A DNA stretch of 64,000 bases from Radicibacter daui (lineage in GTDB: Bacteria > Pseudomonadota > Alphaproteobacteria > Radicibacterales > Radicibacteraceae): the NCBI GenBank assembly GCA_030657355.1, contig CP131056.1, forward strand, positions 1,756,501 through 1,820,500. The letters are read 5' to 3'. The notes under the pieces are model-generated. The model saw nothing but the letters and a program-made list of their open reading frames with translations. It searched no databases and was not told the DNA's origin. The position numbers were made by a program, and so were the translations under genes. Positions 1-64,000 of the stretch are shown piece after piece; the first letter of the stretch is position 1, and each line of letters opens with the position of its first letter.

Positions 1-737
<737 letters not shown>

Positions 738-911
738 TTGCGTAGCGCGACTCTTTGTAATATATAGATTCTAGGATCGGGCGGCGCAGTAGATGTTTTC
801 GGGGTGGCGGCCGCACAAAAGCTGGATTGGTTTAGAAAATCTTCAGCTTCGTGCGTCACGATCATACCAAGCGATATCATTTGCTGCGCTAACTAGGGGG
901 GCAGGCCGTTG

Positions 912-1778
912 ATGAAATCCGGCCAGCACGGCAATACCAGGGTAGCTGTGTCGCTGCGCTCTACGGCGCAGCGCTTCTCGGTGGTTCTGCTCATCGGCGC
1001 CTCGATGGTGCTGATGGTGGCCGCCCGGATCGACGAGCGCGCCGTCAACTTCGTCCGCGCCAATACCGTCGACGCGTTGTCTCCCATTCTGGATGCGATG
1101 GCAAAGCCGGCATCCTTCGCGGCGCGAGTCGTCGAGGATGCGCGCGGCTTCGTTTATCTCCGGCAGGAAAACGAGCGGCTGGTGGCGGAAAATATCCGTC
1201 TTCAGCAGTGGCAGAACCTCGCCCTGCGCCTGCAGGCGGAAAATAACGACCTGCGCCGCCTGCTGAACTTCCGCCGTGACGATGCCGAGCATTTCGTCAC
1301 GGCCAATGTGATCGCCGATACCTCCGGCTCCTTCACCCGCAGCGTGCTGCTGGACCGCGGCACCGAGGACGGTGTGAATCGCGGGCAGCTTGCCATGTCC
1401 GGTGAAGCGATTGTCGGCCGCATTGTCGAGGCCGGTCGCCATTCCGCCCGGCTGCTACTGCTGACCGATACCAGTTCCCGGGTGCCGGTCCTGCTGCAGG
1501 ACCAGCGGGCCCGCGCCATTCTGGGCGGCGACAATACCGATACCCCCAAGCTGCTCTTCCTGCCGTCGGATACCGAGGCGAAGGAAGGGGAGTGGGTGGT
1601 GACCTCCGGTTATGGCGGCGGTGTGCCTTCGGGCATTCCGGTCGGTGTGGTAACGGGTGGCGAGAACGGCACGTTCAGCATCCGGCCGTTTGCCGATTTC
1701 GCGCGGCTGGAGCATGTGCGCATCGTCGATTTCGGCGTCGGTGCCGGCGATCTGGAGATTGCCGAACGTCCGGAATAA
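912..1778 (+). CDS. mreC: Rod shape-determining protein MreC
   Basis: Periplasmic scaffold of the elongasome that links MreB filaments to PBP2. The 288-residue protein has a short cytoplasmic N-terminus, one membrane segment (about 18-38, FSVVLLIGASMVLMVAA), a coiled coil (about 75-115, YLRQENERLVAENIRLQQW and on), and the beta-barrel MreC domain with GYGGGVPSGIPVG near residue 235. I chose ATG 912, preceded by AGGGGGG at 894-900. A TTG directly before it at 909 is the only other nearby start. Its length is normal for the family, and the order mreB-mreC-mreD supports the call. Confidence 0.95.
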   Translation: MKSGQHGNTRVAVSLRSTAQRFSVVLLIGASMVLMVAARIDERAVNFVRANTVDALSPILDAMAKPASFAARVVEDARGFVYLRQENERLVAENIRLQQWQNLALRLQAENNDLRRLLNFRRDDAEHFVTANVIADTSGSFTRSVLLDRGTEDGVNRGQLAMSGEAIVGRIVEAGRHSARLLLLTDTSSRVPVLLQDQRARAILGGDNTDTPKLLFLPSDTEAKEGEWVVTSGYGGGVPSGIPVGVVTGGENGTFSIRPFADFARLEHVRIVDFGVGAGDLEIAERPE

Positions 1779-1946
1779 ATCCGGCGGCATCTCCCTCCCG
1801 GACTGTTATCCCTTTTTGAAAGTTTGGCGCCCGGCCAACGGTCCTTGCGGCGTCAAACCTGTCGCCTGCGCGGCGTCCGCCCTGTATAAGCGAGCGGCCG
1901 CCCGGCTCTGCCGGCCGGTATTCCCGCCGGCAACGACCAAAGCGCT

Positions 1947-2465
1947 TTGCAAACCCCCGTGACCTTCCTCACCAAACTCGATCATTTCGCGCGTCACATC
2001 GTGCCGGGGCTGACGGTGGCGGTGCTGGTGGTGCTCGGGCTGATGCCGTTGCCGCTGCCCTATTATGGGCCAGTTTCGCCATCACTCTCCTTCGCGGCGG
2101 TCTATTTCTGGTCGATCCATCGGCCCGATCTGCTGCCGCCCTGGGCCTGCTTTGTGCTCGGCCTGTTCCTCGACCTATTGCTGGGCGTGCCACCGGGGCT
2201 CAATGCCATGGTGTTCGTGCTGACGCACTGGATCCTGGGCAGCCAGCTTAAATTCTTCCGCAACCAGTCCTTCAGCGTGCTTTGGGGCTGTTTCATCGTG
2301 ATCTGCTTCGGTGCCGGCCTGCTGCAATGGGTGCTGGTTTGCCTGTTCGAGTTTGCCTTCGTTTCGCCCATTCCGGCCCTGATCCGCGCCGGGCTGACGG
2401 CGGCCTTCCTGCCGTTCGTCAGCTGGATCCTGGGGCGGGTGGAAAAACTGGTGTTGCCCAACTAA
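1947..2465 (+). CDS. mreD: Rod shape-determining protein MreD
   Basis: Integral membrane component of the elongasome. The 172 residues are mostly hydrophobic, with about five predicted membrane helices, for example GLTVAVLVVLGLMPLPLPYY and WACFVLGLFLDLLLGVPPGL; the charged FLDLL and GVPPG pattern is typical of MreD. The start is uncertain because there is no upstream ATG: TTG 1947 and GTG 1959 are both possible. The 168 bases before it hold nothing I recognise. The gene lies between mreC and mrdA, which makes the assignment firm despite the low sequence conservation of this family. Confidence 0.88.
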   Translation: MQTPVTFLTKLDHFARHIVPGLTVAVLVVLGLMPLPLPYYGPVSPSLSFAAVYFWSIHRPDLLPPWACFVLGLFLDLLLGVPPGLNAMVFVLTHWILGSQLKFFRNQSFSVLWGCFIVICFGAGLLQWVLVCLFEFAFVSPIPALIRAGLTAAFLPFVSWILGRVEKLVLPN

Positions 2466-2541
2466 GCTTCACCGATATGTCTACCGCCTGTGGCGGGGGA
2501 TGCCGGCGGGCTGTTGCCGGCGCGCCTTACTGGATCCGCTG

Positions 2542-4380
2542 ATGTCCATCGACCGCGACAATTCCCGCTATCGCATCTTTTCCCGGCGCGTGGCGCTGCT
2601 GGGAGCATTGCAGGCTGCGGGCCTTGGCGCTCTGGTGTCGCGGCTCTACTACCTGCAGGTCGTCGAGTCGGACAAATACACCACGCTGGCGGAAGATAAC
2701 CGCATCAATGTGCGGCTTCTGGCGCCGGTGCGCGGACAGATCACCGATCGTCTGGGCGTGCCGCTGGCGATCAACGAACAGAATTTCCGCGCGCTCGCCG
2801 TCAGGGAATCGGCCGGCAATCTGGAGGAGGTGCTGAACCACCTCGCCGGGCTGGTGCCGCTCTCCGAAGCCGACCTGAAGCGCACCCTGCGCGATGCTTC
2901 GCGCCGGCCGGCCTTCATGCCGGTGACGGTGCGCGAAAACCTGACCTGGGACGAGGTCTCCACGCTCGAGCTGGCGGCGCCAGAGCTGCCGGGCATCTCC
3001 ATCGATGAAGGTCAGCTGCGTTACTATCCCTATTCGGATGCTTTCGCCCATATCGTGGGCTATGTCGGCAAGGTGTCCGAGAGCGAGCTGGATGGCGATC
3101 CGGTGCTGGCCCTGCCGGGTTTCCGCATCGGCAAGAGCGGCATCGAGCGTTTCCATGATCAGGAACTGCGCGGCGAGGCAGGGCGCAAGCGCATGGAGGT
3201 CAATGCGCTTGGCCGCGTGATTCGCGAGATCGACCGTGATCCCGGCAAGCCCGGTTCGGAAATCAAGCTGACGCTGGATGCCAACCTGCAGCAGTTTGCT
3301 ACCCAGCGCCTTGCGCAGGAGCGCAGCGCCGCCTCGGTGGTGATGGATGCGGTCAATGGCGATGTCTACGCCCTCGTCAGCAGCCCCAGCTTCGACCCCA
3401 ACGTCTTTACCCGTGGCATCACGGCGGATACCTGGGAAGATCTGCTGTCCAACCCGGCCTCGCCACTGACCAACAAGGCGATTGCCGGCCAGTACGCCCC
3501 GGGTTCCACCTTCAAGCCGATGGTGCTGCTGGCGGGGCTGGAAAGCGGCATCATCGACGAGAGCTTTACGGTTTTCTGCCCCGGTCACTACGATCTCGGC
3601 GACCATCGTTTCCATTGCTGGAAGCGCGGCGGGCATGGAACGGTGGGCACGGCAGAATCGCTCGAGCATTCCTGCGACGTCTTTTATTACGAGCTCTCCC
3701 GCCGCGTTGGAATCGACCGCATCGCGGCGATGGCGCGACGCTTTGGTTTCGATTCCCCGAGCGGTATCGACCTGCCGGGCGAACGGCCGGGCACCATTCC
3801 CGACCGCGACTGGAAGCGCGCCAACTTCAACAAGCCCTGGACGCAGGGCGAGACGCTCAATGCCGCCATCGGCCAGGGGTATGTGTTGTCAACGCCGCTC
3901 CAGCTGGCGGTGATGGCCGCCCGCCTTGCCCTTGGGCGCGAGGTGAAGCCGCATCTGACCCTCTCGGTCGATGATGTGCCGGCAGTACGGGGCGATTTCC
4001 CGCTGATGGGCATCAAGGCGGAGAATCTGGCCGTGGTGCATCGGGGCATGGGGCTGGTGGTCAATTCTCCCATCGGTACCGCCTACAGGGCGCGCATCCA
4101 GCAGAAGGGCATGGAGATGGCCGGCAAGACCGGCTCGGCGCAGGTGCGCCGCATCACCATGGCCGAGCGTGCCACCGGTGTGATCAGTAATGACGATCTG
4201 CCGTGGAACCAGCGCGACCATGCGCTGTTCATCGCCTTCGCACCGTTCGACAACCCGCGTTATGCCTGCGCCACCATCGTGGAGCATGGCGGGGGTGGCG
4301 GTGCGGTGGCCGGACCGATCTGCCGCGACCTGCTGCTGGATTGCCAGCAGCGTGATCCGGCTGGAATTCGCAGTGTTTAA
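2542..4380 (+). CDS. mrdA: Penicillin-binding protein 2, elongasome transpeptidase
   Basis: Cross-links peptidoglycan during cell elongation. The 612-residue protein has a cytoplasmic tail, one membrane anchor (about 15-38), a PBP dimerisation region (LLAPVRGQITDRLGVPLAIN), and a transpeptidase domain with S-x-x-K as STFK (Ser about 322), an SCD motif (EHSCDVFYYEL) and KTG (AGKTGSAQ, about 529). I chose ATG 2542 (MSIDRDNSRYRIFSRR) because the in-frame codons upstream look unrelated to the family. It follows mreD closely. The glycosyltransferase partner RodA (mrdB), which often comes next, is not here: the next feature is a tRNA. Confidence 0.96.
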   Translation: MSIDRDNSRYRIFSRRVALLGALQAAGLGALVSRLYYLQVVESDKYTTLAEDNRINVRLLAPVRGQITDRLGVPLAINEQNFRALAVRESAGNLEEVLNHLAGLVPLSEADLKRTLRDASRRPAFMPVTVRENLTWDEVSTLELAAPELPGISIDEGQLRYYPYSDAFAHIVGYVGKVSESELDGDPVLALPGFRIGKSGIERFHDQELRGEAGRKRMEVNALGRVIREIDRDPGKPGSEIKLTLDANLQQFATQRLAQERSAASVVMDAVNGDVYALVSSPSFDPNVFTRGITADTWEDLLSNPASPLTNKAIAGQYAPGSTFKPMVLLAGLESGIIDESFTVFCPGHYDLGDHRFHCWKRGGHGTVGTAESLEHSCDVFYYELSRRVGIDRIAAMARRFGFDSPSGIDLPGERPGTIPDRDWKRANFNKPWTQGETLNAAIGQGYVLSTPLQLAVMAARLALGREVKPHLTLSVDDVPAVRGDFPLMGIKAENLAVVHRGMGLVVNSPIGTAYRARIQQKGMEMAGKTGSAQVRRITMAERATGVISNDDLPWNQRDHALFIAFAPFDNPRYACATIVEHGGGGGAVAGPICRDLLLDCQQRDPAGIRSV

Positions 4381-4452
4381 GCCGTTTTTGCCGACTTATG
4401 GGTAACGGTGAGTTTTTTCCGGCCCCAAGGACGATTTTCATGTTTTTTGGGC

Positions 4453-4481
4453 TGGACAGGGTACGGGATGGCCTTTATACA
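4453..4481 (+). promoter_or_regulatory. Sigma-70-type promoter of the tRNA-Lys gene
   Basis: TGGACA at 4453-4458 and TATACA at 4476-4481 are separated by exactly 17 bases, close to the consensus pair. The tRNA begins 51 bases beyond the -10 element, which fits a short 5' leader. It lies in the gap after mrdA. Confidence 0.6.
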
Positions 4482-4531
4482 GCCGCCCACACGATGACGG
4501 ACCGGCGCTGACGCCGCCGACATCGGCAGAT

Positions 4532-4607
<76 letters not shown>

Positions 4608-4611
4608 TCTC

Positions 4612-4655
4612 AAAGCCCTGAAATCCTTCGTGGATTTCGGGGCTTTTGATTTTCT
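4612..4655 (+). terminator. Rho-independent terminator after tRNA-Lys
   Basis: Starting 5 bases after the tRNA, AAAGCCC-T-GAAATCC and GGATTTC-G-GGGCTTTT form a long hairpin with a TTCG-containing loop, followed by a T-rich tract (GATTTT). Confidence 0.85.
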
Positions 4656-4751
4656 GGCTTTGGCCTGCTGCTGAAATTTCGCGCCTGCTGCCCCGGACCC
4701 CGGCAAGCTGATAGGCTCTGGCCCCGTGTTTTGCTGCCAGAAGGTCTGTTC

Positions 4752-5444
4752 ATGCGATTTGCGCTTTACGCCGCCCCACGCCCGGGAGAGGCCCTGCATG
4801 ATGCCGGCTCGCGCTGGCTCGGGCGCGATGCCGCCCTGGACACCCCGCTGGAGCAGCCACAGGTGCAGGGGATTGAGGCCGCGCAAATGGCGGTGATGAC
4901 CGCCGAGCCTCGGCGGTACGGTTTTCACGGCACACTGAAGCCCCCCTTTGCCTTGAAGGAGGCCGAGACGCAGGAGGCGCTGGAAGCTGCCGTGGCGTTG
5001 CTCGCGGCGCGCTTGACGCCGGTTGCGGTTCCCGACCTCAAGGTAGGGCGCATCGGGCATTTCCTGGCGCTGGTGCCGGGCATGCGGAATGAGGCGCTTG
5101 AGGCATTGGCAGCAGAGTGCGTTACCGCGCTCGATGGCTTCCGCGCCGAGATGCCGGTGGAAGAACTGGCGCGGCGTCGGGCCGCCTGCCTTTCCCCGCG
5201 GCAGGACGAGATGCTGCTGCGCTGGGGCTATCCTTATGTGATGGATCAGTCCCGCTATCACATGACGCTTTCCGGCCGTATTTTTCCGGCAGAGATGGAG
5301 CTGCTGCAACCTGTGGCCGAGTGCTGGTTTGCGCCATCCCTTTCCGGGGGCTTTACAGTCGACGCCCTGGCCCTTTTCATGGAGCCGGAGAAGGGGGCGC
5401 CGCTCGTGATGCTCAGGCATTTTGCGCTCGGCAAGGCCGGCTGA
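4752..5444 (+). CDS. DUF1045 family phosphonate-metabolism protein, 2H-phosphoesterase-like
   Basis: This 230-residue cytosolic protein belongs to the DUF1045 family, usually encoded inside C-P lyase clusters. Two H-x-T motifs are visible: FHGTLKPPF near residue 58 and YHMTLSG near 172. They are the catalytic signature of 2H phosphoesterases, so it plausibly opens a cyclic ribose phosphate from phosphonate breakdown; that substrate is inferred. The start ATG 4752 (MRFALYAAPRPGE) matches the family N-terminus. The next gene, phnM, starts 61 bases later on the same strand. None of phnGHIJKL is in the window, which is unusual for this pair. Confidence 0.85.
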   Translation: MRFALYAAPRPGEALHDAGSRWLGRDAALDTPLEQPQVQGIEAAQMAVMTAEPRRYGFHGTLKPPFALKEAETQEALEAAVALLAARLTPVAVPDLKVGRIGHFLALVPGMRNEALEALAAECVTALDGFRAEMPVEELARRRAACLSPRQDEMLLRWGYPYVMDQSRYHMTLSGRIFPAEMELLQPVAECWFAPSLSGGFTVDALALFMEPEKGAPLVMLRHFALGKAG

Positions 5445-5505
5445 CGGCTCGGGCGATTGCCGCCACTTTCTTTCGTTGCTTCCGACCCGCCTTTACGAGC
5501 CTTCA

Positions 5506-6666
5506 ATGACCGCCGAAATCATCTTTACCAACGCCCGTATCGTGCTTGCCGACAGCATTGTGGATGGCAGCGTCGTGGTGAAGGACGGCCTGATAACCGG
5601 CATTGACGCAGGCAGCACCGTCCGTGCGGCCGGGGTGATCGATCTGGCGGGCGACTATCTGATGCCGGGCCTCGTCGAGCTGCATACCGACCATCTGGAA
5701 TCGCATTTCCATCCGCGTCCCAAGGTGCGCTGGCCGGCGATTGCCGCAGTGCAGGCGCATGATGCGCAGGTGGCGGCATCCGGCATCACCACGGTGCTGG
5801 ATGCGCTGCGGGTGGGCACCCTGCGCACGGACAGCGCCGGCCTTGCGGAGAATGTCGCCACGCTGGCAGCAGCCATCCGCGCCGCGCGGGAGGCCGGCTG
5901 GCTGAAAGCGGACCACAAGCTGCATATCCGCTGCGAGCTCTCCAGCCCGGACACTGTTGCCGGCCTTGAAGGATTGCTCGACGATCCGGCGCTGCAGCTC
6001 CTGTCGCTGATGGACCATACGCCGGGGCAGCGCCAGTTCGTCCATCTCGGCCATTTCCGCACCTACTACCAGGGCAAGACGGGGATGAGCGACAGCCAGA
6101 TGGATGAATTCATCGCCGAGCGGCAGGCCGACCATCATCGCCATTGTCCGGCCAACCGGGCACGGGTGGTGGAGATTGCGCGGGCGCGTGGCCTGCGCCT
6201 TGCCAGCCATGACGATGCGACGGCGGCGCACGTTGCCGAAGCGGTGGAGAATGGCGTGGCGATTGCCGAATTCCCCACCACGCTGGAGGCCGCACGCGCT
6301 GCCGAGGGCGAGGGGCTGGCTGTGCTGATGGGGGCCCCCAACATCGTGCGTGGCGGCTCGCACAGCGGCAATATTTCGGCTGCCGAGCTGGCACGCGAAG
6401 GGCTGCTCGACATTCTGTCGTCGGATTATGTGCCCTTCAGCCTGATGCAGGCGGTCTTCCGCCTGTCGGACGAAGGCATCGTAACGCTGCCGAGGGCGGT
6501 CGCGATGGTAACGTCTGCTCCCGCCCGGGCGGTGGGGCTGATTGATCGCGGCGAGATCGCGCCCGGCAAGCGCGCCGATCTGGTGCGGGTGGAAGCGGCT
6601 GGTGAAGATCAGGGACGCCTGCCGGTCGTGCGCTCCGTCTGGCGCGAGGGCCAGCGGGTCTGCTGA
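5506..6666 (+). CDS. phnM: Alpha-D-ribose 1-methylphosphonate 5-triphosphate diphosphatase
   Basis: PhnM removes pyrophosphate from the ribose triphosphate phosphonate made early in the C-P lyase pathway. The 386-residue amidohydrolase-fold protein has the metal-binding HTDH motif (His60, His63) in GLVELHTDHLESHFHPRP, SHDDAT near 235, GAPNIVRGGSHSGN near 280 and the late SSDYVPFSL segment. I chose ATG 5506 (MTAEIIFTNARIVL), because the frame upstream is not family-like. It forms a likely operon with the DUF1045 gene. A role outside C-P lyase cannot be excluded, since the core lyase genes are not seen here. Confidence 0.93.
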   Translation: MTAEIIFTNARIVLADSIVDGSVVVKDGLITGIDAGSTVRAAGVIDLAGDYLMPGLVELHTDHLESHFHPRPKVRWPAIAAVQAHDAQVAASGITTVLDALRVGTLRTDSAGLAENVATLAAAIRAAREAGWLKADHKLHIRCELSSPDTVAGLEGLLDDPALQLLSLMDHTPGQRQFVHLGHFRTYYQGKTGMSDSQMDEFIAERQADHHRHCPANRARVVEIARARGLRLASHDDATAAHVAEAVENGVAIAEFPTTLEAARAAEGEGLAVLMGAPNIVRGGSHSGNISAAELAREGLLDILSSDYVPFSLMQAVFRLSDEGIVTLPRAVAMVTSAPARAVGLIDRGEIAPGKRADLVRVEAAGEDQGRLPVVRSVWREGQRVC

Positions 6667-6737
6667 GCGGCGGGCGTCCCCGAGGGGCTGCCGCGGGAGG
6701 GGGGTAACGCGGAAACCCCTGTTCCGTCAGGCGCGCC

Positions 6738-6935
6738 TTAGTGCTTGCCGAGCCAGAGGTCGACCTGGCGATCCGCCTCTTCCCGGGCGATGCCATAACG
6801 CTTCTGGATGGTGCCGGCGAGTTCGGTGCGGCGGCCACGAATTACATCGAAATCGTCGTCGGTCAGTTTGCCCCACTGGGCCTGGATGCTGCCCTTGAAC
6901 TCTTTCCAGTTACCTTCGATCTGATCCCAATTCAT
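6738..6935 (-). CDS. CsbD family stress protein
   Basis: A small hydrophilic protein of 65 residues, MNWDQIEGNWKEFKGSIQAQ and on, with the CsbD pattern W-x-x-x-K-G and WGKLTDDD. Family members are often induced by general stress; the molecular role is unknown. The start at 6935 begins with the conserved MNWDQIEG and is preceded by GGGAGAACAAC on the coding strand. It is convergent with phnM and lies downstream of the ScfR-like regulator on the same strand. Confidence 0.92.
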   Translation of the reverse strand: MNWDQIEGNWKEFKGSIQAQWGKLTDDDFDVIRGRRTELAGTIQKRYGIAREEADRQVDLWLGKH

Positions 6936-7055
6936 GTTGTTCTCCCTTGGGCTATGGCGCGCGGATGGGCCGCCGCCTTCCTTTGGGCAACGCTGCATCG
7001 CACCAGAGGGTTTCAGCCGCATAAGGGCTCAACCGGTGCGCCGGGGGCCGGTCTC

Positions 7056-8495
7056 TCAGCTTTCTTCTGCCACCGAATAGGGGATAAAGCGGCGCCGGTT
7101 ATCGTCCACGGACACGGCGCGCGTTGCTGGCGGAAAGGCACGTTGCGGGCACTGCACCCGCTCGCATACACGGCAGCCGGGGCCGATGGGCACGGCGGCA
7201 TTCTGCGCGCCGGAGAGGTCGATGCCCTGCGCGTAGACAAGCCGGTGCGCATAGGAGATCTCGCAGCCGATGCCGACGGCGAAATCCTGCTTGGGGGCGG
7301 TAAAGCCGCCGCCGCCTTTCTGCACCGTGCGGGCAAGGCACAAATAGGTCGTGCCGTCGGGCATGCTGGCAAGCTGGATGAGGATGCGCCGGGGCGAGGC
7401 AAAAGCCTCATGCACGTTCCATAGCGGGCAGGCACCGCCGAAGCGGGCGAAATGGAAGCGCGGGGCGCTCTGGCGTTTGGAGATGTTGCCGGCCTTGTCC
7501 ACGCGCACGAAATAAAACGGCACGCCCTGGGCGCCAGGCCGGCGCAGGGTGGAGAGCCGGTGCGTTACCTGCTCGAAACTGGCGCCGAAGCGACGCTGCA
7601 ACTGCTCGATATCGTACCAGCAGGCCTCCGCACTGTTGAGGAACTCGCGGTACGGCATGATGAGTGCGCCGGCAAAGTGGTTCGCAAGCCCCACCCGGCA
7701 GATCGAGGGGGCGCCTTCAGCGCTGAAACCGGCCTCGCCGATCAGATGCTCGATGCTCTCGGCCTGGTCGAGCAGGGCGATCTGGTAGGCGGCCTGGAAG
7801 GTCTGGCTGGCGGGCGGTAGCGCCTCGGAGATGGTGAGGGTGCGGCTTTCCGGATCGTAGCGGCGCAGGGTGCTGGGGCCGCCGGGGCTTGAGGGGTCGA
7901 TGCGGGTGCGCACGCCGTGGGTGTGGGCGAGATAGTTGATGAGATCGTCCAGCATATTGCCGAGGCGGAAGTTCTCCCGTGCCTGCAGCGCTTCGGCGGC
8001 CCGCTCCAGCCCGTCGAAATAGTTGTTCATATGGTGAAAATAGTCGCGAACTTCTTCGTAGGGGCCCTGGCTGCGCACGCCGGGTTCGTCGGGAAAGCCG
8101 CCAAGATCCCGGGCGTCGCGCATCTCGCGAAAGCGCCGGTAGAGGGTCAGGAACTTGCCGCCCAGATCAGGGGAGGCGGCGATGGCATTGCGAAGCTCGG
8201 CATTGCCGACCGCTTGCGGATCGGCTGCAAAGACCGGATCGGCCAGTGCCTCGCGCAATTCTACCAGCAGCTGGGCTTCATCATCCGTTGCCAGATCTTC
8301 CAGCGCCACATCGAGCACGCGGCTGACGCGCAGCAGGACGCTGGCCGTCAGCGGGCGCTGGTTGCGCTCTATCTGGTTGAGATAGCTGGGAGAAACGTCA
8401 GAGAGACGGGCAAGGTCAGCCTGGCTCAGGCTTTTGCGTTCACGCAGGCGCTTGAGTTTGGGGCCGATAAAAAGCTTCTCGTCCATGGCGGCCAT
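7056..8495 (-). CDS. ScfR-type (short-chain fatty acyl-CoA) XRE regulator of the prp genes
   Basis: A 479-residue regulator with an N-terminal XRE helix-turn-helix (KLKRLRERKSLSQADLARLS, then SPSYLNQIERNQRPL), a central ImmA/IrrE-like region and the C-terminal DUF2083 domain of ScfR/PccR/RamB-type proteins. A cysteine cluster C-x2-C-x4-C (GCRVCERVQCPQ) lies near the end. The central region has no HExxH, so it is not an active peptidase. Family members sense short-chain acyl-CoA. It is divergent from prpDBC, with operator-like repeats between, so it probably controls propionyl-CoA use. ATG 8495 and ATG 8486 are both possible starts. Confidence 0.88.
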   Translation of the reverse strand: MAAMDEKLFIGPKLKRLRERKSLSQADLARLSDVSPSYLNQIERNQRPLTASVLLRVSRVLDVALEDLATDDEAQLLVELREALADPVFAADPQAVGNAELRNAIAASPDLGGKFLTLYRRFREMRDARDLGGFPDEPGVRSQGPYEEVRDYFHHMNNYFDGLERAAEALQARENFRLGNMLDDLINYLAHTHGVRTRIDPSSPGGPSTLRRYDPESRTLTISEALPPASQTFQAAYQIALLDQAESIEHLIGEAGFSAEGAPSICRVGLANHFAGALIMPYREFLNSAEACWYDIEQLQRRFGASFEQVTHRLSTLRRPGAQGVPFYFVRVDKAGNISKRQSAPRFHFARFGGACPLWNVHEAFASPRRILIQLASMPDGTTYLCLARTVQKGGGGFTAPKQDFAVGIGCEISYAHRLVYAQGIDLSGAQNAAVPIGPGCRVCERVQCPQRAFPPATRAVSVDDNRRRFIPYSVAEES

Positions 8496-8520
8496 CAAAA
8501 GTGAGCAGTTGTTGCGGCAG

Positions 8521-8558
8521 TTTGCAAAATGCTCATTCGCAAAATTTGCATTTGCGAA
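8521..8558. promoter_or_regulatory. Phased ScfR-like half-sites between the regulator gene and prpD
   Basis: Three related octamers begin exactly 15 bases apart: TTTGCAAA (8521), TTCGCAAA (8536) and TTTGCGAA (8551). A further TTTGCATT lies at 8545, and another pair (TGCAAA 8619, TTGCGAA 8627) lies nearer prpD. TTTGCAAA repeats are the known target type of PccR/RamB regulators. The block lies just upstream of the regulator start, so it may also carry autoregulation. Confidence 0.65.
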
Positions 8559-8874
8559 TTTTATACAAGCAAATCCTTTCCTTCTAGGCACTTTTGTGAC
8601 GATACAGACTTGCTAGGCTGCAAATCTTGCGAATAGATAGGCGCATCACCTGCGCCACAGGGTTTCCCGTCGCCCGCGCAGGATCGGTCAAGGCAGCACT
8701 CTCCCCATCTCGCTGCCTTTTCTACCGACGGTCCAAGTCTGGGGTTCGGAAACGCTAAGATCGGCGCGGACGGTGGCACATCAAACGATGCCACCGCCGC
8801 GCCTCCTTGCCCGGCTCGCCTGCTATCGGCAGGCGAGGAGGTATCTCATCGCCCGATTGTCCTCCCGTTAAAAA

Positions 8875-10398
8875 ATGAGCGTGATCGACATGAAGCTGCA
8901 CAAGGTCCGCGTCTATAAATCCTCCGAAAAGCTGCCGCGCGAAGAGCAGCTGGCCTGGAAGCTGGCCGCGCTTGCCACCGACCCGGTGCCGGTCGAGGCG
9001 GCGGTGGAGGAGATGATCGTCAACCGCCTCATCGACAACGCGGCAGTGGCGATTGCCGCCATCAACCGCAGCCCGGCGGTGACGGCACGCTCGCAGGCGC
9101 TGGCGCATCCGCGTGATGGGGGAGCCACTCTCTTCGGCCTGCCGGAAGGCGTTCGGGTGTGCGCCGAATGGGCGGCCTGGGCCAATGGCACCGCCGTGCG
9201 GGAGCTTGATTTCCACGACACCTTCCTGGCTGCCGATTACAGCCATCCCGGCGATAACCTGCCCGCCCTGCTGGCGGTGGCGCAGCAAAAGGGCTGCTCG
9301 GGCGCCGACCTGATCCGCGCCGCCGCTACGGCCTATGAGGTGCAGGTCGACCTCGTCAAATCCATCTGCCTGCATGAGCACAAGATCGACCATGTGGCCC
9401 ATCTCGGCCCCTCCGCTGCCGCCGGCATCGGCACGCTGCTGGGACTATCGACCGAAGCGGTCTATCAGGCCGTCCAGCAGGCGCTGCATGTGACGACCGC
9501 CACGCGCCAGAGCCGCAAGGGCGAGATCAGCTCGTGGAAGGCCTTTGCCCCCGCCCACGCCACCAAGCTTGCCATTGAAGCGGTGGACCGGGCGATGCGC
9601 GGCGAGGGCGCGCCGTCCCCGATCTATGAGGGCGAGGATGCGGTGATTGCCTGGATGCTCTCTGGCCCGAAGGCGGAATACCAGGTGCCGCTGCCGGAAG
9701 CGGGGGAGCCCAAGCGCGCCATCCTCGACACCTACACCAAGGAACACAGTGCCGAATATCAGGCGCAGGCGATCATCGATCTGGCGGCCCGGCTCGGCGC
9801 GCGTGTCCCCGACCTTGCCAAGGTCAAATCCATCGTGCTGCACACCAGCCATCACACCCATTATGTGATCGGCACCGGCGCCGGTGATCCGCAGAAGATG
9901 GATCCGGATGCCAGCCGCGAAACGCTGGACCATTCCATCATGTATATCTTCGCCGTGGCGCTGGAAGATCGCAGCTGGCACCACGTGCGCTCCTATGCGC
10001 CCGAGCGGGCCCGCCGGCCGGAAACGGTGGCGCTGTGGCACAAGATCTCCACGCTTGAGGATCCGGTCTGGACCGAGCGCTATCACACCGCCGATCCGGC
10101 CCGTAAGGCCTTCGGCGGCAAGGCGGTTGTCACCATGGCCGATGGCAGCGTGATCGAGGATGAACTGGCGGTGGCCAATGCCCATCCGCTGGGTGCCCGT
10201 CCCTTTGCCCGTCCGGACTATATCCGCAAGTTCCGCACCCTGACGGAAGGGGTTCTGGCACCTGCCGAGGCCGAACGCTTCCTCGATCTGGTGCAGCAAT
10301 TGCCCCGGCTTGATGCCGCCGGCCTCTGCGGGCTCAACCCGGCGCTGCCGGAAGGGGCCTTGCTGGGCGCCGCGCGCGATCGTGCCGGGATTTTCTGA
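8875..10398 (+). CDS. prpD: 2-Methylcitrate dehydratase (MmgE/PrpD family)
   Basis: Dehydrates 2-methylcitrate to 2-methyl-cis-aconitate in the methylcitrate cycle. The 507 residues carry the family features [37 protein letters not shown] (conserved Asp and His region) and [17 protein letters not shown]. Length is typical. I chose ATG 8875; ATG 8890 ([16 protein letters not shown]) is a possible internal start. It leads the prpD-prpB-prpC operon, divergent from its likely regulator. Confidence 0.95.
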
Positions 10399-10437
10399 TC
10401 TCTCCCGGACGGGTCTTTTGAAGAAGGACGGCAACGG

Positions 10438-11349
10438 ATGTTGTTTGCCAAGAAGAACGGCGCTGAAAAGCGCGCCGATTTCCGCAAGGCGCTCGCCTCC
10501 GGCAAGCTTTTGCGTTTCCCCGGTGCCTTTTCGCCGCTGGTGGCGATGCTGATCGAGCAGCAGGGCTGGAACGGCGTCTATATCTCCGGCGCGGTGCTGG
10601 CCAATGATCTGGGCCTGCCGGATATTGGCCTCACCACCATGAGCGAGGTAACCCAGCGCGGCCGGCAAATCGCGCGGGTAACCGACCTGCCGTCGATTAT
10701 CGATATCGATACCGGCTTTGGCGAGCCGATGTCGGCAGCGCGCACCATCATGGAGCTGGAGGATCTGGGGCTCGCCGGCTGCCATATGGAAGACCAGATC
10801 AACCCCAAGCGCTGCGGCCATCTGGACGGCAAGGAGGTGGTGAGCGCCACCGACATGGTGCGGAAGATCCGCGCCGCGTCCGACGCCAAGCGCGATCCCA
10901 ACTTCGTGCTCATTGCCCGCACCGACAGCCGCGCCATCGAAGGGCTGGACAAGGCGATTGACCGCGCCAAGGCCTATGTCGATGCCGGGGCGGATGCGAT
11001 CTTTCCGGAAGCGATGAAGGACGAGCGCGAGTTCGAGGCGATGCGCAAGGCGGTTTCTGTGCCGCTGCTGGCCAACATGACCGAGTTCGGCAAATCGCGC
11101 CTGCTCAATGCCAGCGAGCTGGAAGCGCTTGGCTACAACATCGTCATCTATCCCGTCACCACGCTGCGTCTTGCCATGGGCGCGGTGGAAAGTGCGCTGG
11201 AGCAGATCAAGCGCGAGGGTGACCAGAACAGCGTTCTGGACCAGATGCAGACCCGCAAGCGGCTCTACGAGGTCGTGCGTTACGAGGATTACAACGACTT
11301 CGACCAGAGCCTTTTCAACTTCACCGTCGCGGAGACGACGCCGCAATAA
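10438..11349 (+). CDS. prpB: 2-Methylisocitrate lyase
   Basis: Cleaves 2-methylisocitrate to pyruvate and succinate. The 303-residue protein of the ICL/PEP-mutase superfamily has IDIDTGFGEP for metal binding, MEDQINPKRCGHLDGKEVV with the catalytic KRCGH, and a conserved RTDSRA segment. The start ATG 10438 follows AAGGA at 10424-10428. It lies 39 bases after prpD and 74 bases before prpC. Confidence 0.96.
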   Translation: MLFAKKNGAEKRADFRKALASGKLLRFPGAFSPLVAMLIEQQGWNGVYISGAVLANDLGLPDIGLTTMSEVTQRGRQIARVTDLPSIIDIDTGFGEPMSAARTIMELEDLGLAGCHMEDQINPKRCGHLDGKEVVSATDMVRKIRAASDAKRDPNFVLIARTDSRAIEGLDKAIDRAKAYVDAGADAIFPEAMKDEREFEAMRKAVSVPLLANMTEFGKSRLLNASELEALGYNIVIYPVTTLRLAMGAVESALEQIKREGDQNSVLDQMQTRKRLYEVVRYEDYNDFDQSLFNFTVAETTPQ

Positions 11350-11372
11350 CGCCGGACGAAGCCCTTTGGCAT

Positions 11373-11393
11373 GCCGGCTCTTTTGAAGCCGGC
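11373..11393 (+). other. Intercistronic hairpin between prpB and prpC
   Basis: GCCGGCT (11373-11379) and AGCCGGC (11387-11393) form a 7-bp stem with loop CTTTTGA. There is no T tract, so it is more likely an mRNA processing or stability element than a terminator. Function is inferred only. Confidence 0.4.
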
Positions 11394-11423
11394 CATTCCG
11401 GCAAAAAGGGAGGTCGCTGCCAG

Positions 11424-12542
11424 ATGAGCGAGAACCAGAGCGAGGTCAAAAAAGGGCTGGTGGGCGTGGTGGTCGATACCACCGCCGTCTCCAAGGTGAT
11501 GCAGGAGATAAACGCGCTTACCTATCGGGGTTATGCGGTGCAGGATCTGGCCGCCAGATGCCGGTTCGAGCAGGTGGCCCACCTGCTGCTGAAGGGCGCC
11601 TTGCCGACACCGGCCGAGTTGAGCGCCTTTACCGCGGAAGAACGCGGTCAACGCGCCCTCAGCCCGTCGCTTGCCCGTATGCTGGATGCCATCCCCACCC
11701 AGGCGCATCCGATGGACATGGTGCGCTCGGCCGTCAGCCATATGGGCATGGAGGATGAGGAAACTGCCGATCCGTCCCCGGAGGCCAATCTGCGCAAGGC
11801 GATGCGCCTTTATGCCCGCATGCCGGCGGTGATTGCGCGGCTGATGCGCAATCGCCGCGGTCAGGCCGCCGTGGCGCCGCGGGATGATCTTGGATATGCG
11901 GAAAACTTCTTCCACATGGTGTTCGAGGCGGTGCCCGAGCCTGAAGTGGTCAAGGCCTTTGATGCGTCCATGACGCTCTATGCCGAGCACAGCTTCAACG
12001 CGTCCACCTTCACGGCTCGCGTTATCACCTCCACCAATTCAGATATCTATTCGGCGCTGACAGGGGCTGTCGGCGCGCTGAAGGGCAATCTGCATGGCGG
12101 TGCCAACGAGGCGGTGATGCATCTCCTGCAGGAGATCGGACATGCCGACCGGGCCGAGGCCTGGATGGAACGCGCTCTGGTGGAAGGGCGCAAGATCATG
12201 GGCTTCGGGCACCGGGTCTATAAAAACGGCGACAGCCGGGTGCCGACGATGCGCGAGCATTTCGAGGCGGTGGCGCTGCTCAAGGGCCGCGCCGATCTGG
12301 TGGAGATGGAAAACATCCTCGCCGGCGTCATGCTGCGGGAAAAGAACATCCACCCCAACCTCGATTTCCCTGCCGGGCCCGCCTATTACCTCATGGGCTT
12401 CGACATTGATTTCTTTACCCCGCTGTTCGTCATGGCGCGGGTGACGGGCTGGTCGGCCCATGTGTTCGAGCAGGTGGCTGACAACCGGCTTATCCGTCCG
12501 CTTTCGGCCTATACCGGGCCCGACAGCCGGCCGGTGCCGTAA
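11424..12542 (+). CDS. prpC: 2-Methylcitrate synthase
   Basis: Condenses propionyl-CoA with oxaloacetate, the entry step of the methylcitrate cycle. The 372-residue protein is of short citrate-synthase type with LHGGANEAVM (catalytic His region), the signature MGFGHRVYKNGDSRVP and NLDFPAGPAYYLMGF. Its position after prpD and prpB distinguishes it from citrate synthase GltA, which is usually longer. ATG 11424 is preceded by AGGGAGG at 11407-11413. Confidence 0.95.
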   Translation: MSENQSEVKKGLVGVVVDTTAVSKVMQEINALTYRGYAVQDLAARCRFEQVAHLLLKGALPTPAELSAFTAEERGQRALSPSLARMLDAIPTQAHPMDMVRSAVSHMGMEDEETADPSPEANLRKAMRLYARMPAVIARLMRNRRGQAAVAPRDDLGYAENFFHMVFEAVPEPEVVKAFDASMTLYAEHSFNASTFTARVITSTNSDIYSALTGAVGALKGNLHGGANEAVMHLLQEIGHADRAEAWMERALVEGRKIMGFGHRVYKNGDSRVPTMREHFEAVALLKGRADLVEMENILAGVMLREKNIHPNLDFPAGPAYYLMGFDIDFFTPLFVMARVTGWSAHVFEQVADNRLIRPLSAYTGPDSRPVP

Positions 12543-12576
12543 TCCGGCCCGGATGATGAAAGGCAAAGGCGTTCCC

Positions 12577-12864
12577 ATGGCACTTCGACGGCTCAATCAG
12601 TTTACCGCCCGCGACGGCCAGGAAGAGGCGCTGGAAAATTTCCTGCTCGCGCGGCTGCCGGTTATTGCGGCGGCCGAGGGCTGCCTTGGCATCGAATTGC
12701 TGCGTCATGCCAAGGATGACGGGCATTTTGTGGTGGTGGAGCGCTGGCGCAGTGCTGCCGACCACAAGGCGGCGCTGGCCGCAACGCCGCCGCAGCGCTT
12801 TGAGGAAGCGAAGGCACTGCTCTCCGGCCCGCCCAAGGGCGAAAGTTACGAAGAACTCGCCTGA
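12577..12864 (+). CDS. ABM-domain protein (antibiotic biosynthesis monooxygenase fold)
   Basis: A 95-residue dimeric ferredoxin-like-fold protein: LNQFTARDGQEEALENFLL, then CLGIELLRHAKDDGHFVVVE and RWRSAADHKAALAA. ABM domains act as small oxygenases, isomerases or haem-binding proteins; the substrate cannot be deduced. It starts 34 bases after prpC (ATG 12577, alternatives 12553 and 12556) and is probably the last gene of the prp operon. Its 3' end overlaps the convergent patatin gene by 19 bases. Confidence 0.8.
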   Translation: MALRRLNQFTARDGQEEALENFLLARLPVIAAAEGCLGIELLRHAKDDGHFVVVERWRSAADHKAALAATPPQRFEEAKALLSGPPKGESYEELA

Positions 12865-13907
12865 GTTTCGGCCGGGGAGCCCTTTGCTGTCTCGGGCCGG
12901 ATGGCGGTGAGCCAGTCCAGCCCCGCTTGCCGGCCCTCCGCGAACAGGCTGTCGATAAAGGCAGGGTCCGCATCCAGTTTGCTGGCGGCGGGCAGGGAGC
13001 CCAGCCTTTTGCAGGCGGAGACGCGGTGCAGACGGATCGGGCGAACCCCGGCGCGGGCCGCATCAAGGGCACCGGTTTCGATCAGCCGGTTGGTCGTCTC
13101 GATGGCGGCGATTTCCCCTTCCAGCAGCTGTGCCATGGCAATTTCGGTCAGCCGGTCGAAGATGGCCGTCGGGCTGGTCGGCACGTCCGGGCGCCGGGCC
13201 GGCGTAATGTCGATGATCAGCAGGTCGCTCGCACGTCCCTGTTCCAGCACCGGGCCGAGCGGCGGGTTGCCGCTGTAACTGCCGTCCCACAGGCGCGCAC
13301 CGTCGATTTCCTCGGCCGGCATCAGGAAGGGCAGCGTGCCAGACGCCAGCAGCACGGCGCCGGTAACCTCGCTGCCTTCAAACAGACGCGGGGCGCCGGT
13401 TTCGGCATCGGTGGTGCTGACGAAGAGCCGCGGCAGAACCTTGTTTGAAAGGGCGGAGGCGAGCAGATCCGCCGGAAGCTGCTCTTCAAAGATCGGTCGC
13501 AGTGGATTGATGCCGAGCGGGTTCATCTGATAGGGCGAGAGCGAACGCACCAGCGTGTCGAACCCAGACCAGCCCAGATGGAAATTGGGCAGGCCCCAGG
13601 CGCTGATGGCGCGGTCGAATGCGCCGGGCGAAAGACCCGGCATCATGCCCATGCGCCCGGTTGCCTGCCACAGGCTGGCAAGCCGCCGCCGCGCACCCCC
13701 GGGCCCGCCTTCATGCAGACCGCAGAGAAGGGCTGCGGCGTTGACGGCACCGGAGCTGGCGCCAACCAGCATGTCGAGTTCAAGCAGGCCGGAGCGGTCC
13801 TGCCATTCCATCAGCGCATCCAGGACGCCCCAGCTATAGGCGCCATGGGCGCCGCCACCAGGCAGGGCGATGGAGAGATGCAGCTTTGCCGGGCGATGGG
13901 CGGTCAT
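12846..13907 (-). CDS. Patatin-like phospholipase
   Basis: A 353-residue lipid acyl hydrolase of the patatin family. It has the oxyanion motif GGGAHG (about 17-22), the nucleophile elbow GASSG (Ser51) and the catalytic aspartate in LWDGSYSGNPP near residue 210. No signal peptide or membrane segment is apparent, so it is probably cytosolic or peripheral. ATG 13907 overlaps the stop of the upstream hybrid kinase as ATGA, so the two are translationally coupled. A GTG at 13916 is the other possible start. Its substrate is unknown. Confidence 0.9.
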   Translation of the reverse strand: MTAHRPAKLHLSIALPGGGAHGAYSWGVLDALMEWQDRSGLLELDMLVGASSGAVNAAALLCGLHEGGPGGARRRLASLWQATGRMGMMPGLSPGAFDRAISAWGLPNFHLGWSGFDTLVRSLSPYQMNPLGINPLRPIFEEQLPADLLASALSNKVLPRLFVSTTDAETGAPRLFEGSEVTGAVLLASGTLPFLMPAEEIDGARLWDGSYSGNPPLGPVLEQGRASDLLIIDITPARRPDVPTSPTAIFDRLTEIAMAQLLEGEIAAIETTNRLIETGALDAARAGVRPIRLHRVSACKRLGSLPAASKLDADPAFIDSLFAEGRQAGLDWLTAIRPETAKGSPAETQASSS

Positions 13908-16570
13908 TGCGGCCACGAGGGCGGCAGCTGGCCCAGCTGCGCCACATAGGTGTTGAAGGCCATCCTGAGGCCGCTGATGGCGGCATCGCGTTCGATCTCG
14001 CTGCCGGTTTCAACCACCGTTTCCGCCCAGGCCGCAACGTCGGCCAGCCGGGTGATGCCGAGATTGGCGCTGGTCCCCTTGAGGCTGTGGGCGGCACGTT
14101 TGCGCTCCTCTGCCGGCAGGGACTTGTCCTCATAGCTGCGGACCAGTTCTTCGCCGTCCGCAGCGAGCCGGGAAAGGTAGTTGCGCACCGTCTGCCCGCC
14201 CAGCTGCTGGACGAGCTCCCGCAGGGCGGGGCCGGTGAAGTCTTCAGGGATTGCCGCAGTCGGGGCGGTATCTTGCGGCGGCGTTCCGGCAGCAGTCTCT
14301 GCCTGCGGCTCGGCGGTCATTTCCGGCTCTTCCGGGGCAATCCGGCCGGTACCCGCCAGGCGATGCATCTCGCGCAGCAGCCTTGACCAGTCTATCGGCT
14401 TGGTCACGCAGGCGTCGAAGCCGGCGGTTATATAGCCGCGCTGCTGGACTTCCATGGCGTTGGCGGTAAGGGCGATGGCGGGCATGTGGACGCTGGCACC
14501 TTCACGTTGACGCAGGACCCGGATGAACTGCTCCCCGTCCATCACCGGCATGTGGATATCGACAAGAGCGATGTCGAAGCTGCGCCGGTCCAGTACCTGA
14601 AGCGCCTCCGCGCCGTTGCCGGTGACGGTGATCTGATGGCCGCGCCGGGAGAGTGAGTCACGCAGCAGCAGCTGGTTCAGCTCGACATCCTCGACCACCA
14701 GCACCTGCATCGGTTCAGCAGCGCCATGCAGGTCCAGCGCGCTGAAGTCAACTTCCTCCGGCTTGTCGCCGAGCGGCAGGGTTGCGGTAAACCAGAAACG
14801 GCTGCCCACGCCAACCACGCTTTCCACCCCGACCGTGCCCCCCATCAGCGTTGCCAGCTGACGGCAGATCGCAAGACCAAGGCCTGTACCGGTGGGGGCC
14901 GCGCGGCTGAGGCCATGCACCTGGACGAAGGGCTGGAACAGGCGGGACTGCATCTCTTCGGCGATACCGGGGCCGGTATCGATGACCTCAAGGCGGAAGC
15001 TGTAGAGGCCTTCTCCGGCGTTTTCCACAGTCAGGCGCAGCAGGATGCTGCCCTGCCGGGTGAACTTGATGGCGTTGTTGAGATAGTTGAAGAGTATTTG
15101 CCGCAGGCGCTGGATATCGCCCTTGAGATAGGGAAGCGGCCTGCCGACAAGCTCTGTCTTCATGGCGAGCCCCTTGTCGCGCGCCATCGGGCCCAGCAGG
15201 GACACCACCTCGTCCAGCAATTGCTCGGGAGCAAAATCTTCCGCCGCCAGCACAAGTTCGCCGGCCTCAAGCTTGGAGAGATCGAGAATGTCGTTGACGA
15301 TGACCAGCAACGCTTCGCCGGCATGCATCACGGCATCGGCGTAACCGCGCTGGGTATCGCTCAGCGGCGTCTCCAGCATCAGCCGGTTCATGCCCAGCAC
15401 CGCCGTCATCGGGGTGCGGATCTCGTGGCTCATGAAGGCGAGGAAATTGCTCTTGGCCTTGTCTGCTGCCAGGGCAGAGGTCAGCGCACGGCGTTGCAAA
15501 GACTGCGCACGGATAAGCGCTACCAGCAGCAGGGCAAGCAGCAGGCTGAGCGAACCCAGCGTCACCAGATTGCGCACTTCGATGTCGTGCATATTGCCCA
15601 TCATCGGGGCGACGGGCGCGGCGATCACGACGCTCAGCGGCAAACCCACCAGATGGCGCACATCGAACCGCCACGGCCCCGGCTGACCGGCAAGGCTGGC
15701 CGTTTCGGTGATCACGCCGGGGGAGGATGTTCTTGTGCCGGCGGGAGGCGCTTCCTGCAGCTCGCGCAAGGGCTGCTCGAGATCAATGCGTCCGGCCTCA
15801 TCGCCGCCAACGGCAAGAATCTGGCCGTTGTCATGGATCAGGAAGGCCAGGCCTTCTTCCAGCGAGACGGCGGCCTGATCGAGCTGGGCACGGGTAAAGG
15901 CCGCATCGAGATTGACGACGATGACCCCGATGAATTTGTCATCACCATCCTTGAGCGCCAGGCTGAGCGGGATCAGCCGACCGCCGGAGATGCGGGAATG
16001 GATGGGGCTGCCGACGAACAGCGGCGATGTCGGGTCGCGCTGGATTTCATTAAAATAGGCCCGGTCGCCAACATAGAGCCCGTTACCCGGCCGGCCGGGC
16101 ATGGCGATACGGCCGTCAGCGCCGACGATTACCCAGCCGCTCGCCTGCGGCAACCGGTCGAGGGCCCGGTTGAGGAAACCGGTCATGCGCACCGATAGCG
16201 AGGCAATATCGCCTTCATTATCGAAGCTGGAGCGGTCGGCAACACCCCCCAGCACAAGGCTGACGGTGTCGAAACTGCGCTCGACATATTGCTGGAGCAG
16301 GACCGCGGATGCGCCGATGTTGTTGTCGAGCGCAACGGCCTGCCGCATGCGCTCGGCATTGATCTGGTGAAAAGTGACAAAACCACCGGCAGCGGTCAGG
16401 CCGAGCCAGATGAGAATGCCAGCGATCCACGGGCTGAGCTGCCGGGCGGCATCCTTTGGCAAGAGGTCATTCCCCGGGCGATTACGATCAGGAGCGGCTG
16501 TTTTCTGTTTTAGCAGCCTGACCCGCCAGTACAAATCCTGTTTTGTGGGTAGGGTGCAGCAGGCAGCCAT
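13904..16570 (-). CDS. Membrane hybrid histidine kinase (Cache-like sensor, HisKA, HATPase, REC, HPt)
   Basis: An 888-residue phosphorelay protein. A membrane segment lies near residues 46-68. It is followed by a periplasmic Cache-like sensor region (to about 335) and a second membrane segment (LVTLGSLSLLLALLLVALI). Then come HisKA with SHEIRTPM, HATPase (NYLNNAIKF, DTGPGI, GTGLGLAICRQL), a receiver (LVDIHMPVMDG) and a C-terminal HPt domain with AAHSLKGTSANLG. A separate response regulator is expected elsewhere. ATG 16570 was chosen over the TTG at 16585. It is translationally coupled to the patatin gene. Confidence 0.93.
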   Translation of the reverse strand: MAACCTLPTKQDLYWRVRLLKQKTAAPDRNRPGNDLLPKDAARQLSPWIAGILIWLGLTAAGGFVTFHQINAERMRQAVALDNNIGASAVLLQQYVERSFDTVSLVLGGVADRSSFDNEGDIASLSVRMTGFLNRALDRLPQASGWVIVGADGRIAMPGRPGNGLYVGDRAYFNEIQRDPTSPLFVGSPIHSRISGGRLIPLSLALKDGDDKFIGVIVVNLDAAFTRAQLDQAAVSLEEGLAFLIHDNGQILAVGGDEAGRIDLEQPLRELQEAPPAGTRTSSPGVITETASLAGQPGPWRFDVRHLVGLPLSVVIAAPVAPMMGNMHDIEVRNLVTLGSLSLLLALLLVALIRAQSLQRRALTSALAADKAKSNFLAFMSHEIRTPMTAVLGMNRLMLETPLSDTQRGYADAVMHAGEALLVIVNDILDLSKLEAGELVLAAEDFAPEQLLDEVVSLLGPMARDKGLAMKTELVGRPLPYLKGDIQRLRQILFNYLNNAIKFTRQGSILLRLTVENAGEGLYSFRLEVIDTGPGIAEEMQSRLFQPFVQVHGLSRAAPTGTGLGLAICRQLATLMGGTVGVESVVGVGSRFWFTATLPLGDKPEEVDFSALDLHGAAEPMQVLVVEDVELNQLLLRDSLSRRGHQITVTGNGAEALQVLDRRSFDIALVDIHMPVMDGEQFIRVLRQREGASVHMPAIALTANAMEVQQRGYITAGFDACVTKPIDWSRLLREMHRLAGTGRIAPEEPEMTAEPQAETAAGTPPQDTAPTAAIPEDFTGPALRELVQQLGGQTVRNYLSRLAADGEELVRSYEDKSLPAEERKRAAHSLKGTSANLGITRLADVAAWAETVVETGSEIERDAAISGLRMAFNTYVAQLGQLPPSWPQ

Positions 16571-16684
16571 GCATCTTTTGATCAATGCAGGGGCTTGACC
16601 CGCGCCGCCAAGGCGCTACCCCTTCGCCAGAGTAAAGATCACCGCCCGACCGGTGCGGTCTGAAAAATCAAGGTGGCGTTTGCC

Positions 16685-17104
16685 GTGGCCCTGCATCTCA
16701 TCAAGCTCAGCGTCGGTACCGAAAGCATCGAGGATCTGGCTTTCTGGCAGCAGGAGCGCCTGCGCGACAAAGGGGCCGTCTATCACCAGACGCGCATGAC
16801 CCCGCGCCGCGAGGCCGAACTGCTGGATGGCGGATCGATCTACTGGATCATCAAGGGCTATACCCGCGCCCGCCAGCGCCTGACCGGCATTGAGCCGCAT
16901 ACGGATGTGGAAGGCAATTCCTTCGTCCGGCTGATGCTCGATCCGGAGCTCATCCCTGTGGAGATCAGGCGCCACCGGCCCTTTCAGGGCTGGCGGTATC
17001 TGGACCCCAGGGATGCGCCGCCCGATCTCTCCGGCGCGGCGGGGGATTCCGCTCCGCTGCCCGAGCATATAGAACAGGCTTTGAGAGATATCGGCTTCGG
17101 TTGA
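16685..17104 (+). CDS. DUF1489 family protein
   Basis: A conserved alphaproteobacterial protein of about 139 residues and unknown function: LHLIKLSVGTESIEDLAFWQ, then YHQTRMTPRREAELLDGGSI, YWIIKG and a PFQGWRYL ending. Its N-terminus matches the family when it starts at GTG 16685, and AAGGTGG (16670-16676) is well spaced for that codon; GTG 16673 is the alternative. There are no membrane segments. It lies 55 bases before the antiporter gene and may be co-transcribed with it. Confidence 0.85.
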   Translation: MALHLIKLSVGTESIEDLAFWQQERLRDKGAVYHQTRMTPRREAELLDGGSIYWIIKGYTRARQRLTGIEPHTDVEGNSFVRLMLDPELIPVEIRRHRPFQGWRYLDPRDAPPDLSGAAGDSAPLPEHIEQALRDIGFG

Positions 17105-17159
17105 GCGCGCACCGCGTGCTCCATCTGGTCCGGGTTTGTGCTGAAGGGGGCGCGCGAGG

Positions 17160-19649
17160 GTGTTTTCGATTGTCACCATGGTGACTTTTCTGGCCGTTCT
17201 GCTGGTGATCGTCAGCTTGCTGTCGCCACTTGCCGTCCGGCTCAGAATTCCCCTCCAGGTCCTGCTGGCGGCAACCGGTTTGTTGCTGGGCTTCGGCGCG
17301 CTGCTTGTTCCTGCCCTCGGGCCCCACACGGCCACGGGCGAACCGGCACTCGGGCTTGGTTTCAGCCCCGAGGTCATCCTCACCATCTTTCTGCCCGTGC
17401 TGCTGTTCGAAATGGCGATGGGCATCAATGTGCGCCGCATGATGGATGCGCTGGCACCGGTGCTGGTGCTCGCCATTGTCGCCGTCATCGTCGCTACCGC
17501 CGTTATCGGCCTTGCCCTGTGGTGGGTGCTGCCGCTCAGTCTCATCGGCTGTCTCATCATCGCGGCGATTGTCTCCACTACCGATCCGGCAGCGGTCGTT
17601 GCGCTCTTCCGCGATCTGGGTGCGCCGGTGCAACTGCGTGTGCTGGTGGAGGGCGAGAGCCTTTTCAACGACGCTGCCGCCATCGCCATTATTGCCGTTC
17701 TGCTGGCCATGGTCGGCGGCAACACCGCCGCGGGATTGGTCCCCGGCATTCTCGGTTTCCTGCAGGAATTTGCCGGCGGCATGCTTGTCGGAGGCATTAC
17801 AGCGGGGGCGGCGCTGCTGGTCATGCCGGTCCTGCGTGGCGAGCGGGCAGCGGAAATCACACTGACCGTCAGCCTTGCCTACGGCTCCTACCTCACGGCC
17901 GAATATTTCCACGTTTCCGGCGTGGTGGCGGTGGTGATCGCCGGCCTGCTGACCGGCTCGGCCGGGCGCCTGCGCATCGCCGCCGATAACTGGGACACGA
18001 TGGTGGAGGTGTGGGAGCAGCTTGGCCATTGGGCCAATTCGCTGGTGTTCCTGATCGCCACCATGCTGGTGCCGCGCCTGATGTTCGCCGCCAACTGGAA
18101 GGACGGGGTGGCGCTGGTGGCGATGGTTGCCTCCGCGCTTATTGCCCGTGCAGCGGTGCTCTGGGGCATCCTGCCGCTGATGGGGCTGTTCTCGGCCGCC
18201 TGCCGCATTCAGTGGCGCTACAAACTGGCCATTGTCTGGGGCGGTGTGCGCGGCGCCGTCACGCTCGCACTTGCCGTGGCCGTGGTGGAGAACCGCACGC
18301 TTTCGGGCGAGTTGCGGCATGCCGCCGGCGTGCTCTCCTCGGGCTTCGTGCTGTTTACGCTGCTGGTCAATGCCACCAGCCTGCGCCCGCTGGTGCGGCG
18401 TCTTGGGCTCGACAAGCTGACGGCGGCGGAACTGGCACTGCGCGATCGCGTGCTGTCACTGTCGATGGAAAATATTCGCTCGCGCCTTTCTTCCCTCGCG
18501 GAAAGCCATGCCATCCGTCCGGTAGCGGTGGAGCAGGTGGAAGGGTTCTATCACGACCAGCTGGCCGCTTTCTCGCTGGAGGCTGCGCTTGCCGGACCCA
18601 AGGACGGGTCAGCCGCTGCACTGCGGGGCGCCCTTATCCTGCTGGAGGGGTATGAGCAGGAGCGGGTGATGGGGTATTTCCGCGACCGCGTCATCAGCCG
18701 GGACATGGTGCGGCATCTGAGCGCGCAGGCGGGCCGGCTGCGTGACGCCACCCTGACGGAAGGGCTTGGCGGCTACATCTCCACTCTGGCGCAGACGCTT
18801 CGGTTCCCCACGCTGGTGCGCGTGGCCTTGTGGCTGCAGCGGCATTTCGGCCTGCAACGCCCCATCGAGAGCCTGCTGGCTGGCCGGTACGAGATGCTGG
18901 TACTGACCCGCATGGTGGTGCAGGAGCTGGACGCCTATGTGAAGGACCGCCTGGCCCAGCTGGTCGGCGAGGGGACCGGCTATCAGGTCCACGCGCTGGT
19001 ACGCGAACGTCTGGCGCGCATCGAGCGGGCCATCAGTGCGCTTGCCCTGCAATATCCCGATTATGCGCTGGCGATGGAGGCCCGCATCCTCACCCGCCTT
19101 GCCCTGCGACTGGAAGCCGCGGAACACAGCCGTCTGTTCCAGGAAGGCACCATTTCGGGCGACGTGCTGCGGGCGCTGGAAGCGCAGCGCCGGGTGCGTT
19201 CGGCAGAGCTCAAGCCGCTCAGGCTCGATCTCGGGCTCGAGCCCGAGGCGCTGATCGGCCGGCTGCCGCTGTTTGCCGGTCTGGCACCAGACCAGGTCAG
19301 CCGCCTTGCCCGGCTGCTGTCGCCCACGCTGGCGCTGCCGGGCCAGCAGGTAATCCGTCGCGGCGACCATGGCGATGCGATGTATTTCATTGCTTCCGGT
19401 GTCGTGCAGGTGGCGGTGGCGCCGGAGCCCAAGCTGCTGAAAACAGGTGAATTCTTCGGCGAGCTGGCGTTGTTGTCGCCGGGCGGCTTGCGAACGGCAG
19501 ATGTCATTGCGCTGGGTTATTGCCAGCTTCTGGTGCTGAAAAGCCGGGACTTGCAGCGGCTGATGCATGCCGATACGGCGTTCAAGGAGCGGATCGACGA
19601 AGTTTCCGCCCGGCGTTTTGCTGAAGTGAAGGAACAACAAGTCGATTGA
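17160..19649 (+). CDS. CPA1-type Na+/H+ antiporter with C-terminal cyclic-nucleotide-binding domain
   Basis: An 829-residue inner-membrane monovalent cation/proton antiporter. About 12 membrane helices span residues 1-410, with the CPA1 motifs STTDPAAVVALFRDLGAP, VEGESLFNDAAAIAI and WGGVRGAVTLALA. A helical cytoplasmic region of about 250 residues follows. A cNMP-binding fold closes the protein (about 700-810): LPLFAGLAPDQV and FFGELALLSPGGLRTADV. That cassette lacks a clear arginine in the PBC position beyond GGLRTAD, so nucleotide binding is uncertain. GTG 17160 has AAGGGGG 9 bases upstream; ATG 17178 is an alternative. Confidence 0.9.
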   Translation: MFSIVTMVTFLAVLLVIVSLLSPLAVRLRIPLQVLLAATGLLLGFGALLVPALGPHTATGEPALGLGFSPEVILTIFLPVLLFEMAMGINVRRMMDALAPVLVLAIVAVIVATAVIGLALWWVLPLSLIGCLIIAAIVSTTDPAAVVALFRDLGAPVQLRVLVEGESLFNDAAAIAIIAVLLAMVGGNTAAGLVPGILGFLQEFAGGMLVGGITAGAALLVMPVLRGERAAEITLTVSLAYGSYLTAEYFHVSGVVAVVIAGLLTGSAGRLRIAADNWDTMVEVWEQLGHWANSLVFLIATMLVPRLMFAANWKDGVALVAMVASALIARAAVLWGILPLMGLFSAACRIQWRYKLAIVWGGVRGAVTLALAVAVVENRTLSGELRHAAGVLSSGFVLFTLLVNATSLRPLVRRLGLDKLTAAELALRDRVLSLSMENIRSRLSSLAESHAIRPVAVEQVEGFYHDQLAAFSLEAALAGPKDGSAAALRGALILLEGYEQERVMGYFRDRVISRDMVRHLSAQAGRLRDATLTEGLGGYISTLAQTLRFPTLVRVALWLQRHFGLQRPIESLLAGRYEMLVLTRMVVQELDAYVKDRLAQLVGEGTGYQVHALVRERLARIERAISALALQYPDYALAMEARILTRLALRLEAAEHSRLFQEGTISGDVLRALEAQRRVRSAELKPLRLDLGLEPEALIGRLPLFAGLAPDQVSRLARLLSPTLALPGQQVIRRGDHGDAMYFIASGVVQVAVAPEPKLLKTGEFFGELALLSPGGLRTADVIALGYCQLLVLKSRDLQRLMHADTAFKERIDEVSARRFAEVKEQQVD

Positions 19650-19724
19650 GCCAGTTGGCAGCGTGCTTCCGCTGCTTTAGGCTCCTATCCGGATCACAAT
19701 CCCTAGCAGTGCAGGAACGAGAGC

Positions 19725-20036
19725 ATGTCGGGTGACTTTACCAGTGAGGTTCAGGCCCAGATCCAGCAGCTGAACGAGCTGCTGTCAGCCGTGCAGGCCG
19801 CCTGGGAGCCTCTTGGCATCGTCAATACCGAGAACGGTACTGACATGGCGATCCATCTGGCTGTGCTCTCCGGCCTGTGCCTCGGGCTTGATGACAATGC
19901 CCAGGCCGTCGACCAGCATCTGGCGCTGATGAAGCAGGGCGCGGACCTTGCTGCGGCGCTCAATGCCCTGGCCGAGGAACAGCGCCTTCACGCCGAGAAC
20001 CGCTCGGCGGAAGACGATCTGGTCATCAAGCTCTGA
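19725..20036 (+). CDS. Small hypothetical protein
   Basis: I do not recognise this 103-residue protein. It is acidic and helical with no signal peptide: MSGDFTSEVQAQIQQLNELL, then a hydrophobic patch (MAIHLAVLSGLCLGL) and a charged tail. Codon use looks like that of its neighbours. ATG 19725 follows AACGAGAG. It lies 75 bases after the antiporter gene and is convergent with the next gene. Confidence 0.6.
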   Translation: MSGDFTSEVQAQIQQLNELLSAVQAAWEPLGIVNTENGTDMAIHLAVLSGLCLGLDDNAQAVDQHLALMKQGADLAAALNALAEEQRLHAENRSAEDDLVIKL

Positions 20037-20043
20037 TCTTGTG

Positions 20044-20811
20044 CTAGCCGGTGAGCCTGACGGCCTGCACACGGCACTCCAGTGCCGTGTTGCGGTTGAT
20101 TTCGCCAAGCGGCGCCAGCGACCACATCCATTCGTCAAACGCCGGCGGCAGTGTCACTCCCGGCAGGGCCGGTGCCGTTTCGGTGTTGCCGGAACGGTCG
20201 CTGTAGCGCCGCTCTACCTCTCCGATGAAAAGCGCCGGACAGTTGAAACTCCGCAAATGGCCGAAATGGGCGGCGATGATCGCCGCTTCCAGCGCTGCGG
20301 CCTGCGTCTCATCAAGGTAGCGGCCAAGGCGCCGGAGCGGGATGACCGGCAACTGGCCGGCCAGATTGACCGAGGCGATAAAATCCAGCTCCCGTCCGGC
20401 AAGAGCGCCCGGTGCAGGTTCGGGTAATGCTTTGCCCGGTTGCCAGCGATAGAGCGCCGGGGCCATGCCGGTCAGGTCGGCGCAGACAAGCTCGATATTG
20501 CCGAGTTGCCGGGCGGCCTGTTTGACCGGGGCCAGATGCACGATATCGACCAGCACCAGCTTTTCGAAGCGGGCTGACAGTTCCGCCAGCGGGATATCGT
20601 CGATGATACCGGCACCAAGCAGGGCCGCCGTGCCGCCAAGGCCCTCGCTGGCTGTGACCAGGGCGCGGCGGGTGCGCTCCCGATGTTCCTGCCAGGCCTT
20701 GTGTTGCCGGCGGCCGCGGGCGCTGGTGGCAATGGCCTCGCCGAGATAACCCAGCTTGCGCGCAATCGCCGGCGCCGGCGTCGTCATCCATTCAAGGGCT
20801 TCGCGCAGCAT
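20044..20811 (-). CDS. Uncharacterised protein with methyltransferase-like Rossmann motifs
   Basis: A 255-residue soluble protein not assigned to a named family. A segment resembles class I SAM-methyltransferase motifs: TAALLGAGIIDDIPLAEL (glycine-rich loop) followed by KLVLVDIVHL (acidic end of strand 2) and NIELVCADLTG. SAM binding is inferred, not shown. Its ATG 20811 directly follows the stop of the GH1 gene (TGAATG), so it is the third gene of the glucosidase operon. A role in sugar use is suggested only by position. Confidence 0.65.
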   Translation of the reverse strand: MLREALEWMTTPAPAIARKLGYLGEAIATSARGRRQHKAWQEHRERTRRALVTASEGLGGTAALLGAGIIDDIPLAELSARFEKLVLVDIVHLAPVKQAARQLGNIELVCADLTGMAPALYRWQPGKALPEPAPGALAGRELDFIASVNLAGQLPVIPLRRLGRYLDETQAAALEAAIIAAHFGHLRSFNCPALFIGEVERRYSDRSGNTETAPALPGVTLPPAFDEWMWSLAPLGEINRNTALECRVQAVRLTG

Positions 20812-22137
20812 TCAGAGCCTCTCGCCATTGCTGTCGATGAGCTGCTGGTACCAGTGGTAACTCGCCTTGGGACGCCGGTTCAGCGTTTCCGGCGCAAGGC
20901 TCATGAGGCCGAAGCGGGCATCATAGCCCTCGGCCCATTCAAAATTGTCCATCAATGTCCAGGCAAAGTAGCCGCGCACATCGACACCGCTCTCCACGCT
21001 CTGGCGCAGCGTGTCGATATAGGCGCGCAGATAGTCGATGCGCTCATGGTCCGCCACCGTGCCGTCCTTGCCGGGGCTTTCCGGCTGGCCAAGGCCGTTC
21101 TCGGTCACATAGATCGGCGGCATGTCGTAGCGCCGGGCAATTTCCATCAGCGTTTCGGCAAAGGCGGACGGGTCGACCTCCCAGCCGATGCCGGTCACCG
21201 GCCGGTCCGGCGTCGGCGCGGCGATGCGCACACCAAGCGGCCCTTCCGGATCGCGTGCGGCATAAAGCGGGCTGTAATGGTTGATGCCGTACCAGTCGAG
21301 CGGCTGGTGGATCTGGGCCATATCTTCCGGCTCGATCCATTCGCGCATCGGTTCGGCCAGCCGCTCGGGATATTTGCCGAGCCATTGCGGATCGGCGAAA
21401 GCCCGGTTCCAGAAGGTAGAGAAGATATCGGCCGCTTCCTCATTATCCCGCTCCGGCTCTGCCGGGCGGACGGGAGCGCCGACATGGACGCAGGAAAGCC
21501 TGAGGCCGCCATCGTGTGCCCGCATGGCCTGCACGGCGAGGCCGTGAGCCAGATTTTGATGATGGATGCTGGCCAGCAGCGCCCGCTCGCTGGCAAAGCC
21601 CGGGGCGTGGATGCCGATGCCATGGCCAAGCCAGCTGGTGACTGCCGGCTCGTTAAGCGTTGCCACATGGCGCGCACGGTCGCCGATGCGGCGAATGACG
21701 GCCTCGGCATAATCGGCAAAACGCCAGGCAGTATCGCGCGAGCGCCAGCCGCCGCGCTCTTCCAGCATCAGGGGCAGGTCCCAGTGATAGAGCGTGGGCC
21801 ACGGCTCGATGCCGGCTTCCAGCAGCCCGTCGATCAGGGCGCTGTAATGATCAAGACCTTCCGGGTTGATCCAGCCGCGCCCTTCCGGCTGGATGCGGGG
21901 CCAGGCGATGGAGAAGCGATAGGCGCCAACGCCCAGCTCCTTCATATGGCCGATATCTTCCCGCCACCGGTTGTAGTGGTCGCAGGCGATGTCTCCGGTT
22001 TCGCCGCCCTTTACCTTGCCGGGTGTGTGGCTGAAACGGTCCCAGATTGAAGGCGCGCGGCGGCCTTGCCGGGTTGCCCCTTCGATCTGGTAGGCGGAGG
22101 TGGCGACACCCCAGGTAAAGTCATGCGGAAATGCCAT
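20812..22137 (-). CDS. Glycoside hydrolase family 1 beta-glucosidase
   Basis: A 441-residue cytosolic retaining beta-glycosidase. The N-terminal GH1 signature FPHDFTWGVATSAYQIEGA is intact, the acid/base glutamate lies in TLNEP (Glu163), and the nucleophile lies in YVTENG (about residue 345). It also has HWDLPLMLEERGGW and NFEWAEGYDARFGL. There is no signal peptide. It lies 40 bases after the GH13 gene and directly before the methyltransferase-like gene. No sugar transporter or regulator is adjacent. Confidence 0.95.
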   Translation of the reverse strand: MAFPHDFTWGVATSAYQIEGATRQGRRAPSIWDRFSHTPGKVKGGETGDIACDHYNRWREDIGHMKELGVGAYRFSIAWPRIQPEGRGWINPEGLDHYSALIDGLLEAGIEPWPTLYHWDLPLMLEERGGWRSRDTAWRFADYAEAVIRRIGDRARHVATLNEPAVTSWLGHGIGIHAPGFASERALLASIHHQNLAHGLAVQAMRAHDGGLRLSCVHVGAPVRPAEPERDNEEAADIFSTFWNRAFADPQWLGKYPERLAEPMREWIEPEDMAQIHQPLDWYGINHYSPLYAARDPEGPLGVRIAAPTPDRPVTGIGWEVDPSAFAETLMEIARRYDMPPIYVTENGLGQPESPGKDGTVADHERIDYLRAYIDTLRQSVESGVDVRGYFAWTLMDNFEWAEGYDARFGLMSLAPETLNRRPKASYHWYQQLIDSNGERL

Positions 22138-22177
22138 GATTGCCTTCTGCTGCGCTCAGGCTTCATGGCATGCCCCA

Positions 22178-23773
22178 TCAGAGCGTGGCGAACAAGCCCC
22201 CCCAGGGGCCAAGGGCAACAGTCTCGCCTGCGAGCGTTGCGTCCAGGGTGGCTTCCGGCACCGGCGAGAGGGCAAGGCCGCTTGCCTTGAAGGACCGGGG
22301 TGAACCCGAAAGATTGAAGACAGCCAGAATACGCTGGCCGGCTTCCTCACGCAGAAAGGCGAGCACCGGCTCGTCAGCATCCAGAAAGCGGATGCTGCCC
22401 GTCTTCATTGCCGGCTGCTGGCGCCGCCAGGCCAGAAAACGCCTTGAATAGGCAAGCGTGGAGGTGGGGTCTGCCGACTGGCTGGCGACGCTGAGGGCGG
22501 GGTGGTTACCGCCGACCGGCAGCCAGGGCTCGACACCCGCGGGGCTGAAGCCGGCATGGGGCAGGGTGCCGTCCCACGGCATGGGCGTGCGGCAACCGTC
22601 GCGGCCCTTGTCTTCGGGCCAGAAGGCAAGGCCCTTGGGGTCGACGATGCGCTCGAAGGGCACGTCGGCTTCGGTCAGGCCCAGCTCCTCTCCCTGATAG
22701 AGGAAGGCGGTGCCGCGCAGCGAGGTGACGAGCGCCAGAAAGGCCTTTGCCTTGGCGGGGCTCTTGTCCTCCGGCACCCAGCGGCTCATCACGCGGATCA
22801 CATCGTGATTGCTGAAGGCCCAGCTCGGCCAGGCCCCGGGGGCCTCGCGCAGCAGTTCTTCGACATTGCGGCGAATATAATCCGCGCCGAAGGGCGGGTG
22901 CAGGAAAACGAAGCTGTAGGCAGTGTGGTAGCGCTCCGGCCCGTCGGTATAGGCCGCCATCATCGGCATGAAATTTTCGGTGCCGAGTTCGGCCACGATC
23001 ATGCGCTCGTCAAACTCATCCAGCACCGAGCGCAGGCGGGTGACGAAGGGCAGGTTTTCCGGCCGGTCCTTGTCATAGACATGGTCCTGCATGTCATAGG
23101 GGTTTTCCGGCACGCTGTTGCGCGCCAGCGGCGGGTTATCCCGAAGCAGCGCGTCATGGGTATAGAAGTTTGCCGTGTCGAGGCGGAAACCGTCGACGCC
23201 GCGGCTCAGCCAGAAGCGGGCGATATCCAGCACCTCGGCCCGCACTTCCGGATTGTGGAAGTTGAGGTCCGGCTGGCCCTTTACGAAATTATGCAGATAG
23301 TACTGCCGGCGCCGCGGCTCCCACTCCCAGGCAACGCCGCCGAAGACGGAGAGCCAGTTGTTGGGCGGGCTGCCATCGGCCTTCGGGTCGGCCCAGACAT
23401 ACCAGTCCGCTTTTGGATTATCGCGGGAGCGGCGGCTTTCCTGAAACCAGGGATGTTCGTCGGAGCTGTGGGAATAGACCTGGTCGATGACGACCTTGAG
23501 CCCCAGCGCGTGCGCGCGCTCCAGCAGGGCATCGAAGTCGGCGAGTGTGCCGAACTCGGGTTCAATGTCCCGGTAGTCGGACACATCGTAGCCGAAATCC
23601 TTCATCGGCGACGGACTGATGGGGGAAAGCCAGATGCCGTCGACGCCAAGGGAGGCGACGTAGTCGAGCTTGCCGGTGATGCCCTTGAGGTCGCCGATAC
23701 CGTTGCCGTCGGCATCGGCAAAGCTGCGGGGATAGATCTGGTACATCACCGCGCCGCGCCACCATTCGCTCAT
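22178..23773 (-). CDS. Glycoside hydrolase family 13 alpha-glucosidase
   Basis: A 531-residue cytosolic enzyme of the oligo-1,6-glucosidase/alpha-glucosidase group. GH13 regions are visible: GVDGIWLSPISPSPMKDFGY, VIDQVYSHSSDEHPWF, the nucleophile in GFRLDTANF, the acid/base glutamate in VAELG and the third acid in FSNHDVIRV. It probably releases glucose from maltose, isomaltose or trehalose-like substrates; the exact specificity is not decidable by eye. It is the first gene of the operon with GH1 and the methyltransferase-like protein. Confidence 0.93.
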   Translation of the reverse strand: MSEWWRGAVMYQIYPRSFADADGNGIGDLKGITGKLDYVASLGVDGIWLSPISPSPMKDFGYDVSDYRDIEPEFGTLADFDALLERAHALGLKVVIDQVYSHSSDEHPWFQESRRSRDNPKADWYVWADPKADGSPPNNWLSVFGGVAWEWEPRRRQYYLHNFVKGQPDLNFHNPEVRAEVLDIARFWLSRGVDGFRLDTANFYTHDALLRDNPPLARNSVPENPYDMQDHVYDKDRPENLPFVTRLRSVLDEFDERMIVAELGTENFMPMMAAYTDGPERYHTAYSFVFLHPPFGADYIRRNVEELLREAPGAWPSWAFSNHDVIRVMSRWVPEDKSPAKAKAFLALVTSLRGTAFLYQGEELGLTEADVPFERIVDPKGLAFWPEDKGRDGCRTPMPWDGTLPHAGFSPAGVEPWLPVGGNHPALSVASQSADPTSTLAYSRRFLAWRRQQPAMKTGSIRFLDADEPVLAFLREEAGQRILAVFNLSGSPRSFKASGLALSPVPEATLDATLAGETVALGPWGGLFATL

Positions 23774-24023
23774 CTGCCATCCTCCCCGGGCTTGTTGCTG
23801 TGTAACGGTTTAGATCGATCAAATAACTTGTCAAGCCAAGGGGCGTCACGGCCCTGACGGAGGGGCTTTGGAATTCTTTACGCGGGCGAGGTGATCGGCA
23901 GGGCGCAGGTTGTCGTATCTCTTGATGCAGTATTTACGGCCGGCGGAAAGTCCCGGGCACAAGCGGGCACGATGACCGGTCTTTCATGGACGATTGGCCC
24001 CAGCCCCAAAAGGGAGAGAGACG

Positions 24024-24461
24024 ATGTTTCGTTTTACCGGCAAGGCCGTTCTGGTCGCCGCGGCTGTTGCGCTGGCAGCCTGCAGCACCCCGCCAAAGCA
24101 GCAGACGCTTTATGACCGGCTTGGTGGCCGGCCGGCGATCGACGCGGTTGTTGATGATTTTGTCACCAATGTCGCAGCTGACCCCGATCTCCTGAAGACC
24201 TTCACTGATCGCAAGACCGACATGGTGAAGTTCAAGCAGCTGCTGGGCGACCAGATTTGCCAGATCGCAGGCGGTCCTTGCGTCTATAAGGGGCGCAGCA
24301 TGGAAGAGGCCCATAAGGGCATGAACGTCACGACCGACCAGTTCAACCGCACCGGGCTCGCGCTTGCTGCCGCCCTGCGCAAGAATGGCGTGAAGGATCC
24401 GGAATTTACCGAGGTGATGACGGCGGTTGCGGGCACCGCGCCGCAGATCATCGGCAAGTAA
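24024..24461 (+). CDS. Group 1 truncated haemoglobin, predicted lipoprotein
   Basis: A 145-residue truncated globin with an N-terminal lipoprotein signal (lipobox LAAC, Cys20). The globin part starts TLYDRLGGRPAIDAVVDDFV and contains the probable proximal histidine His97 in EEAHKGMNVT. Family members bind O2 or NO. A membrane-anchored periplasmic form is less common than the cytosolic one. ATG 24024 has the strong ribosome site AGGGAGAGAG. It lies tail-to-tail with the globin-coupled chemoreceptor across a shared terminator. Confidence 0.9.
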   Translation: MFRFTGKAVLVAAAVALAACSTPPKQQTLYDRLGGRPAIDAVVDDFVTNVAADPDLLKTFTDRKTDMVKFKQLLGDQICQIAGGPCVYKGRSMEEAHKGMNVTTDQFNRTGLALAAALRKNGVKDPEFTEVMTAVAGTAPQIIGK

Positions 24462-24473
24462 GACGCTTCAGAT

Positions 24474-24515
24474 AAAAAAGCCCTCCTGCGCCGTCAGGTG
24501 CAGGAGGGCTTTTTG
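24474..24515. terminator. Bidirectional terminator between the two globin genes
   Basis: AAAAAAGCCCTCCTGC (24474-24489) pairs with GCAGGAGGGCTTTTT (24500-24514), giving a strong stem with A and T runs on both sides. It can serve both convergent genes. Confidence 0.9.
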
Positions 24516-24529
24516 TTTGGTTCACGCGA

Positions 24530-25882
24530 TCAAGCCGCGCGCAGCGTCGCCAGAAAATCCTCGACGGCTTTTTCGAGGGCGCCCGACTGGGAGAGCAGGG
24601 AACTGGTAGCGCTGCCGATTTCACCGGCGACCGTGCGGGTGTTTTCGGCGCTGTGCTTCACATCTTCCACGAGGCGCATGGCATCGCGGTTGCTGCCGGC
24701 GGCGCTGGCGGCGCTGCGGCTGATTTCCTCGGTCGATGCACTTTGCTGCTCGATCGCGGCGCCGATCGAGGTGGTGGCGGCGCTGATCTGGGTGATGGTG
24801 CGGCTGATTTCGCCAATGGCCGAGACGGCAGAGGAGGTGGCTTCCTGCATGTCACGGATCTGACCGGAGATCTCGTCGGTTGCCTGCGCGGTCTGGTTGG
24901 CGAGTGTCTTGACCTCCTGCGCCACCACGGCAAAGCCCTTGCCGGCTTCACCGGCACGGGCAGCCTCGATGGTGGCATTGAGTGCCAGCAGGTTGGTGCG
25001 GCCGGCGATCTCGGTGATGAGATCGGCGACGCTGCCGATACGGGCGACGGCCTGCTCGAGCGAGCTGATGGTTTCGCTGGTGCGTCCGGCACGGCTTACC
25101 GCCTGGGAAGCGACGTCGCGTGATTCAACGGCAAGCTTGTTGATGTCGTGGATGGCGCTGCGCAGCTCTTCAGCGGAGTGGGCGACGACGGAGACATTCT
25201 CACCGGCGCCGCGGGAGGCGCTGGCGGCGTCATCCGAGGTGCCGGCCACGGCCTGGGCGGTGCTGGTCAGGCTGCCGGCGGCGCTTTCAAGCTGCTTGAT
25301 GGAGCCGGTAACCCCGGCCACCACACTGCGCATCTTGCTTTCGAAAATCTCGGCCACCTGCTGCATCGAGCGCTGCTTGGCGGCTTTTTCCGCCTCGGCA
25401 TAGGTCTCGAGCAGGACTTCCAGATCAAGGAAGGTCGTCTTCACAAGGGCAGAGGCGACGGCGCGCTTGTCGCCATCGCTGCGATTGCCGAAGAGACCGC
25501 GGCGGGTGGTCTCTTCAAGGCCAAGTTCGCGGGCGATGCCGTTGGAGACGATGGCGTGGCAAATGGAGACGGCATAGCCGGGAACGCCATTGTCATAGAG
25601 GGCTGCCGCCAGAGCGCGGGCGGATTCCATGAAACCCTCACCAAGACCGCCGGAGACCACGCGCACCCAGTGGGCAACGCGGACCTTGTGCACCTCTTCC
25701 TTCGCCAGCGCGCGCTGCAGTTCCGGCCAAGCGGCGAAACGGTCGTGCCAGGAGGCGATAAGCCCCGGCAACCGGTTTCTCGCAAACTCCGCATTGCTTT
25801 GCAGCAGGGCAATATCGCCTTGCGTGAGGTTGAAGACTTCGAAGCGGCGGCGCTGGGCTTCGTCGTAACGAAGGGTGGACAA
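24530..25882 (-). CDS. Globin-coupled methyl-accepting chemotaxis protein (soluble)
   Basis: A 450-residue cytosolic chemoreceptor. Residues about 10-170 resemble a protoglobin sensor ([20 protein letters not shown], with His65 and His71 as candidate haem ligands). A signalling domain follows, with the hairpin tip [20 protein letters not shown] and [20 protein letters not shown]. There is no membrane segment. It presumably reports O2 or another gas to CheA. The start is TTG 25882: no in-frame ATG lies upstream, and GGAG sits 8 bases before it. A nearby ATG (25889) is in another frame. Confidence 0.9.
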
Positions 25883-26184
25883 GACACATTCTCCGGGTGC
25901 GGAAATAATACCAAGGGTTAGGTTTTGAGTGAGGCTACAGAGTTATGTAATTTGATCAATGGCGGAATTGTGAAGTGTGAAGCGGATCAATCATTAGTTG
26001 GCGAACGAAATTTAAACTCTGCGTAACCTGCTATTATGGTTGGAATAACTAAAGTTCTGGCCCCGAATTCCAGGCTGCAACCTCTGGATATGATAAGGGC
26101 CCGTTGGAGGCGGGCATTCCAACGGGCCCATGAGCAAATGCTCGGACGAAGCTACAACTTCCCGGAGTGGAAAATCGGGTTGCC
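25883..26184. other. Intergenic region between aminopeptidase N and the chemoreceptor
   Basis: The half next to the chemoreceptor gene is AT-rich and presumably holds its promoter; I could not fix a -35/-10 pair. The palindrome TTGATCAA occurs at about 25952. The left part holds the pepN terminator hairpin. No convincing small gene is seen. Confidence 0.5.
26097..26129 (-). terminator. Terminator hairpin after pepN
   Basis: GGGCCCGTTGGA (26097-26108) and TCCAACGGGCCC (26118-26129) form a perfect 12-bp stem. On the minus strand TTATCATAT follows, a weak T-rich tail. Confidence 0.6.
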
Positions 26185-28806
26185 TCAGGCAAGGCTCTTG
26201 CTGGCGATCTCGTAGAGGTCAGACGAAATACCTGCGGTCGCCACAACCCTGCGCAGTTCCTCTTGCATAAGAGAAGCCCGTCCCGGCTCCAGCCGGCGCC
26301 AGCGGGAGAGAGACTCGAGCAGGTGTGCGCCGACCGACGGGTTGAGCTTGTCGATGGCAAGAGCCTGCTCGGCAAGGAAGCGATAGCCGCTGCCATCCGC
26401 CTTGTTGAAGCGGGCCGGGTTGCTGAAGGCAAACCCGCCGATCAGCGCATAGACCTTGTTGGGGTTGCGGGCATCGAAGGCCGGGTGCTGGGTGAGCTTC
26501 AGCACGCGGGCAAGCGTATCCTCGCGCGAGGAGGCAGCTTGGATGGCGAACCACTTGCCCATGACCAGCGGGTTCATCCGCCAGCGGGTATGGAAGTCCT
26601 CGAGCGCAGCCTCGGCTTCCGGCGCCGTCTCATCCGCCAGCAGGGTGAGCGCGGCAAGCCGCTCGGTCATGTTGTCACTGTCCTGGTACTGTGCCAGCAG
26701 CATGTTGAGCGCTTCGCGCCGGCCGGCGGCGGCGATATAGGCCAGCACGGCATTGCGCAGCGCCCGGCGGCCAGCCTGGGCAGGGGTAGCGGCAAACGGC
26801 TCGTGCCCCTGCGTTGCGGCATAGGTTGCCTGCAGCTTGTCCCACAGCGTATCGGCGATCTCCCGTCGCAGGGCCTCGCGCACTGCGTGGATCTGTTCCG
26901 GATCGGACGTGGCGAGTTGCTCGGCGATATAACCCTCGCCCGGCAGGGTCAGGGCCAGTGCGGCGAACGCAGGTTCGCGGATGCCGCTGTCCAGTACGGC
27001 GGAGAGCGCATCGATGAGCGGTTCGGCCGACGGGCCGTTGCTGCCGGCTTCTGCCGCCTTCAGGCGAGCAAGCAGCAGGCGGGTTGCCAGTTTCTGTCCG
27101 GCTTCCCAGCGATTGAAGCCGTCGCTGTCATGAGCAAGGCGGAAGGCGAGGTCGGCGTCGCTCTCTTCCATCTCCAGCTTTACCGGGGCGGAGAAGCCGC
27201 GCAACAGGGAGGGCACCGGCCGGGTGTTCACGCTGGTGAAGATGAAGGTCTCTTCCTTCTGCTTCAGTTCCAGCACGCGGGTGGTGCTGTCGGCACCATC
27301 GATGCTCTCGCCGGTAAGGCGCAGGCGCAGGTCGCGCCCGTCGGCACCGATCAGGCCGACGGCGACCGGCATGTGGCGGGCGACATCGCCTTCCTGCGTC
27401 AGCGTCAGCGCATAGGTGCCGGCTTCGGCATCCCACTGGCCCTGTGCCTTCACCACCGGGGTGCCGGCGGTATCGTACCAGCGCTCGAACTGGCCGAAGT
27501 CAGCGCCATTGGCATCGGCCATGGCGGCACGGAAATCGTCGCAGGTAACGGCGTTGCCGTCATGGCGCTGGAAGTAGAGGTCCGTGCCCTTGCGATAGCC
27601 GCGGGCGCCCAGCAGCGTGCGGTACATGCGCACGACCTCGGCGCCCTTCTCATAGACCGTCGAGGTGTAGAAGTTGTTGATCTCGATGTAGCTGTCCGGC
27701 CGTACCGGATGGGCGAGGGGGCCGGAATCCTCCGGGAACTGGGCCGCGCGCAGGCGGCGCACATCGCCGATGCGCTCGACGGCGCGCTCGCCATGGTCGG
27801 CGGAAAATTCCTGATCGCGGAAGACGGTAAGGCCTTCCTTCAGCGACAGCTGGAACCAGTCGCGGCAGGTAACGCGGTTGCCGCTCCAGTTGTGGAAATA
27901 CTCATGCGCCACGATGCCGGCGATGTTGGAATAGTCGGTATCGGTCGCCGTCTGCTGATCGGCCAGCACATACTTGCTGTTGAAGATGTTGAGCGACTTG
28001 TTTTCCATCGCGCCGAAATTGAAATCGTCGACGGCCACGATATTGAACAGGTCGAGATCGTATTCGAGACCGTAGACCTCCTCGTCCCACTTCATCGCCT
28101 GCTGCAGCGACTTCATGGCATGGGCGCATTTGCTCTCATTGCCATGCTGGACCCAGATGGAGAGGTCCACCTTGCGGCCGGAGCCGGTGGTGTAGCTGTC
28201 ATGCACGCCGGCAAGGTCGCCGGCTACCAGCGCGAAGAGATAGCTGGGCTTGGGGAACGGGTCTTCCCACACCGCAAAATGGCGACCGTCCGCCAGTTCG
28301 CCCTGGTCGATACGGTTGCCGTTGGAGAGCAGCAGCGGCACGCGCGCCTTGTCGGCCTCCATCCGCACCGTGTAGCGCGCCATGATGTCGGGCCGATCGA
28401 CAAAATAGGTGATCTTGCGAAAGCCTTCCGGCTCGCACTGGGTGCAGAAGTTGCCGCCGGAAACGTAGAGCCCTTCAAGCTCGGTATTGGCCGACGGGTT
28501 GATGGTGACTTCGGTCTCCAGCACGAAGGCTGCCGGCGGGCGGGCGATGGACAGGAAACGGTCGGTGACGCTGTAATCCTGGTCTTCGGCCAGTGCTTCG
28601 CCGTCCACACGGACGGCATCGAGTACCAGCTTCTCGCCATTCAGCAGCATCGGCCGGTCATGCGTACCATTGCGGCGCACGGTCAGGCGCGCGGTGACGC
28701 GGGTGGCTTCGGCATCGAGCCTGAAGACAAGGCCGATATGCTCAACCAGATAGTCCGGAGCCTTGTAGTCGTGGCGGAAAATCGGCTGCGGCGCGGCGTG
28801 GGTCAT
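26185..28806 (-). CDS. pepN: Aminopeptidase N (M1 family)
   Basis: An 873-residue zinc aminopeptidase that removes N-terminal residues from peptides in the cytosol. It has the exopeptidase motif GAMEN (FGAMENKSLN) and the zinc motif HEYFHNW, with the third ligand glutamate in LKEGLTVFRDQEF. The C-terminal ARM-like helical domain ends normally. ATG 28806 was chosen over an upstream TTG (28827). It is transcribed alone, 64 bases downstream of the GGDEF-EAL gene on the same strand. Confidence 0.97.
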   Translation of the reverse strand: MTHAAPQPIFRHDYKAPDYLVEHIGLVFRLDAEATRVTARLTVRRNGTHDRPMLLNGEKLVLDAVRVDGEALAEDQDYSVTDRFLSIARPPAAFVLETEVTINPSANTELEGLYVSGGNFCTQCEPEGFRKITYFVDRPDIMARYTVRMEADKARVPLLLSNGNRIDQGELADGRHFAVWEDPFPKPSYLFALVAGDLAGVHDSYTTGSGRKVDLSIWVQHGNESKCAHAMKSLQQAMKWDEEVYGLEYDLDLFNIVAVDDFNFGAMENKSLNIFNSKYVLADQQTATDTDYSNIAGIVAHEYFHNWSGNRVTCRDWFQLSLKEGLTVFRDQEFSADHGERAVERIGDVRRLRAAQFPEDSGPLAHPVRPDSYIEINNFYTSTVYEKGAEVVRMYRTLLGARGYRKGTDLYFQRHDGNAVTCDDFRAAMADANGADFGQFERWYDTAGTPVVKAQGQWDAEAGTYALTLTQEGDVARHMPVAVGLIGADGRDLRLRLTGESIDGADSTTRVLELKQKEETFIFTSVNTRPVPSLLRGFSAPVKLEMEESDADLAFRLAHDSDGFNRWEAGQKLATRLLLARLKAAEAGSNGPSAEPLIDALSAVLDSGIREPAFAALALTLPGEGYIAEQLATSDPEQIHAVREALRREIADTLWDKLQATYAATQGHEPFAATPAQAGRRALRNAVLAYIAAAGRREALNMLLAQYQDSDNMTERLAALTLLADETAPEAEAALEDFHTRWRMNPLVMGKWFAIQAASSREDTLARVLKLTQHPAFDARNPNKVYALIGGFAFSNPARFNKADGSGYRFLAEQALAIDKLNPSVGAHLLESLSRWRRLEPGRASLMQEELRRVVATAGISSDLYEIASKSLA

Positions 28807-28869
28807 GAAGGTCGGGTCCGGTGGCAATAAGCGAAGGTCCGGGCGGCAGGTGCCACCCGGCCTTCCGGC

Positions 28870-30963
28870 TTACCACCGTGGATCGGACAGCAGCAAGGCT
28901 TCTGCCTCTGCGGCCGGCAACGGGCGGGCCATCAGATAGCCCTGCGCATAGCCGCATCCAAGCTCGCGCAGCACCCGCAGTTCCTCCTGCGTTTCCACAC
29001 CCTCGGCCACGACTTCGAGGCTGAGGCTGTTGGCGAGCGCCAGGATAACGCGCACGATTTCCTTGTTGTCCTGCTTCTCCTGCATGCTGGAGATGAAGGA
29101 GCGGTCGATCTTGAGCGTATCGATGGGGAATTTGTGCAGGTAGGCGAGGGAGGAGTAGCCGGTTCCGAAATCGTCGACCGAGATGTTGAGCTTGAGACCG
29201 CGCAGGCGGTGCAGCAGCTGCTCGGTCTGGTCCGGATTGTCCATGACCACGCTTTCGGTGATCTCGAGCTTGAGGCGGGACGGGTCCACGCCCGTGCGCT
29301 CCACCACCGAGCGGAAATCGTCGAACACCGAAGGCTGGTCGAGCTGGCGGCCGGAGACGTTGACCGACATGAAGAGCTCATGCGGGCTCTGCTCCGACCA
29401 GCGCTTGAGCTGAAGGCAGCTCTGTTCCAGAACGCGCAGGCCCAGCGGCACGATGAGGCCGGTTTCTTCCGCCAGCGGGATGAAGTCGCCGGGCGACATC
29501 ATCTTGCCGTCGCCGTCAAACCAGCGCACCAGCGCCTCGAAGCCGGCGATGCGGCCGGTATCGAGGTCGATGACCGGCTGGTAGAAGGCAACGATCTCGT
29601 CCGAATTGTCGGTGAGCGCCCGGCGCAGATTGTTTTCCACATGCAGGAGGCGGGTGGCGCTGGAGCGCATGCCTTCCTGGAAGACGTGAAAACGTGCCTT
29701 GCCGGCGCCCTTGGCGCGCAGCATCGCTACATCGGCGTCCTGCAGCATTTCCTCGGCCCGCTCATACTGGCCGCTGGAGAGCAGGATACCCATGGAGCAG
29801 GTCAGGACGATCTGCTGGTCCTCGACATGGATCGGCTCGATCATCGTGCGCTGCAGGCGTTCTGCGCACAGGATCGCGGCATCGTAGTCGGGAATATCCT
29901 CGATCAGCGCCACGAACTCATCGCCGCCAAGGCGCGCAAGGCTGTCGCCCGGGCGCAGCGCGGCATCGAGCCGGCGGGCAATCTCGACCAGGATCTGGTC
30001 GCCGACGGCATGGCCGAGGCTGTCATTCACCACGCGGAAGCGGTCGATATTGATGAAGAGCAGGCCGAAACGCCGGTCGCGCGAGCGCTGGACGCGCTGC
30101 AGGGCGTGGCCAAGGCGGTCCATCATCAGGCTGCGGTTGGGCAGGCCGGTCAGGCGGTCATAAAGGGCATCCCGCAGCTTCTGCTCTTCGGCCAGCTTGC
30201 GTGCCGTCTGGTCACGCAGGGAGACGGCAAACAGTCGCCGGCCGCGGTCATGCAGCTCGCGCATGCCGACATCGAGCGGGAAAACCCGCGCGTCGGCGCG
30301 CTGGCCATGGCATTCCTGTGTCTGGGTGCTGCCGGCGCCCGAGGCGGCGACCAGCGGCTCGAACGCGCCTTCCTCGCCCTTCAGATGCTCGAATTCCATG
30401 ATGAATTCGCCGACATGGCGATCGAGGATGCTGGCCTCGTCGGTGCCGAACATCTGGGCGGCGGCGGCGTTGCACACCTCGATGATGCCACGCTCGTCCA
30501 TGATGAGGATGCCGTCAACCACCAGCTCCATCAGGCGCTCGACACGCTCCTCAAAGCTCGCGACCTGCAATTGGCGCAGGCGGTGCTTTTCGAGGCTGGC
30601 GGAGACACGCGCACGCAGCAGAACGGGGTTGAAGGGCTTGGGCAGATAGTCCTCGGCGCCCAGTTCGATGCAGCGGGCGACGCTGTCGATCTCGGTCAGG
30701 GCGGAGATGACGATAACCGGCACATCCTGCATGACCGGCTGGTTGCGCAGGGCTTCCAGCACGTCATAGCCATTCATGCCCGGCATCATGATATCGAGAA
30801 GAACGAGGTCGAAGCGCTGGCTGCGCATCATCTCCAGCGCGCTGGAGCCGTCCTCGGCCAGCTGCACATTGCTGTAGCCGTCCCGACGCAGGCGGCGCGA
30901 CAGGGTATAGCGGTTACCTTCATCGTCATCGACGATCAGTATCGAGACCTGATCTTTATCCAC
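28870..30963 (-). CDS. REC-PAS-GGDEF-EAL cyclic-di-GMP signalling protein
   Basis: A 697-residue cytosolic response regulator. The receiver (1-125) has the phospho-acceptor in LVLLDIMMPGMNGY and LPKPFNP. A PAS-like region (about 135-260) is followed by GGDEF (RLGGDEF intact, with the DRLTGLPNRSLMMDRL start) and EAL (GFEALVRW, ITESVVM, DDFGTGYSSLAYL). Both catalytic motifs look intact, so it may both make and degrade c-di-GMP. It starts at GTG 30963, 64 bases downstream of a single receiver gene, and the two probably form one signalling unit. Confidence 0.94.
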   Translation of the reverse strand: MDKDQVSILIVDDDEGNRYTLSRRLRRDGYSNVQLAEDGSSALEMMRSQRFDLVLLDIMMPGMNGYDVLEALRNQPVMQDVPVIVISALTEIDSVARCIELGAEDYLPKPFNPVLLRARVSASLEKHRLRQLQVASFEERVERLMELVVDGILIMDERGIIEVCNAAAAQMFGTDEASILDRHVGEFIMEFEHLKGEEGAFEPLVAASGAGSTQTQECHGQRADARVFPLDVGMRELHDRGRRLFAVSLRDQTARKLAEEQKLRDALYDRLTGLPNRSLMMDRLGHALQRVQRSRDRRFGLLFINIDRFRVVNDSLGHAVGDQILVEIARRLDAALRPGDSLARLGGDEFVALIEDIPDYDAAILCAERLQRTMIEPIHVEDQQIVLTCSMGILLSSGQYERAEEMLQDADVAMLRAKGAGKARFHVFQEGMRSSATRLLHVENNLRRALTDNSDEIVAFYQPVIDLDTGRIAGFEALVRWFDGDGKMMSPGDFIPLAEETGLIVPLGLRVLEQSCLQLKRWSEQSPHELFMSVNVSGRQLDQPSVFDDFRSVVERTGVDPSRLKLEITESVVMDNPDQTEQLLHRLRGLKLNISVDDFGTGYSSLAYLHKFPIDTLKIDRSFISSMQEKQDNKEIVRVILALANSLSLEVVAEGVETQEELRVLRELGCGYAQGYLMARPLPAAEAEALLLSDPRW

Positions 30964-31027
30964 GCTACACCGCTTCGTTGCGCCCTGAAATCAACCAATG
31001 GCTGTGTAATTGACTTTTGCGGCTTCT

Positions 31028-31396
31028 TTACGCCGGACCGCAATAGGCTTCAATCTTGGCAAGCAGGTTTGGAAAGTCGACAGGCTTGGTAGCGACATCG
31101 TCGCAACCGGCCTCAAGTGCGCTTGCCCGGTGTTCCGCCATGGCATGAGCCGAAAGGGCGATGACTGGAATATGCGCTGTTTCCGGCGCCGCCTTCAACC
31201 GGCGTGTCGCCTCCCAGCCATCTATTCCAGGCAGGTCCAGATCCATCAGAATGAGGTCAGGCGGCGTGGCCCGGGCCAGTTGCAGGCCGGTTTCGCCATC
31301 CGGCGCCGTCATCACCTTGTAGCCCCGCCGGGTGAGGCGGCGCTCCAGCATGTAGATGTTGTCCGGATTGTCTTCTACATACAGGATTATTCTCAT
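31028..31396 (-). CDS. Single-domain response regulator (DivK/CheY-like)
   Basis: A 122-residue stand-alone receiver: MRIILYVEDNPDNIYMLERR, phospho-acceptor in LILMDLDLPGIDGWE, switch region IPVIALSAHAM and lysine in VATKPVDF. It lacks an output domain, so it acts by protein contact or as a relay intermediate. It precedes the REC-PAS-GGDEF-EAL gene on the same strand. ATG 31396 gives the family-like N-terminus. Confidence 0.9.
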   Translation of the reverse strand: MRIILYVEDNPDNIYMLERRLTRRGYKVMTAPDGETGLQLARATPPDLILMDLDLPGIDGWEATRRLKAAPETAHIPVIALSAHAMAEHRASALEAGCDDVATKPVDFPNLLAKIEAYCGPA

Positions 31397-31701
31397 AGGC
31401 CCGTGCTCTCCGCTCCCCCGACAAACGGGAGTCCAGCATGCGATGACAGGCTCAATGAAGTCATCCGGAACTCGCTCGCTTTCCTTCTGCATGTGGCAAC
31501 AACGCAGGAGGAATTCAAAAAAACCTGTTCAATATCTATACACTAAAAGATGTGGCGTCCAGCCCGGCATAACCCGCTGAATATGATTCTTTCGATATAC
31601 TCCAGTCCGGTTGCCGCAACTTGCCGGGGCCCTGTTCAGCTCTGGTCCTTTGTTCGGCTTCTCTATAAGGTGCCCGTCTCCGGGTGACCACGGGCGGCGA
31701 G
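31397..31701. other. Divergent intergenic region, receiver gene / ccmD
   Basis: About 305 bases. The centre (31505-31560) is AT-rich and could hold promoters for both directions. I see no repeat, hairpin or small coding region that I can support. Confidence 0.4.
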
Positions 31702-31917
31702 ATGCTGGAAGAAATCAGGGCCTATTTCGGAATGAGCGGGTATGGCGGTTATATCTGGGCCGCCTACGGCTTCGCTGCCCTGGTGCTGATCGGGCTGGTG
31801 GTGACCAGCCTTGCCTCGGCGCGCCGCCGCCGCCGTGAGCTGGAGCAGCTTGAAGCACTGGTGCCACGCCGCCGCCGTGCTGGCCGGCATGCGCCCCAGA
31901 GCGACGCCGGAGCCTGA
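31702..31917 (+). CDS. ccmD: Haem exporter protein CcmD
   Basis: A 71-residue single-span membrane protein: YGGYIWAAYGFAALVLIGLV is the typical CcmD membrane segment, followed by a basic tail (ARRRRRELEQLEAL, PRRRRAGRH). CcmD helps release haem-loaded CcmE from CcmABC during cytochrome c maturation. Its usual neighbours ccmABC and ccmE are absent; both flanking genes point the other way or are unrelated. ATG 31702 was chosen; GTG 31684 is upstream. Confidence 0.82.
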   Translation: MLEEIRAYFGMSGYGGYIWAAYGFAALVLIGLVVTSLASARRRRRELEQLEALVPRRRRAGRHAPQSDAGA

Positions 31918-31937
31918 CTTCCCCGGGAGCGCGTGCC

Positions 31938-33107
31938 TTACGGCTGCGGGATCGGGGTGCAGAAGGCCGGATCCGGCACCGCCTCGATGCAGAAGGTGTG
32001 GACGGCATCTTCATCGGAGAAGGGCGCAACCTCGAGCCGGACGAACCGGGTACCATCGACCTGCGTGTAATCCGCATAGATCGGTTGATAGTTGTTGAGC
32101 TCCGGGAAGCGCTTTTGCAGCTGCAGCCAGCCATCCTCGGCGGAAGAGCGATCGAAATAGGAGGCGAGCAGGGCTGCCCATGAACTGGGCGGTGGCGGCT
32201 CGGCCGGTTTTGCTGCCGCTGCCGGTTTCGGTGCCGGCTTGGCCGCCGGGGCCGGGGCGGCTTTTGCCGGGCGCTTGGCCGGAGCCGCGCCCGGGACGCC
32301 AATCGGCCCTTCGGCGGCCATGCCGTTCATAGTGGCGACCGCAGGCTTCTGGACAGTGGTGGACGTCATGGCCGGCGCGGCAGTGGCGTCTCCGGCGAGC
32401 ACATCGGGCAGTGGGGCCTTCTGGTCGACTGCTTCGGCGGCGCTGGCATCGACGGCGGAGACCAGCAGGGCGCGTCCGCGTGCATCGGCATCGGCCAGAA
32501 TGCCGATCGTGCCGGGCCCGGTCTCGGCGACTGCCGGCAGGTAGAAGGTGAAGCTGTAAGGGCGCCAGATGTTGGAGGGTTCGAACAGATACCAGCCGGA
32601 ACTGACGCCGTCGGCACTGGTGTATCCGACAGAAAAGCGATCCGTTCCTGCAAAGGGCGTCCGTTTGGCGAGGACCGTTATCGTCACTTTGCGGCCGACG
32701 AAATTGTCGGCGATCTCCGCCGGTACCGGGATATGGGCGCCTTCTGCGGCATCGTCGGACAGGGCCGGGACCATGGTGCCGTTGAGCAAGATGTTGGGCA
32801 CGCCATCCTTCGCCGTCGGCCAGTCGGCAGCAATGGTGCTGGGGCTCGACTTCCAGCGGTTGAGTGCGCCGGAATCCGCTTTTTCGCTGAAGGCGGGCAA
32901 TTTCTTGAGTTCGGAGGTGGTTGCTTCGCTCGGCGCCGGCTTGATGTCCACCTTGGGCAGCGAGAGGTCCGAAATCGGCGTCGACATGAACTCGGCAAAG
33001 GATTTTGATCCGCAGCCGGAAAGCAGGGCACTGCCGCCACACAGAAGTGCCGGAATGGCCTTTCGGATCAAGGGGAAGGCGGCGGTGCGGGGCGTGTCTT
33101 TCGGCAT
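31938..33107 (-). CDS. Predicted lipoprotein with SPOR-like C-terminal domain
   Basis: A 389-residue exported protein. The signal ends in a lipobox (LLSGC, Cys32). A middle beta-rich region (about 45-235) is unassigned. A proline/alanine/lysine-rich linker follows (AKRPAKAAPAPAAKPAPKP, about 275-310). The last 80 residues, from SWAALLASYFDRSSAEDGW through FVRLEVAPFSDEDAV, have the spacing of a SPOR domain, which binds denuded peptidoglycan; that is my inference. Two cysteines near the end (FCIEAVPDPAFC) could pair. It is divergent from ribF. Confidence 0.7.
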   Translation of the reverse strand: MPKDTPRTAAFPLIRKAIPALLCGGSALLSGCGSKSFAEFMSTPISDLSLPKVDIKPAPSEATTSELKKLPAFSEKADSGALNRWKSSPSTIAADWPTAKDGVPNILLNGTMVPALSDDAAEGAHIPVPAEIADNFVGRKVTITVLAKRTPFAGTDRFSVGYTSADGVSSGWYLFEPSNIWRPYSFTFYLPAVAETGPGTIGILADADARGRALLVSAVDASAAEAVDQKAPLPDVLAGDATAAPAMTSTTVQKPAVATMNGMAAEGPIGVPGAAPAKRPAKAAPAPAAKPAPKPAAAAKPAEPPPPSSWAALLASYFDRSSAEDGWLQLQKRFPELNNYQPIYADYTQVDGTRFVRLEVAPFSDEDAVHTFCIEAVPDPAFCTPIPQP

Positions 33108-33228
33108 CGTGCTGCAAGACTACAGTGCGCTGGATTTAACGCAACCATGGCAGTGGCCGGGGCAGGAGGCGGCGAAGGTGAGCCCGTCCTCTTTTCGCCA
33201 TCCCGGGCAGCCTGTATAAGCGCCAGCC

Positions 33229-34179
33229 ATGCAGCTTTATCACAGCCATACCGGCTTGCCGGAAACTGCGCGCGGCGCGGCCATCGCCATCGGCAATTTC
33301 GATGGCGTGCATCGTGGTCATCAGGCCCTGATCGAGGCGGCTCGGGTCGCTGCGGCAGGCGGGCCGGTTGGCGTGCTCAGCTTTGCCCCGCATCCGCGGC
33401 GTTATTTCCGGCCGGATGACCCGCCTTTTCTGCTGACTCCGGGTGCGGTGAAACATCGCCGGCTGGAGGCCTGCGGTGTGGCGGTGCATTACGAACTGCC
33501 GTTCGATGCCGCGCTTGCCGCGCAGAGTGCAGAGAGCTTCATCCGTGAGGTGCTGGTGGACGGGCTTGGCGCGCGCCATGTGGTCGTCGGCTTCAATTTC
33601 ACCTTTGGTCACAACCGGGCAGGCAATGCCGCCCTGCTGGAAGAAGCGGGCGCACGCTTCGGCTTTGGCGTGACCATCGTGCCGGCGCAGCAGGACGAGC
33701 ACGGCATGGTGTTTTCCTCCACCGCCATCCGCCAGTTGCTCGATACCGGCAATCCGGGTGACGCCGCCCGCCTGATGGGCTCCGCCTTCGAGATCGAGGG
33801 TGTTGTCGAGCATGGCGACAAGCGGGGCCGCACCATCGGCTTTCCCACCGCCAATGTAGCGCTGGGTGAAACGCAGCGCCCGCGTTATGGCGTTTATGCC
33901 GTCGAAGCCAGTCTCGACGGCACCGACTGGTGGCCGGGTGTCGCCAATATCGGCCGGCGGCCGACCGTCGACGGGCTGCGCGAGCTGTTTGAGGTTCACC
34001 TCTTCGACCGCAACGACGACCTTTACGGCAAGGCCCTGCGGGTGAGGCTGCATCATTTCCTCAGGCCGGAGCGCAAGTTCGCCAGCTTTGACGAGCTCAA
34101 GGCCCAGATTGGCCTCGATGCGGCCGAGGCACGCGCCCTGCTCGGGGCTGGCGGAGAAGCCGGCGTCGCGGACTGGTAA
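33229..34179 (+). CDS. ribF: Bifunctional riboflavin kinase / FAD synthetase
   Basis: Makes FMN and FAD from riboflavin. The 316 residues include the N-terminal adenylyltransferase domain (AIAIGNFDGVHRGHQ, and FSSTAIRQLL) and the C-terminal kinase domain (KRGRTIGFPTANV, GVYAV, and GVANIGRRPTV). ATG 33229 begins the family-like MQLYHSHTGLP. It stands upstream of ileS and lspA, a common arrangement in proteobacteria. Confidence 0.96.
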   Translation: MQLYHSHTGLPETARGAAIAIGNFDGVHRGHQALIEAARVAAAGGPVGVLSFAPHPRRYFRPDDPPFLLTPGAVKHRRLEACGVAVHYELPFDAALAAQSAESFIREVLVDGLGARHVVVGFNFTFGHNRAGNAALLEEAGARFGFGVTIVPAQQDEHGMVFSSTAIRQLLDTGNPGDAARLMGSAFEIEGVVEHGDKRGRTIGFPTANVALGETQRPRYGVYAVEASLDGTDWWPGVANIGRRPTVDGLRELFEVHLFDRNDDLYGKALRVRLHHFLRPERKFASFDELKAQIGLDAAEARALLGAGGEAGVADW

Positions 34180-34216
34180 GCCGGGCGGCTCTTGCCCTCT
34201 TGCGTTAAGGCATTAC

Positions 34217-34245
34217 TTGACCCCGTGCCGTGCGGCGTAGCATAC
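34217..34245 (+). promoter_or_regulatory. Candidate promoter upstream of ileS
   Basis: TTGACC (34217-34222) is followed after 17 bases by GCATAC (34240-34245). The -35 is good and the -10 only moderate. No T-box or other riboswitch structure is seen in the 170-base leader. Confidence 0.35.
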
Positions 34246-34350
34246 CCACCGGCTGAGGTTTGCAGCCTGTCCGGGGCCGGTTTCCTGTGCCTGAAACCTG
34301 AAGCCGCCCTTGCCGGAATGGCCGCATCCATTCGTGATTTAGAGGCCCCG

Positions 34351-37206
34351 ATGAGCACCGATTACAAGGCCAGTGTCTTCCTGCCGAAGACTGATTTCCC
34401 CATGCGCGCCGGCCTTCCCCAGAAGGAACCGGAAATTCTGGCGCGCTGGGCGAAGATTGGCCTCTATGACAAGGTGCGCCAGCAGTCGAAGGGCCGCACC
34501 AAATATGTGCTGCATGACGGCCCGCCCTACGCCAACGGCAACCTGCATATGGGCCATGCCACCAACAAGGTGCTGAAGGATGTCGTCACCCGTACCCAGC
34601 AGATGCTGGGACGCGACAGCATCTATGTGCCGGGCTGGGACTGCCACGGCCTGCCCATCGAATGGAAGATCGAGGAAAAGTACCGGGCCGACGGCAAGGA
34701 CAAGGACCAGGTGCCGGTACTCGAGTTCCGCCAGGAATGCCGTGACTTTGCCCGCCATTGGGTGGGCGTGCAGTCCGAGCAGTTCCAGCGCCTTGGCGTG
34801 ATGGGCGACTGGCAGAACCCCTATCTCACCATGACCTATCCCGCCGAAGCGACCATCGTCGGCGAGATCCACAAGTTCCTGCTCAACGGCCGCCTCTACA
34901 AGGGTGTGAAGCCGGTGATGTGGTCGACGGTGGAGAAGACGGCGCTCGCCGAAGCCGAGGTGGAGTACCACGAAAAGACCTCGACCATGGTCTGGGTCCG
35001 TTTCCCGGTCGTGAAGTCAGCCGATCCGGCGCTGGCCGGTGCCAGCATGGTGATCTGGACCACCACCCCGTGGACGCTGCCGGGCAACCGCGCCATCGCC
35101 TACGGCCCGGATTTCGCCTACGCCGCCGTCAAGGTGACGGAAGTGGCCGAGAACAGCCTCGCCCGCGTGGGTGAGGTGATCGTGGTTGCCGCCGATCTGG
35201 TGGAGGCTGTTGCCAAGGCTGCCAAGATCAGCGGCTACGACATCGCCGCCCGCCTGCCGGGCAGCGCGCTGGCCGGTACCGTCTGCGCCCATCCATGGCG
35301 CGGGCAGGGCTATGACTATGACGTGCCGCTGCTGCCGGGCAGCCATGTGACCACCGATGCCGGTACCGGCCTTGTGCACACGGCCCCGGCGCATGGTGAA
35401 GAAGACTTCCTTCTCGGCGTCGAAAACGGCCTCGATGTCACCTACCAGCCGGTCGAGGATGACGGACGGTATGGTCCAGGCGTGCCGCTCTGGGCCGGCA
35501 TCGACGTGTTCGAGGCCAATAGCCCGATCTTCGACAAGCTGAAGACGGAAGGCGCGCTGCTCGCCGGCGGTCGCCTCAAGCACCAGTACCCGCATTCCTG
35601 GCGTTCCAAGGCGCCGCTTATCTATCGCACCACGCCGCAGTGGTTCATCGGCATGGACACGACGCCGAACGGTGCGGAGAGCCTTCGCAACATCGCGCTG
35701 CGCGCCATTGAAGATACCAAGTGGTATCCGGCCGCCGGCAAGAACCGTATCGGCTCGATGATCGAGAGCCGCCCGGACTGGTGCATCAGCCGCCAGCGTG
35801 CCTGGGGCGTGCCCATCGCGCTCTTCCTCGACAAGCGCACTGGCGAGCCGCTGCGCGACGAGGCCGTGTGCAACCGCATCACCGAAGCCTTCCGCGAGAA
35901 GGGCTCCGATGCCTGGTACTCGATGGACCCGCAGGAGTTCCTCGGCAACGGGTACGACAAGGCCAATTACGACCAGGTGTTCGATATTGTCGACGTGTGG
36001 TTCGAGTCCGGCTCCACGCACAATTTCGTGCTGGACGCGCGGCCTGACCTCAAATGGCCCGCGGACCTTTATCTGGAAGGCTCGGATCAGCATCGTGGCT
36101 GGTTCCATTCCTCCCTGCTGGAAAGCTGCGGCACGCGTGGCCGGGCGCCCTATGACGCCGTGCTGACCCATGGCTTCGTGCTCGACCAGAACGGCTACAA
36201 GATGTCGAAGTCGCTGGGCAACGGTGTGGAGCCAAGCGAGATCGAGGCGCAGTACGGCGCCGACATCCTGCGCCTGTGGGTGGTGAGCTCGGACTATTCC
36301 GAGGACCTGCGCATCGGCCCGGATATCCTCAAGAGCTACTCCGACCTTTACCGCCGCCTGCGCAACACGCTGCGCTACCTGCTCGGTGCACTCGATGGCT
36401 GGGATGGCAGCGCTGCCGTCACGGCCGGGGAGATGCCGGAGCTGGAGCGCTGGGCGCTGCATCGCCTGTCCGAGATGGACGCGCATGTGCGTGCCTGCGT
36501 TGCCCGCTACGACTTCAACAGCCTCTATCGCGAGCTGCACGAGTTCTGCGCGGTTGAGCTGTCGGCCTTCTACTTCGACGTCCGCAAGGACGTGCTTTAT
36601 TGCGACGGTGCCAGCTCGCTGCGCCGCCGCGCCACGCTGACTGTCATGAACCTCATTTTCGAGGCGCTGACGGCATGGTTGGCGCCGGCCCTCTGCTTCA
36701 CGGCCGAGGAAGCCTGGCTTACCCGCACCAACGGGTGGGAGAGCGAGGATTCGGTGCATCTGCGCCAGTTCCCCGAGTTCCCGGCCGAGTGGCGCAACGA
36801 GACGCTGGCGGCCAAGTGGGAAACCATCCGCCGCGTGCGCCGTGTGGTGACCGGCGCGCTGGAAGTGGAGCGCGGCGCCAAACGCATCGGCTCCTCCTTG
36901 CAGGCCGCTCCGGAAGTCTATGTCGATGCGGATACCGCAGCGGTGCTCGGCACCGTCGCGTTCCACGATGTGTGCATCACCTCCGCCATCAAGGTGCTGA
37001 CCGGCACGGCGCCGGAAGGGGCCTTTACCCTGCCGGAAGTGGCAGGCGTGGCCGTGGTGCCCACCCTGGCGGAAGGCGAGCGCTGCGAGCGCTGCTGGCA
37101 GGTGCTGCCTGACGTCGGCAGCCATGACGGGCATGAAGATGTCTGCGGTCGCTGCGCCGAGGCTCTTGGTGATCCGGTTACCGGTCTTGCCGGAGAGGCC
37201 GCATGA
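34351..37206 (+). CDS. ileS: Isoleucyl-tRNA synthetase
   Basis: Class I aminoacyl-tRNA synthetase of 951 residues that charges tRNA-Ile and edits valine. The HIGH motif reads HMGH (PPYANGNLHMGHATNKV), KMSKS is intact (YKMSKSLGNG), the editing domain shows TTPWTLPGNRAI, and a C-terminal zinc site is present (CERCWQVLPDVG and CGRCAEAL). ATG 34351 (MSTDYKASVFLPKTDFPMRA) matches the family start. Its stop overlaps the lspA start as ATGA. Confidence 0.97.
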   Translation: MSTDYKASVFLPKTDFPMRAGLPQKEPEILARWAKIGLYDKVRQQSKGRTKYVLHDGPPYANGNLHMGHATNKVLKDVVTRTQQMLGRDSIYVPGWDCHGLPIEWKIEEKYRADGKDKDQVPVLEFRQECRDFARHWVGVQSEQFQRLGVMGDWQNPYLTMTYPAEATIVGEIHKFLLNGRLYKGVKPVMWSTVEKTALAEAEVEYHEKTSTMVWVRFPVVKSADPALAGASMVIWTTTPWTLPGNRAIAYGPDFAYAAVKVTEVAENSLARVGEVIVVAADLVEAVAKAAKISGYDIAARLPGSALAGTVCAHPWRGQGYDYDVPLLPGSHVTTDAGTGLVHTAPAHGEEDFLLGVENGLDVTYQPVEDDGRYGPGVPLWAGIDVFEANSPIFDKLKTEGALLAGGRLKHQYPHSWRSKAPLIYRTTPQWFIGMDTTPNGAESLRNIALRAIEDTKWYPAAGKNRIGSMIESRPDWCISRQRAWGVPIALFLDKRTGEPLRDEAVCNRITEAFREKGSDAWYSMDPQEFLGNGYDKANYDQVFDIVDVWFESGSTHNFVLDARPDLKWPADLYLEGSDQHRGWFHSSLLESCGTRGRAPYDAVLTHGFVLDQNGYKMSKSLGNGVEPSEIEAQYGADILRLWVVSSDYSEDLRIGPDILKSYSDLYRRLRNTLRYLLGALDGWDGSAAVTAGEMPELERWALHRLSEMDAHVRACVARYDFNSLYRELHEFCAVELSAFYFDVRKDVLYCDGASSLRRRATLTVMNLIFEALTAWLAPALCFTAEEAWLTRTNGWESEDSVHLRQFPEFPAEWRNETLAAKWETIRRVRRVVTGALEVERGAKRIGSSLQAAPEVYVDADTAAVLGTVAFHDVCITSAIKVLTGTAPEGAFTLPEVAGVAVVPTLAEGERCERCWQVLPDVGSHDGHEDVCGRCAEALGDPVTGLAGEAA

Positions 37207-37727
37207 GCGCGGCCCTTCGCCGCAAGGCGCTCACTATCGGAATCGGCATTGCCGTGCTCGGCATCTTCTTCGATCTCGTGACCAAGGCGCTGGTGTTCGA
37301 CCGGTTGCTGCCCAATGGTGGCGGGGTCGAGATCTTCCCGTTTTTCAACATCGTGCATGCCTGGAACACCGGCGTCAGCTTCTCGCTCTTCGCCGATGGG
37401 CCTGAGGTAACGCGCTGGGTGCTGGTGGCGGTTGCGGTGTTTATCGCTGTTGCGCTGTTCTTCTGGCTGCGGACCGTTGAGCGACGCTTCCTGTCGGCGG
37501 CCATCGGATTCATCATTGGCGGCGCCATCGGTAACGTCTATGACCGGATCGTCTACGGCGCCGTGCGCGACTTCCTCGATGTGCATGCTGTGGGTTACCA
37601 CTGGCCCGCCTTTAATGTGGCGGATTCCTGCATTACCATTGGTGTTGTCATGGTGCTGATCGATAGCTTCCTTGGCTCGGGACGCAAGGCCGCCGATCGG
37701 GCCTCCGGGACTGGCCCGGCAGCCTGA
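37203..37727 (+). CDS. lspA: Lipoprotein signal peptidase II
   Basis: A 174-residue inner-membrane aspartyl protease that cleaves prolipoprotein signals. It has four membrane helices and both catalytic aspartates, in GAVRDFLD and FNVADSCITIG, with VYDRIVYG between helices. Translation is coupled to ileS by a 4-base overlap. It serves the several lipoproteins in this window. Confidence 0.96.
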   Translation: MSAALRRKALTIGIGIAVLGIFFDLVTKALVFDRLLPNGGGVEIFPFFNIVHAWNTGVSFSLFADGPEVTRWVLVAVAVFIAVALFFWLRTVERRFLSAAIGFIIGGAIGNVYDRIVYGAVRDFLDVHAVGYHWPAFNVADSCITIGVVMVLIDSFLGSGRKAADRASGTGPAA

Positions 37728-37784
37728 TCTGAGCTAAGGATGATGCCGCCTCGTATGGCGCAAAAGAGGGTGGGAGAGGTCGCG

Positions 37785-38360
37785 TTGAACTATTCCAAGG
37801 TCTCCGTGAAGGCAGGGTTGCTGCTGGCTGTTGGAGCCATGCTGGTGGCCACAGGCTGCGAGCAGACAAAAGAGACCCTCGGCCTTGCCCGCAAGCCGCC
37901 GGATGAATTCACCGTTGTCTCCCGCGCGCCGCTTTCCGTGCCGCCGGGCATCGAGCTGCAGCCGCCGCAGCCCGGTGCTGTCCGCCCGCAGGAAGGCACG
38001 ACCCAGGACGTTGCCAAGACGGTGACCTTCGGCCTGCAGCCGACGACGCCGACCGTGACCAACGATCAGGGCAAGCCGCTATCGCCGGGTGAGCAGGCGC
38101 TGCTGGTGAGCGCCGGCGCCGCCAATATCGATCCGGAAATTCGCAGCAAGGTGGATGCCGAAACTGCCTCGATGGTGGCCGCCAACACCCGCATCGTCGA
38201 CAGCATGCTCGGCCTCGACGTGCCGCAGGGCGCACTGCTTGATGCCGACAAGGAAGCTGCCCGCATCCGCCGTAACCAGGCGCTGGGTATTCCTGTCGAC
38301 AGCGGCGATATCCCGATCATCGAGCGCCGCCGCACCGGCATGCTGGAAGGCCTCTTCTGA
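37785..38360 (+). CDS. DUF3035 family lipoprotein (BamF-like)
   Basis: A 191-residue exported lipoprotein: the signal MNYSKVSVKAGLLLAVGAML ends at the lipobox VATGC (Cys25). The core KPPDEFTVVSRAPLSVPPG is the DUF3035 signature. Family members have been linked with the outer-membrane assembly complex in some alphaproteobacteria; that role is inferred here. I chose TTG 37785 because GGGAGAGG lies 5 bases upstream and the signal peptide then has normal length. ATG 37740 or 37743 would add a 15-residue extension. It follows lspA by 57 bases. Confidence 0.82.
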   Translation: MNYSKVSVKAGLLLAVGAMLVATGCEQTKETLGLARKPPDEFTVVSRAPLSVPPGIELQPPQPGAVRPQEGTTQDVAKTVTFGLQPTTPTVTNDQGKPLSPGEQALLVSAGAANIDPEIRSKVDAETASMVAANTRIVDSMLGLDVPQGALLDADKEAARIRRNQALGIPVDSGDIPIIERRRTGMLEGLF

Positions 38361-38392
38361 GCGTCTTCCACGGATAAATGCTTTAGCCATTA

Positions 38393-38415
38393 GGCTCGCC
38401 GTTTCCCGGCGGGCC
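38393..38415. terminator. Candidate hairpin terminator between convergent genes
   Basis: GGCTCGCCG (38393-38401) pairs with CGGCGGGCC (38407-38415) around a TTTCC loop. No T tract follows. A second GC-rich hairpin lies at about 38422-38442. Both lie between the DUF3035 and DUF2239 genes. Confidence 0.4.
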
Positions 38416-38448
38416 TGATGTGTTTCGGGGGATTGAAACCCCGGCAGG

Positions 38449-39024
38449 CTAGTCGCTGCTGCCTTCCGCCGGGATGCTGCCGACGGCGAGTTTCATTACG
38501 TGATGGCGCACATCGCCGGGCCAGCGGGCAATCAGTTCGGCCAGCCGGCCGAGATTGCCGGCAAATAGCGCGCGCGAGGCCTCCTCAAAATCCGGCAGGT
38601 TGCCGCCGACCGCCGACATAAAGCGATAACAGGCGCGCTGGGCCTGGCGCTGGCGGTCTTTGTCCGCATTGCTGCGCCGGGCTTCCTCCACAAGACGCCT
38701 GAGGGTGGCCGAGGCGCCGCCCGGCTGGGCGGCCAGCCAGTCCCAGTGGCGCGGCAAGAGGGTGATCTCCTTGGCGACGACCCCCAGCTTGGGGCGGCCG
38801 CGACCGCGCTGGGGCGGGGCTGCCGAGAGCCGGGCCAGCACTTCATCGTCGCTGCCGCGGAAATCGATGTCGATCTCCTGCCCGCTGGCGTCGTCATAGA
38901 TGATGATGAGGCGCCCCGGCGCCGTCTCCAGCAGCACCTTGACCACCAGCGCCACGGCGCCGAGATCGCCGGCGGCGACCTTGGTGGTGCCCTCGAAGGC
39001 GGTGCAACGGGTTGAGCTGTCCAT
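38449..39024 (-). CDS. DUF2239 family protein
   Basis: A 191-residue soluble protein of unknown function: CTAFEGTTKVAAGDLGAVAL, then IIYDDASGQEIDIDFRGSDD, GRGRPKLGVVAKEITLLPRH and a helical C-terminus. The GRGRPKLG-VVAKEITLLPRHWDWL block is the recognisable family feature. The start ATG 39024 fits the family; the frame upstream is low-quality extension. It follows the glycosyltransferase gene by 82 bases on the same strand. Confidence 0.85.
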   Translation of the reverse strand: MDSSTRCTAFEGTTKVAAGDLGAVALVVKVLLETAPGRLIIIYDDASGQEIDIDFRGSDDEVLARLSAAPPQRGRGRPKLGVVAKEITLLPRHWDWLAAQPGGASATLRRLVEEARRSNADKDRQRQAQRACYRFMSAVGGNLPDFEEASRALFAGNLGRLAELIARWPGDVRHHVMKLAVGSIPAEGSSD

Positions 39025-39106
39025 GGGGTTCGACTGCCGGTCTGGGAGAGGAGGCTTCCCGTCTAGGATGGCTTGACGGGGGCTGTCAATATTACCCGGG
39101 GCAAAA

Positions 39107-40237
39107 TTACCGGGCGATGACGCTGCTTTTGTCGGCAACCAGCGCCACGAGGTCCCGGGCGCGCGCTTCCCACCGGCAGTCGGCTGTGGTCTGGCGCACC
39201 TGCTGCCGCAATTTGCCAGCCAGCTCAGCATCGCTCTCCATCCAGCGCTTCAGCAAGTCGAGTGCCCCCCCGACAACCCCGGCGGGCGTGAAACGGTGGC
39301 GGGCATTGAGCGGCATGGGGTGTAGCCAGGGCCCGGCTGTTTCCGGCAGGGCGGCAAAGGGCGGAGCATAGACGATGCAGCCCGCCGCCAGAGCTTCCAG
39401 CGTCACGATGCTGGAGGTCTCCGGCAGGGTGTTGGGGTAGAACAGCATCGCCGCCCCCTTCATCGCTTCGCCCAGAGTGGCGTTCGGCACCAGGTCATGC
39501 ATGGCAATGCCATCGATGTTGCGCGCGGCATCGGCAATCAGCCGCCAGCGAGCATCGCGCCGCAGCGGATTGTTTTCCGGATAAAGCTCGAAGCTGGAAT
39601 AGATATCGAGCGTTACGTCCGGCAACTGCTGCCGCAGGGCCTGGAAACAGGCGAGCGCGGCATCGAGCCCCTTGTAGGGGGTGGCGGCAAAGATGAGCCG
39701 CGGGGGGTGGGCCTTGGCGGCAAGCACATCCTCCCCTTCGGCAAAGAGCGAGAGAAAGGCCGGACCCAGTGCATTGGGCAGCAGATGCAGGCGCGCCGGC
39801 GATATGCCGCCCCGCTCGACGAAATGGGCACGGTGCCACTGGCTGACGCAGAGAATATCGCCCCCCGCCAGCGCCAGCGCCTTGAGGCAGTCGCCATAAA
39901 GCGGCTGCGGATCCCAGATGTTGTGTTCCCAGGCGAGCAGCCGCGGATGGTTGCCGAGATGCGGCCGCATCTCCAGCGCGTAACGCGGAGCGTTGGTCAC
40001 CAGGATGGCGTCGGCGGTCTGCGGGCTTGGCAGGCTGCGGGCAAGGGAGTGGCAGAATACGCCGCGCCTGATGCCGGGTCGGCGGGTGCCGGTGACCAGA
40101 TCGACCTCGTGCCCGAGCGCCGTCAGGGCGAGTGCCAGATGCACCTGTGCGGCTTCCGCTCCCGCCAATGGCCGCTCAAAGGGCGTGTCGACGTCGTAGT
40201 CGTGCGCGGCGTTGGGGTTGATGAGCAGAAAACGCAT
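39107..40237 (-). CDS. Glycosyltransferase (GT4-like, GT-B fold)
   Basis: A 376-residue soluble or peripheral glycosyltransferase: MRFLLINPNAAHDYDVDTPF, then GAEAAQVHLALALTALGHEV (acceptor-side N-domain), FAATPYKGLDAALACFQALR and PETSSIVTLEALAAGCIVYA (donor-binding C-domain with the E-x7-E-like pattern). Donor and acceptor are unknown. It is divergent from phoX and shares a 319-base upstream region with it. Confidence 0.82.
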   Translation of the reverse strand: MRFLLINPNAAHDYDVDTPFERPLAGAEAAQVHLALALTALGHEVDLVTGTRRPGIRRGVFCHSLARSLPSPQTADAILVTNAPRYALEMRPHLGNHPRLLAWEHNIWDPQPLYGDCLKALALAGGDILCVSQWHRAHFVERGGISPARLHLLPNALGPAFLSLFAEGEDVLAAKAHPPRLIFAATPYKGLDAALACFQALRQQLPDVTLDIYSSFELYPENNPLRRDARWRLIADAARNIDGIAMHDLVPNATLGEAMKGAAMLFYPNTLPETSSIVTLEALAAGCIVYAPPFAALPETAGPWLHPMPLNARHRFTPAGVVGGALDLLKRWMESDAELAGKLRQQVRQTTADCRWEARARDLVALVADKSSVIAR

Positions 40238-40556
40238 CGGCAGTCGGCAGCCATTTCTTCTTTTGCCTGCCGCCGGCCGGCGGGGCGCTTGTCTTGCCGT
40301 TAATCAATAATGGCTGGGCGGCCGGTTGGAAATACGGCGGATTGCATAATTTTGTGTGTCCCGGGCGCCTTGCGTTGTTGATGCGGCGCGGGCATAGCCA
40401 ATTGCTCGACTTTCCGCTGCGGCACGAGCGCCTGCGGCGATGGGTCACAGGCTTGGTCATCAAATGGTGCGGCAATCCGTCATCGCCCTGTAACGGCCAT
40501 GAGCCACGGTTCGGCAAAACAGAAAATACCAACCGACCTGGATGAGGTGCCGAAAA
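40238..40556. other. Intergenic region between glycosyltransferase and phoX
   Basis: About 319 bases. The only convincing element is the Pho box near phoX (40477-40494). The left half, near the glycosyltransferase, includes the short AT-rich patch TTAATCAATAATGG (about 40301). No small gene is supported. Confidence 0.5.
40477..40494 (+). promoter_or_regulatory. Pho box upstream of phoX
   Basis: CCGTCAT-CGCC-CTGTAAC: two heptamers with an 11-base repeat period, close to the PhoB site CTGTCAT-N4-CTGTCAT and in the same orientation as phoX, whose start is 63 bases downstream. It implies induction under phosphate limitation. Confidence 0.7.
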
Positions 40557-42500
40557 ATGACCGAGAATTTGGCTGTTTCCCGTCGTTCCTTAGTCAAGCT
40601 GCTGGGCGGCTCCGCCATTGCCCTGCCGCTGGCGCGCATGGCCTGGTCGGACAGCGCGATGGCCGCGGACGCCGTGGCCAAGGTGGCCGCCGGCAAGGTG
40701 CGTTTCTATGGCATGGCGGCCCCGGGCCTCGACAATCCGGAATCGATGGCGCAGGTGACCGTAGGCTCGAAGCTGGGCGTTGACGGCGGCGATGCCTCGC
40801 AGGCCTTCGAACTTTCCTATGAAGCCTTCTTCAAGACCGGCGACAAGGTGCCCGGCCCGAAGGGCGAGATGATCGTGGCTGGCGGCTATTACGACATCGA
40901 GGGCCGTCCGATCATGGACACTTCCGTGCCCGGCGAGAGCCGCCAGATGTTCTCCGATTGCCCGGACGGCATGTCCCTGCTGCAGCCAATGGACGGCGTG
41001 GACAAGGCGGCCCTCGGCGTAAAGGGCAACCCGGTTTTTGCCGTGGTGCAGTTCGAATACACCAGCCGCAATCTCGCCAAGGAAGATCTCTACGGCCGTC
41101 TGCCGTCGCCGCTGGCGGTGATGACCTTCGACCAGAATCCGGAGACCGGCGCGCTGAAGCTGGTGCGTTATTCCCCGGTGCCGGCCGGCAATTCCCATGG
41201 CCTCTGGATCACCTGCGGCGCCAGCCGCTCGCCCTGGAACACGCATCTCTCCAGCGAGGAATATCCGACCGACGCTTTCGCTGCGGAAAAGAGCGACCAG
41301 TTCCACGCCTTCATCACCAATCTCTATGGTGATGCCGCTGCGGTGAACGACCCGGCCAAGGCCAATCCCTACCTCTACAATCACATTCCGGAAGTGAAGG
41401 TGAGCGCTGACGGCAGCGGCACCGTGACCAAGCATTTCTGCCTCGGCCGTATCTCGCACGAGCTGGTGCAGGTTTGCCCGGACTCGCGCACGGTGCTGAT
41501 GGGCGACGACATGACCAATGGCGGCGCCTTCATGTTCGTGGCCGACAAGGCGGAAGACCTTTCTTCCGGCACGCTCTATGTCGCAAAGTGGAAGCAGACC
41601 TCCGGCGAAGGGCCGGGCGCGGCCGATCTCAGCTGGATCAAGCTTGGTCATGCCACCAGCGACGAGGTCGAGCAGATGGCCAAGACGCTCAAGCCCACCG
41701 ACATCATGGATGTGGTGCGCGCCGAGCCGACGGAAGCCGGCTTCACCAAGATTTTCTACGAAGGCAAGCCCAACTGGGTACGCCTGAAGCCGGGCATGGA
41801 GAAGGCCGCCGCCTTCCTTGAGACCCACCGTTATGCCGCGCTGCGCGGGGGTAGCCTTGGTTTCACCAAGTGGGAAGGCACCACCGTCAACGCGGCGGAC
41901 AAGGTGGCCTATGTGGCGATGAGCTCGATCAAGGGCCCGATGAAGGACGGCAGCACGGACATCCATGTTCAGGGGCCGACCTCGGGCAGCGTTTATGCCC
42001 TCGATCTGCGCGATGGCCAGCAGGACGACCAGAACCAGACGATCGACAGTGCCTGGGTTCCCGTCCATATGGCCGGCATCCCGGCTCTTACGGGTGAAGA
42101 CCTGAAGGCCGCCGACGAGATGGGCAACCTTGCCAACGCAGACCGTGTCGCCAACCCGGACAACATCAAGTTCTCCGAGGACATGCGCACCCTGTTCGTG
42201 GGCGAGGACAGCGGCATGCATGTCAACAACTTCCTGTGGGCCTACAATGTCGATGACAAGAGCTGCGTGCGGGTGCTCTCGACCCCATCGGGCGCTGAAT
42301 CGACCGGCCTGCAGTCCGTCGACAATGTGAATGGCTGGACCTACATCATGAGCAACTTCCAGCACCCGGGTGACTGGGAAAAGGGGCTGCACGACAAGGT
42401 CAAGGACGTGCTGACACCGCTGATCAACAAGAATTTCAGCGACCGTTATGCTGCCCAGGTCGGTTACATCGCCGGCATGCGCCAGCTGAAGAACGCCTGA
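40557..42500 (+). CDS. phoX: PhoX family alkaline phosphatase, Tat-exported
   Basis: A 647-residue periplasmic or secreted phosphatase that releases phosphate from organic esters. A Tat signal is visible (SRRSLVKLLGGSAIAL, then an AMA-A cleavage site). The DUF839/PhoX core includes CGASRSPWNTHLSSEEY near residue 225, ISHELVQVCPDSRTV and YVAMSSIKGPM. ATG 40557 is preceded by GAGG; ATG 40542 is a poorer alternative. A Pho box lies upstream and a bidirectional terminator downstream. Metal ligands are not assigned by eye. Confidence 0.9.
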   Translation: MTENLAVSRRSLVKLLGGSAIALPLARMAWSDSAMAADAVAKVAAGKVRFYGMAAPGLDNPESMAQVTVGSKLGVDGGDASQAFELSYEAFFKTGDKVPGPKGEMIVAGGYYDIEGRPIMDTSVPGESRQMFSDCPDGMSLLQPMDGVDKAALGVKGNPVFAVVQFEYTSRNLAKEDLYGRLPSPLAVMTFDQNPETGALKLVRYSPVPAGNSHGLWITCGASRSPWNTHLSSEEYPTDAFAAEKSDQFHAFITNLYGDAAAVNDPAKANPYLYNHIPEVKVSADGSGTVTKHFCLGRISHELVQVCPDSRTVLMGDDMTNGGAFMFVADKAEDLSSGTLYVAKWKQTSGEGPGAADLSWIKLGHATSDEVEQMAKTLKPTDIMDVVRAEPTEAGFTKIFYEGKPNWVRLKPGMEKAAAFLETHRYAALRGGSLGFTKWEGTTVNAADKVAYVAMSSIKGPMKDGSTDIHVQGPTSGSVYALDLRDGQQDDQNQTIDSAWVPVHMAGIPALTGEDLKAADEMGNLANADRVANPDNIKFSEDMRTLFVGEDSGMHVNNFLWAYNVDDKSCVRVLSTPSGAESTGLQSVDNVNGWTYIMSNFQHPGDWEKGLHDKVKDVLTPLINKNFSDRYAAQVGYIAGMRQLKNA

Positions 42501-42532
42501 TCCCCCGCCAGCCGGACATCAGGTCAAAACGA

Positions 42533-42565
42533 CAACGCCCCGGAGAGGTCTTCTGCGGGGCGTTG
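42533..42565. terminator. Bidirectional terminator between phoX and mmsA
   Basis: CAACGCCCCG (42533-42542) and CGGGGCGTTG (42556-42565) form a perfect 10-bp stem between convergent genes, with moderately T-rich flanks on each outgoing strand. Confidence 0.75.
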
Positions 42566-42590
42566 CCGTTTCTGCGATGTGGCAGATGCC

Positions 42591-44090
<1,500 letters not shown>

Positions 44091-44180
44091 GCTGTTCCTC
44101 CGGCTGCTCAATGTTCTTGTGGCCAATGCTCTGGGTGCGGGCATTCTCGGCATATCGTGGCTGCACATCAACCGGCACTA

Positions 44181-44199
44181 TTGCGGCACCGTTGTGCAA
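44181..44199. promoter_or_regulatory. LysR-type operator between mmsA and the LysR gene
   Basis: TTGC (44181-44184) and GCAA (44196-44199) form an inverted repeat separated by 11 bases, the T-N11-A pattern of LysR-family sites. It lies 18 bases before the LysR start. Confidence 0.5.
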
Positions 44200-44216
44200 A
44201 TTTTAAAGTCCTGTCT

Positions 44217-45104
44217 ATGGACTGGGATCGTATCCGTATCTTTCTGGCTATTGCGCGCACCGGGCAAATTCTGGGCGCGGCGCGGCGGCTCGGCCTCAAC
44301 CACGCCACCGTCGCCCGCCAGCTGACACAGCTGGAGGAGGAGATGCAGGTGCGGCTCGTCGAACGCCATACCACCGGCTGCACGCTGACCGCGGCGGGCG
44401 AGCGGCTGCTGGCGACGGCGGAGCGGGCGGAATCCGACTTCCTGAAGGTAAGCGCGGAACTGGCCGGCACGCAGGCGGCGCTCAGCGGTACGGTGCGTGT
44501 CGGTGCGCCGGACGGGTTTGGCAACTATTTTCTGGCGGCGGAGCTGGGCGCGCTCGCCCTGCAGCACCCGGAACTGGTGGTGCAGCTGGTGCCGCTGCCG
44601 CGTGCCTTTTCACTTTCCCGGCGCGAGGCGGATATCGTGGTGACGATGGACCGCCCTAAGACCGGCCGCCTTATCATCAAGAAGCTCACGGACTACAGCC
44701 TCAGCCTCTATGCCAGCCGTGACTATCTGGCGGTAAGCGGGCCGATCACCAGCGAGGCCGACCTTGAGGGGCATATGGCCGTGACGCAGGTGGAAGATCT
44801 GGTCTATTCCCGGGCGCTTGATTACGGCAGCGCACTGTCGCGCTTCACCAGCCGGCGCTTTGAATGCGGCAGCGTCGTTGGGCAGCTGGAGGCCGTGCGG
44901 GCGGGAGTGGGCGTGGGGGTGCTGCATGATTATGCCGCCCGGCGTTTTCCCGAGCTGGTGCGGCTGTTACCGGCAATCCGCTTTCAGCGTGCCTACTGGC
45001 TCACCACGCACCCGGACATCCATGAAACGCGCCGGGTGGCGGCGGTCATCGCGCATATCACGGCGGCGGTGAAGGCGGCGCGGGGCGGCTTTGTGCAGGA
45101 ATAA
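44217..45104 (+). CDS. LysR family transcriptional regulator
   Basis: A 295-residue regulator. The N-terminal winged helix is [20 protein letters not shown] with [20 protein letters not shown]. The effector domain begins at [20 protein letters not shown]. The N-terminus belongs to the MDWDRIR type often found divergent from mmsA. It probably controls mmsA through the operator between them. The start is ATG 44217; the frame stays open far upstream across the antisense of mmsA, but that extension is not coding. Confidence 0.92.
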
Positions 45105-45371
45105 AACAAGGGCGGGACGGCTGTTGCCGTCCCGCGAGAGTTAGGCCCCCTGGGAGAAGCCCTGGAGAGAGACACGCCGGATGCCCTGCACCCGAAGAAA
45201 CGGCCCGGTACCCTTCCGCGCCAAAACGAACCATTTGGATCATTTTTCCAAATTCATGAAATTTATATTTTATTTTTGAGCAAGACGTCAAGCAGGTTAC
45301 AAACAGCTATGCGTCTGAGGGCCGGATCACCGGCGGCATGCTGAAAAAGACAAGAACGGGGGCGAGCCAAA

Positions 45372-46217
45372 GTGGATCGGGAGATGCTGGAGACGGACAA
45401 GGCTGAGGCCCCGCGGGATTTCGCCAGCCTCAGGGCGCTGCTGCTGGCCCGCAAGGATGCGCTACCCAAACGGCTGGCGCAGGTGGCCGGTTACGCCATG
45501 GCCAACCCGGACGACATCGCCTTTGGCACCGTCGCCAGCATTGCAGAGGCGGCCGGGGTGCCGACCTCCACGCTGGTGCGTTTTGCCCAGGCCCTCGGGT
45601 ATCAGGGATTTTCCGACCTGCAGCTGATCTTCCGCTCGCGCCTGCGCGACCGGGTGCTGGATTATGACGAGCGGCTGCGCTCGCTGGCGGAGCATGCGCG
45701 TGGCGTCTCCAAGCCGGCCCTGCTGTTTGCCGGCTTTTCCGACGCGGCAGAGGAATCCGTGCGCTCGGTGCGCGAGCGCATCGACCCGCACCGGATCGAG
45801 GAGGCGGTGGAGCAGCTGATTTCGGCCGAGACCATTTATCTCATCGGCCAGCGCCGCTCCTTTCCGGTAACCAGCTATATGAGCTATGCGATGGGCAAGC
45901 TCGGCATCCGCAACGTGCTGGTGGGCTCCTCCAGCGGCACGGACGCGGAGACATTGTCCTTCGCCGGAGCGAAGGATGCCGCGGTGGCGGTCAGTTTCAC
46001 GCCCTATGCTTCTGCCAGCGTAGGGCAGGCCAAGCAGCTTGCCGAGCAGAATGTGCCGATGGTGGTTATCACCGACAGCCCCTTCAGCCCGCTCGCCTCG
46101 CTGGGCGCGGTGTGGTTCGAGGTGGTGGAGGCGGATTACGAAGGGTTCCGCCCCCTGTCAGCGACGCTGGCGCTTGCCATGACGCTGGTGGTGAGCGTTG
46201 CCGAGGCCCGTGGCTGA
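45372..46217 (+). CDS. MurR/RpiR family transcriptional regulator
   Basis: A 281-residue sugar-responsive regulator. The N-terminal RpiR helix-turn-helix reads AFGTVASIAEAAGVPTSTLV, RFAQALGYQGFSDLQ. A C-terminal SIS domain binds phosphosugars (ETIYLIGQRRSFPVTSYMSY, PMVVITDSPFSPLAS). GTG 45372 or ATG 45384 may start it. The 267-base region upstream is unusually AT-rich around 45233-45285 and contains TTCATGAA, possibly its operator and promoter. No sugar genes are next to it, so its target is unknown. Confidence 0.9.
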   Translation: MDREMLETDKAEAPRDFASLRALLLARKDALPKRLAQVAGYAMANPDDIAFGTVASIAEAAGVPTSTLVRFAQALGYQGFSDLQLIFRSRLRDRVLDYDERLRSLAEHARGVSKPALLFAGFSDAAEESVRSVRERIDPHRIEEAVEQLISAETIYLIGQRRSFPVTSYMSYAMGKLGIRNVLVGSSSGTDAETLSFAGAKDAAVAVSFTPYASASVGQAKQLAEQNVPMVVITDSPFSPLASLGAVWFEVVEADYEGFRPLSATLALAMTLVVSVAEARG

Positions 46218-46272
46218 TCCTTCTGTCGCAGCAATTCCCGGCGGCGGAACCGGGCGTCCTTCATAACGTTTT

Positions 46273-46318
46273 ATCTCCCGGCATCCAGCCGCGATGGCGC
46301 GTCGCGGATGCGGGAGAT
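46273..46318 (+). promoter_or_regulatory. 5'-UTR hairpin covering the ribosome binding site of the next gene
   Basis: ATCTCCCG (46273-46280) pairs with CGGGAGAT (46311-46318); CAT pairs with ATG just inside; CCGCGA (46289-46294) pairs with TCGCGG (46302-46307) around a 7-base loop. The right arm contains GGGAGA, the only good ribosome site for ATG 46327, so folding would block translation. There is no T tract. Confidence 0.6.
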
Positions 46319-46326
46319 GAACGTCC

Positions 46327-46833
46327 ATGTCCTTTTCCGATCTATTCAATACGCTGGCCAGCGAAACGGCCCGGGTGACCGGCCGGCCGGTCACCTTTCT
46401 GGGGTGCTGCCTCATCGTGGTCATCTGGGCGGTGACGGGGCCGCTCTTTGACTATTCCGACACCTGGCAACTGGTCATCAATACCGGCACCACCATCGTC
46501 ACCTTCCTGATGGTGTTCCTGATCCAGAACACGCAGAACCGGGATTCAACGGCCCTTCAAGCCAAGCTCGACGAGCTGATCCGTGTCGGTTCCTCTTCCA
46601 ACCGCTTCATCGGCATCGAGCATCTGACCGATGACGAGCTGGATTCCATCATCAAGCTGTGCGAGGCGCGCGCGACCGGCGGTGGGGGCGAGCACAAGCT
46701 GAGCGTCCAGCGCAAGGGCGCCGCAAGCAGGGCCCGACCGGCGAAAACTGCCGCCAGTAAAAACGCAGGCGACAAGGATGCCCCCAAGACGCCGGCCCGG
46801 CGTGCTCCGGCTCGCCGCAAGGCGGCCAGCTGA
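46327..46833 (+). CDS. Low-affinity iron permease family membrane protein
   Basis: A 168-residue inner-membrane protein with two membrane helices (VTFLGCCLIVVIWAVTGPLF and LVINTGTTIVTFLMVFLIQN), then NTQNRDSTALQAKLDELIRV. This is the conserved pattern of the family annotated as low-affinity iron permease; transport of iron by the bacterial members is not well supported. The C-terminal tail is lysine/alanine/arginine-rich (PAKTAASKNAGDKDAPKTPA). Its ribosome site is locked in a hairpin just upstream. Confidence 0.85.
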   Translation: MSFSDLFNTLASETARVTGRPVTFLGCCLIVVIWAVTGPLFDYSDTWQLVINTGTTIVTFLMVFLIQNTQNRDSTALQAKLDELIRVGSSSNRFIGIEHLTDDELDSIIKLCEARATGGGGEHKLSVQRKGAASRARPAKTAASKNAGDKDAPKTPARRAPARRKAAS

Positions 46834-46840
46834 AAGACAA

Positions 46841-46885
46841 AACCCCTCCGGCCGGAATGCTGTCCGGGCCGGAGGGGTTCTCTTT
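46841..46885. terminator. Bidirectional terminator
   Basis: AACCCCTCCGGCC (46841-46853) and GGCCGGAGGGGTT (46867-46879) form a 13-bp stem, followed by CTCTTTT on the plus strand and TTTGTC on the minus strand. It serves the convergent permease-like and BON genes. Confidence 0.85.
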
Positions 46886-46909
46886 TGTGCCACCGACGGG
46901 GTGGAGGCG

Positions 46910-47530
46910 TCAGCCGGCGGGAAGCTTTACGCGCAGGTTGTTCTGGCAGTGCGTAACGCCGGAGACAGTGTCCACCAGATCCTCCGCACGGCGCTTGGCA
47001 GCGCGGCTGGTGACGGTGCCGAACAGCATGACCTCGCCATTCTCGACGGTGACCTCGATGTTGGAGGCATCGAGGAAATGATCGTCGGTCAGCCGGTCAT
47101 TTATATCTTCCAGAATGCGGTTCTGGTCGCGCTGATAGCCTTTGGGGCCGCGCCCGCGGTGGGTTTCCCGCGCATCCATCTCGCGGCGGTGCTCCGCGCC
47201 CTCATCGCCGAACCAGGAAGAGAACTCATCCCGCGCCTGCTGCCAGAAGCCGCGCGGATTATGGCCATGGCGCGGTTCCCAGCGCACATCTTCCGGGCGT
47301 GGCGCGCGGCCGGCATTGTCTTCGCCCCAGCGCGGGCCGCCACGCAGATCCTCGTCGCCGGGAAAGACGTCATAGGGGAAGGGATACATCGGCCCATAGG
47401 CCATGAACTCGCCCGGATAGGGCGATGCCCCGCGGCGGCGGCGATAGCGCGGGTCGATGGCGACGCCCGGCCCATCCTCGTCCGGCCGGTTGCCGGGGGA
47501 AGCAGGTCTGTCAGGCCAGTAATATGCCAT
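46910..47530 (-). CDS. BON-domain protein with SWFGD-type motif
   Basis: A 206-residue hydrophilic protein. The first half is arginine, proline and glycine-rich (RYRRRRGASPYPGEFMAYGP). The segment FSSWFGDEGAEHRREMD is a recurrent motif ahead of BON domains. The last 75 residues form one BON domain (RLTDDHFLDASNIEVTVENG, then EDLVDTVSGVTHCQNNLRV). There is no signal peptide from ATG 47530. BON domains are thought to contact membranes; the function of this protein is unknown. Confidence 0.83.
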   Translation of the reverse strand: MAYYWPDRPASPGNRPDEDGPGVAIDPRYRRRRGASPYPGEFMAYGPMYPFPYDVFPGDEDLRGGPRWGEDNAGRAPRPEDVRWEPRHGHNPRGFWQQARDEFSSWFGDEGAEHRREMDARETHRGRGPKGYQRDQNRILEDINDRLTDDHFLDASNIEVTVENGEVMLFGTVTSRAAKRRAEDLVDTVSGVTHCQNNLRVKLPAG

Positions 47531-47677
47531 TTTTTCCTCCTTTTCTGCCGGGCCGGCTTGCGGTTCTCGAAGGAGAAGTTTCAGCCGGCCCTCTACAGAA
47601 GAAACCACCGGAGCCGCCGGGATGTTCCTGCGACATACTGCGTTGGGGGTGGCGGCGACCGGGCCGGAACCGGGGCG

Positions 47678-47724
47678 GAAAAAGGAAAACCCCGGCGCTG
47701 CAGGGGGATTGCGCCGGGGTTTCC
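47678..47724 (-). terminator. Terminator of the macAB-OMF efflux operon
   Basis: GGAAACCCCGGCGC on the minus strand (47724-47711) pairs with GCGCCGGGGTTTTCC (47698-47684) and is followed by TTTTT. It lies about 80 bases beyond the efflux outer-membrane gene. Confidence 0.85.
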
Positions 47725-47805
47725 TGGCCTGCGGGAGATCGGTTCGGGGAGGAACCTTTCATACCCGCAGGTTATCGGTTGAACTGCCTGTTGCCCCTCG
47801 GATCC

Positions 47806-49233
47806 TTACTGGATGGTGATGGTGGCATCCGTGACCTGCGGCAGCGGGGTGCTGCCGCCGAGGGCCTGGTAGAGCGTGACCTGCTCGTTCAACTGGTTCA
47901 GGTGATTTTCCAGCAGCGATTCCTCGTTGGAGCGGCGCTTCTCCTGCGCATCGAGCCAGTCCTGCAAGGAAACGGCGCCGGCACGGTAACGGGTCTCGTA
48001 GATCGCCTCCGCCCGTCTGGCGCTGTCGACGGCGCTCGTCAGCAGCTCACCCTGGGCGGCGTACTGGCGGCGGGCCGAGAGCGCGTTTTCCACATCGGCA
48101 AAGGCGCTGTAGACGCTCTGGCGGAAGTTGGTCACCGCCAGCGCATAGTCGGCTTCCGACACCTTGATCTCGAGCTTGCGCTCGTTCCATTGCAGGAAGG
48201 GCAAAGCAAGGCCGGCGCCGAGCGTGCCGATGGGATTGCGCAGGATATCGGCCAGCGCCTCGCTGCCGGTGCTGATGCTGCCGGTCAGCGTGACGTCCGG
48301 CAGATAGCTGGCACGGGTGGCGTCGATGGTGGCGAGGCTTTCGCGCAGGCGCAGTTCGGACGCCTTCAGATCCGGCCGGCGTTCCAGCACTGAGGCCGGC
48401 AGGCCGGCGGGAATGTCCGGCACGCCCTGCGGCAGCGCCGCGCGCTCGATATCGAAGGCATGCGGTGGGCCGTTGAACAGGATGGCGAGCGCATTTTGCG
48501 TTTCCACCTGCTGCTGCAGGAACTGGGTGTGCGCGGCGCGCTGGGTGTCGAGGCTGGTCTGGGCTTCCAGGAGCTCCAGCGCGGAGGAGGCGCCGGCAGC
48601 ATATTGCGTGCGCACGAGGTCCAGCGTGCGCTGGGCATAATCGATGCTGTCCTGGCTGAGGCGGATACGTTCCTTGAGGTATATCGCCTGCCAGTAAAGG
48701 TTTGCCGTCGTCCCGGCGAGCGACATGGCGGTTGCCTGCCGGTCCGCTTCCGTCGCCTGCGCTTCCCAGCGCTTGGCGTCGGTGGTGCTGGAAAGCTTGC
48801 CCCAGAGATCGACCTCGTAACTCACCGACCCGGTGAGGGAGGAGGAGCGCTGGCTGGAGGCGCTGGTATCGAGCCGCTTCGAGGTGGAGGCATCCGCCGA
48901 GGCCGAGACCGTAGGGCGCTCGTCATCGGCGGCAAGTCCGGCCTGAAGCTGGGCCTGACGCACTTTGATAGCAGCGGCTGCCAGATCATTGTTGCTGGCA
49001 AAGGCTTCCTCGATCAGGGCATTCAGCGCCGGATCGTTGAAGGCCTGCCACCACTGGTCGGTCGGCAGTGTGCTGCGGGTCTGGTTGGCGCCGGTTTCCT
49101 GCCACCAGGCACCGGGCACGGTCAGCGCCGGGCGGGAATAGTCCGTGGTGCCAAGCAGCGAGCAGCCGCCAAGGGACAGGGCAACGAGACCGGCCAGCAG
49201 CGGCCGGCTAGCAAGGGAGGGTATCAGCTTCAT
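47806..49233 (-). CDS. RND/ABC efflux outer-membrane lipoprotein (NodT/TolC family)
   Basis: A 475-residue outer-membrane channel. The lipoprotein signal ends at LGGC (Cys24). The mature part begins [20 protein letters not shown] and has two OEP repeats, including [20 protein letters not shown] and [20 protein letters not shown]. It completes a tripartite pump with the MacA- and MacB-like proteins. ATG 49233 overlaps the macB stop as ATGA. Confidence 0.92.
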
Positions 49234-51179
49234 TCGCGCGCCAGCGCCTCCACAGGGTCCAGCCGCGCCGCGCTGCGGGCAGGCAGGAAACCGAAAATCA
49301 CGCCGATCAGGGTCGAGCAGGCAAAGGCCGCGACGATCGAAGTGGTCGAATAGGTAAGATTCACGTCGGTGCTGAAATGGGTGAGAATGAAACCGAGCCC
49401 GAAGGCGGCCATCACTCCCAGAAACCCGCCGATGAAACACACCAGCACCGCCTCGATGAGGAACTGGCGCAGGATGTCGTTCTGCCGGGCACCCACGGCC
49501 ATGCGCACGCCGATCTCGCGGGTACGCTCCGTCACCGAGACGAGCATGATGTTCATGACGCCGATACCGCCGACGACCAGCGAGATGAGCGCGATTGCCG
49601 AAATGAGCAGGGTCAGGGTTTCGGTCGTCTTCTGGATGGTCTGACGGATGGTGTCCGTGTTCATCGTGAAGAAGTCCTTGGTGCCGTGCTGGCGCTCCAG
49701 CGCGGCGATGATCTGCTGCTCGGCAACGGCGGTATCGTAATTGTCCGCCACGCGCACGGTGATGCTCTGCAAGTTGGTCTGCCCGAGGATGCGGCTCATC
49801 GCCGTGGTGTAGGGCAGCCAGACATTCAACTCGTCGCTGTTGCCGAAGGGGGAGGCCTTGGGGGCCGTCACGCCGATGATGCGCACCGGCACATCGCCGA
49901 CAAAGAACACCTGCCCCAGCGGATCATCCCCGTTGGGGAACATTTTCTGGCGGGTGTTGTCGTCGATGACGGCGACCTGCGCCCGGCGGCTGATGCTGCC
50001 GGCGTCGAAAGAAACACCGTTCGCCATCTCATAGCCGCGCACGCGGAAGAACTGGTCCCCCACGCCGCGTACCGTGGCGGAGAGCTCAAGGTTGCGGTAG
50101 CGCAGGATCTTGCCGGAGGCGGAAACGCCGGGCGTCACACTGTCGGCATAGGTTTCCCTGGCCAGCAGGTCGGCATCGCGGGGCACCAGCGTGAGGATGC
50201 TGGAGGATTTGCGGTCACCGAAATCCTTGCCGGGATAGATGTCGATCGTATTGGTGCCGATGGAGTTGATGTTCTCCAGGATCTGCGCGCTCGATCCCTG
50301 GCCGAGCGCCACTACCGAGACCACCGAGGCGATGCCGATGATGATGCCGAGCATGGTAAGGAAGGTGCGCAGGCGATGGGCCGCCATGGCGACGAGCGCC
50401 ATGCTGAAGGCCTCGCCAAAACGGCCGAGCGCGGCGCGCCAGCTGGAGCGGGCGTGATCGGCCAGCGGCGGGGCAATGCTTTCTTCCTGCGGCTTGCGCC
50501 GTGTGTCGGCAATGATGCGGCCGTCGCTGATCTCGATGATGCGCTCGGCATGGTCGGCCACCTTGGCATCGTGGGTCACGATGATGATGGTGTGGCCGGC
50601 CTGATGCAGCTCGGAGAGCAGCTTCAGCATCTCCTCGCCGCTGGTGCTGTCGAGCGCACCGGTCGGCTCGTCGGCCAGGATGATCTGGCCGCCATTCATC
50701 AGCGCACGCGCCACGCTGACGCGTTGCTGCTGGCCGCCGGAAAGCTGCGAGGGTTTGTGATCCAGCCGGTTGCCGAGGCCGAGCCGCTCGAGCAGTGAGG
50801 CGGCGCGGTCCTGCCGGGCGCCCCGGGGGGCGCCGGCATAGATGGCCGGCACTTCCACATTGCCGAGCGCGGTCAGCGTGGAGAGCAGGTGATAACGCTG
50901 GAAGATGAAGCCGAAATATTCGCGCCGGAGGGCGGCGAGTTCATCGGGCTCCAGCCCGTTCGTATCCTGCCCGTTGATGCGATAGGCACCGCTGGTCGGC
51001 CGGTCGAGGCAGCCGAGGATGTTCATCAGCGTCGACTTGCCGGAGCCGGAAGCGCCGATGATGGCGACCATCTCGCCGGAATTGATGGTGAGGTTTACAT
51101 CCTGCAGCACCGCGATGGTGCCTTCGCCGGCGGGGAATTCCCGGCGCAGGTCCTCAAGTTCGATAAGGGGTGTGCTCAT
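49230..51179 (-). CDS. macB: MacB-type ABC transporter, fused ATPase and permease
   Basis: A 649-residue inner-membrane mechanotransmission ABC protein that drives tripartite export. The ATPase half has Walker [10 protein letters not shown] (42-50), signature [15 protein letters not shown] and Walker [14 protein letters not shown]. The permease half has one helix near 275, a large periplasmic domain and three C-terminal helices ([20 protein letters not shown] is the conserved FtsX region). Three bases separate it from macA, and it overlaps the OMF gene. The substrate (macrolide, lipid or peptide) cannot be told. Confidence 0.95.
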
Positions 51180-51182
51180 GGC

Positions 51183-52394
51183 TCAGAACCTCATCGGTCC
51201 CATGCGGCGCGGTGCCTGCGAAGCGGAAGCGGCGGCTGTGGTGGTCGTGGTGGTCAGCACCACCTTGTCGCCTTCGGAAAGCCCGTCCTGCACCTCGGCC
51301 GTCACGTTGTTGTTGATGCCGACATGCACCTTCTGCGGCCGGGTGGTGCCATCCGCCTGCAGTACCTCGACGATATAGCTGCCATCCCTGGCCTTGTTGC
51401 GCAGGGCAGAGACGGGAACGGTCAGGGCGTCCTTCGCCTCGTTCAGTACGATGGAAACCTGCGCCGTCATCGAGATGCGCAGCGTGCGGTCAGGGTTATC
51501 GACGTAAAAAACGCCGTTGTAATAGACCGCCTTGCTGTCCTCGGTGATGGTGGTCACGTCGTCGGTGGTCTCGACCGTGTCGGTCACCGGCTTGATGCTG
51601 TCGAGCGTGGCGTAGAAGCGCCGGTCGGGATCGCCAAGGATGGTGAAATAGACCTTCTGGCCCGGTTTTACGCGCACCACGTCGGCCTCGGAGATGGCAG
51701 CTTCTACTTCCATGCGGCTGAGATCGGCCATCTTGGCGATGGTCGGCGCGCTTTGCGCGGCGTTGACCGTCTGGCCTTCCTGCCGGGAGACGGCGATGAT
51801 GGTCCCGGTCATCGGCGCGGTGATCTTGGTGTAGCCGAGATTGACCCGGGCAGTGTCGACTGTGACTTCCGCCTGACGGATCTGCGCATCGAGCGCGGCG
51901 ATATTGGCCTTGGTGACCGCCAGCGTCGCCTCGGCACTTTCAAAATCTTCCCGCGAGGTTGCGTCCTGCGCGCGCATCTGCTTCTGGCGGTTATAGGCCA
52001 GTTCGGCCTGGCGCAGCGTTGCCTGTTCGGCGGCGCGCTGGGCCTTGACGTTATCGAGCGCGGCTTCGGAATCCTTGAGCGTGTTTTCGCGGGTGAGCGG
52101 GTCGATCTCGGCGATGGGGTCGCCTTCCTTCACCTCGTCACCCACCGAGACATCGATATGGGTGATCTGGCCGGAAACCTGGGCACCGACGAGAACCGTC
52201 TTGGAGGCGTTGATGGTGCCGGTTGCCAGCACCGTGTCCTCGATATCGCCGCGGGTGACCGCTGCCGTGGGCGGCGGAGCCACCGGGGTCGGGCGCAGCA
52301 GGGTGAAACCGGCAACACCGGCACCGGCGACGATGACCAGTACGGCCACGATCAGGGCAGGGCGCAGGCGGCGCTTCTTGCGGTTGGGGGTCAA
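51183..52394 (-). CDS. macA: MacA-type periplasmic adaptor (membrane fusion protein)
   Basis: A 403-residue adaptor: a basic N-terminus, one membrane anchor (PALIVAVLVIVAGAGVAGFT), a lipoyl half-motif (GTINASKTVLVGAQVSGQIT), a coiled-coil hairpin (about 100-180), then barrel and MP domains (GYTKITAPMTGTIIAVSRQE). The start is TTG 52394: there is no suitable in-frame ATG, and GGAG lies 6 bases before it. Upstream in-frame codons (to 52601) do not resemble the family. It leads the macA-macB-OMF operon and is divergent from a two-component system. Confidence 0.9.
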   Translation of the reverse strand: MTPNRKKRRLRPALIVAVLVIVAGAGVAGFTLLRPTPVAPPPTAAVTRGDIEDTVLATGTINASKTVLVGAQVSGQITHIDVSVGDEVKEGDPIAEIDPLTRENTLKDSEAALDNVKAQRAAEQATLRQAELAYNRQKQMRAQDATSREDFESAEATLAVTKANIAALDAQIRQAEVTVDTARVNLGYTKITAPMTGTIIAVSRQEGQTVNAAQSAPTIAKMADLSRMEVEAAISEADVVRVKPGQKVYFTILGDPDRRFYATLDSIKPVTDTVETTDDVTTITEDSKAVYYNGVFYVDNPDRTLRISMTAQVSIVLNEAKDALTVPVSALRNKARDGSYIVEVLQADGTTRPQKVHVGINNNVTAEVQDGLSEGDKVVLTTTTTTAAASASQAPRRMGPMRF

Positions 52395-52518
52395 GGCTAA
52401 CTCCAGGGCTTCTTCATCTCGTCGCCGGATTTGGCGGGGCCGGCTCGTTGGACAGCAGTGTTGACCCGAATATAGGAAGGCGGGCGTGGCATGTGGGTGA
52501 AGGCTGCGAAAGCAAAAC

Positions 52519-52534
52519 GTAAAGATTGCGTAAA
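52519..52534. promoter_or_regulatory. CpxR-like box between macA and the response regulator
   Basis: GTAAA-GATTGC-GTAAA: two direct GTAAA repeats whose starts are 11 bases apart, matching the CpxR target pattern GTAAA-N(4-8)-GTAAA. A related TGCGTAAG lies at 52603. The divergent regulator downstream is CpxR-like. Confidence 0.5.
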
Positions 52535-52681
52535 TTCGCGGATTTCCTGCCTTGAGACAGGTGCCAAGGCTAAAATCCCGGCGTATGGAAATTGCCAGCA
52601 ACTGCGTAAGCGCGGTGGCCGGCGTACCGTTGCGCCTTAAGCTGCCGCGATTGATTTTGACGAGGCCGGAGACCGGATCAG

Positions 52682-53374
52682 GTGCAGATCCTGCTGATCG
52701 ACGACGATGCCGAACTGGGCGCCATGCTGCGTGAATATATGGCCGGCGAGGGTTTTGACCTCACCATGGTCCATAATGGCGAAGCAGGCGTCGAGGCTGC
52801 CCTGTCGGGCAATTATTCGGCAGCCATTCTGGACATCATGATGCCCCGCATGGGCGGCATCGAGGTGCTGCGCCGTATCCGGCAGGAAAGCGCGCTTCCT
52901 GTCATCATGCTGACGGCCAAGGGCGATGACATCGACCGTGTCATCGGCCTTGAGATGGGGGCGGATGATTATGTGCCCAAACCCTGTTACCCGCGCGAGC
53001 TGGTGGCAAGGCTGCGGGCCGTGCTGCGGCGCAGCCAGGCGGCCCCGGTCGCCGGCAGCGAGCGGCAGGGGGAGGAACTCAGCAGCGGGCCCATTGCACT
53101 CAGCCCGGCCCAGCGCCGGGTCACCTGCGCTGGCCAGCCGCTCGATCTCACCGCGTCGGAATTCAATCTCCTGGAGATGCTGCTGAGGGCCGGCGACCGG
53201 GTCGTCACCAAGGATGAGATGTCCATCCAGGTGCTGGGCCGGCCGCGTGAGGCCTATGACCGCAGCATCGATGTGCATGTGAGCAATCTGAGACAGAAAC
53301 TTCACGCCGCGACCAGCGACGAGCGCTGGATCGAGACCGTCCGCGGCGTGGGTTACAGGATAAGGCAGGTTTGA
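52682..53374 (+). CDS. OmpR/CpxR-like response regulator
   Basis: A 230-residue DNA-binding regulator. The receiver has phospho-acceptor Asp51 (AAILDIMMPRMGG) and ADDYVPKPCYPRELVARLRA; the winged helix has LDLTASEFNLLEMLLRAGDR and DVHVSNLRQKL. The KPCYPRELVARLRAVLRR stretch is CpxR-like. It starts at GTG 52682. Its stop overlaps the possible TTG start of the next gene. It is divergent from the efflux operon, its likely target. Confidence 0.93.
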   Translation: MQILLIDDDAELGAMLREYMAGEGFDLTMVHNGEAGVEAALSGNYSAAILDIMMPRMGGIEVLRRIRQESALPVIMLTAKGDDIDRVIGLEMGADDYVPKPCYPRELVARLRAVLRRSQAAPVAGSERQGEELSSGPIALSPAQRRVTCAGQPLDLTASEFNLLEMLLRAGDRVVTKDEMSIQVLGRPREAYDRSIDVHVSNLRQKLHAATSDERWIETVRGVGYRIRQV

Positions 53375-53376
53375 AA

Positions 53377-53916
53377 ATGCGGCCCTGGCTCTTCTGGAAG
53401 ATCCTGATCGGCAGCTGGATGGTGTTCTTCGCCTCCGTCGAGGCCCTCTGGCTGGTCATTACCCTTTTTGCCACGCCGCCGATGCCCCCCGGCATGCGCA
53501 GCGCCGAGCAGATCGCGCCGGTGATGCTGGCCAGCGCAGCGGCGGCAGTGCGTGAAGGCGGCCTCGACCAGCTGAACGGGCTGATGCGCAGCTGGCCGCA
53601 GGAGCTGCGCAGCAGCCTTTCTGTCAGCCTTGGCGGCGAGCGGGCCTTGCCGGCTCCTGGTCCCGCCGGCGACCATGATGCCACCGAGATCGTCTCAACG
53701 CCGGAAGGCACCACCTGGCGCCTGACCTACCGGCCGCTTGCCGATATGCCGCCGGCGCCGCCGGGATTGCCGGGCGTGCCGCTCCCCGTGCTGGCCCTCG
53801 GTTTTGCCGGTGCCACGCTCTTCTGCGCGGCGCTGGGCTGGTATCTGCGCCGGGCCTCCCGCTTCCTGCGGGAAAACCTCTCCGGCTACGATCTCGCCGG
53901 GCTGTCGCTGCGCTGA
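53377..53916 (+). CDS. Kinase-less membrane sensor, truncated relative of the adjacent histidine kinase
   Basis: A 179-residue protein with two membrane segments (about 7-33 and 136-156) around a periplasmic loop of about 100 residues. The first 32 residues match the next kinase at 19 positions (both have LFWKILIG and VE-x-LWL), and the loop also aligns (AP-x5-ASAA, GG, WP). It ends shortly after the second helix (WYLRRASRFLRENLSG) with no HAMP, HisKA or ATPase domain. Stop and spacing look natural, and the next gene has its own strong ribosome site. ATG 53377 was chosen; TTG 53371 overlaps the regulator stop. Confidence 0.8.
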   Translation: MRPWLFWKILIGSWMVFFASVEALWLVITLFATPPMPPGMRSAEQIAPVMLASAAAAVREGGLDQLNGLMRSWPQELRSSLSVSLGGERALPAPGPAGDHDATEIVSTPEGTTWRLTYRPLADMPPAPPGLPGVPLPVLALGFAGATLFCAALGWYLRRASRFLRENLSGYDLAGLSLR

Positions 53917-53930
53917 AGGAGGGCCGGGCC

Positions 53931-55286
53931 ATGATGCGCCGCCGCCTGTTCTGGAAGATTCTGATCGGCTTCTGGGCGACCATCTTCCTGATGGTGGAGA
54001 CGCTGTGGCTGCTGATTGCGCTTTATGGCGCGCCGCGGCGCCCCGAGCTGATGTTTGCGCGCCGCACGGCGCCGGCACTTGTGGCCTCTGCTGCCGATGC
54101 GCTGGAGACTGGCGGACAGGCCCGCCTTGCTACCCTGCTGGCCAAATGGCCGGAGGAGCAGCGGGACTTTCTCGTCACAAACCCGGCAACCGGCCCGGCC
54201 ATACCCGACAGCCCCATCGAGACCCCCGAGGTGCCGGGGCAGGATACCGAACTGGCCGAAGGCACCTCCCTGACACTGGCGCAGCAACGCGTGGTGGCGG
54301 CTGATGGCTCGGCCTGGGAGGTTGCCTACCGCTACGTCCAGCGCCCGCGCCGCCACCCGGGGCCACTCGAAATCCCGCATGAGATCGTCATTCTCGGCGC
54401 CGTTGCCGGCCTGATCTTCAGCTCGGTGCTGGCCTGGTACCTGACGCGGCCAATCAACCGCCTGCGGCGCGGGTTCGAGCGGTTTGCGCAAGGCGAGCTG
54501 AAGGTGCGCCTGCAGCCCGAGATGGGTCGGCGGCGGGACGAGATTGCCGACCTTGCCCGCGATTTCGATGCGATGGCGGGCCGCATCCAGCAGCTGATGG
54601 CCGCGCGCGACCAGTTGCTGCATGACGTAAGCCACGAACTGCGCTCCCCGCTCGCCCGGCTGCACATGGCCGTCGGCCTTGCCCGGCAGGACCCGCGCAA
54701 GATGGATGTCTCCCTTGGCCGCATCGAGATGGAGGCGCGCCGCCTTGACGAGATGGTGGGCGAGCTCTTGACGCTGTCACGCGTGGAAAGCGGCGCGCCC
54801 AGCCTTGATGGCTATTTCGACCTGCACGGCCTGCTGCGCTCCATTATCGCCGATGCGCGCTATGAGGGGCAGGCGGCAACGGTGGCCGTGAGCACCAACA
54901 TCGCCGAGGATGAAGAGGCCGAACCCGGCCCGACGATCAAGGGCAGCCCCGACCTGATGCGGCGGGCGCTGGAAAACATCGTGCGCAATGCCCTGCGTTT
55001 TTCCCCCGCCGGCAAGGCGGTGGAGGTGCGGGTGAGCGGCAATGCGGTGACCGGCCAGCAGGTGGTGCGGGTGGTGGATGAAGGGCCGGGCGTGCCGGAA
55101 GAGGCGCTTGCCACCATGTTCGACCCGTTTGTGCGGGTTGCCGGTGCGGCGCCGGGGCCGGGTTTCGGGCTCGGGCTGGCGATTGCTCGCCGCACGGTGG
55201 ATGCCCATGGCGGCACGGTGGTAGCTGCCAACAGGCCGCAGGGCGGCCTTGAGGTAACAGTCACCCTGCCTTCCGCCGCGAGCTGA
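53931..55286 (+). CDS. CpxA-like sensor histidine kinase
   Basis: A 451-residue inner-membrane kinase: membrane helix (about 6-33), a periplasmic loop of about 115 residues, a second helix (IVILGAVAGLIFSSVLAWYL), HAMP, HisKA with LLHDVSHELRSPLARLHMAV, and HATPase (NIVRNALRFSP, DEGPGVPEE, GFGLGLAIARRTV). It presumably phosphorylates the regulator encoded two genes upstream. ATG 53931 (a second ATG follows directly) has the strong ribosome site GAAGGAGGG. The upstream gene is its kinase-less relative. Confidence 0.94.
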   Translation: MMRRRLFWKILIGFWATIFLMVETLWLLIALYGAPRRPELMFARRTAPALVASAADALETGGQARLATLLAKWPEEQRDFLVTNPATGPAIPDSPIETPEVPGQDTELAEGTSLTLAQQRVVAADGSAWEVAYRYVQRPRRHPGPLEIPHEIVILGAVAGLIFSSVLAWYLTRPINRLRRGFERFAQGELKVRLQPEMGRRRDEIADLARDFDAMAGRIQQLMAARDQLLHDVSHELRSPLARLHMAVGLARQDPRKMDVSLGRIEMEARRLDEMVGELLTLSRVESGAPSLDGYFDLHGLLRSIIADARYEGQAATVAVSTNIAEDEEAEPGPTIKGSPDLMRRALENIVRNALRFSPAGKAVEVRVSGNAVTGQQVVRVVDEGPGVPEEALATMFDPFVRVAGAAPGPGFGLGLAIARRTVDAHGGTVVAANRPQGGLEVTVTLPSAAS

Positions 55287-55303
55287 GGCGACGGAAGGCA
55301 GGG
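55264..55303 (+). terminator. Hairpin at the end of the sensor kinase gene
   Basis: CCCTGCCTTCCG (55264-55275) and CGGAAGGCAGGG (55292-55303) form a perfect 12-bp stem that overlaps the stop codon region. No long T run follows. Confidence 0.5.
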
Positions 55304-55311
55304 GATAGCCT

Positions 55312-56004
55312 TTAAAGGGTGATGCTGCCCATCGGGGCGATATTGATCATCTCCCCCTTCTTGAGCCCTGCCTTGAACGCGGCGGGCGTGCCGGTCAGCA
55401 GCGGGAAGGTGCCGTGGTGAATCGGCAGCACCTTCTTGAAGTCGAAGAAGCGGTTGCAAGCCAGCGCCGCGCTCTCGGCGCCCATGGTGAAGCGGTCGCC
55501 GATGGGCACGAAGGCGATGTCGGGCTTGTGCAGCTCGTTGATGAGTGCCATGTCGCCGAAAATCTCGGTATCGCCCATATGGTAGATCGCATGGCTGGCC
55601 CACTTCACCACCATGCCGGCGGCTTCGCCGAGATAGGTGTTGGAGCCGTCGCCATTATCCCAGGACGAGCTGTGGAAGGCGTTGGTCATCGACACTTTTG
55701 CAAAGCCGAGATCGACGGTGCCGCCCTTGTTCATCGGCTGCAGGTTTTTCGCGCCCTTGGAGGCGAGGAACATGGCGAGTTCGAAATTGGAGCAGACCAC
55801 CGGCTGGTCGCGCTCGATGATGCCGGCGGCATCGGCGATGTGGTCGTTGTGGCCGTGCGTCAGCACCAGCGCATCGACCTTGGGCAGGTTGTCGAGCGTC
55901 TCCAGCGAGCAGGCCGGGTTATGGATCAGGAACGGGTCGAACAGGACATGCTTGCCTTCATGCTCGAGGCCGATGGTCGCATGGCCGTACCAGGTGATCT
56001 TCAT
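55312..56004 (-). CDS. UPF0173 metal-dependent hydrolase (metallo-beta-lactamase fold)
   Basis: A 230-residue cytosolic MBL-fold protein: MKITWYGHATIGLEHEGKHV, the metal motif THGHNDHIADA, HMGDTEIFGDMALI and a final HHGTFPLLTG. It matches UPF0173 in length and motifs. The physiological substrate of this family is unknown. It is convergent with the sensor kinase gene. Confidence 0.93.
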   Translation of the reverse strand: MKITWYGHATIGLEHEGKHVLFDPFLIHNPACSLETLDNLPKVDALVLTHGHNDHIADAAGIIERDQPVVCSNFELAMFLASKGAKNLQPMNKGGTVDLGFAKVSMTNAFHSSSWDNGDGSNTYLGEAAGMVVKWASHAIYHMGDTEIFGDMALINELHKPDIAFVPIGDRFTMGAESAALACNRFFDFKKVLPIHHGTFPLLTGTPAAFKAGLKKGEMINIAPMGSITL

Positions 56005-56157
56005 GACGGGTCCTTAATCAGGAAGGAGCGCTGCGAGCGCAAAAAGAGGGAGAGCGGCCGGCTTGCCGGCGCCTCATGGCAACATCTAGGGCGCCCGGGG
56101 CGATATGTCACCGCCCCGGAGCCCTAATTCTGCCGGGAATTTTGACGCGGGCGGCGT

Positions 56158-56721
56158 TCAGGCGCCTGGCGCCAGCTCCAGAATCCACAAGCTGGTGGCG
56201 CCGTATTTGCGCCGGTCGACCAGCTTCCAGCCGATGCCCGACAGCGACAGGGTCTCGTCGCTCGCCATTTCGCACAAGGCAACGGCGGCAGGCGCCGCCC
56301 AGCCCTGGCGGGCAAGGGCGGGCAGGGCCGCCTCGACAAGGCCCTTGTGGTAGGGCGGGTCGAGAAACAGAAGATCGGCCGGCTGGCTCGCTACCGGCGG
56401 CTCGGCGGCGCTGGCGCGGATGAAGCTGCAACGCTCCGCCAGCCCCAGCGTTTCGGCGTTACGGCGGGCAAGCGCGAGCGAGGGGGCGGCGATATCCATC
56501 AGCGTTGCGTGGGAAGCGCCACGCGACAGCGCCTCCAGCGCCAGCGCGCCGGAGCCGCAGAAGGCATCGAGCACCCGCACCTCATGCAGGCCGGGCGACC
56601 AGTTCGCATGGGCGATGAGGTTAAAGAGCGTCTCGCGAACCCGGTCCGTGGTCGGACGGATATCCTTGCCTTCCGGGGCTTCGAGCGCCCGGCCGCGATG
56701 CGTGCCGCCGACAATGCGCAT
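56158..56721 (-). CDS. rsmD: 16S rRNA (guanine-966-N2)-methyltransferase
   Basis: A 187-residue SAM-dependent RNA methyltransferase: MRIVGGTHRGRALEAPEGKD, IRPTTDRVRETLFN, motif I LDAFCGSGALALEALSRGA and the catalytic LFLDPPYHKG. It modifies the small-subunit rRNA. ATG 56721 is family-like, and the gene lies 4 bases after the pseudouridine synthase gene, forming an operon. Confidence 0.95.
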   Translation of the reverse strand: MRIVGGTHRGRALEAPEGKDIRPTTDRVRETLFNLIAHANWSPGLHEVRVLDAFCGSGALALEALSRGASHATLMDIAAPSLALARRNAETLGLAERCSFIRASAAEPPVASQPADLLFLDPPYHKGLVEAALPALARQGWAAPAAVALCEMASDETLSLSGIGWKLVDRRKYGATSLWILELAPGA

Positions 56722-56725
56722 GAGC

Positions 56726-57631
56726 CTAGAGCCCCAGCGCCTTGCCGAACTGGTCACGCACCACGCGCTGCGGCACCTCTTCGACCTCCATGCGCTCCAG
56801 CTTGCCGAGCTGGATGGGGCCGTAGGCGACGCGGATCAGGCGGTTGACCCTGAGGCCGATGCTTTCCAGCACACGACGCACCTCGCGATTCTTGCCTTCG
56901 CGGATGCCGATGGTGAGCCACAGATTGTGGCCCGAGCTCTGCTCGAGATCGAGTTGGGCTTCCATCGGGCCATAACGTACGCCATCGACGACGACACCCT
57001 TGGCAAGCGACGCCAGCTTTGCCGCATCGGCATAACCATGGGCGCGCACCCGATAACGGCGATTGAGGCCCGTAGAGGGATGTTCGAGGAAGCGCTTGAG
57101 CGCACCATCATTGGTGAGCAGCAAAAGCCCCTCGGAGTTGAGGTCCAGCCGACCGACAGCCATAAGGCGCGGCAGGTGCGGCGGCAGATGGTCGAAGATG
57201 GTCGGGCGGCCTTCAGGGTCGCGGGTCGTGGTCACGAGGCCCATGGCCTTGTGCAGGCGGAACAGGCGCGGCGGCTGGATATCCGGCAATGGTTTGCCAT
57301 CAACCTCGATCACGTCGGCGGGGGTGACGGTCTGGGCCGGGGTGGTCAGCACCTTGCCGTTCAGCACCACCCGGCCTTCGGCGATCCAGCGCTCCGCATC
57401 GCGGCGCGAGCAGACGCCCGCGCGTGACAGGCGCTTGGCGATCCGCTCGGGTTCACCTTCGGCCTTCGGTTTGGCCAGTGTGGCAGGCACAGGGGTGCCG
57501 CCAGCGACCGCCTTGCGTATCGGGCGAGAGTTGGGGCGCGGGGCCGGGGCGTCGGCCTTGGCAGCCGGCTTGCGAGCGCCAGCGGCGCCGGCAGGGCGGC
57601 GAGGCGGTTTCTTGTTGTCGGAGGTGGTCAT
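56726..57631 (-). CDS. rluB: Ribosomal large-subunit pseudouridine synthase (RluB-like)
   Basis: A 301-residue RsuA-family enzyme that isomerises uridine in rRNA. A basic, alanine-rich N-terminus (about 1-60) precedes an S4 domain (RIAKRLSRAGVCSRRDAERW) and the catalytic core with the aspartate in VGRLDLNSEGLLLLTNDGAL, then GKNREVRRVLESIGLRVNRL. ATG 57631 (MTTSDNKKPPRR) was chosen over a longer non-conserved extension. RluB is preferred over RluE/F by order with rsmD, but the exact target base is inferred. Confidence 0.9.
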   Translation of the reverse strand: MTTSDNKKPPRRPAGAAGARKPAAKADAPAPRPNSRPIRKAVAGGTPVPATLAKPKAEGEPERIAKRLSRAGVCSRRDAERWIAEGRVVLNGKVLTTPAQTVTPADVIEVDGKPLPDIQPPRLFRLHKAMGLVTTTRDPEGRPTIFDHLPPHLPRLMAVGRLDLNSEGLLLLTNDGALKRFLEHPSTGLNRRYRVRAHGYADAAKLASLAKGVVVDGVRYGPMEAQLDLEQSSGHNLWLTIGIREGKNREVRRVLESIGLRVNRLIRVAYGPIQLGKLERMEVEEVPQRVVRDQFGKALGL

Positions 57632-57760
57632 GGCCGGAAAATAGTCCGCCCCCTCGTGCGCGGCAAGCGACGCGAGGGGGCGAACCGCCATCCGGTGTCG
57701 CTATCGGGCAGGATGGGGCCTTCTAGCCACGCCGGACAGGTCTTGCAAGTCACGCAGCGT

Positions 57761-58237
57761 TCAGGCCGGCGGCAGCATCTGGATGCCGTAGCGGGCGCCG
57801 GCGGCGACGAGGCGCGGCACATCCGGCGGGCTCATCGGCGGGAAGATTGCGGCATCCGTTACCGGATCGCCCGCCTCGGCGAAGAATTTCTCATGCAGGC
57901 CGCCGGGCAGGTTGATGATCAGCATGCGGGCAGGCTTGAGGCCGGCATTGCGGAAAGCATGCGGCACGCTGCGCGGCACGTGATGGAACGCACCCGGGCC
58001 GCTGATGGTCACTTTGCCGCCGATCATGAATTCATATTCGCCTTCCAGCACATAAAAGGCTTCTTCATCGTCGCGCTGGAGGTGGGGCGGGGTGCCCTGG
58101 CCTGGCGCGGTGGTGACGTCCACGAGGGAAAAGGCGCCGCCGGTTTCTGCACCGGTGGCGCGGAAGGTCACGAGCGTTCCCAGCAGATGGACGGTGTTGC
58201 CGGGTGTCGGGTCAAGGGGTGCGACAGCGTTCATCAT
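57761..58237 (-). CDS. Cupin-domain protein
   Basis: A 158-residue single-cupin protein: PGQGTPPHLQRDDEEAFYVL (cupin motif 1 with its His and Glu ligands), then GEYEFMIGGK and GAFHHVPRSVPHAFRN (motif 2). Such proteins are metal-dependent dioxygenases, isomerases or small-molecule binders; the substrate is unknown. ATG 58237 has AGGAACAG upstream. It is divergent from a TetR regulator with operator repeats between them. Confidence 0.85.
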   Translation of the reverse strand: MMNAVAPLDPTPGNTVHLLGTLVTFRATGAETGGAFSLVDVTTAPGQGTPPHLQRDDEEAFYVLEGEYEFMIGGKVTISGPGAFHHVPRSVPHAFRNAGLKPARMLIINLPGGLHEKFFAEAGDPVTDAAIFPPMSPPDVPRLVAAGARYGIQMLPPA

Positions 58238-58247
58238 TGGCTGTTCC

Positions 58248-58300
58248 TGTCTCATGATGATATAGTGATCTCGTAATGAGATATTTGTCTCATAAGTGAG
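58248..58300. promoter_or_regulatory. TetR-type operator region, cupin / TetR
   Basis: Inverted repeat ATCTC-N5-GAGAT (58268-58282) lies between two exact copies of TGTCTCAT (58248-58255 and 58286-58293). CTCA-TAAG-TGAG (58289-58300) is a further dyad. The set lies between the two divergent starts, as expected for TetR control of both genes. Confidence 0.6.
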
Positions 58301-58306
58301 GATCGG

Positions 58307-58894
58307 GTGAGCAGTCAAGAGAGTTTCGAGCGCGTGGCGCAGAAGCGGCGCACGCGCCATGCCCTGCTGGTGGCAACCAGAGAGCTTCTGGGCGAAGGAA
58401 AGCAGCCGACAGTGCCGGAGGCGGCAGACCGGGCCGGTATTTCGCGGGCGACCGCCTATCGATATTTCTCCACGCCCGCGGTGCTGGCGGAGGAGGCGAT
58501 TCTCGACGCCATCGCCGCCGAATTCGAGCGGCTGGATCTGGATCGGGCTTATGAAACGCAGGATGCCACCACGCGGGCTGTCGAGACGGTAAGTGCGGTG
58601 CTCGGAATGATCATGCGCAATGAGCCGCTTTTTCGAACCTATCTGGGGCTGGTGGTGAGCCCGGAAGGGGGCGCCCGGCGTGGGGCGCGGCGCGTGACCT
58701 GGCTCTCCCGGGCGCTGGAGCCGCTGGCCGCCACGCTGGAGCCTGCGGAGTTTCAGCGCATCCTGCACGGGCTCGCCCTGCTGGCCGGCATGGAGACCGT
58801 CGTAGTGCTGCGGGATGTATGCGGGCTGGACGATGCCGGTATCGACGAGACGGCGCGGTGGCTTGCCGCCCGCATCGTGGGCCCGGCGGCGTGA
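58307..58894 (+). CDS. TetR family transcriptional regulator
   Basis: A 195-residue repressor-like protein: RTRHALLVATRELLGEGKQP, then TVPEAADRAGISRATAYRYF for the helix-turn-helix, and a helical ligand-binding part. The start GTG 58307 is about the only reasonable choice. It probably represses the divergent cupin gene and itself through the repeats between them. The effector is unknown. Confidence 0.9.
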   Translation: MSSQESFERVAQKRRTRHALLVATRELLGEGKQPTVPEAADRAGISRATAYRYFSTPAVLAEEAILDAIAAEFERLDLDRAYETQDATTRAVETVSAVLGMIMRNEPLFRTYLGLVVSPEGGARRGARRVTWLSRALEPLAATLEPAEFQRILHGLALLAGMETVVVLRDVCGLDDAGIDETARWLAARIVGPAA

Positions 58895-58938
58895 AATCTG
58901 CTTCCGGCACGACGCCCGCCGCCTTATCACTGGGCGTC

Positions 58939-59421
58939 ATGATGGATGATGCGCAGTACATGGCGCTGGCGCTGGCTGAGGCGGAAGCCGCGGCCGGGCG
59001 CGGCGAGGTGCCGATCGGCGCGGTGCTGGTGGAGATAGCCACCGGCGCCGTGGTGGCGCGTGACGGCAACCGGACGCTGGAGCTGAGCGACCCCACTGCC
59101 CATGCCGAGGTGCAGGTGATCCGGGCACGTTGCCGCGAGCTTGGCTCGCAGCGCATTCCCGGCCATGCGCTCTATGTGACGCTGGAGCCCTGCACCCAGT
59201 GCGCGGCCTCCATCGCCTTTGCCCGCATCGACCGGCTGGTTTATGCCGCACCGGACCCCAAGGGCGGCGGCGTTGCGCATGGGGCGCGCTTTTATGAACT
59301 GGCGACCTGCCATCATCGCCCGGAAGTGAGTGCCGGCGATGGCGCAGAGGCGGCCGGGGAATTGCTGCGCAGTTTCTTCCGTGCCCGGCGGGAAGCGGCG
59401 AAGGAGCGCCGCCCCGACTGA
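58939..59421 (+). CDS. tadA: tRNA(Arg) adenosine-34 deaminase
   Basis: Makes inosine at the wobble position of tRNA-Arg(ACG). The 160-residue protein has the zinc and catalytic motif HAEV (His55, Glu57) and PCTQC (Cys85, Cys88), with EVPIGAVLVEIATGAVVARD before and GGGVAHGARFYEL after. ATG 58939 (second ATG 58942) was chosen; GTG 58891 overlaps the TetR gene end. It is downstream of the TetR gene on the same strand. Confidence 0.93.
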   Translation: MMDDAQYMALALAEAEAAAGRGEVPIGAVLVEIATGAVVARDGNRTLELSDPTAHAEVQVIRARCRELGSQRIPGHALYVTLEPCTQCAASIAFARIDRLVYAAPDPKGGGVAHGARFYELATCHHRPEVSAGDGAEAAGELLRSFFRARREAAKERRPD

Positions 59422-59439
59422 GGCGGCGCTCCGGCCGGT

Positions 59440-60399
59440 TCAGGGGGCCGGGGCCTCGGGCACGTTGCTGCCGCACAGCACCGTTGCCACCGTCTTTCCG
59501 GCAAACCGTCCGGCATGGGCCATCACAGCAGCCAGGCCTGCGGCTCCGGCGGCCTCGCTCACCTGCCCGTAACGGGCGAGGCTGAAGGTCATTGCCGCCT
59601 TGATCTGTGCTTCGCTTGCCGCCAGCACTTCATCTACCGTGCTCGCCATGCAGGCGAGGGCGTACGGCACCGGTTCGCGCACGGCAATGCCGTCGGCGGC
59701 AGTTGCGGCGCTCTCGGTGGAAATAACGTCTCCGCTCTCCCACGAGAGCTTCATGGCCGGCGCGTTTTCGGCAACGACGCCGATGACGCGGCAGCCCGGC
59801 AAGGTTGCCTTGAGCCAGGTGCCCATGCCGGTCAGCAGGGCGCCGTTGCCGAGGGGAATGAAGACGGCATCAAGGCCGATGTTTCGCCCTGTCAGCGTCT
59901 GCTCGATCTCCAGCGCGATGGTGCCGGCGCCTTCGGCAATCAGCCGGTCGTCGCCGTCTTCCAGGAAAGTCAGGCCGTTGGCATCTGCATAAGTACGGGC
60001 CGCCGCCTTGGCCGCATCAAAATCATCGCCGGCCTGCCGGACCTCGGCACCGAGGCGGCGCATCGCTTCCAGCTTGACCGGATTTGCCCGGGTAGAGCTG
60101 AAAAGCACCAGCGGTCGCCCGCGACGGGCGCAGGCATAAGCGAGGCCCTGGCCGAAATTGCCGGCGGAGGCGGAGACGACCGGCTGATCCGAGGCCGGTT
60201 GATGCGCCATCCACCAGTCCGTTCCGCGGCCCTTGAAGCTGCGGATGGGATTGAGGCTCTCGACCTTGGCAAACAGCCGGAGGCCAAGGGCTGCATTGGC
60301 GGCAGGATGCTCGAAGAGCGGCGAGGCCAGAAACACCGGGTCGATCTGGCGGGCGGCGGCGGCGATGCCGGCGGCGGTGGGGAAGGGCTGCTGGGTCAT
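59440..60399 (-). CDS. PLP-dependent threonine/serine dehydratase-like enzyme
   Basis: A 319-residue fold-type II PLP enzyme: the lysine lies in LNPIRSFKGRGTDWWM (NPIRSFKGRG motif), with VVSASAGNFGQGLAYACARR for phosphate contact and PLGNGALLTGMGTW as the glycine-rich loop. It resembles the catabolic threonine dehydratase and threonine synthase group. Substrate is not certain. It is divergent from an Lrp-family regulator, which suggests amino-acid-dependent control. Confidence 0.85.
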   Translation of the reverse strand: MTQQPFPTAAGIAAAARQIDPVFLASPLFEHPAANAALGLRLFAKVESLNPIRSFKGRGTDWWMAHQPASDQPVVSASAGNFGQGLAYACARRGRPLVLFSSTRANPVKLEAMRRLGAEVRQAGDDFDAAKAAARTYADANGLTFLEDGDDRLIAEGAGTIALEIEQTLTGRNIGLDAVFIPLGNGALLTGMGTWLKATLPGCRVIGVVAENAPAMKLSWESGDVISTESAATAADGIAVREPVPYALACMASTVDEVLAASEAQIKAAMTFSLARYGQVSEAAGAAGLAAVMAHAGRFAGKTVATVLCGSNVPEAPAP

Positions 60400-60461
60400 G
60401 CCGTGGAGCTTACGAGCTCTCTTGGGGTTGATTTCCCGATCTTGGCCACCTTTTGCTATGA

Positions 60462-60481
60462 TTGACCCGATTATGTGTCAA
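60462..60481. promoter_or_regulatory. Inverted repeat between the PLP enzyme and Lrp genes
   Basis: TTGAC (60462-60466) and GTCAA (60477-60481) form a dyad with a 10-base spacer, 13 bases before the Lrp start. It is a candidate autoregulatory Lrp site. Confidence 0.45.
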
Positions 60482-60494
60482 TGGCGGGAAAATA

Positions 60495-60953
60495 ATGACT
60501 CTGGACCGGGCGGACCGCGAGATTCTGCGGCTCATGCAGCAGGATGCGAGCCTCACCATCGGCGAGCTGGCCGCTGCGGCCGGGCTTTCCACTTCGGCAG
60601 CGCAGCGCCGGCTGCAGCGGCTGAGAGAAGAAAAGATCATCCTGCGCGATGTTTCGCTGATCGATCCGAAACGGGTCGGTCCGATGGTCAGCTTTCTGGT
60701 CGAACTGGAACTGGAGCGCGACCGGCCGGAGCTGCTGCCCTCGCTTTATCGCTGGATCGAGCAGACCGCCGAAGTGCAGCAAGCCTGGGGACTGACCGGC
60801 CGGGGCGACTATACGCTGGTGATCGTGGTGCCGTCGGTGGACGATTTCGATGCGCTGGCGGACAGGATGATGATTGAGAACCCCAATATCCGCAAATTCA
60901 CCACCAGCGTGGTGCTGAAGCAGCTGAAGCGCTCGCTCATGGTGCCGGTCTAA
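60495..60953 (+). CDS. Lrp/AsnC family transcriptional regulator
   Basis: A 152-residue regulator: LDRADREILRLMQQDASLTI, GELAAAAGLSTSAAQRRLQR (helix-turn-helix), then an AsnC/RAM ligand domain (WGLTGRGDYTLVIVVPSVDD). ATG 60495 matches the family start. It likely senses an amino acid and controls the divergent PLP enzyme gene. Confidence 0.93.
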   Translation: MTLDRADREILRLMQQDASLTIGELAAAAGLSTSAAQRRLQRLREEKIILRDVSLIDPKRVGPMVSFLVELELERDRPELLPSLYRWIEQTAEVQQAWGLTGRGDYTLVIVVPSVDDFDALADRMMIENPNIRKFTTSVVLKQLKRSLMVPV

Positions 60954-60970
60954 GGCCGCCGGGCAGGTTC

Positions 60971-61771
60971 TCAGTTCGAGGGGACCGTTCCAGCGGCGGG
61001 TGCAGGGTCGATTGAGGCGGCATCGATATGCAGCCCGTAGCGGGCAAGGATGGCGGCCTGCTCGCCGCTCTGGTGCAGGGTGGCAAGTGCCTGCTCCAGC
61101 CTGCCTCGGATATCGCCGAGGTCATGCGCCCGGGTCAGGGCAATGTAACCGGCGCGGGAGCCGAACGGGGGGCTCAGCAGGGTCAGCCTGCCGGAAAGGC
61201 CAAGCCGCTCGATGCCGCCCAGGGCGTCACGCTCGGTCAGTGCCACCATGTCCATCCGGTTATTGGCGACCATCAGCAGCCCTTGGTCGGCGGAATTGGC
61301 AATCGCGATATTGAAGCTGCCGAGGGCTTCTTCCAGCGCCTTGCCATAGTACCAGCCATTGATGAGCACCACGCGCCGGCCTGCCAGATCCTCGATGCTG
61401 CCGCTCCAGTCCGCAGAACTGTCCCGGCGGGCGACCATGACGTGAAAATCGCGATAGATCGGCTGGTCGATATAGTCGAGTGCGGCTTCGCGCTCCGGGG
61501 ACTTGTAGGGGCCCAGCACACAGTCCTTGTCGCCGTTGGTTGTCTCCAGGAGAGCGCGCGCCCAGGGTACGACCCTGACGGAGATGCTGAGCCCGCTGAG
61601 GCGCTCCAGCGCGCCGACGGTATCGATGATGGCCCCGTGCGGGGGTGTGGCCGGCGTTTCCTGTTCGACAAGCCGGGTGAAGGTCGTGGCAACACACTGC
61701 AATTCCTGGGCGGCGGCCGGCAATGCCGGAAGGCCAAGCAGGGCAAGCAAGGCAGGCAGGGCCCGCAGCAT
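60971..61771 (-). CDS. Periplasmic solute-binding protein (SBP family 3-like)
   Basis: A 266-residue exported protein. The signal MLRALPALLALLGLPALPAA is cleaved near AAAQ. The mature part has features of transporter substrate-binding domains: VRVVPWARALLETTNGDKDC, LGPYKSPEREAALDYIDQPI, and IEDLAGRRVVLINGWYYGKA. No ABC permease or ATPase is adjacent, so it is an orphan binding protein, perhaps a sensor partner. ATG 61771 was chosen over TTG 61786. Confidence 0.8.
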   Translation of the reverse strand: MLRALPALLALLGLPALPAAAQELQCVATTFTRLVEQETPATPPHGAIIDTVGALERLSGLSISVRVVPWARALLETTNGDKDCVLGPYKSPEREAALDYIDQPIYRDFHVMVARRDSSADWSGSIEDLAGRRVVLINGWYYGKALEEALGSFNIAIANSADQGLLMVANNRMDMVALTERDALGGIERLGLSGRLTLLSPPFGSRAGYIALTRAHDLGDIRGRLEQALATLHQSGEQAAILARYGLHIDAASIDPAPAAGTVPSN

Positions 61772-61907
61772 GCGCGCAAAGATCAAGATGACGTAAAAGC
61801 CCGAGTGATCGAAAGTTCACTTACGAGACTTGATCACGCGCGCCTTTCCGACAAGACAAATTGTATGAGCGCTATCCGGAAGAACGTCCGCCATACCGGC
61901 AGCGGCT

Positions 61908-62936
61908 TCAGTCTTCCGGGAACTCGTCCGGCGGCGGGAAGGGGAAGAGATTGGCACGGAACTGCCGGGCGCAGGCTTCCCACGAGAATTTGAGCGCATA
62001 GTCCCGGCAGGTCTGGCGATCGCAGGTGAGCGCCTTGCGGATGGCGGCGGAAAGGTCGAGGTCGAGCCCGCCCACCGGGGCATCGCCCAGCACGTCGGCC
62101 GGGCCGGGTACCGGGAAGGCGGCGACCGGCGTGCCACAGGCCAGTGCTTCCAGCGAGACGAGGCCGAAAGTGTCGGTCAGGCTGGGAAAGACGAAGACAT
62201 CGGCAGCGGCAAAGTGGCGGGCCAGGTCCTCACCGCTCTTGTAGCCGAGGAACTTCACCTCCGGGTAACGCTGCTTCAGCTCCTCGGCCATCGGGCCGTC
62301 CCCCACCACCACCTTGGTCCCCGGCACATCGGTCTTGAGGAAGGCCTCGATGTTCTTTTCCACCGCCACGCGCCCGACATAGAGCTGGATGGGCCCGGGA
62401 AAATCCATGACCGGCGCTTCGCCCGCGAAGGGGTGGAAGAGGCTGGTATCGACGCCACGGCTCCACAGCCGCAGGCGCTCGAAGCCATGGTCGGAAAGCT
62501 CGCTGCGCAGCGAACGGGTGGCGACCATGGTGCCGACGGCGGCGTTGTGGAAGCGCCGCATGGCGGCATAGCTCCAGGCCAGCGGCACGTGGAAACGCGG
62601 GCGGATATATTCGGGAAAACGCGTGTGATAGGCGGTGGTGAAGGGCAGCTTGTGGCGCCGGCAATAGGCCCGTGCCGACCAGCCGAGCGGGCCCTCGGTG
62701 GCAATATGGATCGCATCGGGGCGGAAGCGGCGGATGGTGCGGGCAATGCGCCGGCGCGGTAGCACCGCAAGGCGGATTTCCGGATAGGTCGGGCAGGGGA
62801 AGGTGCGGAACGCCTCGGGCGTCAGAAACTCCACCTCGTCGCCCATCGCGCGCAGCTGGTGGGCGACGGTGTCATTGGTGCGCACCACACCGTTGACCTG
62901 CGGGTACCAGGCATCCGAGACGATCAGGATACGCAT
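61908..62936 (-). CDS. agt: GT4 glycosyltransferase, Agt-like (glycolipid synthesis)
   Basis: A 342-residue GT-B enzyme: MRILIVSDAWYPQVNGVVRT, PFTTAYHTRFPEYIRPRF, LWSRGVDTSLFHPF, YVGRVAVEKNIEAFLKTD and PSLTDTFGLVSLEALACGTP. This subfamily, next to a PlcP-type phosphoesterase, transfers sugars to diacylglycerol when phosphate is scarce; the role here is inferred from motifs and neighbour. ATG 62936 gives the family N-terminus; ATG 62948 is possible. It begins just after the plcP stop. Confidence 0.82.
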   Translation of the reverse strand: MRILIVSDAWYPQVNGVVRTNDTVAHQLRAMGDEVEFLTPEAFRTFPCPTYPEIRLAVLPRRRIARTIRRFRPDAIHIATEGPLGWSARAYCRRHKLPFTTAYHTRFPEYIRPRFHVPLAWSYAAMRRFHNAAVGTMVATRSLRSELSDHGFERLRLWSRGVDTSLFHPFAGEAPVMDFPGPIQLYVGRVAVEKNIEAFLKTDVPGTKVVVGDGPMAEELKQRYPEVKFLGYKSGEDLARHFAAADVFVFPSLTDTFGLVSLEALACGTPVAAFPVPGPADVLGDAPVGGLDLDLSAAIRKALTCDRQTCRDYALKFSWEACARQFRANLFPFPPPDEFPED

Positions 62937-62962
62937 GGTGCCGTCCATCACTTCAGCAAGCC

Positions 62963-63805
62963 TCAAAGCGCGGGCTCGCTGACGACGGGGCTGCTGGCCG
63001 GAGCCGGACTGCTGGCGGCTGCTGACAGGGTCAGCGTGATCGCCTGCTGGTCGATGTCCATCCAGTGCAGAAGATGCAGCTGGCCGTCATAATCCTCCAC
63101 CAGCGCCGAGCAGGTCTCTACCCAGTCGCCGTCATTGCAGTAGAGGACACCGTCGATCTCGCGCATTTCGGCGTGGTGGATATGGCCGCAGATGACGCCT
63201 TCGGCGCCGCGCTTGCGGGCCATGTCGGCGATACCGCCCTCGAACTGGCCGATATAGGAGACCGCCTGCTTGACCTTGTGCTTGAGGTGCTGGGAAAGCG
63301 ACCAGTAAGGCTGGCCCATCAGCGCGCGGATACGGTTGTACTGGCGGTTGAGCCAGAGGGCGAAGGTGTAGGCCGTGTCGCCCAGATAGGCGAGCCAGGG
63401 CGCGCAGCGCATCACCACATCCATCTCGTCGCCATGGCAGACGAGGAATTTGCGCCCGTCGGCGGTGATATGCATCTCGTCCTGCTTGACCTCGACGACG
63501 CCGAAATTGTTTTCGACGAAGTGGCGGGCAAACTCGTCGTGGTTGCCGGGGATGTAGACGACGCGGGTGCCCTTGCGCGCCTTGCGCAGCAGCTTCTGCA
63601 CCACGTCATTGTGGCTTTGCGGCCAGTACCAGTTCTTGCGCAGGCGCCAGCCATCGACGATGTCGCCAACGAGGTAGAGCGTGTCGCTTTCGGTCTTCTT
63701 GAGGAATTCCAGAAGGTCAGCCGCGCGGCTGCCTTTGGTGCCAAGATGCAGGTCGGAAATCCAGATGGTCCGGAACCGCCACGTTTCACCGGAAATCGCA
63801 TTCAT
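62963..63805 (-). CDS. plcP: PlcP-like metallophosphoesterase (UDP-2,3-diacylglucosamine diphosphatase family)
   Basis: A 280-residue calcineurin-type phosphoesterase with SDLHLG (Asp18, His20), GDIVDGWRL, PGNHDEFARHF, VCHGDEMD and GHIHHAEMREID. Members paired with a GT4 gene act as phospholipase C, freeing diacylglycerol from phospholipids during phosphate starvation. LpxH for lipid A is usually shorter and has a different context. A short alanine/proline/serine tail is present. It leads the plcP-agt pair; a strong Pho box lies about 150 bases upstream but faces the other way. Confidence 0.83.
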   Translation of the reverse strand: MNAISGETWRFRTIWISDLHLGTKGSRAADLLEFLKKTESDTLYLVGDIVDGWRLRKNWYWPQSHNDVVQKLLRKARKGTRVVYIPGNHDEFARHFVENNFGVVEVKQDEMHITADGRKFLVCHGDEMDVVMRCAPWLAYLGDTAYTFALWLNRQYNRIRALMGQPYWSLSQHLKHKVKQAVSYIGQFEGGIADMARKRGAEGVICGHIHHAEMREIDGVLYCNDGDWVETCSALVEDYDGQLHLLHWMDIDQQAITLTLSAAASSPAPASSPVVSEPAL

Positions 63806-63956
63806 CTGACCGTCTCCACCGTCAGGGCGGCCCCAAGCGGGCAGCCAGCTAATGCGGCGGTAATAAGGCGATACGGAAAGCGGAATCCACTAGGGAAATA
63901 CTGAAAAAGGAAGATTTAACCTGGCTGAAATGAAGCTGACGCCAAGTTGTCATCAA

Positions 63957-63985
63957 CTGTAACAGGGCTGTCATTTAACTATGTC
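63957..63985 (+). promoter_or_regulatory. Pho box at the right edge
   Basis: CTGTAAC-AGGG-CTGTCAT-TTAA-CTATGTC: three heptamers at 11-base periods, and TTGTCAT just upstream at 63947. It is a strong PhoB site oriented to the right, so it mainly serves a gene beyond the window. It might also influence plcP on the minus strand. Confidence 0.75.
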
Positions 63986-64000
63986 TTGTAGGCAACAGTA

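Follow-up and report, generated by a model that had tools for sequence, protein, structure and literature searches.

The window analysed here, a 64-kb stretch of the Radicibacter daui genome (1,756,501-1,820,500 of contig 1), carries an intact pair of genes, a DUF1045 gene followed by phnM, in a genome in which neither PhnJ nor PhnI could be matched. The explanation that we favour, to which we give a probability of about one half, is that these two genes are a remnant of the C-P lyase pathway without its core, retained for a chemistry of their own on ribosyl phosphates of other origin. Since the genome lacks both PhnI and PhnJ, neither enzyme of the pair has the usual source of its substrate, and ribosyl phosphates of a different kind are thus favoured. 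The preliminary description of this DNA had already suggested that the pair might act on other nucleotide-ribose phosphates; its recurrence in PhnJ-less genomes and the purifying selection seen in one genus support that suggestion, although for the substrate itself there are only candidates.

The DUF1045 gene (4752-5444, + strand, with its ATG at 4752 and its stop codon ending at 5444) encodes an RcsF-type 2H phosphoesterase of 230 amino acids, and phnM (5506-6666, + strand, ATG at 5506, stop codon ending at 6666) encodes a protein of 386 residues. Both reading frames are intact, and the spacing of 61 nt on the same strand makes a single transcript likely. The pair stands between a tRNA gene and csbD, as described earlier: tRNA-Lys (CTT), located with ARAGORN at 4532-4607 on the + strand, is the upstream neighbour, and csbD (6741-6935, - strand; PF05532, E 3.1e-18) is convergent with the pair on its downstream side, both lying outside it. 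Since a terminator-like hairpin of 15 pairs follows the 3′ end of the tRNA gene (4612-4646, + strand), the pair probably has a promoter of its own; in the region as a whole two terminator-like sites were found, with 2.6 expected from shuffled sequences. No sigma-70 promoter was found for the pair (0.4 expected), and the best upstream match to a Pho box consensus, 9 of 14 positions, gives no support for such a box. Upstream of tRNA-Lys are mreC and the gene for a penicillin-binding protein, and beyond csbD a short-chain acyl-CoA-type regulator is followed by PrpD, PEP mutase/isocitrate lyase and citrate-synthase family genes. The stretch at 7056-12542, where an ScfR-type short-chain acyl-CoA regulator (- strand) adjoins PrpD, PrpB-like and PrpC-like genes (+ strand), is a probable methylcitrate cycle cluster. 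None of the near neighbours points to phosphonate catabolism, no phnN or transporter gene is found beside the pair, and a scan of the 64-kb window with E. coli proteins gave one PhnC-like ABC match (50505-51167). The GC and GC3 of both genes are like those of the flanking genes. Their codon-usage distances are 0.137 for phnM and 0.199 for the DUF1045 gene, as compared with 0.089-0.156 for the other genes. Recent foreign import, which we considered, is unsupported given the match in GC and GC3, though the DUF1045 gene has the largest codon-usage distance of the ten genes compared.

The absence of a C-P lyase core, as claimed in the preliminary description, holds for the key parts that were searched for in the whole genome, which is 5.06 Mb long, in 2 contigs and rated 100% complete. 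A PhnJ profile gave no match, with the E. coli control positive, and a PhnI profile gave none either, with G360, G202 and E. coli positive. The best PhnN match reached 44 bits, far under the cut-off of 156, and is probably a guanylate kinase; in this search G360 and G202 scored 235 and 218 bits, and 1 of 14 controls was above the cut-off. The family search found one DUF1045 protein, with 0 of 14 controls matched and no control genome of known content, and the protein search found one PhnM. Three weak matches to the PhnM profile, outside its strong matches listed, are taken as other amidohydrolases. No complete phn cluster with a phnM and a DUF1045 gene of its own was found elsewhere, both genes being single-copy. 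These genome-wide searches covered PhnJ, PhnI, PhnN, PhnM, DUF1045 and CitG. PhnN is dispensable in some known C-P lyase sets, according to passages of one paper (PMC10574752).

The DUF1045 protein matches PF06299 (E 1.4e-53, 181.6 bits, cut-off 24.3) and also TIGR03223, where its 251.2 bits are just above the cut-off of 248.95. The two H-x-T motifs that had been noticed in it are H59-G60-T61 (4926-4934, + strand) and H170-M171-T172 (5259-5267, + strand), and they are conserved among 38 aligned proteins, with H59, T61 and H170 invariant and T172 present in at least 90%. A 2H phosphoesterase fold is predicted for the protein. Its AF2 model (mean pLDDT 93.4) resembles YjcG (2d4g_A; Z 15.8, rmsd 3.1, 165 residues aligned), the Arabidopsis ADP-ribose 1'',2''-cyclic phosphate (Appr>p) phosphodiesterase (1jh6_A; Z 14.0, rmsd 3.6, 166 aligned) and the E. 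coli LigT chains (Z 13.5-13.7). Foldseek matched the model to 2H enzymes with E values of 4e-6 to 1e-3, the query-normalised TM scores of the top matches being middling (0.38-0.52), and a PDB search with the sequence gave two matches (best E 0.27), neither of them a relative. The substrate of the Arabidopsis enzyme contains ribose 1,2-cyclic phosphate. From the predicted fold together with the conserved motifs, the natural guess is that the DUF1045 protein would open ribose 1,2-cyclic phosphate, an activity not common to all 2H enzymes.

The PhnM of the window is a full-length family member (494.8 bits against TIGR02318, cut-off 390.55; 541.1 bits against NF011983, cut-off 486). It keeps all 43 columns that are invariant, and 84 of the 89 conserved at the 95% level, in a reference set of 52 PhnMs made up of 51 lyase-linked sequences and the E. 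coli protein, with L041_M2, L059_M2 and L071 left out. The invariant columns are likewise complete in five of six further PhnMs from PhnJ-less genomes, and 42 are kept in the sixth (G309). Other amidohydrolases were the only matches of a PDB sequence search with PhnM. The reaction described for PhnM is the removal of pyrophosphate from ribosyl phosphonate triphosphate (PMC10574752).

The distribution of the two genes was followed in 385 genomes of the class, in which the family and order of the window are represented by its own genome only. DUF1045 occurs in 80 of these, PhnJ in 64 and PhnM in 75, PhnM being counted from listed profile matches of at least 100 bits with at most 4 candidates scored per genome. 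Every one of the 64 PhnJ-positive genomes has PhnM and 63 have DUF1045. The 321 PhnJ-less genomes include 17 with DUF1045, 11 with PhnM and 10 with both, a co-occurrence with a hypergeometric p of 7.5e-14 if shared ancestry is ignored, and a search for PhnI came up empty in each of the 18 PhnJ-negative genomes with DUF1045, PhnM or both. The two genes are adjacent in four of the ten, namely in R. daui itself (G000), in G163 and G261, and in G246, where the phnM beside DUF1045 is truncated by a contig end; they lie apart in the other six (G015, G124, G153, G309, G116 and G347). Among the nine PhnJ-less genomes other than our own that hold both, two are single-contig, G347 and G153, the latter with a weaker PhnM match. 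PhnM is absent from 7 of the 17 PhnJ-less DUF1045 genomes, and three of those seven have weak or distant DUF1045 matches; the matches under 55 bits are those of G030, G114 and G336, that of G114 being below the cut-off. In G280 a PhnN piece lies beside DUF1045 on a short contig, and a core may therefore be hidden by the assembly.

The statement that both genes normally lie in phn clusters is true as a tendency. In the best 80 of 314 related loci, PhnG/H/I/J lie within about 8 kb at 55, PhnM only at 9 and neither at 16; the label of a core rests on this flank, a number of loci are cut off by the edge of a contig, and L022, L031 and L064 are lone in the sense of the flank only. A tight rhizobial DUF1045 group of ten loci (L010, L015, L016, L037, L042, L044, L046, L050, L055 and L081) has no phn gene within about 8 kb. 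Four other loci (L041, L047, L059 and L069) hold two PhnM genes each together with C-P lyase genes, and L041_M2, L059_M2, L047_M2 and L069_M2 form a deep separate group in the PhnM tree.

In G163 and G261, which belong to one genus and lack both PhnJ and PhnI, phnM comes before DUF1045 and a gene for a GntR/UTRA regulator adjoins them; on the other flank, in both genomes, are what we take, from reading the sequences, to be tadA-, SDR-, rluB- and rsmD-like genes. At one locus of this genus, L118, phnM and DUF1045 overlap by 4 nt. In G347 phnM also adjoins a GntR/UTRA regulator gene, with DUF1045 about 12 kb away. The regulator is common to these three genomes only, and none is found beside the window pair. 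No common third gene emerged from 10 neighbours of five lone PhnM loci, and no substrate is named by them. In G116 (L136:9298-10450) phnM is in fragments in different frames, which could be either decay or an assembly error, and the DUF1045 gene of this genome, at a locus of its own (L115), has an open frame. The phnM of PhnJ-less G309 (L133:9375-11445) adjoins a gene for a PhyH-family dioxygenase, a family that includes some phosphonate dioxygenases. In G124, also PhnJ-less (L132:7838-10664), phnM stands in a row with genes for a PhnD-like phosphonate-binding protein and a PhnC-like ATPase, suggesting that phosphonate uptake may persist there without the lyase.

Between G163 and G261 the NG86 dN/dS is 0.158 for phnM (bootstrap 0.108-0.205) and 0.152 for DUF1045 (0.079-0.230), as compared with 0.205 for the regulator in its stop-to-stop frame (0.184 in a trimmed frame) and 0.073, 0.078, 0.183 and 0.182 for four neighbour genes. 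Both genes are thus under purifying selection in this genus, like their neighbours. The two genomes lack PhnJ and PhnI and hold the pair at the same site, which is most simply explained by selection on the pair once the core had been lost; alternatively, there may have been independent late losses of a core located elsewhere. This measure of selection applies to the genus of G163 and G261, the family and order of the window being represented by a single genome.

In the PhnM tree, built from 60 of 74 rows after 14 had been removed (near-duplicates for the most part, plus a single short row), the PhnMs without a nearby core are scattered among the lyase-linked ones. The tree does not include G153, whose PhnM is a weaker match, or G246 and G116, in which the gene is split or broken. 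In a label shuffle on the first PhnM tree, 11 lone rows required 9 changes against a shuffled mean of 10.3, so they do not cluster. A dedicated subfamily of core-less PhnMs was considered and is rejected: the eight full-length PhnJ-less PhnMs as one clade give a p-AU of 0.0001, and seven of them, without G312, a p-AU of 0.0003. It follows that the PhnJ-less state arose more than once. A clade formed by the PhnMs of the window, G163 and G261 is not rejected (p-AU 0.054). The window PhnM groups with rhizobial DUF1045-phnM-phnN blocks with a support of 92, on a branch that is not starred. The DUF1045 tree, from which 14 of 94 rows were dropped, is mostly unresolved and does not group the window protein with those of rhizobia, so the two trees point to no common donor.

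An alternative explanation is that a full phn cluster was once present, that its core was lost recently, and that the pair is an undecayed leftover without a present role. We regard this as possible, with the odds against it. Its appeal is that the PhnM of the window is unremarkable within its family, its nearest relatives in the tree belonging to rhizobial modules of the same gene order, that partial sets are common, as the DUF1045 genomes without PhnM illustrate, and that decay of the kind expected may be visible in the phnM of G116. Against it are the open frames and the complete set of invariant PhnM columns, a GC and GC3 like those of the neighbours with an ordinary codon-usage distance for phnM (that of DUF1045 being higher), and the purifying selection acting on the same PhnJ-less state in G163 and G261. 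For the window pair itself a recent relic is possible. The preliminary description had also raised a split cluster, in which the pair serves a core elsewhere in the genome. In its favour, several kb separate the rhizobial DUF1045-phnM-phnN block from phnGHIJKL, and no core is found within 8 kb at L026, L030, L054, L078 and L082. However, the empty whole-genome searches exclude a split cluster as far as PhnJ and PhnI are concerned, unless a replicon is missing from the assembly, and we consider this explanation very improbable.

The substrate could instead be made by a core on a plasmid or other replicon that the assembly does not contain, or by a highly diverged lyase. DUF1045 relatives are present in 145 plasmid records, and a plasmid locus of Paracoccus kondratievae (L036) holds a core together with DUF1045 and phnM; against this stand the completeness of the genome and the nine other genomes in the same PhnJ-less state, the two single-contig ones among them, so that we judge such a source to be improbable. 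Triphosphoribosyl-dephospho-CoA, the product of a CitG/MdcB enzyme, chemically resembles the known PhnM substrate, and PhnM might trim its 5-triphosphate. Apart from this likeness nothing speaks for the idea, and CitG (PF01874), although positive in 23 of the 385 class genomes, was matched in 0 of the 11 PhnM-positive, PhnJ-negative genomes, R. daui included. This rules out the CitG/MdcB product as a general PhnM substrate and leaves next to no chance that it is the substrate here.

If the pair has been retained for chemistry of its own, both enzymes would use ribosyl phosphates that are not made by PhnI and PhnJ. The DUF1045 protein would open a 1,2-cyclic ribose phosphate by a two-histidine mechanism to give ribose 1,5-bisphosphate or a similar compound, and PhnM would take pyrophosphate off a ribosyl 5-triphosphate. 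PRPP breaks down spontaneously to phosphoribosyl cyclic phosphate, which makes this breakdown a candidate source of the DUF1045 substrate. A bolder version, which we put forward as speculative and rather unlikely, is that DUF1045 and PhnM constitute a lyase-independent module for the repair or salvage of ribosyl phosphates, in which DUF1045 would reopen the phosphoribosyl 1,2-cyclic phosphate formed from PRPP (or ADP-ribose cyclic phosphate) and PhnM would clear stray ribosyl 5-triphosphates. On this view, an older housekeeping function would either have been taken up by the C-P lyase pathway or be what the pathway was reduced to again. Several observations speak against the favoured reading of a pair retained for its own chemistry: there is no PhnN above the cut-off in the genome to use ribose 1,5-bisphosphate, 7 of the 17 PhnJ-less DUF1045 genomes are without PhnM, the genes are non-adjacent in 6 of 10, and the phnM of G116 is in pieces. 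The same holds for the neighbours, which name no substrate, for the regulator, which is missing beside the window pair, and for the middling Foldseek TM scores of the 2H match.

The closest known arrangement is the rhizobial DUF1045-phnM-phnN block (for example L004, L005 and L054), which has the same two genes in the same order and on the same strand, the highest identity being 57% (L054). In contrast to that block, the window has no phnN and no adjoining transporter genes, and its genome no PhnJ or PhnI. The PhnM of E. coli belongs to the same family as that of the window, but E. coli has the full operon. PhnP, the E. coli enzyme that DUF1045 is thought to replace, belongs to the metallo-beta-lactamase superfamily and thus to a different one from 2H. 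A role for the DUF1045 protein in place of PhnP, as proposed in the preliminary description, gains from the predicted 2H fold and both motifs; the idea is, however, already in print, and this genome has no PhnJ from which the cyclic ribose phosphate could come. Passages of three papers present RcsF/DUF1045 as a substitute for PhnP in C-P lyase operons (PMC3840354, PMC10574752, PMC8235418); that the rcsF of these papers is DUF1045 is our reading of passages of which no single one states both together. The protein of those operons is of the same 2H superfamily and has the same neighbourhood as in the window, but, as far as these passages go, it serves a complete pathway there, whereas the window genome lacks the enzyme making the cyclic product. 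Arthrobacter and Streptomyces have been described with incomplete phn gene sets (PMC7866108), and another paper reports phnM located outside the operon (PMC9381506). Both resemble the window in having PhnM without, or away from, some core genes; a partnership with DUF1045, recurrence and selection do not come up in the passages concerned. In the literature searched, consisting of listings, abstracts and passages, a DUF1045-phnM pair without the core does not appear. What is new is the recurrence of the PhnJ-less DUF1045 and PhnM combination in the class, its multiple origins and the purifying selection on it in one genus; these are known enzymes in an unusual, repeated and partly selected context.

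In surveys, phnM is used alongside phnJ or phnI as a marker of the capacity for C-P lyase, at least in the passages of two papers (PMC9381506, PMC11066067). Of the 75 genomes of the class with PhnM, 11 have no PhnJ, so that calls based on phnM by itself would overestimate the pathway. The intact state of the pair without a lyase, together with the same pattern in a few distant bacteria, suggests that it may serve outside phosphonate breakdown. If the pair does work without the lyase, it would be a sign that cyclic or triphosphorylated ribose is metabolised in a way not yet described.
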